64,000 nt of DNA from Brachionus manjavacas (lineage: Eukaryota > Rotifera > Eurotatoria > Ploima > Brachionidae), in the NCBI GenBank assembly GCA_019054805.1, contig JAHQIY010000006.1, positions 3,100,001-3,164,000 on the forward strand, in the 5' to 3' direction. Shown here piece by piece: positions 1 to 64,000 of this stretch; positions within the stretch are counted from its first letter, which is position 1, and each line of letters starts with the position of its first letter. The notes below the pieces were generated by a model, which saw nothing but the letters and a program-made list of their open reading frames with translations, did no database searches and had not been told where the DNA came from. Both the position numbers and the translations under genes were made by a program.

Positions 1-1490
1 TTTCATTTACAATTTGAAAAATAAATATATTTAAATTAAATCTCCTCTACTCTTTTTGAACTAAGCCGATCAAAGTTTCAACACATTTGTTATAAATTAA
101 CGGCTCGTTACTCGCATATATAAAGCTCTGCTTCCTCTATCTTAACTATTTGAGATTTTAAAATTTTGCAAAATAATTGCCAGTTTTCTTTCTTAAAGTT
201 AGATAATATAAGTTATATCATAGAAATTGATGCTTCGATTGGGTCACTCCTCATGTCTTGACTATTTAAGACATTGAAGAGGGTAATTTTGTCAATTAAT
301 GAAGATGAAACAAAAAAAGATCAAGAATTTCAAAGTAATTCATATTTATAATATTGATAGGAGGGGAACTTATCATTGATACTGAAAAGACTAACTCGTT
401 GATTATTCTTTCCAACATTATACCGTTTTCGTTTTCTCCTCCTATTTGCTTTGTTCTAGCGTTTAAATCACCATCTAAATTTTAGTTTCTTGATTTTTCA
501 TTAACTGTTTTAAAAAGCTCATTGTTCAGAAGCACATTGGGTGAATTATAAAGAATAAATATAAAGTAATTCATTTCCTAAATTTAGATTTATACGAGGA
601 TTTCGGAATTAAATTCTTCATAAGAAAAGCCTTATTTAAATTCAACTCGTTCTTTAATTAAAAAAGCTTCTCCTCCTCCATAATTGTTGCGTTGTTTTGT
701 TATGAACTGATAATTGAGAAAATTAAGAAAAAAATTTACCTCACTCAAATCTATCTCAATTCATTGAGCAATTTAATGTCGGGACATTTTTTAGTTAAAA
801 ATATCTAAGAGATGAACCCTACTAGGTAACTGAAGACAATTCCAGTGTGTAATTTCTAACCTGTTCTAAGAGGAAAATTGACTTGATAGATTTTTCTTCA
901 TTGTATGCTTGAGTTGGACTGTTTTGGTATAAAATCTGTGTTGTTTTCATTAGAAGTGTGTCCAATATTATTCTCTGAAATACGTAATTAAGTTCACTGT
1001 ATTCCTTATCATTAGCTTGATCTTTTAGTTTTTTCGATTCAGCTATTTGTGAATCGTGAGATTCTGAAACGCACTTGATCTGCTTACTTGTTTGAACAAT
1101 GGTAACAAGGAATTTTGATTGCTTTATAGATAAATCCCTTAATTTGATTACTTAAAAGACTGATCCTTTCGAAATTTGAGCAGTTTATTTATTCAGAATC
1201 ATTATTCAGATTAACTGATAGAACTGGACAAAATATACTTTTTTGAATGGTCTGTGACGACAGATAAAGAGTTTTCTCATTTGTTGACTCGTTATTTGGG
1301 AACTCTGGAGTTTTGGTTATCATGTCCAACATGTTTGTTTCTTTTTGAGAAATTTTTTTTCTTCTTCTTGAATCGCTAGTTCCATATAAGCAATTTTTGC
1401 TCGTTCAAGCGATTTAAGCCTCTCAGCTAAATTGCATTTCTGAGTCAAATGTCTTTATTGATTAGAGATTTTTCAAACTCTGTTTTTGAC
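1..1490 (-). pseudogene. decayed ORF1/gag-like repeat gene, downstream half
   Basis: No intact gene. Read on the minus strand, the DNA left of the LTR element shows patches of charged, coding-like sequence broken by many stops (for example around 1380-1450 and 880-1080). It appears to continue the reading frame that ends at 6578, on the other side of the retrotransposon. I infer that this is the interrupted 3' part of an old repeat-family ORF. The first 800 bp shows nothing I can name. Confidence 0.35.
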
Positions 1491-1495
1491 AGGAC
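1491..1495. repeat. left target-site duplication of LTR element
   Basis: AGGAC lies directly left of the LTR starting at 1496, and AGGAA lies directly right of the other LTR (6573-6577). Four of five bases match. A 5-bp duplication is usual for Ty3/Gypsy integrases, so this supports one insertion event with one later substitution. Confidence 0.55.
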
Positions 1496-1843
1496 TGTAT
1501 TATCCTCGTTGGATAATTATTAAAGATCAAACAAGCTTAGCTCAAATGTTTTTTAAATAAATATTGTAAAAAAAGTATCAAATCAAAATTTTTCTTTTAT
1601 GATTATTTGAACGCTTATTTATACAAAAAATTGATAAGCTTAGGAAAGTTTTTTTTTACATAGAAAGGAAACACTAGTCGAGCGAATGCTAGCTAGTGTT
1701 TCAAAGAAAATAAAATACAGTTGCACAGAGTGAGGAAGAAGAGATTAGAAAAATTGAATAAATATAAATACATCTACAAGTTTATAAAAAAATAAAGCTA
1801 GTAAAATTTAACTAAGTGATTGTAGCTAACCTGCGACATCACA
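1496..1843 (-). repeat. 3' LTR of the Gypsy-type element
   Basis: 348 bp, ending in TG...CA dinucleotides in either orientation. It pairs almost base for base with 6225-6572. In the element's orientation this is the 3' LTR, because the integrase end and the polypurine tract lie next to it. Confidence 0.93.
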
Positions 1844-1857
1844 TTTTCCCACCACTT
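1844..1857 (-). other. polypurine tract of LTR element
   Basis: On the minus strand the bases just before the 3' LTR read GTGGTGGGAAAA, a purine-rich run in the position where plus-strand DNA synthesis is primed. Confidence 0.6.
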
Positions 1858-1876
1858 TAAAACTAAACATTCTCTT

Positions 1877-3245
1877 CTACTTCTGCTGCTGTTTTGAAGC
1901 CAATCTTTCAGATGCTCGGACTGGCGGATTGATCTGCTTCCCCTTTTCTGCCTTGTTTGGACTACCAACTTTCTTCTTAGGCTTCTGGGCATTGTCCAAC
2001 TCTGACTCGTCCCTATTGGCTTGCTTGCTCCTTGGCCATGCCTGCTGTATCTCATCTGCATTCGTTGCATCTGGCTCAATCCATTCTGAGGTGTCAACGG
2101 TATCCTTTCCGCTCTGCTGTGACTGTACGTCACTCGTATAGGCTTTTTGACCCTCTGACTCACTAAACTGGTTTGCTGGTAATTTCTCTGGCTCCATCCT
2201 CCAATCTTCATCTATTTTGTCGCCATTGCGATAAAGCTTGAAGAAAGACGAGTTATGAACCACTGTCTTTGGCTTAAGGTGTTGGCGTGCAGCTCTGTCA
2301 TTCATGCTTATCACTCTAAACGGGTTTGGATCCCAAAGGGACATGCTTTGGCACCTTTTCTCTCTCTTCAAAAGGACTAGACTCCCAACCCCGAGGTCAT
2401 TTCTCCTAGCTCGCATTCGCTCGTCATACTCCCTTTTCATCTTTTCCTTTGCGTCTCTGTCTTTCGCTTGCGCTTGCCTGTGTATATTGCTCAGATACGA
2501 ATGGTTTGTTGGAGCTAAGTGTATTGCTGGGATTCCCACTGTGCGGCTGAAACCCATCAGTAGCACTGCTGGCGCTACACCTGTTGAAGGATTCGGGGTT
2601 ACGCGGTATGCTCCTAAGAACCGATTGAGTTCTATTTGCTTATTTACGCCAGATATTTCAACAATCTAAAGTACTTTTCCAAGCTTTTTCATAAAGCTCT
2701 CGGCTCCTCCATTTGCTCGCGGCCAATATGGAGTTATTTTGCGATGTTCGAAGCCCCACTGCCTTGCGAATTCGGTTAACTTATATGACTGGAACAGTGA
2801 CCCGTTGTCCGTTTTTAGAGTTTCAGGCACTCCGATGGTTGAGAATAGCTCTATGAGGACTGGTTCTACACTTTCAAAGGAGACCGTTCTAATGCCCTTG
2901 ACAACTGCCCATCTGGAGAACTCATCGTAGATGACAAACCAATATTAGCCGCCCGACATTGGACCAAAGAAATCAGCTGCTAATGATCGCCATTTTATCT
3001 TTTGTAACGTTCAACTCATGGTAAACCGCTTTGTATGTGTCAAGGTGTTGTGGTAGTTTCTGTACCTTTGAGCCTTTGCTGACCAATTCCCTTAACTGTT
3101 TGAGTTGTGGGTCTTGTTCGGTTGCCTGTACCACTTCAGCGTTAGTTAGTGCATACGGTTTAGATGCTTGGGCTATTGTGTTTACGTAACCCTCGAGGGT
3201 CTGCTCTTTAATTTTGTCCTTAAACTCTGATGGTGGCTTTTCCAC
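1877..3245 (-). pseudogene. integrase region of LTR element (broken)
   Basis: The minus-strand reading shows a zinc-finger/linker region (3245-2973), then an integrase core. The acidic triad is recognisable as YDEFSRW (about 2935), KTDNG (about 2800) and NGGAE (about 2705), matching the D,D-35-E pattern. The C-terminal part (2566-1877) is basic and contains the region linking core to chromatin-contact tail. A stop near 2666 separates core and tail, and further breaks lie around 2950. The last 120 residues are rich in K, E, S and Q. Not functional as read. Confidence 0.8.
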
Positions 3246-5124
3246 TGGATGCCTTGAGTTGTAGTCAGCTATGTTTGTCGCTCCAGGTCGATGGACTATT
3301 TTGTAGTCGAACTGACTCAGCCTCAGCGCAAGGCGCTAAATCCTTGCGGGTGGTCTTGATGCTGGATTGCTCAAGAGTGATTGTACCGCGCCATTATCAG
3401 TCACCAGAGTGAGAATTTTTCCGAAAAGATATAATGAGAAGCGTTCGCAGCCCCACACTGCGGCAAGTGCCTCCTTTTCACACTGACTGTTCTGCGCTCT
3501 ACATCAGTGAGTAGTCGAGATGTGCAGCACACGATAGCTCGCTCGCTTTCGTCATCCGGATTGACTTGGGTGATAACTGCGCTGAGTCCGACGGGACTGG
3601 CGTCTACAGGTAGCTCTGTCCGCCACTTTTTGTTGAAGTATGCCGTGCCTTTGGTTGAGATGAACTGCACTGTGCACAGGAAGCTTTTGAGTTACTTTGT
3701 GTTTGCCGGTTGAGAAGCATGACGAAGGGACTTGCATCTATCTTCAGTCGGAGCTATGCCCTTAGGTGTGAAGCGAAGACCGAAGAAATTCAGCTTGGTT
3801 CGGTAGAATTCACATTTTCCAAGATTTAGTGTGAAACCATTGTCCTCGAGACGCTTGAGCACCGCCATCAAATTTGTATGATGTTCCTTTTTTGACTTGC
3901 CAAACACCAAGATGTCATCTGTCATGTTCAGCTGCCCTGGCAGATCCTCGAGCATGACTCTTAGAGACTCTGTAAACACGATATACTCATATGAAGTCTC
4001 TTGTACCTTAAAAGCCCCATGTGTGTGGTGATAGTGGTAAAGTTTCGCGAATTTTCTTGAATCGAGAGTTGGTGGAATGCTTTGGTGATATCCAATTTTG
4101 AGAAGATCTGAGCTTCATTCACTAGATATATGAGGTCTTCGATTGTTTTCGTTGGATACCTCGTCCTCCTTATGGCCTTGTTTAGCTGCCTTGAGTCACA
4201 GGTTAGGCCTATGTCGAATTGGTGCTGCTTTCCCTGCTCGTTGGCCGCTACTGGCCTCGATGAACCGCACTTTGGATTTTTTACCGGTCGCTCGTACTTA
4301 GTTAGCCACCCACGGCGTGGGACGACATCTGTCGTCTACTCGTTCAAGAATGCCTTGCTGTACTTGTTTGAGTATTTCCTGTTTCACCTGATCTCTCATG
4401 TGGAATGGTAGTGGCCTTTGCGGTTGCCTGACTGGATTTACCTCTGGATCTACATCAATTTTGATCTCGAAGTTTTTAGCGCAACCTAGCTCCCCACTGA
4501 ACAGCTTTGGGCACTTGGCCGCCAATTCCTCAGGCTTAAGCTCGCGTTCTTCATGTTCAGCATGTTGGATGTCCTTTCCACTTACCGATTTCTCACTGAT
4601 TGCGTTTATAGTAACTATGCCTAGTTTGAGCGCTGTTTTACAACTAATAAGTCTTTCATGCCGACCCTTTACGACTATGACTTTGGCTTGTGTTGATCTT
4701 CTTGCATACTCCACAGTGGATTCGAACTCTCCAAGAGTTTCAATGGGTGATTCAGCTGTGAATGCATAGTATTTTTTAGAACATGTTGAGAGCTTCGGTT
4801 TTTGTAATGGCAGTTAATAAGTTCTTTCATCAATGACGTTAACAGCGGATCCTGTGTCTTCAAGAAATGAGATGGTTTGCCCTTGGAGTCGGATAATAAC
4901 TCTGACACTTTCATCCCTATCGAGCCGATCAGTTTCTGCTCTTCGTCTGATCTTACGGTGCTGATGCCGAAATCTAGACTCGCCTTGAGTGCCAGGTATT
5001 CTGCATACTCTGCATCATCAATGACTCTCTGTCCACTTTGCGTTTCACTTCTGGTCACACTATCCACTTCTTGTCCTTCTTTACTATTGGTAGTCACCTG
5101 CCTTACATGCTTTGTGTTACTCAC
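3246..5124 (-). pseudogene. protease / reverse transcriptase / RNase H region of LTR element (broken)
   Basis: Follows gag with a 4-base overlap at 5121-5124. The segment 4714-4298 matches the stretch leading into Gypsy-type RT, with conserved DPEVNPVRQPQRPLPFH and a PTPWV block. The segment 3979-3692 holds the RT palm, with MTDDILVFG in place of the usual YADDILVFG or IADDILVFG (about 3922-3896), and the following LNLGKCEF block. RNase H-like sequence lies at 3670-3401. At least three frame breaks separate these pieces. The two Asp residues of the RT active site remain, but the reading frame does not. Confidence 0.82.
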
Positions 5125-5975
5125 CTATCATCATAGTTATGCGATCTGTTCGCTTGATGCTGGCTCTGGTCGCTGCTGCTATGGAATTTAGTCATACCTG
5201 CTCGTTGAGTACCCCCTCGGCATACTCTCGCAAAATGACTCATGCGTCTGCAATTGGTGCATTCTTTGTCGATTGCTGAACATTTGGATCGCTCTGTGTG
5301 AGGTCTGCCTCCACAGTAGCTGCACTGTGCATGGCTGGATGTGTTGCTGTTTTGCCTTTGTTTTCTATGCTGCTTTGTGGATGCGTTTGCTATGGTTTCT
5401 CTGTTGTTATGTGTTGACATTTGCTGAGTTGCTCTGATCTTAGCCAAGCTCGCATTCAGACGGTCGTAGCCGATCGCGATTTCGACCACTTTCCCGAGGT
5501 TGAGCTCGTCCGTTGTACGCGCGCATTTGCTCTGCACTTCTTCCATTCCACAGCTGACCACGAATTGACGCTCTCACTCCGTTTCAAGTGCCGTACCGAA
5601 GTTGCAGTACCGAGCAAGTTCTCTTAGCCGTGTCACATACTCATTAATGCTCTCGTCTTTCCACCTTCTTGCATTCCGAAATTCACTTATTTCTGCATAC
5701 ACCGAACGTTTGGGAGAGAACTTGGCTGTTATATGCTTCTTTATGGCTGCTTAATCGTCTTTGTCTTTGTCTGCATGGCTCATGGCTGCATAGATGTTTC
5801 GCACATCTTGTCCCATGTGGAGCTTGAATTTCGCAAATATCTGTCCATCGTCTGTTAATTTCTCTGCTATATTGTAAAGATCGAACACCTCCACCCATTT
5901 ATCCCATCTAACTCCTATAGTGCTTATGTCTCCTTGGTATTGGAATTCTTGGAGCTGTGATAACTGACTTACCAT
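5121..5975 (-). pseudogene. gag-like ORF of LTR element, one in-frame stop
   Basis: A single minus-strand frame of about 284 codons starting at ATG 5975, interrupted once by TAA at 5753-5751. The N-terminal half is helical and capsid-like (RWDKWVEVFDLYNIAEKL). The C-terminal part carries two zinc knuckles: CSYCGGRPHTERSKC (CX2CX4HX5C, spacing one residue long) and CTNCRRMSHFARVC (canonical CX2CX4HX4C). Zinc knuckles of this kind bind the element's RNA. Confidence 0.85.
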
Positions 5976-6210
5976 TTTCTCTTTTGGCTTACTAAAGTTA
6001 AGTGCTGTTTGGCTTATTCTCGCTTTTTTGTCTATTGCTTCCTGCTTATGAGAGGTATCGGCTTCTTCTGCTTCTGTCTGGTCGGATCCTGTTATTTGCT
6101 TGGCGTCAGATGCTATGCTTGTAGGAACAGTTTCTCTAGGATGCTTTGCTACTACTGCTAATAGGCTTATTACTTAGTTGTGTTTTGCTTGCTACTTTTG
6201 ATTCAAATTT

Positions 6211-6222
6211 TCCTAGTCGCCA
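6211..6222 (-). other. primer-binding site (tRNA-Ser type)
   Basis: Two bases inside the 5' LTR the minus strand reads TGGCGACTAGGA. TGG complements the CCA end of a tRNA. The rest differs by one base from the complement of the 3' end of metazoan tRNA-Ser(GCT) as I recall it. Assignment to serine is inference. Confidence 0.55.
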
Positions 6223-6224
6223 GT

Positions 6225-6572
6225 TGTATTATACTCGTTGGATAATTATTAAAGGTCAAACAAGCTTAGCTCAAATGTTTTTTAAATAAATATTGTAAAA
6301 AAAGTATCAAATCAAAATTTTTCTTTTATGATTATTTGAACGCTTATTTATACAAAAAAATGATAAGCTGAGGAAATTTTTTTTTTAGATAGAAAAGAAA
6401 CACTAGTCGAGCGAATGCTAGCTAGTGTTTTAAAGAAAATCAAATACAGTTGCACACAGTGAGGAAGAAGAAATTAGAAAAATTGAATAAATATAAATAC
6501 ATCTATAAGTATTTAAAAAAATAAAGCAAGTAAAATTTAACTTAGTGATTGTAGCTTACCTGCGAAATCACA
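6225..6572 (-). repeat. 5' LTR of the Gypsy-type element
   Basis: 348 bp, starting TGTATTATACTCGTTGG and ending CTGCGAAATCACA. It pairs with 1496-1843 at the same length and with very few substitutions. The PBS lies on its left (inner) side, so it is the 5' LTR in minus orientation. Confidence 0.93.
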
Positions 6573-6577
6573 AGGAA

Positions 6578-7072
6578 ATCTAGCTATGTTGTGACCCTCA
6601 CCATTACAAAAAAAGAAATTTGCGTCTGCAATTGAAATTACGCACTTTATTCTGTATAGAACTGTTGGACCAGTCAAATTTCTAACTAACTGATCTGATT
6701 CTTTCGGTAAGGAAACTTTTACTCGTTTTACACTGTTTTTTACTTGACTTTTTTTGAATGTTCCTTCTGAAATTTGTTCAACTTTGAGACTATTGATTTT
6801 AACAGCATCGAAAAAGTATCGAAGTAATTCCTTGTTGAAATTTTCTGGGAGATAGTGAAACCTAAATATCGAGTATCTTCATGTCTCCGACAATTTGTTT
6901 GCATTTTTAATCTAAAAATTTCACCATTTAATTCTATTGAACGTTCAAAGACTTTCGAAGCGGTAAAGACGTGTTCAAAATTTATAATCCATATTTTGTT
7001 CGAAGAGAAATTGTAGATTGCTGTAATGTCTTTGAATTCTGAGTCTCTGAGTACACATTTGAATTGCTTACC
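6578..7072 (-). pseudogene. ORF1/gag-like repeat gene, upstream half, interrupted by the LTR element
   Basis: Minus-strand reading from about 7072 gives a continuous coding-like stretch (QFKCVLRDSEFKDITAIYNF...) with one frameshift near 6862, then an open frame down to the insertion point. It ends in a zinc-knuckle-like FCNGEGHNIARFP exactly where the LTR begins. The continuation lies left of 1491. The pattern of a nucleic-acid-binding domain plus knuckle is that of ORF1 of non-LTR elements or a gag-like protein. Host-gene origin cannot be excluded. Confidence 0.5.
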
Positions 7073-7948
7073 TTTTTTTTTAAAAATAAATTAGATATCA
7101 TTTATTTTGATGATAATTTGATAATGAACCATTATTAGACATAAAATGTCAAGTAATGTTAAGTATTGATTTCTTAAAAATTGTCAAAATTATTAGATTA
7201 ATTAAGTTTTAAAATTTTAAATGATCGTTTTGATCTTAAAATTTGATTTGAAACTTAAATTTAACTTCAATTTTTTTAGGATTACCGCTAATGCTTTTAA
7301 GATATTTGTCTTTAATTAGCATTTCGTAAATTCTTTTTATTGTTTTTGGTATGATTAAAGTTCTTTCGGAATAGATTTATAAATTAAAAAAATCTTGAAA
7401 ATGTATCTTGTATCTTGAAATCCATAAATTTTGAAAAAAAATCGAAAAAGTCTAATTTTAATTGTCACAATTTCAATATATAATGAATCTTGAATTTATT
7501 CAAATTAATAAAAAAAAAAATTTTTGAAATTCTGAAGGTCAATTAGATAAATTATTTAATGGAGTAATTGTACTTTTGAAAATAAAAAAATGATAAAATA
7601 TTAATTACATATAATTTCAAAAATGCTCAAAAACTTGTCAAGACAAACCAGTTAACATCTCATTACACATTGATTTGGTAATATTTAAAAATAAACTAAT
7701 TAAAGTGTTCGACAAAAGTAACACATTTTTTGTGTGTTTTATTTTATCTGCAAAATATTAAATTAGATAAAAAGGCTTCATATGATACGGTAAGGACAAC
7801 TATATCTTTATTTATTTAAATTAATTTTTTATTATTTTAAATAAAACAAGATTTACAAATAATTTAGTAAAATATTCACCAGTTTTAAAAGATATGAAGT
7901 AAAAATTTATAAAATGATTTAATTCAAAAATATTTTTTCTAATTTAGA
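7073..7948. other. AT-rich spacer
   Basis: No ORF or recognisable element. Ends in TTTCTAATTTAG directly before the aminotransferase start, a splice-acceptor-like sequence. Confidence 0.6.
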
Positions 7949-9490
7949 ATGTCCAGTAGTGTGTGTAATCACTATGGATTCAATAGGAGATTTAATATTG
8001 TTCAAGATAAAAATGTCTGGGTAGAATTTACTGCACTAACTAATAAATATAGAGCAGTAAATTTAGGACAAGTAAATGTAGATTTAAAAAAAAATAAATT
8101 TAATTTTTTTTCTTAAATAATAGGGCTTTCCTAATTATGACAGTATTAAATATCTAAGGCATAAATCGTTGGAAGTAGCGCAGGAGTTAAACAATTCCTA
8201 CGACCAATATACAAGATCATCAGTAACTTAAATCAATTAAATCTATAAATAAATAAGGATGTAACTTTAAGGGACATTTACGCCTTGTAAATTCTGTCGC
8301 AAAATGCTATAGTACTTTAATGAAAAGAGAAATAAATCCATTGAATGAAATTTTGATATCTGTTGGAGCTTCTAATTCATTGTATAACTCATTTACATGT
8401 TTGATATCAGAAGGTGATGAAGTTGTAATTATAGAACCATTTTTTGACTGCTATGCACCTATGAGTGTAATTGCTGGAGCAAAATGCGTTTTTGTTCCAT
8501 TGAAACCAAAAAGTGATCGAGAAATGACCACATCAGCCGATTGGTCATGGGACTCCAAAGAACTTGAGGCTGCATTTAGTCCAAAAACAAAATTAATTGT
8601 CATCAATACGCCCAATAATCCACTCGGAAAAGTTTATAGCCGAGAAGAGCTTCAGCAAATTGCCGACTTGTGCATCAAGCACAATACTTTGTGTGTTTCT
8701 GACGAGGTCTATGAACACATTACTTATGACCGAGCTCATATTAGAATGGCTACATTGCCTGGAATGTGGGAGAGAACAATCACTGTTGGAAGTGCTGGCA
8801 AAGCGTTTAGTTCCACAGGAGCAAAAGTATTGAAAATGAGCTTGAAAAAAATCTATTTTTTTATCTATTCATTTAATTGTCTTTTTTAGCTTGGATGGAC
8901 CATAGGACCAAAAGAATTGATTCGTTTGTGTCAATCGGTACACAATAATAGCATTTATTGCTGTCCAACTTTCATCCAAGAAGTGATTGCTCGTTGTTTT
9001 GAGTTGGAGTTCTCGCGTCTTGACAAAGATGAATGCTATTTTAAATCAATATCTGCCGAATTGAAGCCAAAAAGGGACAGACTGGCAAAGTTGTTGATCG
9101 ATGCAGGTCTCAAGCCTGTCATTCCAGAAGGAGGCTATTTTATGCTCGCTGATATTTCAAAAATTGCGCCAAATTTTCATTCAGACGAAAATGAATGCAA
9201 AGATAGCAAATTTGTTAAATATTTAATAAAGGAAAAGGTTCTGATTTTAATATGAGTTTTATTATTATTTGATTTAAATTTTTTATTTTTTAAGGGTTTG
9301 GCTACTATTCCGAACACTGCCTTCTACAGCGATGAGCACAAAAAAGTCGGAGAAAATTTCATTCGATTTTGCTTTTTTAAGGTTTTTTTTTTATTTAAAG
9401 AAATTAAAGTTTTAATTTTAATCTCTTGAAAAGGACGAGAACACATTGGAAAAAGCGGCTGAAATTTTGATTAATTTGCGTATTGATTGA
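7949..9490 (+). CDS. kynurenine--oxoglutarate transaminase / cysteine-S-conjugate beta-lyase-like, PLP enzyme
   Basis: Six exons: 7949-8071, 8124-8222, 8272-8826, 8890-9237, 9295-9381, 9434-9490, giving 422 aa, the usual length for the KYAT family. Fold-type I aminotransferase marks are all present in order: GQGFPNYD near residue 41; the cofactor region GASNSLYNSF; the NTPNNPLGK block (Asn binding PLP); SDEVYEHITYD (Asp and Tyr contacting PLP); and SAGKAFSSTGAKLGWTIGP, with the Schiff-base lysine in SAGK. Family enzymes transaminate kynurenine to kynurenic acid and cleave cysteine conjugates. The likely location is cytosol, since no leader is evident, though an upstream leader exon was not excluded. 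The first ATG is chosen because it directly follows an AG acceptor-like site and matches the family N-terminus. The fourth intron has a weak donor (GTTCTG). Substrate preference is inference. Confidence 0.9.
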
Positions 9491-11508
9491 GTTTAGGAAT
9501 AAATGTGTTTTATTTTTCAATTTTTTTGAATATTAAAATTTTCTGTATTGATACAACCTAAATATTTTTAATGAACATTTTTTTATAAATTAAAAATAAA
9601 TCTAAAAATTATTTGTATTAGTTTTTATATTTTCTTTTTTCTTAATTATTTTACCGACATTCTAATTTTATTAAGTGTTACAATGAGTTGTATTTCTTTC
9701 GTTTATTCTTGAAGTGTCTTTCTATTATCATTAAAGCCTTCGCCACATCCTTACATTAACTAAATGATTCACTTGAATCTTTTTAAAATTGAAAATTTGT
9801 TTTAATTGCAGGTAAGGTGACATTAAAATTTAACTAAAAATATGAGAAATTTGAAATTTAAAAGTTTTGAAACCAGTAACATTTATTTTTAGTACGATTT
9901 ACATTAATGTGCATATCATGATTTAAAATTTTTCATAAAAAATGATATCAGTTTCTACAAACAACTTTAAACATTTGATCGAGGTTTATTCATTCATTTG
10001 GCATTACAAGTTAATTGTTTAAAAAAAATATCAAAGCTTAGCTAATTATTTTCATTTAAATGAACTAAAAATTCACAATCAAAATAATCACATATCATAA
10101 TGTTGGTAATATCACAATTACCATCTAATTGAAAATAAGCAATCAGTTAATTGTTTTAAAATTTTACCTTTGACTTTGGTGAGAGGCAATTTTTTTGCTT
10201 TTTTCCGATTTGTAAGGAATACAGAAAAAATAGATTTAATTCTTACCAAACAAGACAAATTCTTAACATTTTTTAAAAATTAAAGTTTAATAATCAAAAT
10301 AACTTTAATTAATTTTTCTAGTACTTCTTCTAAGTACCGAATTATCAAAAAATTATAACAATTATTTAAAATCGAACACCAATATTTTCTAAACAAAGAA
10401 AATACTGATTTAAATAAAAATTTAATGGTTGTTTTAAAATCGATTTAAAACTTCTTTGCCATGAATAATTTATTAATTTTTAATTAAATAACAAACTTTG
10501 GATAAATTAGAATTTTAATTTATTGTTAAAATTCTAGGAGCCGTTTAGACTGTCAACTTAACATAAGCTTTGGAAAAAGACGAGTAAATAATTTTATAAA
10601 CTAGAACATGTTTATTTCGAACTCTACGAAACGGATTCCTGCCTCCACTTTAGAATTATTATTCCATTAATTTAAGGGAATAATTTATGCATACGACTTG
10701 AAAAATTGTTTTCAATAATTTAAAATTTTTCAATATAGTTATAAAAAAAACTTTTTCTCAGTAGTCTGATAATGATACTAAAGGGTTTCTTAATTAGTAG
10801 GAAAAAAATAACTATCTTCAAAAGCGATCATGCAAAAAAATTTATAGAAACACCAAAACTATTTTGAACAAAGAGCTATTAAATTTATTTTTTCATAAAG
10901 TTGTCAAAAGATTGGATAATTAAAAATTTAAGATTAGAAAAAAAACGAGCAATAAAACAGCCTCTATAATCTTTTTTGGATATAAAATTTAAATTTTACT
11001 CTTATTAAGTAATGACTAATTTAACTTACAAAATTTTGATAAATACATATTTCTAAATACGAATTGTATATCTAAGTATTAGATTTACATTTAAAATATT
11101 AAAATAAAAAAGTAATCAGAGCTAATTTATTGTTGATATTTAATTTCCTAAGCGATATAAAGCTATTACAGGACTCAAACCTTTAAAAATAATTTCGTAA
11201 TACTTTAAACACGTCTTTTGTGTAGCTTGAAGCTTTTTTTTATTGCTGATTTTATGCGTTAAAAATTCTAATTTTTCAAAAATTGTTACTTAGTTTCAAT
11301 CGAAATGATTTTCTAAAATTCATAATTTTACGTAAACGTAAGCAAGATAAACAACCAGTTCGAGCAAATCAAAGACTTGATTGGAATTTTTAGGGAAAAA
11401 GAAGTTAAATTTCACAAAATTTATTTATTAAATTTATTTTTGTTTAGATAAGCGAGCATTTAAAAAGGAAAATTTACCAAAAATTTTTGTTTCCAATTTA
11501 GAAAAATT
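9491..11508. other. AT-rich intergenic DNA, no gene seen
   Basis: About 2 kb of low-complexity AT sequence with no coding signal on either strand. The last bases (TTTCCAATTTAG, ending 11501) form an acceptor-like site 7 bp before the next start codon. Confidence 0.6.
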
Positions 11509-12744
11509 ATGAGATTTTTTCGATTACGACGAAAAAGGCTACAATTATTGTTCTATCTTACAACTGGTGTTAATATATTAATTGTTCTTGCAGTTTTGTA
11601 TCATGAGAAAATTTTCAACACTATTGACATAATACAAATACCTATAAATAACGAGTTATGCCGGTTCATTCCATTTAATATTAGTAAAAAATTTTATTAT
11701 TTCTTTTCTTTTTTTATCTGATTTTTTTTTCTAAGCGAGCAAAAGCTTGAATTTAAAAAATTTAACCCTTGGTCAAGTTGAAAGCGAATTAAGTCATTTA
11801 TCGCTAAATTATGGAGGAAAATGGTCGCCAAAACCAGAGAATTCACGCAAATCAAGAGTAGCAATAATTGTTCCGTATAGGGACAGAATCAAAAATCTCC
11901 ATATTTTTTTGCTCTATATGCACAAATATTTGAGCAACCAAAATGTTGAATACGGTATTTATTTGGTGGAACCTCTAGAGTATTTAACCTTTAATAGAGC
12001 TCTGCTGATCAATGCTGGATACTTAGAGGCTCTCAGAGATGACCCCAACTGGGACTGTTTTATTTTTCATGTAAATCCATTATTTTAATTCAAATTCAGT
12101 TTAATTTATGCTTTTTTATGCACTTAAGGATGTAGACATGCTTCCGGAAAATAAATTGAACATTTATGAATGTGACTCGGAAGTACCAAAGCAAATGGCA
12201 GTCGCTATTAACACATATAGCTATTCGTAATTTAAATATATTGACTTAAAAATTATTCTATTTTTTTTTCAAAGAACTGATGGCTACTTTAAGGAAAAAT
12301 ACTTCGGTGGTATTAACGCATTTACCAAAGATCAGTTTAGAAAAATAAATGGTTTTTCTAATTCCTACTACGGATGGGGCATTGAGGGTTTTTATTTTAT
12401 ATTTTTTGTATTAAAGCAAATTTTAAATGAATTTATTACAGATGATGATGCTCGAAATAGAGTACTAGATCATTTTCCTAGAATTGCGAGACAACGACCT
12501 GAAATTGGACGCTACTTTGCAAACTGTCATGAAAAGCAAGAAAAAAATCCATACAGGTAAATATAAAATAAGAAAATGAAAATTTTTATTCCTAAATTTT
12601 AAATTTAGATTTATGTTATATATGACAGCATCGTCTAGAATGAGAACCGACGGTCTGAATTCAATAATGTATAAACTTGTTAAAAAAGAACGAAATAATC
12701 TCTTTACTCGATTTTATATCAAGTACAAAAATGTAAAATATTAG
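11509..12744 (+). CDS. beta-1,4-galactosyltransferase family protein, with one-base frameshift in exon 5
   Basis: Six exons: 11509-11683, 11736-12070, 12129-12226, 12275-12387, 12442-12555, 12609-12744. It is a type II Golgi protein: a short basic cytoplasmic tail, a single membrane segment (about residues 14-35), then the catalytic domain. Family blocks in order are IIVPYRDR, FNRALLINAGY, the metal-binding DVDMLPEN (DVD motif), YFGGINAFT, and NGFSNSYYGWGIEDDDARNR (acceptor and UDP-Gal binding; vertebrates have GWGGEDDD). All exons join in frame except at 12541-12546, where a run of six A leaves the frame one base short before the conserved NPYRF block. With one more base the family sequence would resume. 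This is either an assembly error or an early inactivating change. UDP-Gal versus UDP-GalNAc use cannot be told. Confidence 0.88.
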
Positions 12745-13229
12745 TCTAAATGATAAGTGAATAAATGATACAATTTTATTGTTGAGTTATCATAAACGAA
12801 CTATGAGTTTATTGTTAAAAAATAAAGTATTGATTTTAAATTTAATTTATGTTCACTTTTTATCCAAATTTGCTTCTCACTTTTATTAAAAACAAAAAAT
12901 AAATTACAAAAATTATGTTTATATTCAAATTATTTATTTAAATTCTTTCCGAAATTCAAGACCCTCAAATAATTGATGTTAGTACTTGTTTTTCATATCC
13001 GTAACTAAACTGAGATGCATCATTGAGGATCTTTTTTTTTTGGCTTTGCATTGAACAAAATATAAGATTATTTTTCACATATTTTCATGATCTATAAGTC
13101 AAAAATTACATATTTATAATAAAATATTTAACTTTATTTAAAATATATCGTAAAATGCTTTAGAAACAGTTTTCAACATGAGTTTCTCAGATTTAAACAA
13201 AATAATTCATGTATATAATAATTAAAATA
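12745..13229. other. AT-rich spacer
   Basis: Nothing recognisable beyond probable 3' UTR of the galactosyltransferase (AATAAA-like signals near 12822). Confidence 0.5.
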
Positions 13230-13560
13230 ATAATAAAAGCTAAGGCAAGCAAGCTTGCTTGATGGTAACACATTGCGCTATACAAGGAAAAAATTACAGA
13301 GATGGAAGAACGTATAAGTTTTTAGAATCAATAAGAAATTATAAGGAACTGAGAGGGGGATATTGTAGAAATTGTTTGTGAAATAAAAAAATGTAATGTG
13401 GTAAAAACTTGGTGGCCGGTCAAGAAGGCATCGTAGTGATTATTGAATTGATTTACTGAGTCGGAGTCTGTGACCGCAGCGGAGAGAGCATTCCATTTAT
13501 TGACAACTCTGTTCGTAAAAAAATTAGCTCTATGCGTACATTTTGTTGAGGTTATTTGAG
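13230..13560 (-). mobile_element. 3' end fragment of a LINE (CR1/Jockey-type)
   Basis: On the minus strand from about 13545 the frame reads RANFFTNRVVNKWNALS followed by a SVNQF block. This is the standard C-terminal tail of LINE reverse transcriptases (RANFF.NRVVN.WN.LP). The presumed 3' UTR follows and contains a 16-bp perfect palindrome, CAAGCAAGCTTGCTTG (13246-13261). The rest of the element is missing (5' truncation is usual for LINEs). Confidence 0.75.
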
Positions 13561-16530
13561 TATTTTTCTTTTTATTATTTTTTAATATATAAATTTGAAA
13601 ATTTTCATTTTTTATTCAGTAATTTATAAATTTTTTTTTGATCAAAGTCAATTGTTTTGTCAAATTTAAAATAAAAATACAACAATTCAATAGATCATAC
13701 AACATCATTTTCCATTAAATTCTAATTGAATCACTTTCTAACTTTATTTGATTATTATGGTTTTCTTTAATAAACTTTTCCTAACTCTTTTTTTTTTAAA
13801 CTTTAATCCACTTAATTGTTCATTTTGTCGTTTGGTCTATATAGCAAAATAGTTTCGGAGACACTTAGCCTCCTTTTCGAATACCGATATAGCTCTTAAA
13901 TGACCTTGAAAAGACTTCATTCATCTCTATTGATTCTAATAACTCATTTTAGTTGCTAATTAAGCTTAGAATAATTTCTGATTTTTGTTTTTATTTCTAA
14001 GAATTCTATTTTTTAATCCCATTGATTACTTTAATGTCTATATAACATATTTAGAAATCGAGTTTGATTTAAATTGAAATATATAAAGGTCTGTAGAAAA
14101 CAGAGGGAAAGACAATACGAGTGGGTGACCAAGGCAAGTAAGGTGTTCAACAAATTAAAATGAAAATGACAATATTAATAAGCTGTTAAAAATATTCACG
14201 AATAATTTTATCTATAAATTTGAGAAACTTACTTTTAAAATTTTTTTTAACTATTACACGATATCTTTTAAATCAAATTAAATACGTTTTTATAGATCTA
14301 ATTTTTGAGATACGATCATGAAAATTTGTTAAAGTAAATGAAAGCTTGTGAAATACTATGAGCGTGAATGTTCAAGAAAAAACTGTGTGAATGGTCATAA
14401 TAATATTCTTCTGACATTTTTTGCTAAAGTTGCTCGTTGTGTCTATCTGATCTACATTTCCTTTATTTAAGACCAATCTGTAAATTTTACTTTTTATATG
14501 TTAAATTATCAATTTTACCCCAATCATTTAATGTGAATGTTTTTAGATTTCTAAGAATTTCACTTATTAAGATAATAATAGGATGGTTTAGTTATATTAG
14601 TTAAGTCTTGGTAAATAAAAGGTTTTCTATATTAATTTTCTTTTTTATTAAAAAATGTTATTAAATAAAATAATTAGATTTTTTTTAAATAGCAAATGTA
14701 TTTTGTTAATAAAAATAAAATATTTGAAAATAATTTAATGTAAAAAATTGTGTGAACTTTAATCTTGTCAAATTTCAAAAGACTGAGGGTATTTTATGAG
14801 TTATTTTCTAAATCACTGATGGTATTTAATCACTAGGGCAATAAGACTACAGTGAATCACCTCAACCAAATTCATGCATGTTATTTTGATTAAAAATACC
14901 AAAATAATTAGTTTTTAATAAGTAATTTTTTGAAAAGGTATCTTGAAGTATTAAATCAAATAATCATTGATAATCCAGGGGTGAGTTAAAAAAAATAGAT
15001 TAAAATTATAAAAATTGTTTACATTCAAAAAAATATTTTTGACAGATTTAGTTTATGAATTGTTTGTTTAATTTAAATTTTTTTTTCTCTTAAATTCTCA
15101 TACATAATTCACTTAAAAATCGCGTTTAAGATAAAATTAAATTCTTAATTCTATTCTATAATTTTAAATTTTATTGTTTAATGTCTGCAAATTGCAGAAC
15201 TGGTTTATTCTTTTGCGAAATTGCAAAAACTCTTGCATTATTATTATTATATTACTAATTAATATTTCGTGAACGTAGGTTTCATTATGTTGGTTTGTAT
15301 GTTTTCGTAAAAGCCTTGCTTTAAAAATTTGAAAGTAATAAAAATAAACCCATGATTTCAATAAAAAAACTTTTTTTAGGGAATAAAACTTTTGAAAAAT
15401 TAGGAAATTTGAATATTATTTTAACAATTGTAAATTTAATTCAATTTAAATTTAATTAAAATTATGAATAGAATCAGCTAACAAGAATTTTCTTTTATCT
15501 CTTTAAAAAGTTATTTAACAGTTCAAAAATTTGTTTTCACAAAAAATTAAAGGAATACAGTTTTAAAATTATGTGACTTAAAGGTCAATTTTTTAAAGAA
15601 TGAATTAAATTATTTTATTTTTTTAAATTACTAAAATAAAAATAGATAGGAAACTCTCTATCATTTTTTCCTGATTTAAAGACTTCTATTTATTTAGAAA
15701 AAGTATAAATTTAAAAAAAAGATAGATATGAAGGGTACAAAAATTTTAACCTAAGTGAATGAATTGTCAAAATTTAAAAATAATGGAATTTAAGAAAGAA
15801 AAAAGAAACATTAAAGAAGCGATTGCTTAAGGGAGTTTGATGCTTAATTAATCAAAATTTAATCTAAAAAAATTCGCTTTTTATTTTCATTTTAAAACAA
15901 AATAATAAAAAATACTAAATGAAATTTAAAAAAATTTATTTTATTTTAATTTGCTTAAAATAGTCTATTTGTCTAACCTTACCTTTTTGTATTTGATTTC
16001 CAAGCTAGCCACAAGATTTTTTTTTCATTGCCAATCAGCATTTGATCATTAAATTTGATCTTTGTAATTAAATGTAATTAAATGCCTTTTTAGTCGATTT
16101 TTAAATTTTGTCTCGTTTGGTTGATTTTCTAGGAATCCAATTAATTAATAAAGATTCAAAAAGAAAAGATCTTCTTTTTTTTCCAAAGAAGATTAAATTT
16201 AAGTAATTATAAACATGGCATTTGTTTCTAAAATGTTTTAGCATTGTGTTTTTTGTTTGATTAACTTTTGTTTTTTTATTTTAACAAATTTTAAAATTTA
16301 ATTTAAATTTTTAAATGGGATTCTGTTTAAATTTAAAGTCAAAAAATAGAAAGTTTTTTAGACGATTCACGATTTTAATGCAATAGACTGCGTCTGTAGA
16401 CATTTCTAAATAAACTCCATGTTTTAAAAGAATCTCGACAAGTATTTTAAAAGACAGCTCTTAATATTTTTATTCAATTCAAAGTTTTTGGTTTTAAAAT
16501 AACTTTATTAAGAATAAAAAGAATTTAAAT
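13561..16530. other. AT-rich intergenic DNA, no gene seen
   Basis: About 3 kb of low-complexity sequence. Open frames (for example on the minus strand near 15164-15361) are short and show no family resemblance. Confidence 0.55.
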
Positions 16531-17277
16531 TTAACTCTTCAAATTTGTCTCTGTTCCTGCATATTCGGAAGCCTTGTCTCCCGCAGCCTCAGCACCTTCA
16601 GTGATATTTTTTTCTTCGCCATGTTCGATTGGGATTTCTCTTTCTTTTTTTTTGGATTCAACCATTTTTGGCAAAGGAGCCTCAATTATCAAAATGCCAT
16701 CATCGCTCCATCTTGACTTCAAATCCTCCAATTTTAACTCTTTCGGTAAAGTAAAACTCTGTGCAAATTCTTTTAAAGAATATTCTTTATCCGACTTTTG
16801 GAAAAAGTAAAAAAAAATTAAATTATAAATTAAATATGAAAATTAACTTAAAAATACCTTTTTTTCTTTTTTTGCCTTGATTTTCAATATGTGTCCATGA
16901 GTCCTAATTTTGACCTCTTCAGGTTCAAAGTCACTCAAGTCGTATTCTATTTGTAAGCTTCGATTTCCTTCCTTGTCCATTCGTACAATATTACTTTCCA
17001 AAGCTTTGGGCCTGATTAGACTCGGCAAATAGTTTGGTGGTAAAAGATTCATTGTTTTTTCAAATTGACGTTTTGTGTTATCAAATTCTCTTTCAAGGTT
17101 TCTCATTAAATTAGAGGCAAGTCCAAAGAATCGATCCTCAAACGGATCATGATGGCCAAAAAACATTCTGCTATTGCTCCTTGAAATGGAAAAATTTCTG
17201 AATACATGTGGACTCAAACATTGAAAATTTGATGTCTTTATCAATTTTGTACTTTTTAACAAACTTAAATTTCTCAT
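16531..17277 (-). CDS. small heat-shock protein (alpha-crystallin/Hsp20), probable mitochondrial leader
   Basis: Two exons on the minus strand: 17277-16858 and 16794-16531, 227 aa. The only ATG before the conserved region is at 17277; the open frame upstream begins with TTG. The alpha-crystallin domain covers roughly residues 95-190: SLQIEYDLSDFEPEEVKIRT, then HILKIKAKKEKK. After the intron come the FTLPKELK block and the SDDGILIIEAPLP signature, where vertebrates have SSDGVL(T/S)IEAP. The N-terminus is basic, rich in Ser/Thr and free of acids (MRNLSLLKSTKLIKTS) and ends in a FRNFSISRS stretch that fits a mitochondrial cleavage site. The long C-terminal tail is rich in Glu and Ala. It is an ATP-independent holdase by family. 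Mitochondrial targeting is inference. I see no perfect heat-shock element in the 378 bp shared with the next gene. Confidence 0.88.
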
Positions 17278-17655
17278 TTTATCAAAAATTTTTAATTTGA
17301 AAATGTTTTTCAAGGTTTTTAATACAAAATATTTTAGTTTAAAAGATGTTGAATACTAAATATATCCTCAAAATTAAAAGAATTTAAATTTGGAAAAAAT
17401 TCGGCAAATTTTTTATTTTAGTCATTATTTTAGCTCATAAGAAAAAATAGGATTAGTTCTGTAACATTTGATAATTTGAATATGACAATCCTAAGTCTTC
17501 TCTTGGCAATACAGTTTCTACTGAGCAAAAAATAATTTTATTTTGCTTTAAAATTTCTAAGCTTTGAAAATAAAGCTAAATTTCATTAAGGTTTATTTTA
17601 TTTAATAGGGTGATTCATAAATTTTAAATCCGAAAATTAACGTTAAATTCAAAAA
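17278..17655. promoter_or_regulatory. shared 5' intergenic region of hsp20 (minus) and MVB12 (plus)
   Basis: 378 bp between two divergently transcribed genes, so it should hold both promoters. I find no clear TATA box and no canonical inverted GAA/TTC heat-shock array. Confidence 0.4.
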
Positions 17656-18668
17656 ATGATTCCAAGCCAGCCTGAATTACCAATAACTGCATTGTGTGTA
17701 GTAGCTGATAAGGGAAGATGCCCGGCCAATTATACACCAATTTTTAAGAGTTACGATACCAATACCGAAACTGATTTATGGAAAGACAGTATTTTCGGGA
17801 AAAAAATAAACCGATTTATATGCTTTACCAAAGATTATCCAATCAATGACGTAAGACTTGGTCATGATTTTTGATTTTTTAATAAAATTTTACTAAAGAC
17901 TTTTAATGTGATTGAGGACATAAAATTGCTAAATGACCGAGAAATTTTATCAGGTTTTATTCCCATTGACAAATGCTATGACACAAGTGAAAAAGCTTTT
18001 CAAAAAAAAATCCTTTGTATCAAAGTGTCTCAAAGATTTTATACTCAAACAGCTGTTAGTGATTTGATTATATTAATAAAAAATAAAAGACCACCAACTG
18101 GATATTCTTATATTGGTGAAATTAATGGTCAGTCAATTTGTATTAAGTTTTCTCAAATACCAAACAATTCTCCGACATTTAGAGGTCAATCTAAATCAGT
18201 GGGTCCCCCGCCGATTCCACCGAGACCATATCAAACACAGTCATTTAATAATGACACAATTGAAAATGACTTTGTTCATATAATGGGCCAAAATGAGCTG
18301 CCTAATGCGGCTGATAATAATCAACAATTCAATACAGCCAGATCAATATCTTCTAATCAAAATAGTTTGAATGTGAACCCTTTACACGGGGTGCCGTTTG
18401 ATATAAATCCGGTTTATCAATCTTTAAGAAATGCTAGTCAAAAAGGAGTTTTAATTGTACTCTTTTAATACATTTTTGACTAATATTTAAAAAACTTTTT
18501 AAAGGATGCTGAAAAAATAGACAAAAAGTTGGCTTTTTTTATGCAAATGTTGGACAAAGTAAACATTTGTTTTTCTAAAATCGTTACTGTTTAATGAAAT
18601 CAATTTTTATTTAGATTGAATATGATTTCAATTTGGAGCGTTCTTGTTTGGAAATTTCAAAATTTTAA
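17656..18668 (+). CDS. multivesicular body subunit 12 (ESCRT-I)
   Basis: Four exons: 17656-17850, 17899-18447, 18505-18558, 18615-18668, 283 aa. The N-terminal half is a MABP domain: PITALCVVADKGRCPANYTP, DLWKDSIFGKKINRFICFT, a VIEDIKLLND strand, TSEKAFQKKILCIK, AVSDLIILIKNKRPPTGY, then YIGEINGQSICIK. These blocks match MVB12A/B one after another. A proline-rich linker (GPPPIPPRPYQ) follows. The C-terminal part carries the UMA-type motif GVPFDINPVYQSL and ends IEYDFNLERS. MVB12 is the fourth ESCRT-I subunit with Tsg101, Vps28 and Vps37; the MABP domain binds acidic membranes and UMA helps bind ESCRT-I. It is a cytosolic/endosomal protein. A partial inverted copy lies at 23548-23753. Confidence 0.9.
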
Positions 18669-18903
18669 AATTTGAATTTTGTGTTAGGTTTAATTAAGTT
18701 TAATTAAAATTAAACACTTTATCGAACGATAATTTTTGTATTTTTTGTGACTTGTTAATTATTTAAATATTTTTTGATACTTTTTGGGGAATAAATTTTT
18801 TATCTTAATTTTTTTTTTAATAATTGGATAATTTTTTTAAGAATAAAATTTTAAGAAAAAATTGAATCGAAAAATTTTATTAAGTTATTTTTTTTTGGAA
18901 AAA

Positions 18904-19241
18904 TTATCTAGCATTAGCCAATTCCTTTTGTAATCGTTGACCATATGCTTTTGAAACAATGTTAGCTGCATCAAAAAATCTATCCATGCAATAAGTCAAG
19001 CATTTCTAAAGAAATTAAAATTTTAGCAATTTGTCTTGGAATAATAATTTGAACGTACTTGTTCTGAGCTCGATAAAGATGAACCAGGTTTTTGTATACA
19101 CATTTTAAAGCATTTTTCACTAACTTGCTGCAAAAGCTCTTGGGCATGAGCCACATCGAGTTGTTGCTTGATGTTGCTCATTAAGGCAGCTCTTTCATTT
19201 GGTCCAAGGGATCCTTTAGGAGAAGATGATGAATAGTCCAT
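18904..19241 (-). CDS. TIMM13: mitochondrial import inner membrane translocase subunit Tim13
   Basis: Two exons on the minus strand: 19241-19059 and 19005-18904, 94 aa, the family size. The twin CX3C motif is complete: CFKMC and CLTYC, with the spacing of small Tims, and the joining exon falls between them (SSSEQ|KCLTYC). The region around it ([34 protein letters not shown]) matches Tim13 rather than Tim8, 9 or 10. With Tim8 it forms the hexameric intermembrane-space chaperone that carries hydrophobic precursors to the TIM22 and SAM complexes. It converges tail to tail on MVB12, whose stop is 236 bp away. Confidence 0.93.
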
Positions 19242-20596
19242 TCTTTTATGCTATGTATTAAATTATTGTAATATTTCTTAGAAAATTTCAAATTAAGCTA
19301 AGTTAATTTATTGTTGAATCTATAAAAATATTTAAAAGCAAATGTAATTTTGCTTTTTAGCAGAATTTAAATAAAATTTATAACCGCTCGAAAAAAGTCT
19401 TTTTATTTTAATTCAAAAATAAAGCTTGAACACTTGATTAATTGCCCAAGTTATTATTTAATTCAGCTGATTTTGATTCAGTAAACCTTGAACTTAAAAC
19501 GCTTGGTATGTTAAATTTACACCATAGAATTGTAAAAAAAGTAAAGTTTGTAAATTTTTTTTGATTTAATAAATTTATTTCAAAATCCTCAGCATTTAAA
19601 GGATGAATTAAAGGTTTATTTTTGAAAGAAATTTTCCATATAATTTATTTGTGTTCGCAGTCGATTATCAATAATCGATTCAATAATCGACTAACTTTAA
19701 ATTGACTATTTTTTCTAGTTGACTATAAAACTAATAATTTATCTCGAAATGAGTATTTATCAAAAAATATTATTTTTTAATAATAAAAACTTTAAATGAT
19801 CTTCATTCTAAGGTAGTTCATGATATAAAGATGTTGTTCGATTCTTTAGATTTTTTCCTTGATTTTTAAAAGTCGATTAAATTTCAGACTTAAAAAAATT
19901 AATCGATTTATCAATTTTATCAATCGATTGGAGTAGATTACCAACACAACAATTTAAAAAATTCAAAAATTTGTGAATGCCTCGGATAGAAAGAAAATTT
20001 GGTGAACAAACGTTTGGGTATTTTTTAACAAAATCTATTAACATTTTATTCATTGATAAAATCTGTGAAAAAAATTCCTTAAAAGTTTTTAAATTATTTA
20101 ATGTCAAAAATTTGGATAATTGTTTTCATTGTGCTAAAACATTCATGTGTTTTAACAGATAGATGAAAATCTTTTTTAGCTGTTCTTTAAATTCAAATAA
20201 AAATGATCGCCAGCAAAAAGTGTGTTTTTGATTCAAAAAAAAAAAACTTGAACATTTTATTAATTGACCAAGAATTTAAATGAAATGTTTTAATTTTTTT
20301 TTTTTTTTTTTTTAAAGACTCATGTAATCATCAAAAACTTTTATTATTTTTTATTTATTTTCTCAAATAAAATACTTACACTTATTTAATAATAAAAAAT
20401 TTTGGTAAATTTTGTATTTTTTAATCGAATTCCAGATTTTGAAACAATTGTTAAGCGTTAGACTCAAAGATAAATGTTAAGTATGTAAAACTAAAATTAT
20501 GAGTTTAATTCAAAATCCCGTGCAAAAAAAAATTATGATTTTCTCTACATCAATTAATTTATTTTATTTCTTTCTCAAAATTTTAAGTATTTTCTG
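19242..20596. other. AT-rich spacer with a diverged local duplication
   Basis: No convincing gene. Two stretches, about 19400-19460 and 20225-20275, share an ATTCAAAA...CTTGAACA...TTAATTG.CCAAG pattern in the same orientation, so part of this spacer seems to be an old local duplication. Overlapping open frames at 19877-20162 on both strands look accidental. Confidence 0.4.
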
Positions 20597-22256
20597 ATGC
20601 CACCAATTAAACAGCCACAAGACCTGAAGGCTTTGTGTATTTCAAACCTGATCAAAAATATTGAGTTACATTGGTTAAAATTCCAAAAGGATGTTCAAAT
20701 TGACAAATCTTTAGATGATCCTAGTACCAATTTTAGCAAGAAAACGTACATAATCGGACCATTTGAGCAATTAAATGACAAAACTGTCGATCAAATAATA
20801 AAAACGCTCTATAAATCGAAAAATTTCAATAGGAACTATTTTTGTATTTGTGTTCATGGCCGACTCAGGTCGGTAGATCTTAGTTTTATCAAAAAAATAT
20901 CTTTTTTTAATCCGCTTATTTGGAACTTTTTCGGAAAAAATTGCATTGTAAGTTAAAATAATTAAAAAAAAAATTTTAATTTTTTTTTGTATCAAAAAGA
21001 ATTTAACAGAACTTAACCTGAGTACATTAAGTGAGATTCCATCGAAGTATTTATGCTCGGTATTAATCTCAATGAAAAATTTGAAAAAATTGGATTTGTC
21101 CCATACCAAAGCAAATCAAGCGGTTTGCCAAATTCTCGCTGCCAACTGTCCGAAATTGGAGCATTTAAATTTAGAAAATTGTAGATTTATCTATGACGAT
21201 TGTTTAGATTCTCTAAATTCGATTCCCAAGCCTTTATTTAAATACTTAAATATTGACAATGCTTCTTTATCAGATGAGAAGATCAAAAAATCTTTGGAAC
21301 TGTTTAAGGATCTCAAATTTTTTTATGCATCAGAACTAATAGATCGTATTTGGAAGTTTTACAGAGATCAACATGATGAAAACATAAACGAAGCTTCGAA
21401 TAATTATAACCAATATAGTTTAGAGACTTTTTATATTGATTCAGATATTTTGTTAAAGGAACATCATATGGAAGCATTGGTTTTTACCTGTCCAAAAATA
21501 AAATTCCTAAGGATAAACTGTTTGAGTAAAAATGCATGCTTAAAGTATTTAAATGGATTTAATAATTTGTCAGAGCTCACAATTGCCAATCCATCTGTTT
21601 TGACTTTAAAATTCCGCGGGTATTTTCTGGACTTTATCAAGTCTTCTGGAGCAAAATTGAAGCACTTGACTTTGATTAATTTAGTTGATGTTAATCTGCA
21701 ATGTATAGCAAAATATTGTTCAAATTTGATTAATTTAAATGTCGAGTTGATATATTATTTTGATTATCCTCAAAATACAGATTTTTATTACGTGCCATGT
21801 GAAGATCCAGACATAAAAGAGAATGAGGAATATTTTTTAAACAATCTAGATCACTTATCCGTGAGCAATTTTTTTTCAAAACCGAATGTTATTCATTTTA
21901 ATGCTGGCAAATTTAAAAAACATCTAATCCAATTAGTGTCCAATGGTAAATTGAAAACTTTGCATTTGGCTGGTTTGAATGAACTTGACGATGAATTTTT
22001 TCAGTGCATGTTTTCGACTCATGTCCCAAAACCATGTTGTTCTAAATTTATACATCAAAGTATTAAAACTATAGAATTCAAATGTATGAATAGCATTGGA
22101 CCAAAATTGATTACAAATTACTTGCTAAATGATAACAAGAACAGCCTGAGAGAAGTTATATTAACCAAATGTAGATTGATAAGCAGACAGGATTCTTTAA
22201 AGATGAAGGTTTTAGTAAAAAAAAACAACTTAGATTGTCAAATAAAATGGTCATAA
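20597..22256 (+). CDS. leucine-rich-repeat protein, possible Cullin-2 (ZYG11-like) substrate receptor
   Basis: Two exons, 20597-20947 and 21000-22256, 535 aa. The intron donor GTAAGT and acceptor AAAAAG keep the frame (KNCI|NLTELNL). LRRs are clear from about residue 120 onward: LTELNLSTLSEIP, NLKKLDLSHTKANQAV, KLEHLNLENCRFIYDDCL, then weaker repeats to the C-terminus (LKTLHLAGLNELDDEFF, IKTIEFKCMNSIGPK). The spacing with Cys/Asn at repeat ends is of the cysteine-containing class used in F-box and ZYG11 proteins. The N-terminus has DLKALCISNLI, fitting the elongin BC-box pattern LxxxCxxxL. No F-box is visible and there are no armadillo repeats after the LRRs. The receptor role is a guess from the BC-box and the LRR type. 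Confidence 0.7.
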
Positions 22257-22539
22257 ATTGAAAGTTTAAATATTTATTGCTTTTTTTTTTATTGTTGAAT
22301 ATTAATTTAATAAAATGTTGTTTTTTTTTTAATTTATAAAAATTATTAGGCTTTATTATGAATATTTAAGAATTGTTTTTTTATAAAACCATAGCTTGAA
22401 TATATTTTTAAGAAAATACTTAGAGATTTAAATACTTTTACTATTTGATGGAAAAAATTGATTAAATAAAAGGTTATTTTGAAATTTTAACATTTAATTT
22501 AAGATTTAATTTTTCTTAAGCAAGATCTTTTTAATTAAA
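22257..22539. other. AT-rich 3' flank of LRR gene
   Basis: No coding signal; AATAAA-type signals near 22310. Confidence 0.4.
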
Positions 22540-22965
22540 ATTAGAAGACACATTTGTGCTACAAAAAGATCAGATTAAATAGATGGCCAAAAGAATGGCT
22601 GATGAAGCTAAATGAGGGTTAGGTATGTGTTAATACACTATGGATCAAGCAATCAAAAATTTGACAGTGTTTTAGGTTCAGAAGATCGTCATAAATAAGA
22701 TTAATTTTTTCAAAAGAGATTTTGGATTTATTCTTAATAATGAATTAAAAAGCTTGGCCCACATAGCATACAGTTCCAAAAGGCTAATCAATTTGGAATT
22801 AATAAAGCACTCATTTAAAACTGTTTCATTCAACCTTATACTCTACTAGTTAGAACTCACTTGGATTAAACTGCTCAATTTTCCCCGAGAGAAAGGTGTT
22901 CAAATGATTGAGGGAGTTAAGCGAAGAGCAACAAAACATATTGTTGAGTTAAGAAATTTGAGCTT
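22540..22965 (+). mobile_element. LINE reverse transcriptase fragment, plus strand
   Basis: Degenerate plus-strand frames match the post-palm part of CR1-like RT: a HIAYSSKRLINL block, then GVKRRATKHIVELRNLS (family pattern ERVQRRATKLI.ELRNLSY). Many frameshifts and stops. It ends abruptly where an inverted LINE fragment begins. Confidence 0.7.
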
Positions 22966-22974
22966 TTAATATTA

Positions 22975-23525
22975 AAAAAGTGAGTTGATTGGTAAAACTT
23001 TGTAATTTACAAAGTTGGATTAAGTCACTTCTTCCTCTTCTTTCGCTAAGATTTGTCAAACCTAATACTGCTAGTCTACTGCTTTATTTCCAGTTACGGA
23101 TTAATGATTCAGTACTAACTTTGTGGCTCTTCTCTTTACATTCTCAAGAACTTGGCTGTATCAGGGGACCATAGCTTTAGCGTGTCAACGGACCATAACC
23201 TGAATGCTCGTTTAAGTTTACCAAACACAGTACTTTCTTTATTTGGTTGCATCCTAATTTGTGTTGAGATCTGCATGAGAGAGTCACTCCAAAATCCTTT
23301 TCAGAAACTGTGAATTTAAAAAAATGACCGTTATCCAAATCATTAACAATCATTTAGTCTCATTCCAGGAAACATTTTACAACCAGATTTACTAAAATGC
23401 ATCACCTTGTATTTTTCCACATTGAAAAGCATATTCCAGGCTTTAGACCATTCATTGAGTGCGCCAAGATATTTTTGAAGCGTCAAAATTTTGATTAATG
23501 CTACAGTGCTGGAAATTAACTTGTC
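22975..23525 (-). mobile_element. LINE reverse transcriptase fragment, minus strand
   Basis: The minus-strand reading from 23500 gives LTLQKYLGALNEWSKAWNM (pattern DL..L..WS..W.M.FN..KC), VMHFSKSGC, then NKESTVFGKLKRAFR, and finally LGLTNLSERRGRSDLIQLCK (family pattern LGL..L..RR.RGDLIQ.YK). Order and spacing fit the thumb and C-terminal half of a CR1/Jockey-type RT. Stops and frameshifts interrupt it. Together with the plus-strand fragment it makes a head-to-head junction near 22970. Confidence 0.75.
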
Positions 23526-23547
23526 ACATCATATCATGTGATATCCA

Positions 23548-23753
23548 AAACCCTTTTTGTCTTAGCATTTCTTAAAGATTGATAAACCGGATTTGTATCA
23601 AACGGCACCCCGTGCAAAGTGTTCACATTCAAACTATTTTGATTAGAAGATATTGATCTGGCTGTATTGAATTGTTGATTAATATGAGCCGCATTAGGCA
23701 GCTTATTTTGGCCCATTATATGAACATAGTCGGAGGGGGACCCACTGGTTTAG
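23548..23753 (-). pseudogene. partial inverted copy of MVB12 exon 2
   Basis: The minus strand repeats part of MVB12 (18195-18440) with few changes: the SVGPPP-like codons, then a deletion of about 50-60 bp, then MGQNKLPNAAHINQQFNTAR and on to PVYQSLRNA. The flanks do not match the gene, and the MABP domain and last exons are absent. It lies directly beside the LINE fragment, so it probably arrived with a rearrangement. It cannot make MVB12. Confidence 0.9.
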
Positions 23754-23885
23754 ATTATGTGCACTAATTTTTAAGTTAAATGTTTTACAAATTTTCATAT
23801 CTTGGAATTTAAATTTCACAGTAAATTTTTTTTTCAGTCTTGTTTCTGTTGGAGATACTAAGCATCTAGATTTGGACATATTCAA

Positions 23886-26389
23886 TTTCTTAAGATTTTA
23901 ACAGAAAAAATAGATATAAGCATTAAATGCAGCACATTAGATATGTTTCTGGGCTAAAATTTGTCATTGGAAAAATACTCAAAGCCTTTTCTCATCAGAT
24001 ATTGAAGAATCATAAATTAATAATTTAATTTTATAGTCAATATTTAGAAGAAAATTAAAAAAAAAGTGATATAAAATTTTTGGAAAAAAATAAAAAGCAA
24101 CTGAAGAGAAACAATCTAGGTTCTTTTCGATCCTTATTGCAACCATGGAGTATTTAGCATCTTAGCATCGAAATATCGAACGCCTGCAATATTCGGTTTA
24201 GAAAAATTAACTAAGGATGTGAAATCAACATGTGCTTTATATGATATGGTTGGTTAATTTTAGATTTGGTGTCAATATGAAAATTTTTTTTGGTAAATTA
24301 TTTTCTAATTTTAACTTAAAAAAGACTGTTTTGATTTCAAGATTATTTTTCAAAAAACTGGAAAATTTTTAGTTTGATAACCAGTTCAAATGATAAAAAA
24401 TTCATTATAAAAAATAGAATGAAAGGTATCTTAAAGAATTTTAATAAAAAAATTGCAAATAATAGAGAGAGAGAGCTTCTACCTTTTTAATGTTTATTTA
24501 AAGCATAAAATAATTTAAACAAATAAAGCTAGTGTTTAGTTTAAAACTAATCATAAATTAAAGCTTTAGTCAAGTATTAAGTTGACTTTTGAAAGCGTTT
24601 TTCTTAGCAAATGCTTATGCTTCTAAAATTGAATTTTATTCTTTGTTGTTGATCGTGTTCAATTTGGAAAATTTTACTCAGTATAAAGTGAAATAATTTC
24701 GAAATGAATAGGACACAATGAAATATTGAAAAGATTTATTATTTCTATTCAAAAATATAAAATAAAGTCAAAACGTTAAAATTGTTAAATAATGAAAAAT
24801 AATTCTTAGAAATATTTAAAAAAACAATTAAAAAAAAAACTTTGACTAATTCAACAAAAATATTACATTACTTTTGTGTCGAACGATTCTAATCTAGCTT
24901 CAAGTTCTCTTTTAAATTAAATAAATGAATTAGAAGCTGTATAAAAATTTTATTTGTGAGAATTTTTCAATTGTATGAAATTAAATCGATCAAATAATCA
25001 AAACAAATATTTAATAATATTAAATGAAATCTTATATTTTTAATTAGATATAAAAAATCTAACATGGACTATTTTTTGCTCTTTTCAAAAAAAAAATTCA
25101 AAATTTATTCCTAAAATCAACTTTTTTACGCATCTGATTAAAATTAATTTAAAAAAATTTAAAATTAATTGTCAACAAAACCTATTTACATCCGTAGGAT
25201 GTGTTTTTACTTATCAATAGCTAAAAAAGTCATATAAAAGTCTGAATTAAATAAAACTGAGGTTTAAATTTTGAACGATTCGGGAAAAAAAAATATACAT
25301 TAAGATATTTGCAACAAATTTGAGTATTTTATGAATTTTAACTCGAAACCTGTTTGTCATTCTTGTTATTCATCTACCGCCAAAACAAACGAAAAAGCTC
25401 GACCGTCAAAATTATCACTCGACTCAAATTGATGAAGTTAGTTTTGTATTTTTTTGATGTTGGTTTCAGAGAACTGGCTTAGATGTGGAAAATAATAATC
25501 TAGTATTGGCTCAATTGAAAATTAGTTTAGTTTGTCTAATTATTTGGCATCCTGTTCCCATTTTTTATTTGATAGTAACTGTATCAAGTTAAGTCTAGGG
25601 TTGCTTCATTTAATCCAACAGCAACAAGAGTAATGGTCAATTTTTGGTCAAGCGTAACTTCCAGTAAAACTTAACTTTGATCTAATACTTTAAATTAATT
25701 CTCTAGATTTTAAAATTAACATCAATTTTTTTACTTTGTTCATTTTTTAAAATATCATGACTTTTCCACAAGAATTTCTTTTTTCAATATGCAAAACCAT
25801 GGTTTAAGTGTTATATGTAGATTTTTCATATAAAATGATAAAAAATTGAAAAATAAAAAGTTATTCAATCGTCAACAAAAAAAAATTGTTATTATTGCTT
25901 TTTTTGTTCTTTTTTTAAGGGGTTATTTTTTAAAATGCTGAACAATAGAGGACTAATTACAGATTGTAGTAAAACCCATGCATTTATTGGGGTTTGATCT
26001 CTCAAATGGCTACTTGAGTCTATCAAAAATGACCTGGAATCAAGCGAATAGAATAATATTCTATTGCTCCTTTGGTGTATAAATAAAAAATAGGTAAAAA
26101 AATATAATCAGATAGCAATATTGGGTGGTAATCCGAATACACTGCCGTATTAATTGCTTAAGTCTCTGCTAATCACGTGCAAAAGAAAATTCACTAGGCT
26201 CAAACTTGTCGAAATCAACGACACAAATTTTGCAGGCAATGTCTAATGGTCCAAAGACGTTCAACACTGTGCTTGTATTGCTTATGATATCTAAGACCTT
26301 TTGTTGAGAAAAAAAGCTTAACTTTTCAAAAAAACTTTTCTTAAAACTTTTTTTTAAAGAAGCATGTTTTTAATTTTTGCTTTTTTTAA
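23886..26389. other. AT-rich intergenic DNA, no gene seen
   Basis: About 2.5 kb without a recognisable ORF. Around 25970-26290 base composition is less AT-biased and there are coding-like patches on the minus strand, but nothing I can assign. Confidence 0.45.
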
Positions 26390-26690
26390 TGTGGAGAAGA
26401 ATGGCTCAGTAGAGATCAAGTGGCTTTACATCATCATCAAATAAGAGAGAATTAAATTTTTATATTTTTTTATTTCTCTCCACTTCTGAATTTCAAATCA
26501 AAGCTACATTTGGAAAATTTTGATCACGAATTTTTTACAATTTGAGAAGAAGAAGATGAAGAAACAACACAGCAACAAAACGAAGCAACCACACTTAAAA
26601 ACATTTTCCTCTTTATTTATTTAATGCTGCATTGATTGAGATCAGAAAATAAATCATGTTATCTGCTTGTTTAAAAATTATTTTAGATTC
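26390..26690 (+). repeat. non-coding block A, related to block B upstream of SoxB
   Basis: Shares a series of blocks in the same order and orientation with 30340-30675: GATCAAGTG.CTTTACATCATC, TCATTTGGAAAA (here ACATTTGGAAAA), GATCA.GAATTTT, GCAACCACACTTAA, TTATTTAATGCTGCA.TGATT and ATCTGCTTGT. The spacers differ. No coding potential. Function unknown. Confidence 0.8.
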
Positions 26691-27949
26691 AAAGAATATT
26701 GTTCTGCTCTTTTTGTACCCTATTATCAGGCTTAGTCTTAATTCAATTGTATTCCTTATAATTTTAGACCCTGGAAGTGAGACAAAATCAAACTTGACTT
26801 TTCTTTTTTCAAACATCTATCTTGCAAAGGATGCATACCAACCCGTCATTTCAATAAATAAATTGTCATATGAAAATTAAAAAAATCGTCATATGGACTA
26901 TTTAATTAATTCATAAAAAATTTAATTTTAATTTTAATTTTAACTAATAGTTCTCTAATCTACAACATACCCAAATCCCTAAACCAGGGCCCTGGCCCGG
27001 ACCCCGTTTATTTTTTATATGAAGATTTAATCATTGATATGACGGTTTAATATTTTTCCTTTTGCAAATATCAAAATAAACCGAATCATTTATAAAAATA
27101 ACAAATGATATGTGCATTTCTATCATAAAGGAATTTGCCCTTTTTAACATGAAAAGGCAACACTTTTCATCTAAACTAGCTATTTATCCAAAATAAAAGT
27201 GAGTGAGAAAAAGAAAAATTTTTTTGTATTTTTTTTTTATTTTGAGAAAGTTTATCTAAAAAAAATAATGAAGAGAAAATGTCTCTTGTTTGAAAAAAAA
27301 ATTAATTTAAATAAATTCCTATTGATTTAACATGTAGCATAAGAGGAGACGAGGAAATAAACAAAAAAAATCAAAAAAAAAAACCTAAATTTAAAATTAA
27401 ATCATCAACTAAAATAAAATGCCATTAACAACAAAAAAAAAATTTGAATGAAAATTTTTACATTTTTCAACAACAAAAAAAATTAATTTTTCCTGTGTTC
27501 CTTCTAATAGAATAATCTAAATGGTATACAAATAAATTTACACTGATTATGTGGCGTAAAAAGAAGGTGAACAAAAAAAAAAAAAAAGAGAAAAAAAAAG
27601 AACCAAAAACATTCAAAACACCTAATCGATCACCAACATTAGCGATTGAACGAAATATTAGCATTTTGCACGCATGTACCAATGGATTCTGAATCACTAC
27701 TACAGAAGGCAAAGAAAAAAAGAAACAAAAAAGAGGAAAAGAAAAAGCACAAACATTCTATTTATTTTAGTGCCGCACATTTCTCTCGGACACAGGTCAA
27801 TTCTCATCATCGTACACTCCTATACTGTTATTCATCATTTTTGTTTTACAATTTTAATTTCTAGTACTGGCGCTGCATTTTAGAAAAAAACAATCGGTCG
27901 ATCGGCAATATTGGACAAGAAGAGGACACGCAGACACACGGGACAACAT
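26691..27949 (-). other. SoxB 3' flank and probable 3' UTR
   Basis: About 1.25 kb, AT- and A-run-rich, no independent gene. In the first 400 bp after the SoxB stop the sequence is less biased than further out, as expected for a 3' UTR. A GGGCCCTGGCCCGGACCCCG patch at about 26986-27005 is strikingly GC-rich for this genome. Confidence 0.45.
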
Positions 27950-29872
27950 TCATGCTGAAACAGCAGCAGGCGTTGTTTGGCCAGTGGGCTGTGGCGAATT
28001 GGACGCGCGTGTCATGTCCGAGCTGGGCGATGAGTCGCCACGAGCGCTCAGCATCGACGGCTGCTGCGACAAGCTCTGCGACAAACTTTGCTGAACGGCG
28101 GCGGCCGCAGCGATTATGTGGTACGGGTGGTGGAGCAGCGATGTCAAGTTCTGGTCGTTGCTGAGAGGCGCTGGCGGCGGCGGCGGCGTCGACGTTGAGG
28201 CCTGCTGAGCAGACAAGTGCTGGCCGTGCGCGTACACGTACTCGTTCGGCTGATTTTGACTGACGTAGAACATGGGCGAGGTGCTGGGGTTGCGCGATGC
28301 TCGCTGATGCTGCGGACTGTTGGTCAAGCTGTTTGCCGAGTTGTTCGAGCTGGTGCTGGACGAAGACGACGAGGACGACGACGACGACGACGACTCTTGT
28401 TTGATGGAGGGCGGCGGCGTCAACTGGTTCGAGTAGTAGGCCAAACTTTGCTGCACGCCGTTCGTCGACATCACGTACTGAGAGTTTTGGTGCACGGGCG
28501 TACTCGATTGAGCCTTGTTGGCCGCGTACAGCTGGTTGTACAACGCTTGACTGGCAGTTGAATTGGGCGTCGTTTGAAGGGCGCTGGTCGGCGTCTTGGC
28601 CTGGCCGACTATTTGGTGATAGTTTGATTGGGCCTGGTGTGACGGCTGCTGCTGTTGTTGCTGTTGCTGTTGTTGGTGCTGTTGTTGGTGCTGTTGTTGC
28701 TGGTGGTGGATGTGTGTGGTGTAGGGGGACTCGGGCGGCCACGAGTTCTGGTAGGCGGCCGAGTGATGATGCAGGTGGTGCTGCTGCGAGTTGAGCATGT
28801 GTGGCGTTTGGCTTGTGTAGGCCTGGCTGTGTTGGAATTGGGCGGCGGCGGGAAAGGCGTGCGGCGAGCTCTGATGTGGTAGGTGGTGGTGGCCGTGCTG
28901 CGAAATGGAGTGGGCCGGCGGCGCCGAATGATGCACCAAGTGGCCTTGTTGCTGCAGATAGTGTTGATGGTTGGCGGCGAATTGATGGCTGGAATGGGAG
29001 TTGGTGATGGCGGCCAAGTGGTGATGCAGGCCGTGTTGGTTCAGTTGGCCGATGGACGCGTTTGTGTGCGAGGTGGCGGTGAGCGAGCCGATTTTTTCCT
29101 TTTTCAGTATGGACTTGTTTTTGCGCCTCGGCCTGTACTTGTAGTCCGGATGCTCTTTCATGTGCACGGCTCTGAGCCGCTTGGCCTCGTCGATGTACGG
29201 ACGCTTTTCGTCCTCGTTGAGCATTTTCCACTCGGCGCCCAAACGCTTGCTTATCTCCGAGTTGTGCATCTTGGGGTTTTCCTGCGCCATTTGACGCCGC
29301 TTGCTCCTCGACCAGACCATGAAAGCGTTCATGGGTCTCTTCACCCGCTCCAAGTCCACACTTGACACTGACTTGGCCGCTGAACTTCGGCCGATCGGCT
29401 GAGCGCGACACGACCCACCTGCACTCGCGCCCACGCTGCCCATCGACGAGTCGTTCGGCGACGGCGACGACGACACCAGTTCGCCGCTCTCGTGCTCTTC
29501 GTCGTCGTCCTCGTTCATCTCGTCGTCGTCCTCGTCCTGCTCCTCGTTCAGCTTACTGCCCTGAACGCCCACCACCGGCTCGTAGTGTCCCTCGCTCGGG
29601 TACAAGTACTGCTGCTGCTGCTGCTGTTGTTGCTGAAGATGATGGTGGTGGTGGAAGTGATGGCTGGTGATTTGATGCTGGTTGAAGTGAGCCTGTGCGT
29701 ACGGCGTCGGCTGGGCGGCAAAGTTTTGCGCCTGCGAGTAATTCTGCAGCATCATTTGGCCCATTAGTGGACTCTGGTTGAGGTGGTGGTGGTGGTTGTG
29801 GTGGTTGTGGTCCATGTCGCCACTCACTGCTTGCTCTCCTCCGCCGAACATCGCCACCAAATTGCTTACCAT
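27950..29872 (-). CDS. SoxB-group HMG-box transcription factor
   Basis: Single minus-strand exon from ATG 29872, 640 aa. The open frame extends 36 bp further upstream but starts with TTG. The HMG box lies at about residues 175-250: [38 protein letters not shown] and [20 protein letters not shown], then [12 protein letters not shown]. This is the group B signature (Sox1/2/3, Sox14/21). Around the box are long low-complexity tracts: His runs, Gln runs (near residues 80-88 and 410-425), an acidic stretch before the box and a Ser run after. The C-terminal SPMFYVSQ and the Ser/Pro/Gln-rich region would be the activation domain. It binds CWTTGTW-like DNA and acts in neural and stem-cell fate by family. 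B1 rather than B2 is likely but not certain. The protein is about twice the length of vertebrate Sox2 because of the repeats. The coding region has far higher GC than its surroundings. Confidence 0.95.
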
Positions 29873-30177
29873 TTTGCTTCTTCTTTTTTTTTTTCTGCTA
29901 CGTAACAAAATTTGTCGAACAATACAATTGACTTTTTCTTTGTTTTGTTATTTTTTTTTTTTGTTCAATTTTTAACAAGCTTAAAAAAAAAAACAAAAAA
30001 ATTAACAAAAAAGTCAACAAATTTTATTTTAAAATTGATCAAGAGATTGAACAAGAAGAAGAAAAGAATGTTGTTGGAAATTGTTGAGAGAAGAAGAACA
30101 AAATAGAAGAAAATTCAACAAGTTTTAAATCGTTTGCTAATATGCATGTGTGTTTGTGTGTGTGTGTGTGTAATTAA
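29873..30177 (-). other. SoxB 5' flank / possible 5' UTR acceptor
   Basis: Minus strand: a possible splice acceptor, GTAGCAG, lies about 20 bp before the ATG, followed by eleven A. That would allow joining to a distal first exon. A (GT)n microsatellite lies at about 30147-30170. Confidence 0.4.
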
Positions 30178-30236
30178 AAGAATTAGTGTTAATCGACAAT
30201 CTAGTGCTTCTAAATTTAGATTGTCGAGAAATTCTT
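30178..30236. other. two-tier hairpin upstream of SoxB
   Basis: Outer arms AAGAATT (30178-30184) and AATTCTT (30230-30236). Inner perfect 10-bp arms CGACAATCTA (30194-30203) and TAGATTGTCG (30217-30226), with a 13-nt loop. Function unknown. Confidence 0.6.
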
Positions 30237-30339
30237 GGGTCTAGATGTTTTTTGTTTTTTTGAAAATAAGCGCTTTTTGAGAAATAATTGAAATAAAAAA
30301 AAACAAAAAAAAAAGTTGTGGTGATGGAGGAGAAGAAAG

Positions 30340-30675
30340 AACTAAGTCAACGGGATCAGTGAAGATCAAGTGACTTTACATCATCGTACAATAACACAGA
30401 GAGAGAAAGAAAGAGAAAAGGAGAGTGAGAGGATTTAGTTTAACTATTGCATCTGAATCTCAAGTCATAGATTCATTTGGAAAAATTTTTAGATCATGAA
30501 TTTTAAAAATTTAAAAATTAGAAATAAAAATAAAAATAGAGAAAAAAAAAAAAAGAAAGCAAGCAACCACACTTAACAATATTTGCCACTTTTTTTAGTT
30601 ATTTATTTAATGCTGCACTGATTTTGTTCACTCAAGATAAGATCATGCAATCTGCTTGTGTAAAAATCACATTCT
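30340..30675 (+). repeat. non-coding block B, related to block A downstream of SoxB
   Basis: See block A (26390-26690). This copy lies about 470 bp upstream of the SoxB start codon and has an additional GAGA-rich insert (30397-30432). The shared blocks keep order and orientation. Confidence 0.8.
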
Positions 30676-33593
30676 AAGGTAAATACTGGAATGGACAAAT
30701 GTTCGTTTGTTTATTTATTGAATGTTGAATTAGAATGGACTGGGCTGGACCGTGTCAACGCTCCAATTAACTAACTCGAATCGAATCCGTACGCACACAC
30801 ACATTCAGCAATCCTAATTAAGAAATTATTTGATTGGCTTACTCCTAGTCAAAGTGCTTTATTCATTTAGCTTCGAAATTCATTGGCTCAATGCCTCGCT
30901 CTTAATTATTCATGTCGCTAAATTGGCTTATAACCAATTAAACATCGGCTTGAACAAAATCATGAAAGCATCGGCCCCAGTGCATTCTTGGTTGCACAAT
31001 CAATCGATCTATCTATTTTTCTGAACGCCAATGCCATCCATCATCCCTATTTATCTATGTGCTAATCTTAAATAACTAATTTATGCCAAGCTGCACTCTA
31101 TCAGCCTTATAAACAACACAAAATTCCTGAAAGAATTTGCTGGTGTCTGTGTCAACACACACACACTCATACACATCTAAATATTCATGAGTTTTTAAAA
31201 CATAGCTGAAAATGTGATAAATATTTGATACCGAGAGAGAGAGAGAGAAAGAGGGAGAGAGGGGAGGTGAATAATCTGGCCACACCGCATCTTGATCACG
31301 AACGAGGCAGAGAGGATCGTGGCCAGCTAAATATCGCCCGAACTAAGATCAAGCTGCAAGTTGAAAAATGTGACATTTAACTTAATCCGATTTGGATTTG
31401 GACATTAAGGGGTCAAGTGTGTGCTAATTAAGGCGTCATAGTCGACGTCTAGCTAGAGTTTCGAATTAATGGAACTCAAGACCCGTTTGATCTGGCCGCT
31501 CTTAACTCACATTCATTAAGGTGTATTGTTTGGTTGTTGATGTTGCGCCAGTTTGTTTTTTGTTTAATTTTTTTTCTCTAATTCAGCCACAAAATGAATT
31601 TAAACTTGGATATCGTTGATGATTTTTTAATAGGCCAATATTGATCAATGAAATCAATGTGAATCGATCAATTGCATAAGCGATAAGCATCTAATTTACA
31701 CATTCAGAAATATTCTATGCCAAACACACTAAGCGATGCAATGGGAGCCATCGACAAACACACACACACACATAGAGAGAGAGACAGAAATATTTGAAAA
31801 TATTTTATCTTGATCGTTTGCGAGATGCCAAATTATCTGATCTTTTTTGGAAAGAGAGAGAGAGAGAAAATTACACAGCAGAACTAATCGAAAAAAATTC
31901 AAATAGCTAACTTTCAACAACAAAAAAAATTCACAAAAAAATTCTTTTTCCAATTTAATAAAAATTATCATTAATCATTTTTTCTCCTCTTTTTTTTCTC
32001 CATGCCTATTTGAAATAAAAGAAAAAAAAATGATCTTAACAAATTATAGATGCTAGATGATATGAGTGACAAGGTGCTTTAGACGACAAACAAAACCGAC
32101 CAGTTCAGCTTCCTATAGTTAATTAAATTACGACTTCACAGTGATGCACATTTGCGTGCTCTATTAAATTTTTGCACGGCTCTCTCTCTCTCTGACATAC
32201 TGTCGCCCCATGACTCTTCCTTATCATGATACGAACAAGAAAAGAAGAAAGAGAGAGAAAACGCCACAAAAATCCAGAATTGCTAAACAAAAACATTTTC
32301 GTATAGAATATTAAACAAAAACAAGATTTTAAATTCAAATTTTGTCGTCGACTCAACACCGACGAAATAAGCCAGCAAATAAGGCCTATAATCAAAGCAT
32401 GACTCGCAGCTCTACTATTTACAGATTTTAACAAAATTTAAATATTAAAATTTAGTTTTTTGTTTCTTTCTTTTTCTCATTCATTGGAGATACTATATCC
32501 AAAGGTAATAGCATAATTAGAACTCGATTCTAACTTGTTCATGCTTTAGAGCTACTGTTAGTCTTATTGTCGAAGTTAATTGAATTCTAGCAACAACAAC
32601 AACAACACAACCCAAAAACACAAAAATTGACTTGGAAAAAGTTCTGCGGGCTGATCTATTGAACAAGAGAAAAATCAATTGTTCTCAGTCTCCTTGTCTG
32701 AATTGTGCTTGGAGTCTTTTTTTTAAAAAAAAAGCCTCGAGCCAATGCTGCTACTGCTAATTGAATTTGAGGCAAATTACTAAAAGTGAATGTTTTACTC
32801 TTTCTACCATTTTGTCGTGCTCGGGTTCATGCGACTGGCAAGCATCCAGGCAGCTAATTTCCATGTTAGTTAGCTAATCTGTGCATTTCTAGTTAATTAA
32901 AATTCAAAAGAGAATTTTAATCAAGCTGAATTCTATCGGAACCAAACACAGCTTCCTGGTTATACAATTTAGATAATAGCTCTATTAACTAGACCCGGCT
33001 CTTGACAATGTGTGAGTGTGTGCTTGAATATTTTAGATTTAGAAATACAGTTGAGGCCATTCGGTGTGCTATTTACCGTTTAAATATTTAAATTATTTTA
33101 ATTATTCAAAAATAAAATGGAAAAGGTACAATAAACTGAGAGAAAGAGAGAGAGAGAGATATTTGTGCGGAAATGAGACTAGGAACAAAAAGAATTTAGA
33201 CCTAGATGCTAAACTAAACTTTTTATTTTGTATTCTATATTTTGTTGTTGTTGTTTGACCAAATGCGGATATTTGTGTTGGATTGAAATGGAATGATAGT
33301 TTTTTTTTGTTCTTTTTCCTTACCACACACTTCTTCTTCTCATTTATTTTGTTCGAGCTCTAATCCAAACAAATCCAATTGAATTAAAATTAATTGTTTA
33401 GAAATTTGTTTGCAAAATACCTCTGTGCGTTTCTCTCTGTCTCTCTCCTATCTATTTGCCAACGATTACCAAAAAGAACAAAGCACTACATCATTGGCTT
33501 TAGACTAAGATATTTGTTCGAACTTGAAAATTTAAACTACTCCAAAAACTAAAACAATAGAACAAACCGTCCGATTGACATTTTGTCAAAAAT

Positions 33594-33719
33594 TGCTCAC
33601 ATTTCTTTGCATAGGGCTTCGCGAGCAAACTAGAGCTCCTAGAACGACTATTTGCCGACTAAATCGAGCAGTCCTTGAACCCGTTTAGTCGGCTCATAGA
33701 ATGCAAACAATTGTGAGCA
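33594..33719. ncRNA. 126-nt foldable element, candidate structured RNA
   Basis: The ends pair over 19 positions with two mismatches: TGCTCACATTTCTTTGCAT (33594-33612) against ATGCAAACAATTGTGAGCA (33701-33719). Inside lies a perfect 10-bp hairpin, GCCGACTAAA (33654-33663) and TTTAGTCGGC (33684-33693), with a 20-nt loop. The rest contains short self-complementary pieces. Either strand could be transcribed. It could be a pre-miRNA-like or other structured RNA, or merely a palindromic DNA element. Confidence 0.4.
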
Positions 33720-34155
33720 CTAATCGAAAATTTATCTCTCTCTCTCTCTCTATTCTCCGTTGTCTGATTTAGCAAATCGATAAATTAGGAGAAAAAAAAA
33801 TTCTCCCTCTTTCGAATGAATAGAGTAACAGGATTTTAAAAATTGAAAAAATAAAAAAAAGAAGAAAAAGTCAATTATTTCTTCTGCCATTATTCAGTTA
33901 TTTGCTGAGTGAATTAAATTTCCCCATGGAATCCAGTCGCAACAATGAATCTATTGATAAGATAGAATAGGAAAAAAAAAATTTTTTTCCCCTCTAAAAA
34001 AATTACATCGCAATTGCCATTTGATTAAAAAAAAAAAAAAAGGAAAAAATTCTTCTTCTTCTTTAATTAAACTAAAACATACAATTAGCGTTATTGGAAA
34101 CTATTGAAAATAAATGCTAGTTGACAAATCATATTGAAGCCCGTGAACGTTATAA

Positions 34156-34184
34156 GCCAATCGATTAGTTTGAAATCGATTGGC
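34156..34184. other. perfect 11-bp hairpin
   Basis: GCCAATCGATT, loop AGTTTGA, AATCGATTGGC. It lies 15 bp from a second hairpin at 34199-34254. Confidence 0.6.
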
Positions 34185-34198
34185 AATAAATAAAAAAT

Positions 34199-34254
34199 GA
34201 GTCGAGATATGCTCAGATAAACACTCGATTAGAGCGTTTATCTCGAGCCGACTC
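34199..34254. other. 56-nt hairpin with internal bulges
   Basis: GAGTCG (34199-34204) pairs with CGACTC (34249-34254); GCTCAGATAAAC (34211-34222) pairs with GTTTATCT-GAGC (34236-34248, one bulged C); CTC/GAG closes a 5-nt GATTA loop. Confidence 0.55.
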
Positions 34255-34849
34255 AACTAATTGCACTCGATGCAAACAAAACTTATCGAGACAAAATGTC
34301 ACAGGAACTGCAACTACATTAACATCAACAACAAAATGAATCTATCTTTCTTTCATTCTTCTTATCTTAATTAGACTTTAATCAAAAACTATTTCCAATA
34401 AAGTGCCAACAAAAGGTGTTTAATTTCGTCGCACACACTCAAACAGTGGGAGACCTACTTTTAAATCAGGCCTATTCAAATGATTAATGTGCTTAGTGCT
34501 ACTTGAGCCAAAAATCTAGAAAAAAAAAAAAAGAAAAAAAACTGAAATTCTCTAATTATTATTTAAGTACGATTGAACATTGAGATGGAACGAGAGAGAA
34601 TTATTAAACTTTAATAAACCTAAGACACAAAGAAAAAATTCAAAAATTCGAATTTGATGATTATGACAACAAAAATATGTGCTAAAATTCCATTTAGAAA
34701 AAAAAAAAAAAACTTGAAAAATGTCATTTTCTTATCAATTTTCCCTGCTCTTCACTCAAAATTAGCCTAAATACCTATAATTATCACCAATCTACATGAG
34801 GTATAAAAAACCTATTTAGAGTGTATAGAATTTCAAGTTGAAGCAATTA

Positions 34850-34880
34850 GCTAACCGAGCAAATCGATACTCGGATTAGC
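34850..34880. other. 10-bp hairpin with one bulge
   Basis: GCTAACCGAG, 10-nt loop, then CTCGGATTAGC with one extra A. Fourth mixed-composition hairpin within the SoxB upstream region. Confidence 0.5.
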
Positions 34881-37328
34881 AGCCACAGTGCATGTATACA
34901 ACACTCTTACGTGTAGTAAATAGCCCCACAATTCCATGTAATCCTCGTGTATTCGATTACTGGCTTCTTAAATCCGCATAAATCTCTAATCCGCGCAGGA
35001 TAATAATCAGCTCAAAACAAACAGTAGTCATTCAACAAAAAAAAGAAAGAAAAAAAGAGAAAAATAGTGCTATGAATATTCAAGTGGAATAGCTTGTTTT
35101 TCAAATCTTGAAAACTTTTTCATGCTTATGAATATTTAAAACAGTCTCGATTGGAATTTAATTTATTCTTGAGCGAAATGAAGAGAGAGAGAGAGAAAAC
35201 GCTTAAGTCTAACTTATGATGCCAAAAACTATGTGTCATAAGTCCACTTGTAATTTTTTCTTAGTACGCAAAATATGTGTCTTGAAAATTGGCTAATTTG
35301 ACAAGGAAGCAATTTTTTGTGCCAATATTAGCCATGAAATCAAGTGCAATATTTCAAATTGTTGAACAATTCGAACTCTCAAGCAACAACAACAACAAGC
35401 ACAGTTCTGATGTCTTGGTTGTTTAGCGGCAACTAAGGCGCACATCCGCCCTTAACTTAACTTGAACAATTTTTTCTCTCCTTTTTCTGTTAGCCCTCTA
35501 AATTCCGGATATCGAAAATTAATTGAAGTCACTTAACAACGACAAAATTTCAACACACCGAATACCGGAATTTAATTATAGACTTGGAAGAAAAAATTCA
35601 AAACAAAATTCAAAAAATAAATAATAAAATATTTTAATTGAATGCATTGAATTGAAAAACTTGAGGCCATTGACATCTAAAGATGATCATCTGGTATGCT
35701 GCTTAGAAAAACTAAACCCACCGTACACTATTCACATATTTCTTAGAGCCATTGTAGACAACAACAACAGCAACAACAAAAAAAGCACACACACTAGTTG
35801 CATAACTCACCAACTAACTCTTTTACCACACTAAACTTAACAGATTATATTTCATGTTTTGGACTTGTAATCGGATTAATGAAATATGCTCATTAGAGCA
35901 GTAACATGGAAAGCATTGCTGACACAAAATCAGGTGAGCTAATACTATAGTTTCAAATAGTCTACTAATCAAATACCCATTTATTTAATCTCTCTTTATC
36001 GCGTAAATTACGCTCAAGTGCTTTGCAAAACTTTTTCTATCACTCATTTGTGCTTGGGTTATGCCACAAGAAATTTCAATAGAGGTTCGATAATTACAAG
36101 TCAAATGAGCATTTTAGACAACGAGGAGAGAAACAAAAATTGCTTTGCAAATGTCCCCGAGACAACTTTGTACACAGAGCATTAGTTTGCTAATCTGAAC
36201 ATAATCTTATTTATTATTTTGAAGAAGTTGAAGAAGAAGAAGAAGAAAAAAATATTAAGTTGACTAAATGGCTCTTGGCACTGCTATCATACAAACCTCA
36301 TCTAAAAAGCTTGTATGCTTTAACGTTCATGTAAGCACCTATATATCTAGGTCTAAGATCTACAGATTATGTCTTTAAATCTGATCTAATTATAAATTCC
36401 AAATTTAATTGCTGATTCAGATGACATGTAGTCTAGGTCGCTGGGTGTCCATGTCACCACACACTCAAAAACAAAGAATTTTTTCTAAAGGACTAGATGG
36501 CATGTCTGTGCGTGTATTAAGCGAGCAGATGGTGAAAACTGTGGAATTGCCCAGGCCCTATTGACCAGTACACAACTGGCTGGTCGAATTTAATGACATA
36601 GTAGACAAGTGACTATTTGAGCATCACTAATAGGTAATAATAAATTTAGGCCAATTTTCAGAATGTAAAATTTTCAGCTCATCGACTTCCAACAGGGCAC
36701 GGTATAATTACAGAGTATGATAAACTCAAAATTTTGAGTATTTACTGGTTTTGACAGTTGGTTGTATAATTAGGCGCCTAATTGTTCACGACTCGCTCAA
36801 ATTAGCACACAAAACATCTCGTATTTGCTCTATAAAATAATACGGCTATCGATTTTACTAAGCCACTTAATCTTTCTAAATCAAATTTTACCACACTATC
36901 ATCAATTAATCAAAAGATAAATCACCATCAAAAATCAAAAATTAGAGTTTAATTATTTTGGTCGAATTTAACAACAAAAAGAAGCAAAAAAAAGAGAGAA
37001 AAAAAAGAAATCCCAAGTCAAATATTTAAAGATCATGATTTTTTCCTAATGACGAGTGTTCGAGCCTTTCTTTTGGATTAAGTGCCAAACAAGGTGTTAA
37101 GGGTACGCATCATTGTCTTACTATTTGACAAAAATATTAACACAATAATAAGCTCATCTAAAAATATCGGTGCTCAATTTCCTGAAACTAATATTGACTC
37201 GGTCAGAAACAAACATTAAATGTGTTCTCAAAGTTATTTTATTTTATTTATTTATTTGTTTCATTGAGCGCCTTGAAGGCGATGTAAAGTTAGGAAAAAA
37301 AATTGTAAAACAAAAAAATGTACTCACC

Positions 37329-37478
37329 ATTTGTTGGTGCTGATGGACGAAAGCATTTTTGGCATTTGAAGCGATCGGTTGTGCGCAGTGGCTTGAATAT
37401 TGTCGGCTTGAAATGAATGTCGAATCGTTGAGAAATTGTGTGCGAGGATAGATGCAAAAGGTTTTCGACAACAACAAC
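37329..37478 (-). other. candidate distal non-coding first exon (SoxB or a nearby transcript)
   Basis: On the minus strand a stretch of mixed, non-AT-rich sequence ends in a strong splice donor, CAAATG|GTGAGTAC (junction at 37329/37328). It starts just downstream of a TATA box. It has short open frames but no known protein. Splicing to the acceptor before SoxB would remove about 7.4 kb, and the exon's last ATG would not be in frame with SoxB, so it would be 5' UTR. Confidence 0.4.
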
Positions 37479-37494
37479 AAAACTTCGTCTGAGC

Positions 37495-37504
37495 CTTATT
37501 TATA
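37495..37504 (-). promoter_or_regulatory. TATA box
   Basis: TATAAATAAG on the minus strand, set in GAG-TATAAATAAGGCTC. It lies about 25-30 bp before the candidate exon. A consensus TATA next to GC-containing sequence and a good donor 170 bp downstream is unusual in this window. Confidence 0.5.
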
Positions 37505-38997
37505 CTCAAAAATGAAAAAATAAAAAAATTTAAATTTTTGTTATTTCTTTGTTATTTTAATTTCTTTTCCCTTTAAAAAATAGAAATATTATTGATATTT
37601 CAAATAAAAAAAAATATAAAGAAAATAGTTGAGTTATTGTTAATGTTTTGTGTTTTGAAATAAATAAAAAAAATTCAAATAATATTGTCTTTTTAATAAA
37701 TTTTAATTATTAAGATTGCTTTTGTTTGAAAATTTGAAAGAAAATTCAATTCAAAATAAAAAGAAAAATAGGAATGAAAGAGCGCGAAACAAATGCAGTT
37801 CTATTGTAACGGTATATAGGGATCCTTGAATCGCTTGACAAATGAGAATAATAGTTAAGCGATGTCTAATTGTTTCATCGTTTGTAACACAAAAAGCATC
37901 TTTTGAGCCACTTTTGTGATGAATTGGTGAAAAAAACAAAGCAAATTCAGAAAATAGAAATTATAAGAGAAAAAAAAGCAAAGAACAATTCAAGTTGAAG
38001 CTTTTTTATTTTAATTTAAAAAAAAATAAATAAGAAAAGAATTCATTGATTTTTTTATTTATTATTTTGAAATGCTTCTTATTGTTAAATTAAAATGAAA
38101 AAAAAAGAAAAAATAAAAATGGAAAAAACTTGTTCAATTTCTTCGTAGGTCTGTGGCTACCCTTAATTTCAAATGATAAATATTTTAATCTTTTTAGTTT
38201 TCTGAAAGCTTTCATTTCGAATTTAAAATTCAAATTACAAAAATGAACAAAAAGATTTTTTTTTCAAAAATTTAGTTTTGTCATCTGTGATGCACACACA
38301 CATCAAGGTAGTGGAACTAGATCATAGATATTTGAGACATTAAAGGAATTTTCAATAAATTTCAAATCAATCATCTTTTTTTCTTCAAGACAAATCAAGA
38401 TAGAAAATATGTGTCAGGTTTATTTCAAAAATTTCGAAAATTGAAATTAATTGTTTGTTTTTTAGTTTTTAGTTTTAGATTTTGGTAATCTCAAAACTTG
38501 ATTTTAGAAGAATTTGAATACTGTAAAGTGCTTAGACAGAAACCGGCCAAATTGCAGGAATAAGTTTCATCTGTCTAATCCGGATTTTTGAGCCTATTTT
38601 GGCTAAGAAAACACTTATCAATTAACTCCTGGCTATCGAGTAAATAGTCTACTATAAAAATCAAATATTAGCAAAATTTATTAACCTCTGTTTATAAGGT
38701 AAATACTCAAATTTTTTTGTTTGCATTTTTATTTGTTAAAGCGATCTGTGTACATTTTAAATCTAAAATGTTTACTTTTGATACTATTTAAACTATTAGC
38801 CGAGTGCGTACACATATCGTTTGCGGAAACTCGAATGAATAGATAGTAAAATTCCAAATTTAAATTTATGCCGGACAAATATTTAGATTGATGCTGCTGC
38901 TACTAAATGCATGCACAGGTGCACGACAAAATTCCACATAAGGATAAAAAAAATTTATTTTAAATTTAAAATATTAATAAAAAATTGAACAAAAAAA
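37505..38997. other. AT-rich spacer between SoxB region and claudin-like cluster
   Basis: No coding signal. Polymer A/T runs and a short CA tract (38292-38303). Confidence 0.5.
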
Positions 38998-40291
38998 TTA
39001 ATAACTATCTTCTGAATCTCTTCGAGACGAACTGTATTTAATTGGATTATAGAAATAGGATAAAGAGCAAACAAAACTCAATGCTGTTGCGGTATACAAA
39101 GCTGCAAATGAATGCGGTTTGTTTTCGGGAACATCGTCTTCAACTTTATTGATCACTAAATAAAAAAAAAATCATTAATTAGTCTTAGATTAAAGCTCTG
39201 ATAAACATTTGTGGTTATTCCCGTAAAGCAATGTTCTAAAAGTTCTTAGTTTAATAGAACTTCAAAAAAAAATCATTTAAGTGACTAAATTAAGGTAACA
39301 AAAGCATCCAACTGTGCTTTAATTTAATTTTTGAATTCCTACTGTTTTATTGATTTATTAAAAAATTTGTTTCCGTCTTTTGATCCAAATAGTCAATAAA
39401 CTCTGTTAAAAAAAATTACATGCTATTGAATTTTGAGGAATTTTCGGAATTTTACAGAAATTTAATATAAAATTCAATTGAATTAAAAATCAGGTCACTT
39501 CATTCCTTGAAGTAATCAATGATATCAACCGAAAAAAAAATCAACTTACATTTCATTCGGATTTCATTAGCATAGACAGTGGCGTATACAAGTATAATAA
39601 TTGAAATCAAAAATACTTGAAAAACAATTTAACGCTATTTTAAATTTAATTGAAAATTACCATTTGTCATCATCATAAATCCGAGTATTTTCTGGACTAA
39701 TGGCTTGGTTATGCTTGCCAAAGATGCAAAGAAAGTTAAAAAGAAAGTTGATATCATAGTCAAGTAAGAAATGACAGTGATGACCACTACCAGGTTTACC
39801 ACTTAAAAAAAAGTTTAACAATTAACATCAGCTTAAATAAAAAAATTCCAAAAACTATTTTTTTTTCAATTTTATGCCTAGTTGACAAAAAGGAATTCTA
39901 GTCTGAAATTAAAATTAAAAAAAAGGGTGATTAAAAAATTTTAAGTAATTAAAATCAATAAAATCTAAAGAGCTTCATTTAGAAAATATTGAATTCCTGA
40001 TATCAAGAATTTCAATAAGAGCCAAGTAATATCCTGATACATAGACAATTCAAAAATACCTTTAAAAAATACTATCGTATTGATTTGAATTTGTAAAAAA
40101 GTAGTCCCGAAACAAACAAAATACGATTTTGTAAATGAAAAGCTTGAACAATTCTTCTCAATGTAATCTTGGATACAGCCCATCTGGCTGTCATAAAATA
40201 TAGTTGATCTTAGTATACCTAATCCTTCGAGGACAGAAGTTGCAATCAGGGATGTATAGGAAATATAAGTTACCACTTCGCTCAAACCCAT
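38998..40291 (-). CDS. claudin-like four-pass membrane protein A (divergent)
   Basis: Four exons on the minus strand: 40291-40060, 39801-39661, 39615-39550, 39155-38998, 198 aa. The exon phases (1, 1, 1) are identical to the two neighbours, which supports a common origin. It has four hydrophobic segments, one in exon 1, one to two in exon 2, then ISIIILVYATVYA in exon 3 and LYTATALSFVCSLSYF in exon 4. The C-terminus is short and ends SSRRDSEDSY. Unlike B and C the first loop lacks the GIFQRC...C.WW pattern and has GCIQDYIEKNC instead. The family call rests on gene structure, topology and position. A cell-junction or membrane-organising role is inference. Confidence 0.7.
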
Positions 40292-40527
40292 TTTTGATTG
40301 AAAAAAAATTTAATCACAAGTTTTCTTTTTTATTTAAATTGATAGAAATAAAAAATTAAATTTAAAAAGTTTATTAATTAATCCAAAATAAAGAAAAAAA
40401 ACAACAAATATCTCTATTAACTACCATATTATAAATGAAACGATTCAATTATCGTTTTCAAAAAAAAAAATTTGTTGATTCAGCTTTGGCACAAATTTAC
40501 ATCATTTACAAAACGAATTGGTTTCTC

Positions 40528-41289
40528 TTAGTCATCATAAGATTTGGAACCGTTGCAACAGAATAAAATGGAAGTCAGTAAATATCCAGTGCAAGCGGCG
40601 TAAAGTAACCAATATGACCATGAATACAAAATTGGTGATTTATGATCGGCTTTAAAAAAAAATAATTAAAATTTTATGCCAATTTTTAAAACAGTTAACT
40701 CACGAGTTATTTTTGCTTCTTTAGCATAAAAAAATGTATATACTATTACAATTGACACCAAAATTAAAGCTAGAATAAAAAAAGAAATGAAATTTAGAAA
40801 AAAAATTTAATCTACTAATTTTACTGTTTAAAGTTGTAAGGACTCCTAGAAAAAGTTGAAGAGATTTAGTCCTAAATCTTTCGACAAGGCTAATCAAAAA
40901 AAATATTCCAATCAAGCCAATGATTCCGACCGATGCCAAAGAAAAAACAACACACAATTGAAGAGGAACTTTGACATAAAATTTAGTATAAAAGATTAAA
41001 AACAAACAAAAAAAAATTTACTTGTATCATTCTTGAATAGATCACTATTCCACCAGTAGCAATTTGTAAAAGTCTTGACCGAACCATCAAGCGCCTTGGA
41101 CATGAATGAACCAACAGCATTGATCGAATTCTGAAAATAAGCCAGTCCACCGCATCGTTGGAAAATTCCGTCATGAAGACCAGGAGCGTACCTATTGACC
41201 ACCATATAACTAGTCAGAAAAGATATGGCTTGAGCTCCAATTGATGCTAATAGGAATATAAATGTCAAAGACGTAACTATACAGCTCAT
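40528..41289 (-). CDS. claudin-like four-pass membrane protein B
   Basis: Four exons on the minus strand: 41289-41022, 40968-40825, 40769-40704, 40649-40528, 199 aa. TM1 is TSLTFIFLLASIGAQAISFL. The first extracellular loop has LHDGIFQRCG and then NCYWWNSDLF, resembling the G-L-W...C...C loop of the PMP22/claudin superfamily. TM2 (LCVVFSLASVGIIGLIGIFF) and a basic cytoplasmic turn follow, then TM3 (LILVSIVIVYTFFYA) and TM4 (YWLLYAACTGYLLTSILF). It ends KSYDD. The exact subfamily (claudin, clarin, PMP22 or an invertebrate relative) cannot be settled from sequence alone. Confidence 0.75.
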
Positions 41290-41417
41290 TTTAAAGATTT
41301 TAATATTCTAAAAGTGTTTTATTTTTTCTAAAAGCAAAAATGGATATAAAATAAAAAAATTGAATAGTTACAACTTTATTTAAAAAAAAAATATCGGGTT
41401 AGTAAAATTTGGGTCAA

Positions 41418-42129
41418 TTATTTGAAGCCTCTTAGTGGATTGTACATCAAGAATACCAATGCAAGAATATTTGTTGCTAGGGCCCCGAATAGTGTGTAAT
41501 AAGACCACGAAAATACTAGAGTGGTTGATACTCCGGCTTTTATAAAAACCAGTTAGTTTAAAATAAACTATTAAATTTTTAGAAAAAATTTACGAATGAC
41601 TTTGGTATCTCCGGCATAGACAAAGCTATACACAATCAAAATGATAAGCAAAATTATTGCTTAAATTTAAATATTTATCTAGTCTGGTATTTAATTTTGA
41701 TTGAAAGTTTTACCATTTGCTACCAGAGCAATGCTCATAGAAGGTTTGTAATTTGTTCCTCTAAGTTCAGTTAGATAGCCACTGACCACGCCGAATAGCA
41801 GAGTCAGTCCGATTAAAAACATGGAAATAAATGCTAGGACTGTCACCAATTGTAAAGAAGCTTAAAAGAAAATTAATTACTGGTAAAATCTACCAAGGGT
41901 TTTATGAGAACTAACTCCGATCTGTGTTAAATGTATCGGCGCTCCACCATAGGCACTTGAATGTGTATGGATCCTGACTGACCGGATACACACATCGCTG
42001 AAAAATTCCTTCATGCAAGGTAGTAAAATTTCGACTGTCAATCATGTGACTGCTTAGAAATGAAATTAACTCAAAGACCAGAGTCAATTTCATTAACAAA
42101 TAAGGAAGTATTGTCTCAAATGTTAACAT
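41418..42129 (-). CDS. claudin-like four-pass membrane protein C
   Basis: Four exons on the minus strand: 42129-41916, 41860-41714, 41659-41594, 41536-41418, 181 aa. TM1 is followed by LHEGIFQRCVYPVSQ and FKCLWWSADTF, closely parallel to B. TM2 (LVTVLAFISMFLIGLTLLFG), TM3 (IILLIILIVYSFVYAGD) and TM4 (LFGALATNILALVFLMYNP) follow. All three intron phases match A and B. It is the first gene of the minus-strand cluster; spacing between the three genes is 128-236 bp, so they may share regulatory DNA. Confidence 0.75.
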
Positions 42130-45118
42130 TTTTCTCAGATTCAGAGCTTAACAAATTTGAAAAAAAATTTTAAAGATAAAATAGTTGTAAATTTAAACTG
42201 GACTGATATATATTCAACGATCCTTAGGCAGAATTCCTTAGCTTTCTTTCTTAAAATATAGACCGAACCCTGTTCAAATTGGAATTTTAAAATTATTCTT
42301 AATTTAGATGCAACATCATTATCTGTGCAGTTAATTTAATTAAAACTTTTAAAACAGTAAGGCGATGACAAGGTCTCTAATGGAATGAGCGTAATTACTT
42401 AATTAAACCAGCGGGGGATTACGTGGCTTAAAGGCATTAAAAATACTCAAGATACTATCCGTAAATTTATTAACTTTGAAAACTAGAACTTATGAATATA
42501 TTAAAAATTGAACTTGAATTAATTTTCCTATAGATGAATGAATTTAACGTTATAAATACAAGATAAATATTCTAATCTACCTGTATGAGTTCAATCGATT
42601 TTTGTGACCCTATTTTGATGAAATAAAAATTCTAAAAGCCTTAAGTAAAATTAAACTGACAAAATTTTTCTTTCTTCATTAAGTTTAATTAATTCAGGTC
42701 TGTTCGTTCGATTGACAGATTCAAAAAATTATTAAATTAGATATCTTAATTTAATGCAATTAATATTTTGATTAATTAGTATGACTTTTTTCTTTTACAT
42801 AATATGCCTTTTGAACTTAAAATGGTATTATTTATTAAATTTGAAGATAAATTAGCCGGAAAATTTTTAAATTCGTTTTTTTTGCAAAATAAAAAAAAGA
42901 AAAATGATTTAAAATAGTAAAAAGGTGAAATAATACGACGTTTTAAAGTTAATAATCAAATTCAAATGATAAAGCTCAAAACTTATCATTAAGAGAAGGT
43001 TTTTAAGTAGATTTTGATATTATATTTTATTACAGAAGCTCATTTTAAAAAGGAACGTTCAATTTAAACTCAATTTTTTATACTTGGGTATGGTATAACA
43101 TGGTTTGCTACACCAAAAAATCATATAAATAAAATGTCTCCTTATAAATTTTTTTAATCTTTTTTTTTTAAGATTTAATTTTCCTAAAAATATGGTCATA
43201 ATATAAAGTATCAATTAATTGAATAAATTCAGATGAAGCAATTTAAATAAATATTTGAGCAAGATTTCGGTGTTGAGAAGGAGAGATATTAAAAAAAAAA
43301 TTTATTTTTTTATTAAAATTTATTTTAAATAGTTTAAGCAATTAAATAAGCTTAAATAAAAAAATTCTAATTAACAGAAAATTAAAAAAAAGAAACTCAT
43401 TCAATGAAAACTTCGAAGCCGACTGACACGCTTAGGCAGAACATTTTTTTGAAAATCATTTTGGATTATTTTTTTTATTATTTCCGTTTTTTATATTTAA
43501 ATTTTAAACATTTTTAATAAACTCCTGGATATATTCTTTGTTGTTGGTAAAATTGATTTTAATGCATGTTGATATGGACGAGTTGCTGATATTTAACATT
43601 TGTTTTCTCATCTTTTGCTCGAACTTTGATTTTTTAGAATCTTGCTTTCTAAAAGCTACTTCAAATCTTTTCCAAATGGCATGTAAGGTTTGTTTCATTA
43701 TTTAAATCAAACAAATGTAAGCCTGTTTCTTCAGAATAATTTAAAGGAAATGAAAAAAAAATCAAAAATTTGAATTTTAGGACTTATTCTTACAAATTTT
43801 GACCAGCTGAATAAAAAAAATTTGAAAATTAGATCTTTATTTCAAAATAAATGCCACCTTTAAGTCTTACTGGATTTAATTCTTAAAATGGTCATTTTCT
43901 TCAAATTTTAAAATTTTTTCCTTAAACAATCGAAATATAAAATGACAACTAGTTAGATCAAAAAAAGAAAAAATCAATTTTGAAGTCCTTAGAATCAAAA
44001 AATTCGGGATTGATGCTGTATGGAACCTCAGTACCATCATGTCATCGAGACTTCGAATAGAAAAAAAACTTCCTAGATCTTATTATAAACAAATTAAAAA
44101 CTTGAAAGCCGCCTTATTTAGTTTCTAAAGATATATTTTTATAAAGCAAAAGATAGTCTTTCTTATAAGCTTTCAATTTTCCTAATGAATATTTAAGAAA
44201 GCTATAAGACTACTATAATCAAAATTGTTTTAAAAGAAATATTGACTATTTATTTCTTTATTTTTTCGTCTTATTTTAGCATCATTGTTTTTACCATTTG
44301 AGATATATGGATCAATAGCATAAATTTTAGTACCGACAGTGGACATACATTGTACCCAGAAAAAAATGCACAGAAAAATTTCAAAAGACAATGTTTTTTG
44401 TGTTCAGAAAATGTTTGTTTTTGACATTTGTTTGAAGGTTACTTTTCAATGTATTTACATAGCATCCCAAAGTGATATAGCGACATTTTGGCTCGTAACT
44501 TAGTCAAATCCTATAATTTAAATTTTTTGACTTTTTCCATATTTTTTCCATTTCCTTTTTTAAAGCTATGATCTATCACATTTGTCTCAGAAACTTGATT
44601 TAAATAAAAAAATGATAAATTAAAAAAAAATTTTCTAACATTTTAGTTTGATTTGTAATTGTATCAGATGAACCATTTAATGTATCATTTAAATTTAACC
44701 CAAGCAAAATTATGAATAATTAAAAAAATTCTCAATTCTTAAAGAATTTCGCACATCAGTTGGTTTTATCTGGTTAAACATGCTTTACTCTGTAATATAT
44801 TTTATAAATTTCCAAGACTTGAATCTTTTTTTACGAAAAATTAAAGTTTTATTTAAAAAAATGTTAATAAATTATAAAAATATAATTAACTTAAAATTCT
44901 TATATCCAAAAATTGTGTTCATTAAAAAATAATAAAATTTTATCATTTATTTTACGAACAATTAACCTCAGAGTCAATGATAACTTCAATCATATCCTTT
45001 GAGATTTTAGTTAAAGAATTGACGAATATAAAAAATGAAAGCTTATTAACTAAAATTATTTAGAAAAAAATAAAGATTAATTCTTTCAATTTTATTGAAT
45101 TTTGTTAATCTATTAAAT
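42130..45118. other. AT-rich intergenic DNA
   Basis: About 3 kb, mostly low complexity. The only open frame worth listing is at 43504-43698 (separate entry). Confidence 0.5.
43504..43698 (-). CDS. possible 64-aa basic protein, unrecognised
   Basis: An ATG-initiated minus-strand frame. The N-terminal half is highly charged (WKRFEVAFRKQDSKKSKFEQ) with a helical pattern, unlike the hydrophobic noise frames typical of this AT-rich DNA. I do not recognise the family. It has no signal peptide or membrane segment. It may be a small nuclear-encoded mitochondrial or RNA-binding protein, or noise. Confidence 0.25.
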   Translation of the reverse strand: MKQTLHAIWKRFEVAFRKQDSKKSKFEQKMRKQMLNISNSSISTCIKINFTNNKEYIQEFIKNV

Positions 45119-46162
45119 TTAAAAAAATAATAATTTCTCAGTTTTTCTTCTTAAAAAATCCATGCCCATTGCAACTATTCTATTGCTATCGATTGGTGTG
45201 GTCCCTGCCAGTTTAAAATCAAACGAAAATTGTTCTCCGTTTAATAAAGCTTTTATAAATTGTTGACAATATTTTAGATTTAGTTCTTTTTTTGAGATCG
45301 ATTCGAATAAATCTATTTTGGCTCCAAATATCTTTTCTTCAGCAATGTACCCAGCTTCAAGAGGTGAATATTCTACCTTGAGCTCTGATTTTTTTTCCTC
45401 AAGAGTTGGTGTTAAAAAATTAAAATCACCCATTTTTTCTCGCAATATAACATGGCTAGATTCATGAACATACAGACGAATACAGTGCAATTTCAAGACA
45501 TCAATTATTTCACTTTCAGAATAAATTTTCGCTGATGTCATCATTCCTTTCAATCTTCGAATTAGTTGCAGATTCACATAAATTTTATCAGAAGCTGAAA
45601 AACCGTTAGAACCTTCCATTGAACATAAGTAATATTCAATTGAAATTTTTGATAAATCCGTATTATTAAATGAGCCTTCTATCAATTCTTGAACAGTGTC
45701 AAAAATAGTTTTCTTTATAATAGGATTAATTGCCAATGTTGCAAATAAAATATCCAATTGAGGAAACCATTTATTGGGACAAACTTCTATTGTATTAATA
45801 AATGGTAGAATATTTTCAAAATTATCTGGTTTTAGGTTGCTTTTGGAAAAATGAATCATAAAGACCAAACGTGCTTTAATACTGGAATTATTTGATTTTT
45901 TAGCATCATCAAATAAATTCTTTATTGGTAATAAGGAACTTTTTAGGTATTCTGATCGTTCGCGGAAATTTTTGTTCTGAGATAAGTTAACAATAATAAT
46001 GTCTGTTGCATTTGATAAGAACTGCTGGTCATTAGATCCATAATCTAATAGCTTCTTAGTTGGACTTAAATTTGAAAGTTTGGATGAGACAAAATTATTA
46101 AAATCAATTGTCAAAGAATTAATATTCAAATCAAAATATTCAATAAACAAATTGCTAGCCAT
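45119..46162 (-). CDS. unrecognised 347-aa protein with HExxH motif, putative metallopeptidase
   Basis: Intronless minus-strand ORF. ATG 46162 (MASNLFIEYF) is preferred because the upstream extension opens with TTG. The central and C-terminal parts are well-mixed protein sequence. About residue 245 it has LYVHESSHVILREKMGDFNF, a HExxH zinc-binding motif, followed about 30 residues later by SPLEAGYIAEEKIFG, where a Glu could be the third ligand as in gluzincins. A C-terminal domain contains NGEQFSFDFKLAG and a basic tail. There is no signal peptide or membrane segment, so it is probably cytosolic. I know no named family with this arrangement. The absence of introns in an intron-rich neighbourhood suggests retrocopy or transfer. 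Confidence 0.6.
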   Translation of the reverse strand: MASNLFIEYFDLNINSLTIDFNNFVSSKLSNLSPTKKLLDYGSNDQQFLSNATDIIIVNLSQNKNFRERSEYLKSSLLPIKNLFDDAKKSNNSSIKARLVFMIHFSKSNLKPDNFENILPFINTIEVCPNKWFPQLDILFATLAINPIIKKTIFDTVQELIEGSFNNTDLSKISIEYYLCSMEGSNGFSASDKIYVNLQLIRRLKGMMTSAKIYSESEIIDVLKLHCIRLYVHESSHVILREKMGDFNFLTPTLEEKKSELKVEYSPLEAGYIAEEKIFGAKIDLFESISKKELNLKYCQQFIKALLNGEQFSFDFKLAGTTPIDSNRIVAMGMDFLRRKTEKLLFF

Positions 46163-48432
46163 TTTAGATATTTTTAGCAAACTAAAATGTATGCTTAAAT
46201 TTCACATTTACTTAAATAATTTTATGTGCATAAATAATAATTTTTAGTTAAATTTACTTAAATAATAATTTTAGTATTTTTACAGTTATCTAAACTTTTC
46301 AAATTTATTAATATCAACTATTAATTATTTAAAATTTTTGATAATATCTAAACATAATAATTTTAGTTGAAATTAGTAAATCCCCTCACTTCTTTTGTCC
46401 CAATTTTTTGTTCATCATTTAATAATTAACACTGAATATTAGAAAAAAATAAATTATCAAATTCCTCATTTTAAATTTTTTCTAATAAGCAAACATTTTT
46501 TGATTTAAAAAAAAAAAACTTTATTCTGAATATAAAAATGACTTGACATTCTCGGAAAAAAATTGATAAAAAGAAAAACATAAAAAATTATATGTGTTTT
46601 TATTTTCACTCATTTTTTTAGTCAATTTCTCAGTATTCATTGTGACATTAAACCTGAATTTACGTTTTAAATGCATCAAGTTGCATAAAATTTATAATTA
46701 TTATATTTATTTTTTTTCGAAAAGAAAAAAGGGTCATTCGGGATTGTCAATTTTTGAATATTTAATTGGAACAAATAAATTCAGATTAAAGGTCTCTTGA
46801 ATTTGTAATATTTTAAAAACGATCGCCAGCGGGTTTGATAAAAAAAGTGTGAAAAGAATGCAGATGATATTATCTTATTCAAATTTTATCTTAAATTCTC
46901 AAACAATATATTACGAAAGATTCGAAAAAAAATTATGAGATAATCTTAAAATCTTAAAAGAGATCGTATCATATCTTATTAATGTAATATTTCTCAAGAT
47001 AATAAAAAAAGGTCTTATTTTTAAAAAATAAATTGGCATTAAAGAATTTCTAAATTTAATAAGAAAAAATAAAAATTAATCATATAAATCATATTTTTAT
47101 GTTGCTAACAGAAAGAGGTTATATAACTAATAAATAAAGTGATTAACACATAATTTTAATTTAATTAAATGTTACAAACACATAAGTTTTTGTTTATAAA
47201 AAAAAAAAAAAACATTTCACAAAATTTAAAACGGTTAAAAAGTGAAGAAACACGAATCTAAACTTTAAATGAAATTAAAAATTTTTTTATTCTCATTTAC
47301 AATTGTCAATTTTGGCTTAGAACATTTATTATCTTCAAAATTTGAAGAATCTCTTAAATCAACCTTTACAATTTTTGAAAAATTTCAACAACTGGCAATA
47401 AATAGAATTTTTTTCTCTATTTTTTTTCTTATCAGTCAAGTGTGCTTTAATTTTTTTTGTTATAACTCTAATTAAAATCCAATTTTTTTCTCATTTTTTA
47501 ACAATTTAAATTTTTTAAAATTCTATATTTTTTTAACTTTTTTATTATTTCATTTGTTTTATTCACTCCTTCAATTACTATTTATGTGTTCATAACTTTT
47601 TCAATTATATTTTCATAAATTCAAGATTTTTTCACTTTTTTATGTGTTTTTCAACCTCATTCTTGCTAACACTAGTAACAAAGAAATCACAGACCTAAAA
47701 AAATGCAATTAATGACGCTGAAATTTAAAACTACGCAGAGGTGGTAAGCTGAATGGTAAGATATTTACCGAGAAACACAGATGCAGAATCGGAACCTAGA
47801 ATATCACAATTTAAAATTGTACAAGGAAAATAGGAAAATTCAATTGAACCTGAATTTTCAAAAAAAGGCAAATATTAAGTTTTTTCAAAACTCATCAAAT
47901 AATTAAATTACATCAATACTTTGAACCTAAAATTTACTGAGTTTTGGATTTGGGTTGGGTATAGTTCACCTAACCAACACCCAATACCTGAAAACCCGAA
48001 AAAATTTGGTTGAGCACCCAGTTTTACTCAGTAATCCATAAAAAAATTTATTGAAACTTTTCCTTAAATTTAAATTTAATTAAATGAAAATAATGAATTT
48101 AGGTTTTTATTGAAGCTTTTTGTCTAGTTTTGTTTCAAAGTGAAGTTATATTTAGATTTGGACTTAAATAAGTACTTCTAATTGTTATTGAAAATTTGAA
48201 AAATAATTTTACACGAAAATACATTTTAATAATACAATTTTGAAAATAAGTGTTAAATCAAAAAAGAAAAGCAAAAAACTGACTCAGTCAAATTGCTGAC
48301 CCTGAGGAGTTGGAAAGAAAAAGTGGTAGAATAACAGATCACTTAAAAAAAAATTTCAAAATAATAAAATAATTTTAAAAATTATAGGATTTTTACTATT
48401 AATTATATTATTCCAAAATATTATCAAAAATT
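46163..48432. other. AT-rich intergenic DNA
   Basis: About 2.3 kb without gene. Around 47735-47990 composition is more mixed and includes a tandem-like TTGGGTTGGGTATAG / ACCCAATACCTGAAAACCC inverted pattern. Short open frames at 46594-46800 and 47269-47475 look random. Confidence 0.45.
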
Positions 48433-51400
48433 TTAAAAATCATCATTGTCTGATGAGGAAGATTTTGCTGAATTTTCAAAATCTTCTTCGTAGCTAATAG
48501 ACTCTACTTCGTTTTGTGTGTTGAGCTGTTTTTTATCTAATTTTTCTTCATTCGATTTTATTTCAGCAATTTTTTCAACATTTTCCTGCGATAAATTTGA
48601 AAAAGAAGATGATGAAGATGAAGAATAAGACAATTTTTTAACTTCCAACTCTTTTGGTTTTGATTCATCTTCAAACGGTTCAAATGGATCAATATATTCT
48701 TCTGTTTTTGTGGTTGATTTTTTTGACTTATCAGGACTAGGTGTCCTATTTTGAGTTTTACTTTCCGGGGATTGACTTAGTGATTTATCAGTTGAATGCA
48801 TTGTCATATTTTCGATGGTAGTTTTAGAATTTGTTTTTAATTTGTCTTTTTGTTCAGACTGAAGATTATCTATTCTATTAGTGATCTCTTCTATCTTTGA
48901 TTCCTAAACAAATAAATTAAGATTAATTTTTAAAAAAAATTAAATTTTTACCAATTCATTTTTATCAGACTCATAAGGATCCAATTTAATCAAATCAATT
49001 AAATTCTTTTTTTCGGACTCATAAACTTTGTTATTTCTTGGAGATCCAAAGTTGCTTTGGCTTATAGTTTGTGCTATTGGCATAAATGTTTCATGCCTTT
49101 TTTCAAATGTCGGTTGAAATTTAAATGTTTGATCAGTTTTATTTTTTACATTTGGTGAAGAATAATTTTCGCCTTGAATGATTACTTCTCTAAACGCCTG
49201 GTGTCTAGATGTAATGGAGTCTAAGTGAGCTTTTAATTTATTGTAAGCTTGCATTGGCACCATTTGGTTCATACTTTGCTCTTTGAGCTGTATCTCTTTC
49301 ATTTTAGCATTTAATGCTTCATTTTTCATCTTTATTGCTTTAGCATAAGTTTGAAATTTTTTCTTTTTCTTTAAAAATATTTAAAAATATTTATATAAAA
49401 GTCTTTTAAAAAATGTAATACTTTTTCATGAGTTTGTTTAAATTCATTAATTTTTTCAATAGCCCTGTTTAATTTTGACTGTAAATCTTGGTTTTTAAAA
49501 TTATAATCATTGCGCTCTGATATATGATCAGTTTTAATTTCCATAAGTCTATTCTCATACTCTTCTCTTAACTGATTTTTTTAGAATTAATAAAATATTT
49601 TTTTAAAACAAAATTAAATATTTACTCTTTTAATTTGGTCTTTTAGGGATTGAACCTCTTGACCATAAAATAAAACCTCGTTTTTTAATTTAAGGTTAAT
49701 TTCAGTCAATTCCTGTTCAAGACCACTATTTGATGAAAGTTCAGTTTCAAGTTTATTACATTTTCTCGATAATTCTCTACTTTTTTCCTGTTCTTTTTCT
49801 AATTCGCTGCGTAAATTATCAGAATCGATTATCAGACCTCTTAGTCTAGTGTTTTCTTTAATTATCTCTTCTCTTTGACTTTCATATGATTTCAATCGAT
49901 CATCACTCTTATCTTTTTCAACTTGTAGAGTGCTCAACTTGAACTCGAAATCTTTGCTCAACAGTTGCACTTTTGACTCCAAATCTATTCTTAAAAAAAT
50001 CAAAATTGATTAAAATAAAAATTTAATTCATTTAAATAATAAAATTTATTCTGGAAAAAAAATATCTTTAATATTTTTTTATCTTCATAATTTCTCTAAC
50101 TTTAATTAACAATTTAATTCTTCTTCTTAAATTAGAATTTCTTAATATTATCTTTCATCAACACGGATTATAAGATATTGATCAAATCTAATCATTTAGC
50201 TAATAATTAAATTAACCAGTGATCTTTACAATTAGATTTTATAAAATCTGTGAAAATTTAATTTCAATTTTAATATTTAAATTATCTAAAATACTTCAAA
50301 CAATATTCTAAATTAAAGCTAAGTTGAAAAAAGGTCAAAAATAGAAATTAAAAAATTAAATAAAAACTGAATTTAAGCTAAAAATTTATAAAATGACATA
50401 AACAGAGCCTGAACTTATAGCTAATTAATGTCAACCATTCATGATGGGGCCTTAAACATTGATTACACAGAATATGAATAAAGAATTTGATCCAGATGTA
50501 TTTAATAATTTAGCATAGATAGAAAAAAGTTCTAAAATAAATATTCTATAATTTTATTTATTCTATATTTCATTTTTTTTACCAGAAATTGACATGATAA
50601 AAATTAAATTTATTTGGTATAAAAAAAGTGTGTTTTGCAAATTTTTTCAATCCGGACTCGTATCCAAAATCTGGCTTTTAGGGACAACCCAACTTTTTAC
50701 GGAACACAATAATGAACTTTATGAAATCTTTATAAAGTAATGAAGATTTCAAGATTTCATATTTAGAAGAGGTTAAATTTGATTAATATTTTATTTTGCA
50801 TTTTTTTAAATAATTAGTGTTTCAACAAACAGACTTTTATCGCAATTTAGGAAAATTTCAAAATTGCCAAAATATGATAATTTAGAAGAAATAATTAAAA
50901 AATATTATGACACTAAAAATTCTTATTTAAATAAAACATTAAAAAAAATTAATTAAACTATATCTTGTCTAATTCCTTTCTTTTTAGATTTCAAAAAATC
51001 CTGCTCTTACTTTTCATTTGTTAGCTCATTTATTTTAGTCCAGTTTTCCTCATTTACACCATTTATGGTTTTTGTCAGCTCTCTATCTTTTTCTTCAACC
51101 ATTTTTTTTTGTAATTCAACATTATTATTGGCAATTTCAATTTTTAACATAAGATCTTGTATGCTATTATTTAGTGTCTCTTTTTCTCTGTTGCGCTCAC
51201 CCCTTTCCCTAACCATTTCGAGCTTCAAATTTGCCAAGTCTTTTTTACAATTATGCTGAACTTCATCAAATTTCAACTTCAAAGATGTATTTTCTCGCTC
51301 AGTATCATGCAATTTTCTGACAGTATTTGCCAGAGATTCTTGCAAATTGACACACTCCTTGTACGAATTATCAGCTTGCTGCTTCAAAGATTCTTTTTCA

Positions 51401-52425
51401 CTCTAAATAAAAAATTTAAATCAAAAAAAAAACTAAAAATTCTTAGGCATTACTTCCAGGACAGAAATTTTAGTAGACAGATCTGAAATCAGCTTGGAGT
51501 GATTTCGGATCAAAGAATTATTGTGCGATTCAATATGATCCAATCTTTCTCTCAGCTCCTCATTTTCTTCAACCAAAGATTTTATTTTGATCTTAAACTG
51601 GTTATTTTCTCTAATGACTTCTCTAATCTTTAAAGCCTCAGCCTGGTTATTTTCTTGTAATTTTTGCCTTAACATATCCCTATCTTTTTTCAGAGCATTC
51701 ATTTCAATTTCTTGCTTTAGTTTAATCTGTTCCAAATAGTTATGATGCTCAGTTCGTTCATGTTCATTAGAAGATCTTAAAACATTCGAATCCTGTCGGA
51801 TTCGATTGCATTCGGACTGTAATTTTTGCAATTCTTGCTCTAATTGACGGACTATATCTTTATAGGGTGCTTCTATCTGCTGACTTAACTCTTCTTTTAG
51901 TCTTTCCAATTTTACTTCGTCAAATTCCTTTATTTTTTCAAAAATTAAATCCAAAAGTTAAAAAGAAAAAGCAATTCACTTTTGTTTTAAGTTCTTCAAT
52001 AAAAAGTTGTTTTCTTCTTAATTCCTGCTGCAGTTTTTCAAACATAGCTTTGTACTTTTCCTGCATCACTTTGTTCTCCTCGACCAAATTTTGCATCTGA
52101 GACTTGAGCTCAAAAGTTTCATTTTTAATTCTGAAAAAAAAAATAATATTAAAAAGAAAAAAAAAGATTTAGATTTTTTTTTTTACCTGCTATGATCAGC
52201 TTTAAGAACTTTATAGTACTTTTGCAATTCTTCATTAGTTTTTTTTTCGTCAGCCAAAACATTTTCTAAATCTTTATACTTTTCGGCATAATTTTGGCTG
52301 GTGATTGGATTTAAGTTTTCATTTAGGTTGTGCTCGGCAAGTCTGCTGTTGTTTGCCAGAGCAGCGGGCAAAGACAAAATCAAGTTCTCGTCAAAATTAC
52401 TGTTGTTTCCAAATGTAGACATCAT
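48433..52425 (-). CDS. CEP83: CEP83 (CCDC41) homologue, centriole distal-appendage coiled-coil protein
   Basis: Eight exons on the minus strand: 52425-52187, 52130-51980, 51927-51454, 51402-51011, 49989-49626, 49571-49422, 49368-48952, 48903-48433, 885 aa. Almost the whole protein is coiled coil. Conserved landmarks match vertebrate CEP83 in order: YKVLKADHSR near the N-terminus (human LKAEHTRL), KLERLKEELSQQIEAP (human LELLRAQIQQELETP), then near the C-terminus VPMQAYNKLKAHLDSITSRH and FREVII (human [26 protein letters not shown]). CEP83 sits at the root of distal appendages and docks the mother centriole to the membrane for ciliogenesis. Human CEP83 is about 700 aa; the extra length here is a C-terminal Ser/Glu-rich, probably disordered tail (KLSYSSSSSSSFSNL). 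Intron 4 is about 1 kb, the only long intron of the gene. Confidence 0.88.
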
Positions 52426-52754
52426 TTTAAAAAATTTTAGAAATTTAAAAATTTAGCCAGGTCGAATTTTGATATTTGGCCATGTATTCATTTTAGACTT
52501 GAACTAAAAAGAAAAAAAGAGTTGCTATGGCTATGTAAGTTTTAAGAAACCAGATCTTATGTTAAGATAATTTTTAAATCCGATGCGGATTCAGCTTGCA
52601 AAATTATTATTTTGCTTATTTTTTTATGCTTATTTTTCAAACTATTACTAATTACAAAAGAAAAACTGCATTATCACCTTAGTAAAAATCATTTAAAAGA
52701 GAAATTTTTTGAAAATTTATCATTTATAAAATTTAGAAAATCTTTTAAATTAAA

Positions 52755-53108
52755 ATGAGCACTAATCCAGTTCAAGTCAATATTGAATACTGGTAAGAAT
52801 AATTATATATTTGATAATTTTTAATTAAATTTTTTTTTAATTTAAGTGGCGCATGAGGCTACTCCTCTCGCTTTAGGCAACTTCAGTATGAGATAATACA
52901 AGAGGTTTCTAATGCGAGAGTCGAGGGCCGAGTTGGCCGTCGATCGTCCTTCGAAGTGACAATTAATGGCAAACAAGTCTTTAGCAAATTGGCACAAAAT
53001 GGATTTCCGGTATTCGAGAAGATTGTCGAAGAGGTAATCAAGGCATCAAAAGGAATTGAAGTCAGTGAAGTCACCGAGCTTCAGTCAAGCCAATGTGTCA
53101 TTTCATAA
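52755..53108 (+). CDS. selenoprotein W, copy 1 (TGA = Sec)
   Basis: Two exons, 52755-52792 and 52847-53108, 99 aa with Sec. Exon 1 encodes MSTNPVQVNIEY and two bases of Cys. Exon 2 completes CGAUGYSSRFRQLQ, so the redox motif is C13-x-x-U16 with TGA at 52854-52856. Downstream blocks are typical of the SelW/Rdx thioredoxin-like fold: EVSNARVEGRVGRRSSFEV, TINGKQVFSKL. The C-terminal tail (TELQSSQCVIS) is longer than in the other copies. A SECIS-like element follows within 70 bp. By family, a small cytosolic glutathione-dependent antioxidant. It is transcribed away from CEP83, with starts only 330 bp apart. Confidence 0.92.
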
Positions 53109-53154
53109 TTTTTTTTTTCCTAAAAAATTGAGAAATGTTTGATAATTAAATTTA

Positions 53155-53225
53155 CATCATTTGCTATGACCAGTGTCACTAAAAATTTGAAAAAATTGGC
53201 GATACTGCGACTGAGACTTAGGTCT
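53155..53225 (+). promoter_or_regulatory. SECIS-like element of SelW copy 1
   Basis: ATGA (53166-53169), then CAGTGTC pairing with GATACTG (53201-53207) over 7 bp, an apical loop with AAAAA, and CGAC carrying the 3' GA of the kink-turn quartet. This fits the eukaryotic SECIS consensus ATGA...AA...GA in the 3' UTR. Confidence 0.7.
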
Positions 53226-54057
53226 TTAAATCTTTATTTTTTTTTATCAAAAAATTTCTTGATTTTTTTATTTTTTGATCATATTCGTGTTATTTAGTTA
53301 AATAAATTTAAAAATTTTTTTCTATCATTTCATTTATCATTTCTACATAGAGTGTAATTGCTCTAAGAAAAATTAAAATTAAACGACATATTTTACTTAG
53401 ACACTACGTCTGAATTGATTTTTACAACTAAAATATATTTTGAATTTTTATAAAATTTACTGATAGATATTTTGTCATGTGATTTCTTTTAAACTGACTC
53501 TAGAAAAAATTATTAGTATCGTTCACCTTTTAAATGTCATGTATAATTTTAAGTTGATTTTTATGAAAAAAATATTCAGAAATCGTCTTAATATTTTGAA
53601 GATAATTTTGATAATAAAAATGTAATTTTAAACTAAGAATTGAAAAAATTTTCTAATTTACTCAACTAAAAAGTTAAAATATTTCAAAAAATGACTAATT
53701 CTAGAATAAAAATTATAATGATTTTTTAACATGGATTTCAACTCAATTATTTTTATTTGGTAAATTGGTTCCAACATAATTTTTTAGGATTTAAAATTAA
53801 TGTAAAATTTTTTCGATTGTTTTTAGTAATTTTTATTTTTGATAGTAATATATACTAAATAGTTTAAAGTTTTGATATTTTCTTGAATTTAATCAAATTG
53901 ACTTCGAATCGTTCGTAATTTAAAAAAATCCATTTTTATTATGAATAATTTGTATAAGAAATCTACGACTAATAAAGAAAGCTTTGTATAACTGGAGTTA
54001 AAACTTTTCTTTGTTTATAAAAAATTTCTATTTTTGATTGAATTAAATTAGATAATA
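53226..54057. other. AT-rich spacer between SelW copy 1 and erlin
   Basis: No gene. AATTAAATTAG ending at 54051 is acceptor-like, 6 bp before the erlin start. Confidence 0.5.
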
Positions 54058-55537
54058 ATGAGCTTAGCGGGTATCGTAGTCACTTCAACAGCTGTCTTGG
54101 CTTTTTTAATAAGCATGTCTATTCACAAAATAGATGAAGGTAGTTGAATTAAAATAAATTAAAAAAAATTAATTTAAAAATTTTTAGGACATATTGGCGT
54201 TTATTACAGGGTATTATTAAAATAGTTAAAATTTTATTTTGTCAAAATAAGAAAATTTAAGGGCGGTGCCTTATTAAAATCAACATCAGGTCCAGGATTT
54301 CATTTAATGATCCCTTTTATTACTTCTTTTAAATCGGTTCAAGTAAAAACTTATCTAGGTAAATTGAGTCATACATAAGTGTAAGCAAATTCTTTAGACA
54401 ACTATGCAAACAGATGAAGTGAAGAATATACCTTGTGGCACTAGGTAATACATCTATTTTAGAAACAAAACTAATCAATTTATATTCAAGTGGTGGTGTG
54501 GTCATTTACTTTGACAAAATAGAAGTAGTCAACTTTTTATCCCCAGATCATGGTTTTTATTTTAATTAAAAGCGTTTGACCCTTTTACCTATTTTCCTTA
54601 AGTTTATGAAACTGTAAAAAAATTTACGGCCGACTATGACAAACCTTTAATTTTCAATAAAATACATCATGAGCTGAATCAGTTTTGCAGCATGCACACT
54701 TTACAAGAAGTCTACATTGATCTTTTTTGTAGGCACAATAATTTTATCTTAATTTAAATTTAAATATTTTTTAAGCTGATATTGATGAGCATTTGAAGAA
54801 CGCTTTACAAACCGATTTAACCACTTTAGCACCCGGTCTCTTCGTTCAAGCAGTTCGAGTAACTAAGCCGAAAATTCCCGAGCAAATTAGGAAAAATTAT
54901 GAATTAATGTGTTTTATAATACAAATTTCTTTACTGGAATTTTTATTAATAAGTTTTTTTTGTAAAGGGAAGGTGAAAAGACCAAGCTTCTGATTTCGGT
55001 TCAACACCAAAAAGTGGTTGAAAAAGAAGCTGAAACTGAACGAAAAAGAGCAATAATAGGTTAATAGAAATAAACAGTCTAAAATATTGTTTTTCAAATT
55101 TTCTTTAGAGGCTGAGAAAATGGCTCAAGTTTCCAAGATTCAATTTGAACAGAAAATAATGGAAAAAGAATCGGACAAAAAAATTTCTGATATTGAAGGT
55201 AAGTGTTTAACGAGTCGACTAGGTGAAAATCTTTTTTACTTTTAGTTCAGATGCAAGTAAATAGGGACAAATCTTTGGCTGATGCCGCATTCTATAAAGT
55301 AAAGAAAGAAATCGAAGCTAATAAAGTAATCTTTGATTCTAATATAAAAAGCCTCAATTTTAAACCAAAATTTAATTTTAGGCTAAATTGACCCCTGAAT
55401 ATTTGGAAATGATAAAATATGAAGCACTAGCAAAAAATACAAAGATTTATTTCGGAAATTCAATACCTAATATGTTTACGGATAACTTTTTTAGTTCTTC
55501 TAAAACTCCGATTCAAGAAGATCAAAAAAAGAAATAA
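54058..55537 (+). CDS. erlin (SPFH-domain ER lipid-raft protein)
   Basis: Eleven small exons: 54058-54139, 54188-54210, 54262-54342, 54398-54444, 54491-54552, 54603-54728, 54776-54908, 54968-55059, 55109-55198, 55246-55325, 55382-55537, 323 aa. The N-terminal membrane anchor ([17 protein letters not shown]) is followed by the SPFH/prohibitin domain: [60 protein letters not shown]. After it come a coiled coil ([18 protein letters not shown]) and the assembly region, where [11 protein letters not shown] matches erlin IYFG..IP.MF. Erlin1/2 rings recognise activated IP3 receptors for ERAD and restrain SREBP. One gene here likely stands for both vertebrate paralogues. Exon 2 is only 23 bp. Confidence 0.93.
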
Positions 55538-56370
55538 ATTTAACTCTTTGAATTAATTCAATAAATCATTCTGTAGAACAAATTCGAATTACAAGTCTGG
55601 TAAATTTTAGACCTAAATTTTTTTGCTTTTATCAAAAGTTGTCTTAAATATTTAATAAAAATATTAATAATTATCTCTAATTTTTAACTCAGAAATTTAA
55701 ATGCTAATTTTCTATTTTTTTTTGTTAAATTTTTCAATTTATTCTAAACGAAATTCAACTTTAAAAAATTATCTTAAGTATCAAACCAGACTTGTTTTTA
55801 AGTAACAAGTCTTAAGTCAAGTCAAGCCAATGACTTAAAATTTTTTTTTAATGAAATATATTTTTAAATAAACCATAATCATAAAATTATATTGGTCAGA
55901 GTTATCTGCGTTTATCCATAAGGTACAGTATTCAGACAGAAAATATATTTCGTCTAAAAACGCAAATTTTTTAAATAGTTGATACATTTATTAAAGAAAT
56001 AGAATTTAATTTTTTAACATTTTATGATTTTTGTGATTGTTAATTATAAAAAAAATTTAGTTCAAGTCATAACTTTGACTTGAATTTTTGTGACTAAGAC
56101 TTAAAACTGTGAATTATAAACAAGTCTGGATCAAACTAGTGTCACTGTCTGTTAGCTCCAGTTGCTTATTAAAAATTGTTGGCTTTTTTTTTCAATTTAA
56201 TAAATTAAAGCACATTGACTTTGCTATTTTTTATAATGGTTAAAAAAAATTAAAAAAAGAACATTGTTCAGTTTTGAAATAAAAGACAAAATAATTTCAC
56301 CGTAGAATAAAAACAAAATTTTTCAAAATTTTCAAAATTATAGAGTGTATAAAATTTTCTACAGCTTAAA
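55538..56370. other. AT-rich spacer
   Basis: No gene. TTTTCTACAG (ending 56364) lies 6 bp before the next start codon and looks like a splice acceptor, possibly for trans-splicing. Confidence 0.5.
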
Positions 56371-56697
56371 ATGTTATTTTTTTGTCCAAATTGTGGAAAT
56401 GTTTTAATAGTCGAAGAAGGACCAAACTGTTACAGATTTGCGTGTAACACGTGTCCATTTATCAATAACATAAATGATAAAATGGCAAATAGAAAATACT
56501 GCAAATTAAAGGAAATAGATGATGTGCTGGGGGGTGCGGCAGCATGGGAAAATGTCGACTCAACTGAGATTACTTGCGAAGAATGTGGTCATAAAAGAGC
56601 TTATTTCATGCAAATTCAGACTAGATCTGCTGACGAACCGATGACAACGTTTTACAAATGTTGTAACCCTCAATGCGGAAAACGTTGGCGTGACTAA
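56371..56697 (+). CDS. POLR3K: RNA polymerase III subunit RPC11/RPC10 (POLR3K)
   Basis: Intronless, 108 aa, exactly the family size. N-terminal zinc ribbon: CPNCG (residues 5-9) and CNTC. The C-terminal TFIIS-like ribbon has CEECGHKRAYF, QIQTRSADEPMTTFYKC and CCNPQCGKRWRD. The RSADEP loop holds the acidic pair that enters the polymerase active site and stimulates RNA cleavage. The subunit is required for Pol III termination and reinitiation. It lies downstream of erlin on the same strand, 833 bp away, with its own acceptor-like leader. Confidence 0.97.
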   Translation: MLFFCPNCGNVLIVEEGPNCYRFACNTCPFINNINDKMANRKYCKLKEIDDVLGGAAAWENVDSTEITCEECGHKRAYFMQIQTRSADEPMTTFYKCCNPQCGKRWRD

Positions 56698-57070
56698 ATG
56701 CTTTCAATATTTTATAAAATAAAAATATTTAAATTTTTTTTTTTTAAATTCCTTAAATTCAGAGTAAATAGTATTAGATTTTAAATAAATTTTAAATTTA
56801 ATTTAAAGAGCTAAGTTATTTTAAGTTTTTGAATCCAAAAAGAACAAAATTTTTTTTTTGGAAGATTTAATTTTAGAAAGTGAAGAGATCTGGATTTTAA
56901 AGATAATAACTAGGGCTGAACGAATTTTAAATTCTATTTACGACGTGTTTTATTTATAAAACATGATGATAATAATTTAAATAATTTTTATTTAAATGAA
57001 AGAATTTTTTAAGAATTAAACCAAATCATTTTTAACTAAATTTCAAGACGTAACCAAAAAAATTTTAAAA
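56698..57070. other. AT-rich spacer
   Basis: No gene. POLR3K polyadenylation signal AATAAA is likely near 56720. Confidence 0.45.
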
Positions 57071-57376
57071 ATGAGTCATTTGGAAATTACAGTAGAATAT
57101 TGGTAAGCCAATTTTGAGCATTAACAATTAAGCATTTTTTACATCTATCTTTTTAGTTCTTCATGAGGATATCGTCCTCGCTTCAGAGAGCTTCAAAGAA
57201 TTATTCTAAAAGAAGTTTCAGAGGCGAGAGTGATCGGCTCCACTGGACGACCATCATCTTTTGAAGTTAAAATAAATGGAAAATTGATTTTCAGCAAATT
57301 GAAAACAGGTGTGTTTCCTAATTTAGAGGAGCTAGCTGAACAAATTGCTATCATGATACAACAAAAAGAGATTTAA
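57071..57376 (+). CDS. selenoprotein W, copy 2 (TGA = Sec)
   Basis: Two exons, 57071-57102 and 57157-57376, 83 aa. MSHLEITVEY then CSSUGYRPRFRELQ, with TGA at 57164-57166 (C11-x-x-U14). The core EVSEARVIGSTGRPSSFEV and INGKLIFSKLKTGVFPNLEE is intact. This copy has SS between Cys and Sec, where the others have GA or GG. The intron lies after the second base of the Cys codon, as in all six. A well-paired SECIS-like element follows. Confidence 0.92.
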
Positions 57377-57429
57377 ATATTTCAAAAAAATATTAAGAGA
57401 AATTTATTGATAAATTTTGAGGATGTATT

Positions 57430-57485
57430 ATGGCTAATGACTGTTACTATTAAAAATTCAAAGTCAATAGTGATATGAAAAATTC
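57430..57485 (+). promoter_or_regulatory. SECIS-like element of SelW copy 2
   Basis: ATGA (57437-57440), CTGTTACTATT pairing with AATAGTGATA over about 10 positions (including G-T wobbles), apical AAAAA, then TGAA (57476-57479) as the 3' quartet half. The clearest of the four SECIS candidates. Confidence 0.75.
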
Positions 57486-58299
57486 AAAATATTCCAAAAA
57501 TTTATTCAAATGAATATTTCTTTTTTTTTTACTTGTTCATATTTTTAAAATAAAAATGAAAAGAATATTTTTAATTTTATATAATTAAGAACTTAAAATA
57601 TGTTAGAAGAAATCGGGTTAGAAAATGATAAGATATTAAAATAAAATTGCAATTAAGATATGATAAATGAACTTTTTATTTCAACCGATTAAAGATTTTT
57701 ATTGCTTGTTCAAAAAATAAAATTAGACTCTTAATTTTAAAAAAGCCTTATATCATCTTATTAATGCTTTGCTTAAAAAGTCTAGTAATTTTTTTTTTTA
57801 ATTTTTAAAAATCCAATTTTAATATTTATTATTTTAATAAATTTTTTATTTAACCAATGACAATTGCAAAGATTTATATATTATTACAACAATAAGCAAT
57901 TAATTATTTATATAATATAGATTTATATCTATATATATTTATATTTATAGATTATATCTGTATTATCTGTAAGATTATACAGATTTATACATTGCAAAGA
58001 TGAAGATTTATTATTATAATTTATATATTATTTATATATTATTTATATATTATTAAGATTTATTAATTATTTATATTTATTTATGTAGATTTAGCCTTTT
58101 TTTCTCAAAACGGTAAATTTTAAATAGACTAAAAAATTTAGGTTATTTGATCAGTTTTCTACTAAAAGAATTATGTTCAAACATAATTAATATGTGTATA
58201 AAAAGCATTATAAAAAGGCTTTAAATTTGGTTTAAATTTATTTTAGTATTTATTTCGAGAAAAATTTAGAAGCAATTTCATCAAAACTAGAAAAAAAAA
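57486..58299. other. AT-rich spacer with TATA-type satellite-like tract
   Basis: No gene. At about 57880-58075 there is a simple repeat of ATTTATAT/ATTATTTATATATT units. Confidence 0.55.
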
Positions 58300-58597
58300 A
58301 TGACTCAAGTTCAAGTCCAAATCGAATATTGGTAAATACAGTTAAAAACTAATTTAATGAGTTTTTTTTAAATTTTTTAATTTAAAGTGGTGCATGAGGT
58401 TACGGAACTCGCTTTCGCGAGCTTCGGCAGACAATTTTAGCTGAAGTTCCGAATGCGCAGGTAACAGGATCGGTTGGTCGTTCAGCATCATTTGAGGTCA
58501 CTGTTAATGGAAATTTGGTTTATAGCAAGCTAAAAAAAGAAGCTTTCCGAATTTCGATGATATTGCAATGCAGGTCACCGAAATTGCCGGAAAATAG
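58300..58597 (+). CDS. selenoprotein W, copy 3 (TGA = Sec), frameshifted near the C-terminus
   Basis: Exon 1 58300-58331, exon 2 from 58388. MTQVQVQIEY then CGAUGYGTRFRELR, with TGA at 58395-58397. The core EVPNAQVTGSVGRSASFEV and NGNLVYSKL is intact. In the run of seven A at 58532-58538 one base is missing relative to the family: after it the expected F-P-N-F-D-D tail is encoded in the next frame and ends at TAG 58595-58597. Read without correction, the frame runs past that stop to TAA 58659-58661. The SECIS-like element is still present, so the break is young or an assembly error. Confidence 0.82.
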
Positions 58598-58679
58598 ATC
58601 CTCAGATCTATTCAAAATTGAAAAAAAAAGCTAAAAAAAAAAAAAATATTTTTCATTTTAAATTTCCTGTTATTTTTAA

Positions 58680-58730
58680 TTGATGACTGCTGCCGATGAA
58701 AATAATTTAAATCATAGCAACACGAAAATT
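58680..58730 (+). promoter_or_regulatory. SECIS-like element of SelW copy 3
   Basis: ATGA (58683-58686), TGCTGCCGATGA pairing imperfectly with TCATAGCAACA, apical AAAA..., then CGAA (58723-58726). Confidence 0.6.
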
Positions 58731-59104
58731 TTTTTAATAATAACAGTCTTTTAGATAAGTTAAATTTTTTTTTTTTATTTTTGGTTTGTATTAGTTTTGA
58801 CTTAATAAATTTTTATCTAAATCTTGAATAAATGATTTAAAATTATTTTAAAATTAAATACAGGTCACTTTGATTTTTGATCGAATTTTTTTATCAATTT
58901 TTTCTGAGTATAAAATCTTTATTAGAAACTCTGATAAAAAAAATTGTGATATTTAGTATATTTTTTATTTTGCTTGTTCACAATGATGTAGTAAAAAAAA
59001 AACCTCTTAAATCGGTAATTTAAGTTTTAAAAATTACTAGGCGTTTTTTAAATTTGAACAACTTATTCGAAAAAAATATTTGAAATTTATTTTGAAATAA
59101 CAAG

Positions 59105-59401
59105 ATGAAAAAAATTAACGTTTTGATCGAGTATTGGTAAATTAGAATTTTTTTTATATTTAAATGATTTAGACTTTTTAATAGTGGTGGATGAAGTTTT
59201 GCGTCCCGCTTCAGGGAAGTTCAAAGAGCTATCTTTAAGCAAGTACCTGATGCGATTGTTATCGGCAACGTTGGTCGTTGGTCATCTTTTGAGGTAACAG
59301 TTAATGGCAAGCTCATTTTTAGCATGTTGGAGACTGGCGAATTTCCTAATCGTGATTTTATAGCCACAGAAGTTGTCAAAATTAAAAATGAAAGCGAATA
59401 A
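59105..59401 (+). CDS. selenoprotein W, copy 4 (TGA = Sec)
   Basis: Two exons, 59105-59136 and 59185-59401, 82 aa. MKKINVLIEY then CGGUSFASRFREVQ, with TGA at 59192-59194. Ser replaces the Gly after Sec, and the base after TGA is A instead of G, a weaker context in principle. The core QVPDAIVIGNVGRWSSFEV and NGKLIFSMLETGEFPNRD is complete, with Trp in place of Arg/Pro/Ser and Met in place of Lys in two otherwise steady positions. It is the most divergent member of the array. Confidence 0.9.
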
Positions 59402-59436
59402 ATATTTTAAATCAAAATAAATATCACCATAAAAAT

Positions 59437-59490
59437 TTGCTAATGACTGTTGGTTTAGATAAATTTTTAATACTCAACAACATGATAAAA
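59437..59490 (+). promoter_or_regulatory. SECIS-like element of SelW copy 4
   Basis: ATGA (59443-59446), TGTTG pairing with CAACA, an AT-rich middle with AAATTTTT, then ATGAT (59482-59486) giving the 3' GA. Confidence 0.6.
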
Positions 59491-59845
59491 AAATTTTTTT
59501 GGTTTTTTTTATTTTCGATATAATCACAAATAAAATTTATTCATATTTTTTTCTATTATCCAATTCTTTTGTTTCAAATTCATTTTTTCCAATACTGGAA
59601 AATGTCAAGATATTTTAAGTATCAAGTAAGTTTTTAATACTTTTAGGTTTAATTTAGTAATTAGAGGTTTTTCACTCGAAATTTTTAATATAAATGTAAC
59701 TATGGAATTTTTAAACGCTATTTTAAAATTCATTAATCATGATGAATTTCTCTTTCTCATCGATTTCTGCTGAAAATTCTTTGTAAAAAAGGTTAAGGTA
59801 TAAAAGAAAATATTTTATTCAGAAAAAAACAAAACTAAATTGAGA

Positions 59846-60147
59846 ATGAGTAAAGTTGAAGTTTTTATTGAATATTGGTAATTATAGAAAATGAAAATTT
59901 CTAAAACTAAATTACTGATTTTATTTTTAGTGGTGGGTGAGGCTACGGTTATCGCTTCAGAGAGCTTCAAAGAGCCATACTCCAAGAAGCATCTGCTGCG
60001 AAAGTTTCCGGAGGTGTTGGCCGACCGTCATCGTTCGAAGTCAGTATCAATGGAAAGTTGATCTACAGTAAACTCAGGAACGGAAGCTTTCCAGATAAAA
60101 GCGCCATTGTTATGGAAGTGGCCAAAGCCGTGAGAGATAGTCAATAA
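59846..60147 (+). CDS. selenoprotein W, copy 5 (TGA = Sec)
   Basis: Two exons, 59846-59877 and 59931-60147, 82 aa. MSKVEVFIEY then CGGUGYGYRFRELQ, with TGA at 59938-59940. The core EASAAKVSGGVGRPSSFEV and INGKLIYSKLRNGSFPDKS is intact and the end is KAVRDSQ. It is the closest relative of copy 6 in protein, intron and 3' flank. No canonical SECIS could be folded by eye; a block conserved with copy 6 (60167-60225) is the likely place. Confidence 0.92.
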
Positions 60148-60159
60148 AAATATTCTAAA

Positions 60160-60235
60160 CATTGTATTTTCATGATAAATTAATCGGTTAAATTAAAGCA
60201 AATGATTTCTATCAAGATAAATTATTAAGAATTTT
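60160..60235 (+). promoter_or_regulatory. 3' block conserved between SelW copies 5 and 6 (possible SECIS)
   Basis: ATAAATTAATCG...AAATGATTTCTATCAAGATAAAT is shared almost exactly with the 3' flank of copy 6 on the other strand (62560-62635). It contains ATGA, but I could not find a partner arm with a 3' GA. Confidence 0.4.
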
Positions 60236-60699
60236 TGTTAGGATAATTCAATTTTAATTAAGCCGTTATTTATTTGTGAAAATAACTATTCAAATATTTA
60301 GAACATTATTTTTTAGTTAAATAAAAAAATTAAATTATATTATTTTTTTATAATGTTTTGGGTTTAAAAAAATTTTGATTTTTTAATACTTTTAATTTTC
60401 TTGCAATAAAATACCTTAAACTCGCGTTGTGGGCTCTAAGAGTAAAAAAACAAATCAGACCTTTTTTCTTTTAGAGCTAATTACATAGTTTCTTTGTTAT
60501 AACAATTAAAATTACATTAGCGACAAAATACCCTTAATTTGGAATATTTTCCAATAATAAAGCCTAAATTTAGATTTTACTCTAACAAAAAAATGGTCTT
60601 TACACTCAAAAAAAATTTTAGAGTTAATTTAGAAATGGCAAGTTTTTTTTCTATCTTACACTTTTAAAAATAACTTGGTGATGTTAAATAAAGACATAT

Positions 60700-62350
60700 G
60701 GTGCTAGAATGGGATTATAAATTATGCTTGAACGCGAAGAAAACTGAATACTCATCAAATATCTAAATTATTTAAAAGCAAATATCTTAGGCATTAAGGA
60801 TGAATTGGCAAATCAGGACGAGGCTAAAATTTTTTAAACAATGGACGCCAGTCAAATGAATGATGTATTTACAGAAGAACTGAATTCGATATCAATGCGC
60901 AATTCCCCAAATAAAATCTTAAAAAAACTTATTAAAAAAACAAAACAAAGCCGTTAAGTTGCTTAATACTGAATTAAGAAGAAATTAAGCAAATGGTTGA
61001 ATTAAAAAATAAGCTCTGGTAAAGTTTCGAGGAGACAAATTTTCAAAGTAATCTTTTGTGTTTATCATATTAAAAGTCTAGAAATGAATGCTTGAGAGCA
61101 ATCAAAAAAGTTGTCCATGACTTCAAGCTGTTCTTAACAAAACAGGCAACAAAAAATAAACCGAAATTTATTTGTAATCACATAAAAAAAATTAGAGGTC
61201 AGCCTGATGCTATTGAAGTGGAGCAAAAACTAATTACAGAGCGTAATAAGATAGTAAATGTAAATATAAATGTATTTAATAAATGATTATTTTAGATCGA
61301 TTTTCAACTTGCCGATTTGAAATGAGAGCGAAATTTATTTTCCTAAAAGAACAGCCAATTTTCTCAAATTGGACCTGGTCATCATCTTTAAGTCAAACGA
61401 AATTTAGGGACATCTTTCCACCTTAAACCCTGAAAAATCTTCTGTACCTGATACAATGCACCCTTTGCTACTTAAGATTGCTATAAAGAATTCTAATTCG
61501 CGTTATCATTGATTAATATAGAATCGTTTAATGAGGATGAACCACCAAAATTATGGAAGAAAGCAAATGTATCTCCTATACATAAAAGTGGATAAAAAAT
61601 GCTTCACATAGAGGAAATGACAGATACTTGGTCAAAAAATCTAAACCTGGTCAAATTCAAAGCTATATATCCGATGCATTGCTTTACATAGGTTACATTA
61701 CCTAGGCTAGGTAAGAGAAAAGAAAAAGCCTAATCTATTATTATTTCCTAGAAGAGATAACAGAAGAAAATGATTTGGTTATTTTTATTACAAATGATTT
61801 AAAATGAAATAAACAATTTAAAACTGTAGCAGCTATGAAAGCTTAGTGAATACTGGATCTAATAAGAAATTTTTTTAAGAATTTTAGACGAGAAACATTA
61901 AGACCTCTCTATGCATTACTTGTGAGACAACATGTGGAGTATGCAGTAGGAACCTGAAGCCGGTATTTAAAAACAGACATTAAAATTCTTGATAAAGTAA
62001 AAAGTATGGCGACAAAATTCAAACATACAATATTTTAAATAGTTTTGAAAAAGTGTCGTTAAAATAAAAAAGACCACATGACAATAGACTGGTCCGAGAA
62101 ATAAATCGCAGAGGATCATTGAGATATAGACTCTTGACAAATCGCTGTGTAAAATTCTGGAATATTTAATCAGTGAATGCAATTAATGCGCAAATAATTA
62201 ATAGCTTCAAAGCTGTCATTAACAATGAAGTCTTTTGGATGGTGAAAAGCAAAGTCTGCCGAAGCCTTACAGCTAATAAGGCTAAATACTTTTGAGCGTT
62301 AGAGTAGATAGAAATATCTATACTGGAGATATCACTTCTATTACTCACTA
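60700..62350 (+). mobile_element. dead LINE (CR1/Jockey-type)
   Basis: Plus-strand frames, all broken, run in order from a linker region (60841-61290) to RT: FNEDEPPKLWKKANVSPIHK (about 61518-61590, RT fingers), RPLYALLVRQHVEYAVGT (about 61903-61960; family pattern RP.LEYA...W), a KSMATKFKH block, RPHDNRLVREINRRGSLRYR, then INSFKAVINN (about 62195-62230). The 3' end has a short CTA/ACT microsatellite. It separates the inverted SelW copies 5 and 6. Confidence 0.75.
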
Positions 62351-62559
62351 CTACTACTAAATGTAAGCATTTTTTTAAAGTAAATGTTAATGGGGATGAA
62401 ATTAACTTATTTAAATTTTTAAATTTTTTGGTATTCTATTGTTTATTTTGATAAATAAAAAATCAGTTTTTAAAAAATCTTTTTATTGAATTAAAATTTT
62501 TATTCAATTAATATTTAAACTATAATTTTCGAAAATAAAGAACGATTTTATTTAAATTT

Positions 62560-62635
62560 TAATTATTCTAACAAAATTTTGAAAATATTTATCTTGATAG
62601 AAATCATTGGCTTAAAATTGATCGATTAATTTATT
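62560..62635 (-). promoter_or_regulatory. 3' block of SelW copy 6 matching copy 5 (possible SECIS)
   Basis: Minus-strand counterpart of the block at 60160-60235; the core CCAATGATTTCTATCAAGAT is conserved. Confidence 0.4.
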
Positions 62636-62665
62636 TCGAAATTTCAAAGATTTTTATATTTTTAT

Positions 62666-62964
62666 TTAACTTGCTTGGACAACCTTGTTCACCTCTCTAA
62701 TAATAGCGCCATTATTTGGAAAACTTCGGGTCCTAAGTTTACTATAGATTAACTTTCCATTCATACTGACTTCAAACGAAGACGATCGGCCAATATGTCC
62801 TGAAACTTTCGCACCAGAAACTTCTCTGCGTATGGCTGTTTGAAGTTCTCTGAAGCGACTACCGTAGCCTCACCCACCACTAAAAATAAAATCAGCAATT
62901 AAGTATTAGAAATTTTCATTTTCAATAAATACCAATATTCAATAAAAATGTCAACTTTACTCAT
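62666..62964 (-). CDS. selenoprotein W, copy 6 (TGA = Sec), inverted
   Basis: Two exons on the minus strand, 62964-62933 and 62879-62666, 81 aa. MSKVDIFIEY then CGGUGYGSRFRELQ, with TGA at 62872-62870. The core EVSGAKVSGHIGRSSSFEV and MNGKLIYSKLRTRSFPNNG is intact, and the last residues are KVVQAS. The intron and flanks match copy 5, so this is a recent inverted duplicate. It is the only copy on the minus strand. Confidence 0.92.
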
Positions 62965-64000
62965 TTGAAATTTTAGTTCTAATTTTTTTTTGAAATAAAT
63001 ATATTTTTCTTTTTTTATATCAAATATTTTTCTTTTAATCGCGAATGTTCGACTTAAAATGCATGATGTATGTTGGAATTCTTTAAAAACGTCCTAAAAA
63101 CAATAGTTACAGTTGCTAAACGAGTAAATTAAGGTGAGATTCAATTTGCTAATTTTTATCAAGATTCTGTGACGGCACAGTCGGAATGACGACAACCACC
63201 TTTTCGTAATTCATAAAATCACAGAATTCTCAGTCGTTTAACAACTGTAATTATTGTTTTTAGAAAGTTTTTGAAAAATTCCAACATGCGTCATGCATTT
63301 TAAATCGAACCTTTCTAAATGAACTAATAATGAATAAGTGAAGTTTTTTTTTGATCGTTTCTTTTTCCTTTTAGGTTTTTCATGTTTTTTTTTTTATACA
63401 AGAATTAGAGCTGAAATCGAATATTTTATTTAATTGAGAATTTGAATATATTTGATTAAAATTAAAATAATATTCGAAGCTTTAAAGAAAATTTTAAAAA
63501 ATTTAGCTGATTTAAAAATAAAAAAAATATTGATTTGATTTAGAAAAAAACAATCGATCGAAAATTGATTATTAAAATTATTTAAATTTATTAATCGAAA
63601 ACAAAATTTGATAGTTTTCTTTGTTTGCTTTTCAAAAATCAAAAGGACTTTTTTCTTAGAAGGTTCCAAAATTATTTTTTTCCAAAATTTTTAGACCATT
63701 TTACCATTTTCCAATTTTTTTAATAACATGGAAAATTTGATTGATTTGTAAATTTTAAAATAATTGTTATAGAAATTTTGCCACAATAATTCAAATGAAA
63801 AATAATCTTTAAAATTTGATTATTTAATTTTGGTGTTGTTAAGTTCATTTTGTATCACCCCCTCCAGCAGACCCCGATCTTCTGGGGCCTTGCTGGATTT
63901 CTTTAAATATGGATGTTTTTTCTTTTTTTTTTCAAATGCTTTTGAAGCTTTATTTTAAATAAATACTTAGACTTGTCTTCATTTTTTGAATTACGATCGG
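62965..64000. other. AT-rich flank with an inverted repeat and a GC-rich hairpin
   Basis: No gene. 63035-63130 and 63220-63310 are inverted relatives of each other: CATGATGTATGTTGGAATT against AATTCCAACATGCGTCATGC-type arms, and CAATAGTTACAGTTG against CAACTGTAATTATTG, forming a foldback of about 280 bp. A GC-rich hairpin lies at 63864-63896. Confidence 0.5.

Follow-up and report, generated by a model that had tools for sequence, protein, structure and literature searches.

A probable array of genes for small MIEN1-type selenoproteins with a thioredoxin fold in the rotifer Brachionus manjavacas

An in-frame TGA at a redox motif may be read as Sec or may end the protein, and this question is posed repeatedly on one contig of the rotifer Brachionus manjavacas. 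Six two-exon genes (W1 to W6), each carrying an in-frame TGA at the CxxU position, lie in the analysed stretch of 64,000 nucleotides (hereafter, the window). The original prediction described them as six selenoprotein W (SelW) genes and regarded the retention of Sec as a sign of selection for dosage or specialised partners. A literature search found no selenoproteome study for the phylum Rotifera. In this study, the protein family, the TGA at the redox Sec position, the common intron, the canonical SECIS elements of W1–W4 and the Sec machinery were computed directly. The locus is very probably a local array whose genes encode small selenoproteins with a thioredoxin fold, of the MIEN1/Rdx12/SelW2 branch.

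Exon reconstruction showed that all six predicted gene starts were exact (Table 1). The count of six holds within the window but not for the assembly, which contains eight array genes (W1–W8) over ~16.5 kb, with W7 and W8 just beyond the window edge. In W1–W6, exon 1 ends in TG, a GT-AG intron of 48–56 nt follows and exon 2 starts with T; thus, the intron falls inside the codon for the first Cys of CxxU. Exon 1 of vertebrate SelW likewise ends just upstream of CxxU, according to the available part of PMC3316567. The redox motifs of W1–W6 in order are CGAU, CSSU, CGAU, CGGU, CGGU and CGGU, with the varying flanking residues (GA, SS, GG) that had been predicted, and the TGA stands at the conserved redox position in 6/6 genes of the window and 8/8 of the assembly. 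W3 slips frame within an A-run (58532-58538), and without the slip its reading frame would close at TAG 58595-58597; the full domain is therefore not encoded by W3 as assembled.

Table 1. Positions of the array genes, their SECIS or SECIS-like elements and the duplicated segments (window positions, or contig positions where prefixed C6).
Feature	Position	Strand	Details
W1	52755..53108	+	exons 52755-52792 + 52847-53108; TGA (Sec) 52854-52856; 99 aa; C-terminus CVIS (CaaX-like)
W1 SECIS	53166..53211	+	canonical (ATGAC ... CGAC), 57 nt past stop
W2	57071..57376	+	exons 57071-57102 + 57157-57376; TGA 57164-57166; 83 aa
W2 SECIS	57437..57479	+	canonical (ATGAC ... TGAA), 60 nt past stop
W3	58300..58597	+	exons 58300-58331 + 58388-58597; TGA 58395-58397
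W3 SECIS	58683..58726	+	canonical (ATGAC ... CGAA), 85 nt past original-frame stop 58595-58597
W4	59105..59401	+	exons 59105-59136 + 59185-59401; TGA 59192-59194; 82 aa
W4 SECIS	59443..59486	+	canonical (ATGAC ... TGAT), 41 nt past stop
W5	59846..60147	+	exons 59846-59877 + 59931-60147; TGA 59938-59940; 82 aa
W5 SECIS-like hairpin	60202..60247	+	non-canonical (ATGAT ... TAAT), 54 nt past stop
W6	62666..62964	-	exons 62964-62933 + 62879-62666; TGA 62872-62870; 81 aa
W6 SECIS-like hairpin	62562..62607	-	non-canonical (ATGAT ... TAAT), 58 nt past stop
W7	C6:3166225	+	outside window
W8	C6:3168965	-	outside window
First duplication copy, 5.16 kb	59355..64000	+	continues to 64512 outside window
Second duplication copy	C6:3165653-3170808		holds W7, W8 and the W4 tail with its SECIS

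The six window proteins all matched Pfam PF10262 (Rdx: SelT/SelW/SelH; 55.5–69.6 bits, cut-off 22.6) and NCBIfam TIGR02174 (53.6–66.1 bits, cut-off 34.2), and by these sequence matches their membership of the Rdx family is far beyond chance. The narrower label of selenoprotein W fared less well. The best solved relative by bit score was MIEN1 (also Rdx12 or C17orf37; PDB 2ljk) for all six, which share with it the Rdx fold family and the CxxC/CxxU motif. SelW1 (PDB 2npb), which has the Rdx family and CxxU in common with the array proteins, scored 11–32 bits lower than MIEN1 for every window protein and ranked second among solved Rdx proteins for five of them and third for W2. Bit scores against solved structures thus place the array proteins nearer to MIEN1/Rdx12, the SelW2 branch, than to SelW; a tree, in which MIEN1 and SelW both have long branches, gave no confirmation of this assignment. 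Human MIEN1 has Cys where the array genes have TGA, and its C-terminus is CVIL as opposed to CVIS in W1 (PMC3527542, seen in part). The CaaX tail is found in W1 only among W1, W2, W4, W5 and W6, and also in the B. plicatilis protein P0032; W2–W6 lack it, W3 being out of frame as assembled. The Sec-containing SelW2 of fish and frog has been tied to Rdx12 in the portion of PMC3316567 that was available, and its likeness to the array proteins is taken from this description.

The genome was searched for the Sec machinery, as the original prediction had proposed, and the following components were present. The Rfam tRNA-Sec search gave 38 matches with one above the cut-off, a tRNA-Sec of 77 bits with anticodon tca; the prokaryote controls matched in 14/14 cases, five above the cut-off. 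SepSecS and eEFSec (domain III) were found, together with two SBP2-type genes whose domains score 138 and 147 bits against SBP2 7zjw. SPS2 carries a TGA and a SECIS, as does Sep15 (SECIS of −18.5 kcal/mol). Sec decoding in this genome is well supported, and the array genes look like selenoprotein genes, as predicted.

The consensus of a SECIS comprises AUGA, apical AA and an NGAN quartet. A consensus-based scan detected canonical SECIS elements in all four of W1–W4, 41–85 nt after the stop. Over 40 kb on both strands, nine anchors reached −4 kcal/mol (five in the array and four elsewhere), and the five anchors starting with ATGAC all lay within the array. The scan was built from the SECIS consensus once candidates had already been spotted by eye, and its −4 kcal/mol threshold was chosen later still; counting anchors across 40 kb on both strands serves as a guard against this post hoc design. 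An Rfam search of the window returned no SECIS at the gathering score and, at E up to 10, only two chance-level matches to other families.

No canonical SECIS was detected within 600 nt of any of W5–W8 (0/4), or within 2.5 kb of W5 and W6 (0/2); hence, equal Sec decoding of all six window genes cannot be assumed, a point missed by the original prediction. At the position of the usual SECIS, W5–W8 hold a conserved SECIS-shaped hairpin with UAAU in place of NGAN. The W5 and W6 elements both fold to the SECIS shape. A relaxed hairpin scan (21 anchors, 40 kb, both strands) listed the W5 and W7 elements and not those of W6 and W8; when the W6 element is cut to the relaxed-scan length, its first pair opens.

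The chances are about equal that W5–W8 are decaying genes, in which the 3′ G of the SECIS was lost before W5 and W6 parted and UGA terminates translation, leaving only a 13-residue peptide. The absent quartet is in line with this account. In the part of PMC3706390 consulted, mutations of the G.A pairs abolished L30 binding to a SECIS, and SECIS-less copies in other invertebrate selenoprotein clusters are called inactive in the accessible text of PMC3473315. Downstream of the TGA, W5/W6 also have a fairly high dN/dS (0.42 by NG86 or 0.53 by YN00); comparisons among W1, W2, W4 and W5 or W6 were saturated (dS at least 1.3 or undefined) and left unused. However, the frames stay open past the TGA, and W5/W6 show 21 amino-acid changes against about 27 expected under neutrality (P about 0.014, or 0.003–0.004 jointly with the lack of a stop). 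The W5/W6 introns agree at 48/53 positions, a high value that hints at gene conversion and makes this coding test less telling. The hairpin arms are conserved whereas the loop is not: 34/35 arm positions are identical between W5 and W6, compared with 106/155 in the remainder of the aligned 3′UTR, loop included, with arm borders that were drawn after the alignment was seen.

SBP2 belongs to the L7Ae protein family. In the kink-turn Kt-23 of Thelohania solenopsae, position 2n has A where the second sheared pair would have its G, and L7Ae still binds (PMC3985660, in the part available); an L7Ae-bound k-turn can thus accommodate A.A at the corresponding position, which speaks against decay of W5–W8. 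The parallel to the array quartet rests on our own mapping of the SECIS 3′ quartet; Kt-23 is a ribosomal RNA rather than a SECIS, and the accessible part of that paper does not mention SECIS. We consider it possible, although less likely than not, that W5–W8 are real selenoprotein genes whose SECIS class has A.A for the A.G quartet pair (UGAU/UAAU) and has been under selection since before the W5/W6 split; the second SBP2-type gene may be tuned to this class, which would split the array between two SECIS/SBP2 specificities. The prospect of working Sec decoding of W5–W8 is even at best and may fall clearly short of that. The Trichoplax deiodinase cluster, as described in the available text of PMC3473315, is likewise a one-family selenoprotein array on both strands (6 genes, 3 SECIS). 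It concerns another protein family, and members of the present array without a canonical SECIS retain a SECIS-shaped hairpin.

W7 and W8 lie in the second copy of a segmental duplication, and could represent an assembly artefact such as two haplotypes placed in tandem. The copies are 99.2% identical over 5.16 kb and W5 equals W7 at all 249 coding bases, as an artefact would have it. Nevertheless, 24 substitutions and 16 indel columns set the two copies apart, with 23/24 substitutions from 62861 onwards. The second copy begins inside W4 after about 1.1 kb of non-repeat sequence, a layout that stacked haplotypes would not easily yield; an artefact is rather unlikely.

It is improbable that the locus consists of equivalent selenoprotein W genes arrayed for dosage. 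The six Rdx frames that stay open across a TGA, together with the recent duplication, would fit such an array, but W1, W2, W4 and W5/W6 have only 39–47 of about 80 residues in common pairwise, the CaaX tail is confined to W1, the SECIS differs in W5–W8, W3 is out of frame and the best relative is MIEN1. The retention of Sec adds little to the dosage argument. A homologous-protein search with W5 alone gave no match, and a search with the six-protein alignment gave 89 proteins. The letter W stands at the TGA position in all 36 of these that match the motif pattern; only proteins were compared, and we take this W to mean TGA in the DNA of the relatives. The other 53 do not match the pattern, many of them starting downstream of the motif; among them, P0080 has CxxC, and P0063 and P0067 have CxxW before NY. 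Keeping Sec thus looks ordinary in this group as judged from proteins, and retention alone is no proof of selection for dosage. Brachionus plicatilis has orthologs of W1, W3 and W4, and these three entries, annotated as ‘migration and invasion enhancer 1’ (MIEN1), lack the Sec-codon region; the prediction that annotation mishandles such genes was correct. In a tree of 29 of the 89 relatives plus eight rows, the six window proteins form no single clade. Its backbone stays open and its bootstrap had not settled, so only W5+W6 and the three ortholog pairs are claimed.

The idea that this organism reads TGA as an ordinary sense codon, for which the frames open across TGA are the sole point, can be dismissed, because an in-frame TGA occurred in 0/19 matches to SepSecS, eEFSec, L7Ae, GPX and MsrB while the array, SPS2 and Sep15 have one, a SoxB-like ORF terminates at TGA, and the tRNA-Sec with anticodon tca is present.

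Under the preferred reading, a local array of MIEN1/Rdx12/SelW2-type selenoprotein genes, SBP2 bound to the SECIS would recruit eEFSec and Sec-tRNA, and UGA would be read as Sec to give a CxxU redox protein. Prenylation of CVIS would hold W1 at membranes, and the tail-less W2–W8 would be soluble. The array probably grew by DNA duplication, ancient for W1, W3 and W4 and recent for W7/W8. W5–W8 may be decoded, or may have been until lately, via a SECIS with A for G in the 3′ quartet, and a functional W3 would require the frame slip to come from a misassembly or a rare allele. The observations that speak against this reading are the lack of an Rfam SECIS, the post hoc design of the SECIS scan, W5/W6 without NGAN, W3 out of frame, the absence of a single clade in a tree with an open backbone and the missing CaaX in 5/6 proteins.

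Our study describes a selenoprotein array in a rotifer and explains the B. plicatilis database entries without a Sec codon. What is new here is the SECIS-shaped hairpin of W5–W8 with UAAU, a candidate decoding element. The locus lends itself to a natural experiment on the SECIS core rule, with four canonical-quartet genes, four G-to-A genes and two SBP2-type genes in one genome. The contrast in decoding between W1–W4 and W5–W8 would show whether animals strictly require the second sheared G.A pair.

Gene models bore out the original prediction of six clustered genes with TGA at the Sec position (6/6; W1-W6). Each gene consisted of two exons, and in all six an intron interrupted the codon for the first Cys of CxxU. 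All six proteins matched both the Pfam Rdx and the NCBIfam SelT/SelW/SelH models; the closest solved relative was MIEN1 (C17orf37, 2ljk) in 6/6 cases, with higher bit scores than SelW. MIEN1 has the C-terminal prenylation site CVIL (PMC3527542), where W1 has CVIS. According to PMC3316567, fish and frog have SelW2 as a selenoprotein, and mammals have Rdx12, a distant homolog of SelW2 with Cys. Given the bit scores, the W1 tail and this relation, the array appears closer to the MIEN1/Rdx12/SelW2 branch than to SelW1, a placement that the tree cannot prove. The stop codon was TAA in W1, W2, W4, W5 and W6, and the frame of W3 was lost within an A-run. P0009, a B. plicatilis relative of W3, continues to a tail nearly identical to that in the other frame of W3, so the lesion is either recent or an assembly error.

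Positions and properties of the array genes and other features (window positions unless a contig is named; element, distance after the stop codon)
Feature	Position	Strand	Element	MIEN1 (bits)	SelW (bits)
W1	start 52755	+	canonical SECIS, 57 nt	58.9	27.2
W2	start 57071	+	canonical SECIS, 60 nt	47.3	24.9
W3 (scores, first 61 residues)	start 58300	+	canonical SECIS, 85 nt	40	29
W3 A-run	58532-58538				
W4	start 59105	+	canonical SECIS, 41 nt	47	17.2
W5	start 59846	+	UAAU hairpin, 54 nt	50.6	27.6
W6	start 62964	-	UAAU hairpin, 58 nt	51	27.1
W7	C6:3166225	+			
W8	C6:3168965	-			
Retroelement-like stretch	60600-62400				
Palindrome upstream of W6	63044-63313				
Palindrome upstream of W8	C6:3169339-3169608				
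Ty3/gypsy-like element	1798-6173	-			
SoxB-like frame	27950-29947	-			
SelT-like gene L024	C17:1325594				
SBP2-type gene L036	C4:7293067				
SBP2-type gene L037	C20:850897				

The Sec machinery on which the prediction depends was present in the genome, including tRNA-Sec (77 bits; called tRNA-SeC with anticodon tca by ARAGORN), SepSecS, eEFSec domain III and two SBP2-type genes. The L7Ae domains of these two genes shared 95/118 residues and matched SBP2 (7zjw) with 138 and 147 bits. The known SBP2/SBP2L duplication was placed in vertebrates by a 2009 SBP2 phylogeny (PMC2746813); thus, the rotifer pair looks like a separate duplication. SPS2 carried TGA within KGUG and a SECIS 51 nt after the stop, and Sep15 had a TGA together with a SECIS folding at -18.5 kcal/mol. 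Cys was present in SelT and in the two GPX genes detected. The alternative that TGA is a normal sense codon found no support, since in-frame TGA occurred in 0/19 matches to five other families and a SoxB-like ORF terminated at TGA; on this evidence, TGA does not serve generally as a sense codon here. The SoxB-like HMG-box frame spans 665 codons, includes long runs of His, Gln and Ser, and lies within a GC-rich island (57% GC across 28-30 kb). A broken Ty3/gypsy-like element with integrase and reverse transcriptase-like frames, recognised by eye, has 45-47% GC within the AT-rich genome.

Nine anchors passed -4 kcal/mol, a line chosen after the candidates were seen, in the consensus-based SECIS scan of both strands over 40 kb; four lay elsewhere, and five in the array, namely the W1-W4 elements and a duplicated copy of that of W4. 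All five anchors beginning ATGAC lay inside the array. W1, W2 and W4 would be decoded by the ordinary SECIS/SBP2 route, as would W3 if its frame slip is an error. No canonical SECIS was detected within 2.5 kb for W5 and W6, or within 600 nt for W7 and W8, two further copies just past the window. In the same place, W5 and W6 had a hairpin with an outer helix, an 11-step helix that includes a single U.U, and AAA at the apex, in which UAAU replaced the expected NGAN. Its arms were 34/35 identical between W5 and W6, compared with 106/155 for the rest of the aligned 3'UTR, including the loop at 5/11 (Fisher P 1.1e-4), and a two-arm window slid along the alignment reached its identity peak on the hairpin (start offset 54 or 55). 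These patterns suggest selection on the hairpin structure after G had already turned to A.

The window corresponds to C6:3100001-3164000 of the assembly (114.2 Mb, 61 contigs). Searching this assembly with W5 gave eight matches, all on C6 from 3152.8 to 3169.2 kb; Pfam Rdx (E up to 0.1) gave ten, the same eight and loci on C43 and C17, and neither search found a further SelW or SelH-type gene. The C43 locus encodes a Cys-type Rdx protein among bacterial-looking genes, and the contig, judged by eye, is a probable contaminant. The C17 locus is SelT-like, its spliced motif reading CFSC, hence Cys and not Sec; its intron likewise splits the first Cys codon (TG/T). W7 and W8 derive from a 5.16-kb duplication (99.2% identity): W7 was identical to W5 at all 249 coding bases, and W8 differed from W6 at one silent base. 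The substitutions between the copies spared the UAAU hairpin, and W7 and W8 therefore also have it. One of the 24 substitutions fell before 62861 and 23 after it (0 in 59431-62860; 23 in 62861-64458), which suggests that the first 3.4 kb was homogenised by recent gene conversion or that the copies were partly collapsed. An imperfect palindrome of ~270 bp (about 71-72% self-complementary) lies just upstream of both W6 and W8, and a degenerate stretch between W5 and W6 resembles, by eye, retroelement remains.

Past the TGA, W5 and W6 differed at 42 bases in 67 codons (11, 13 and 18 by codon position), with 21 amino-acid changes against about 27 under neutral placement (P about 0.014, or 0.017-0.019 when conditioned on no stop and 0.003-0.004 for both together) and dN/dS of 0.42 (NG86) or 0.53 (YN00). 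These values lend modest support to translation beyond the TGA, weakened because the intron, 48/53 identical, makes gene conversion possible. The evidence on W5-W8 points both ways, to weak decoding via an A.A quartet and to recent decay: an ordinary k-turn with the same A substitution folds and is still bound by L7Ae according to PMC3985660, whereas PMC3706390 reports that SECIS G.A-pair mutations abolish binding by L30.

A search with the alignment of all six proteins gave 89 relatives, of which three were B. plicatilis proteins named migration and invasion enhancer 1 (P0032, P0002 and P0009). In the tree, P0032 paired with W1 (support 100/99), P0002 with W4 (100/99) and P0009 with W3 (90/87), and W1 agreed with P0032 at 67/72 residues from EIIQ to the end (counted by eye); these three genes therefore appear to predate the split from the B. 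plicatilis lineage, and the window would belong to a Brachionus-type rotifer close to, though distinct from, the source of that B. plicatilis record. P0002 and P0009 were both assigned to a 14,921 bp contig, so the W3 and W4 counterparts are probably neighbours there too. In P0002 just the residues around the Sec codon were missing, and the motif was absent from P0009 and P0032, a pattern expected when annotation avoids a TGA, in line with the mishandling originally predicted. The motif pattern was matched by 36/89 relatives, with W at the Sec place in 36/36, the residue expected if a gene caller translated TGA as Trp, and Cys in 0/36. Thus, the predicted retention of TGA without reversion to Cys, seen in all six genes, looks normal for the branch.

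PMC3473315 lists one to three SelW genes across six species columns, and its largest selenoprotein cluster comprises six Trichoplax deiodinase genes with three SECIS. Among the papers listed by literature searches on selenoprotein W in rotifers and on Brachionus selenoproteins, none named a rotifer selenoproteome in its title. Relative to these sources, the array is therefore a new and larger case of the selenoprotein gene clustering already known, with a possible new SECIS variant.
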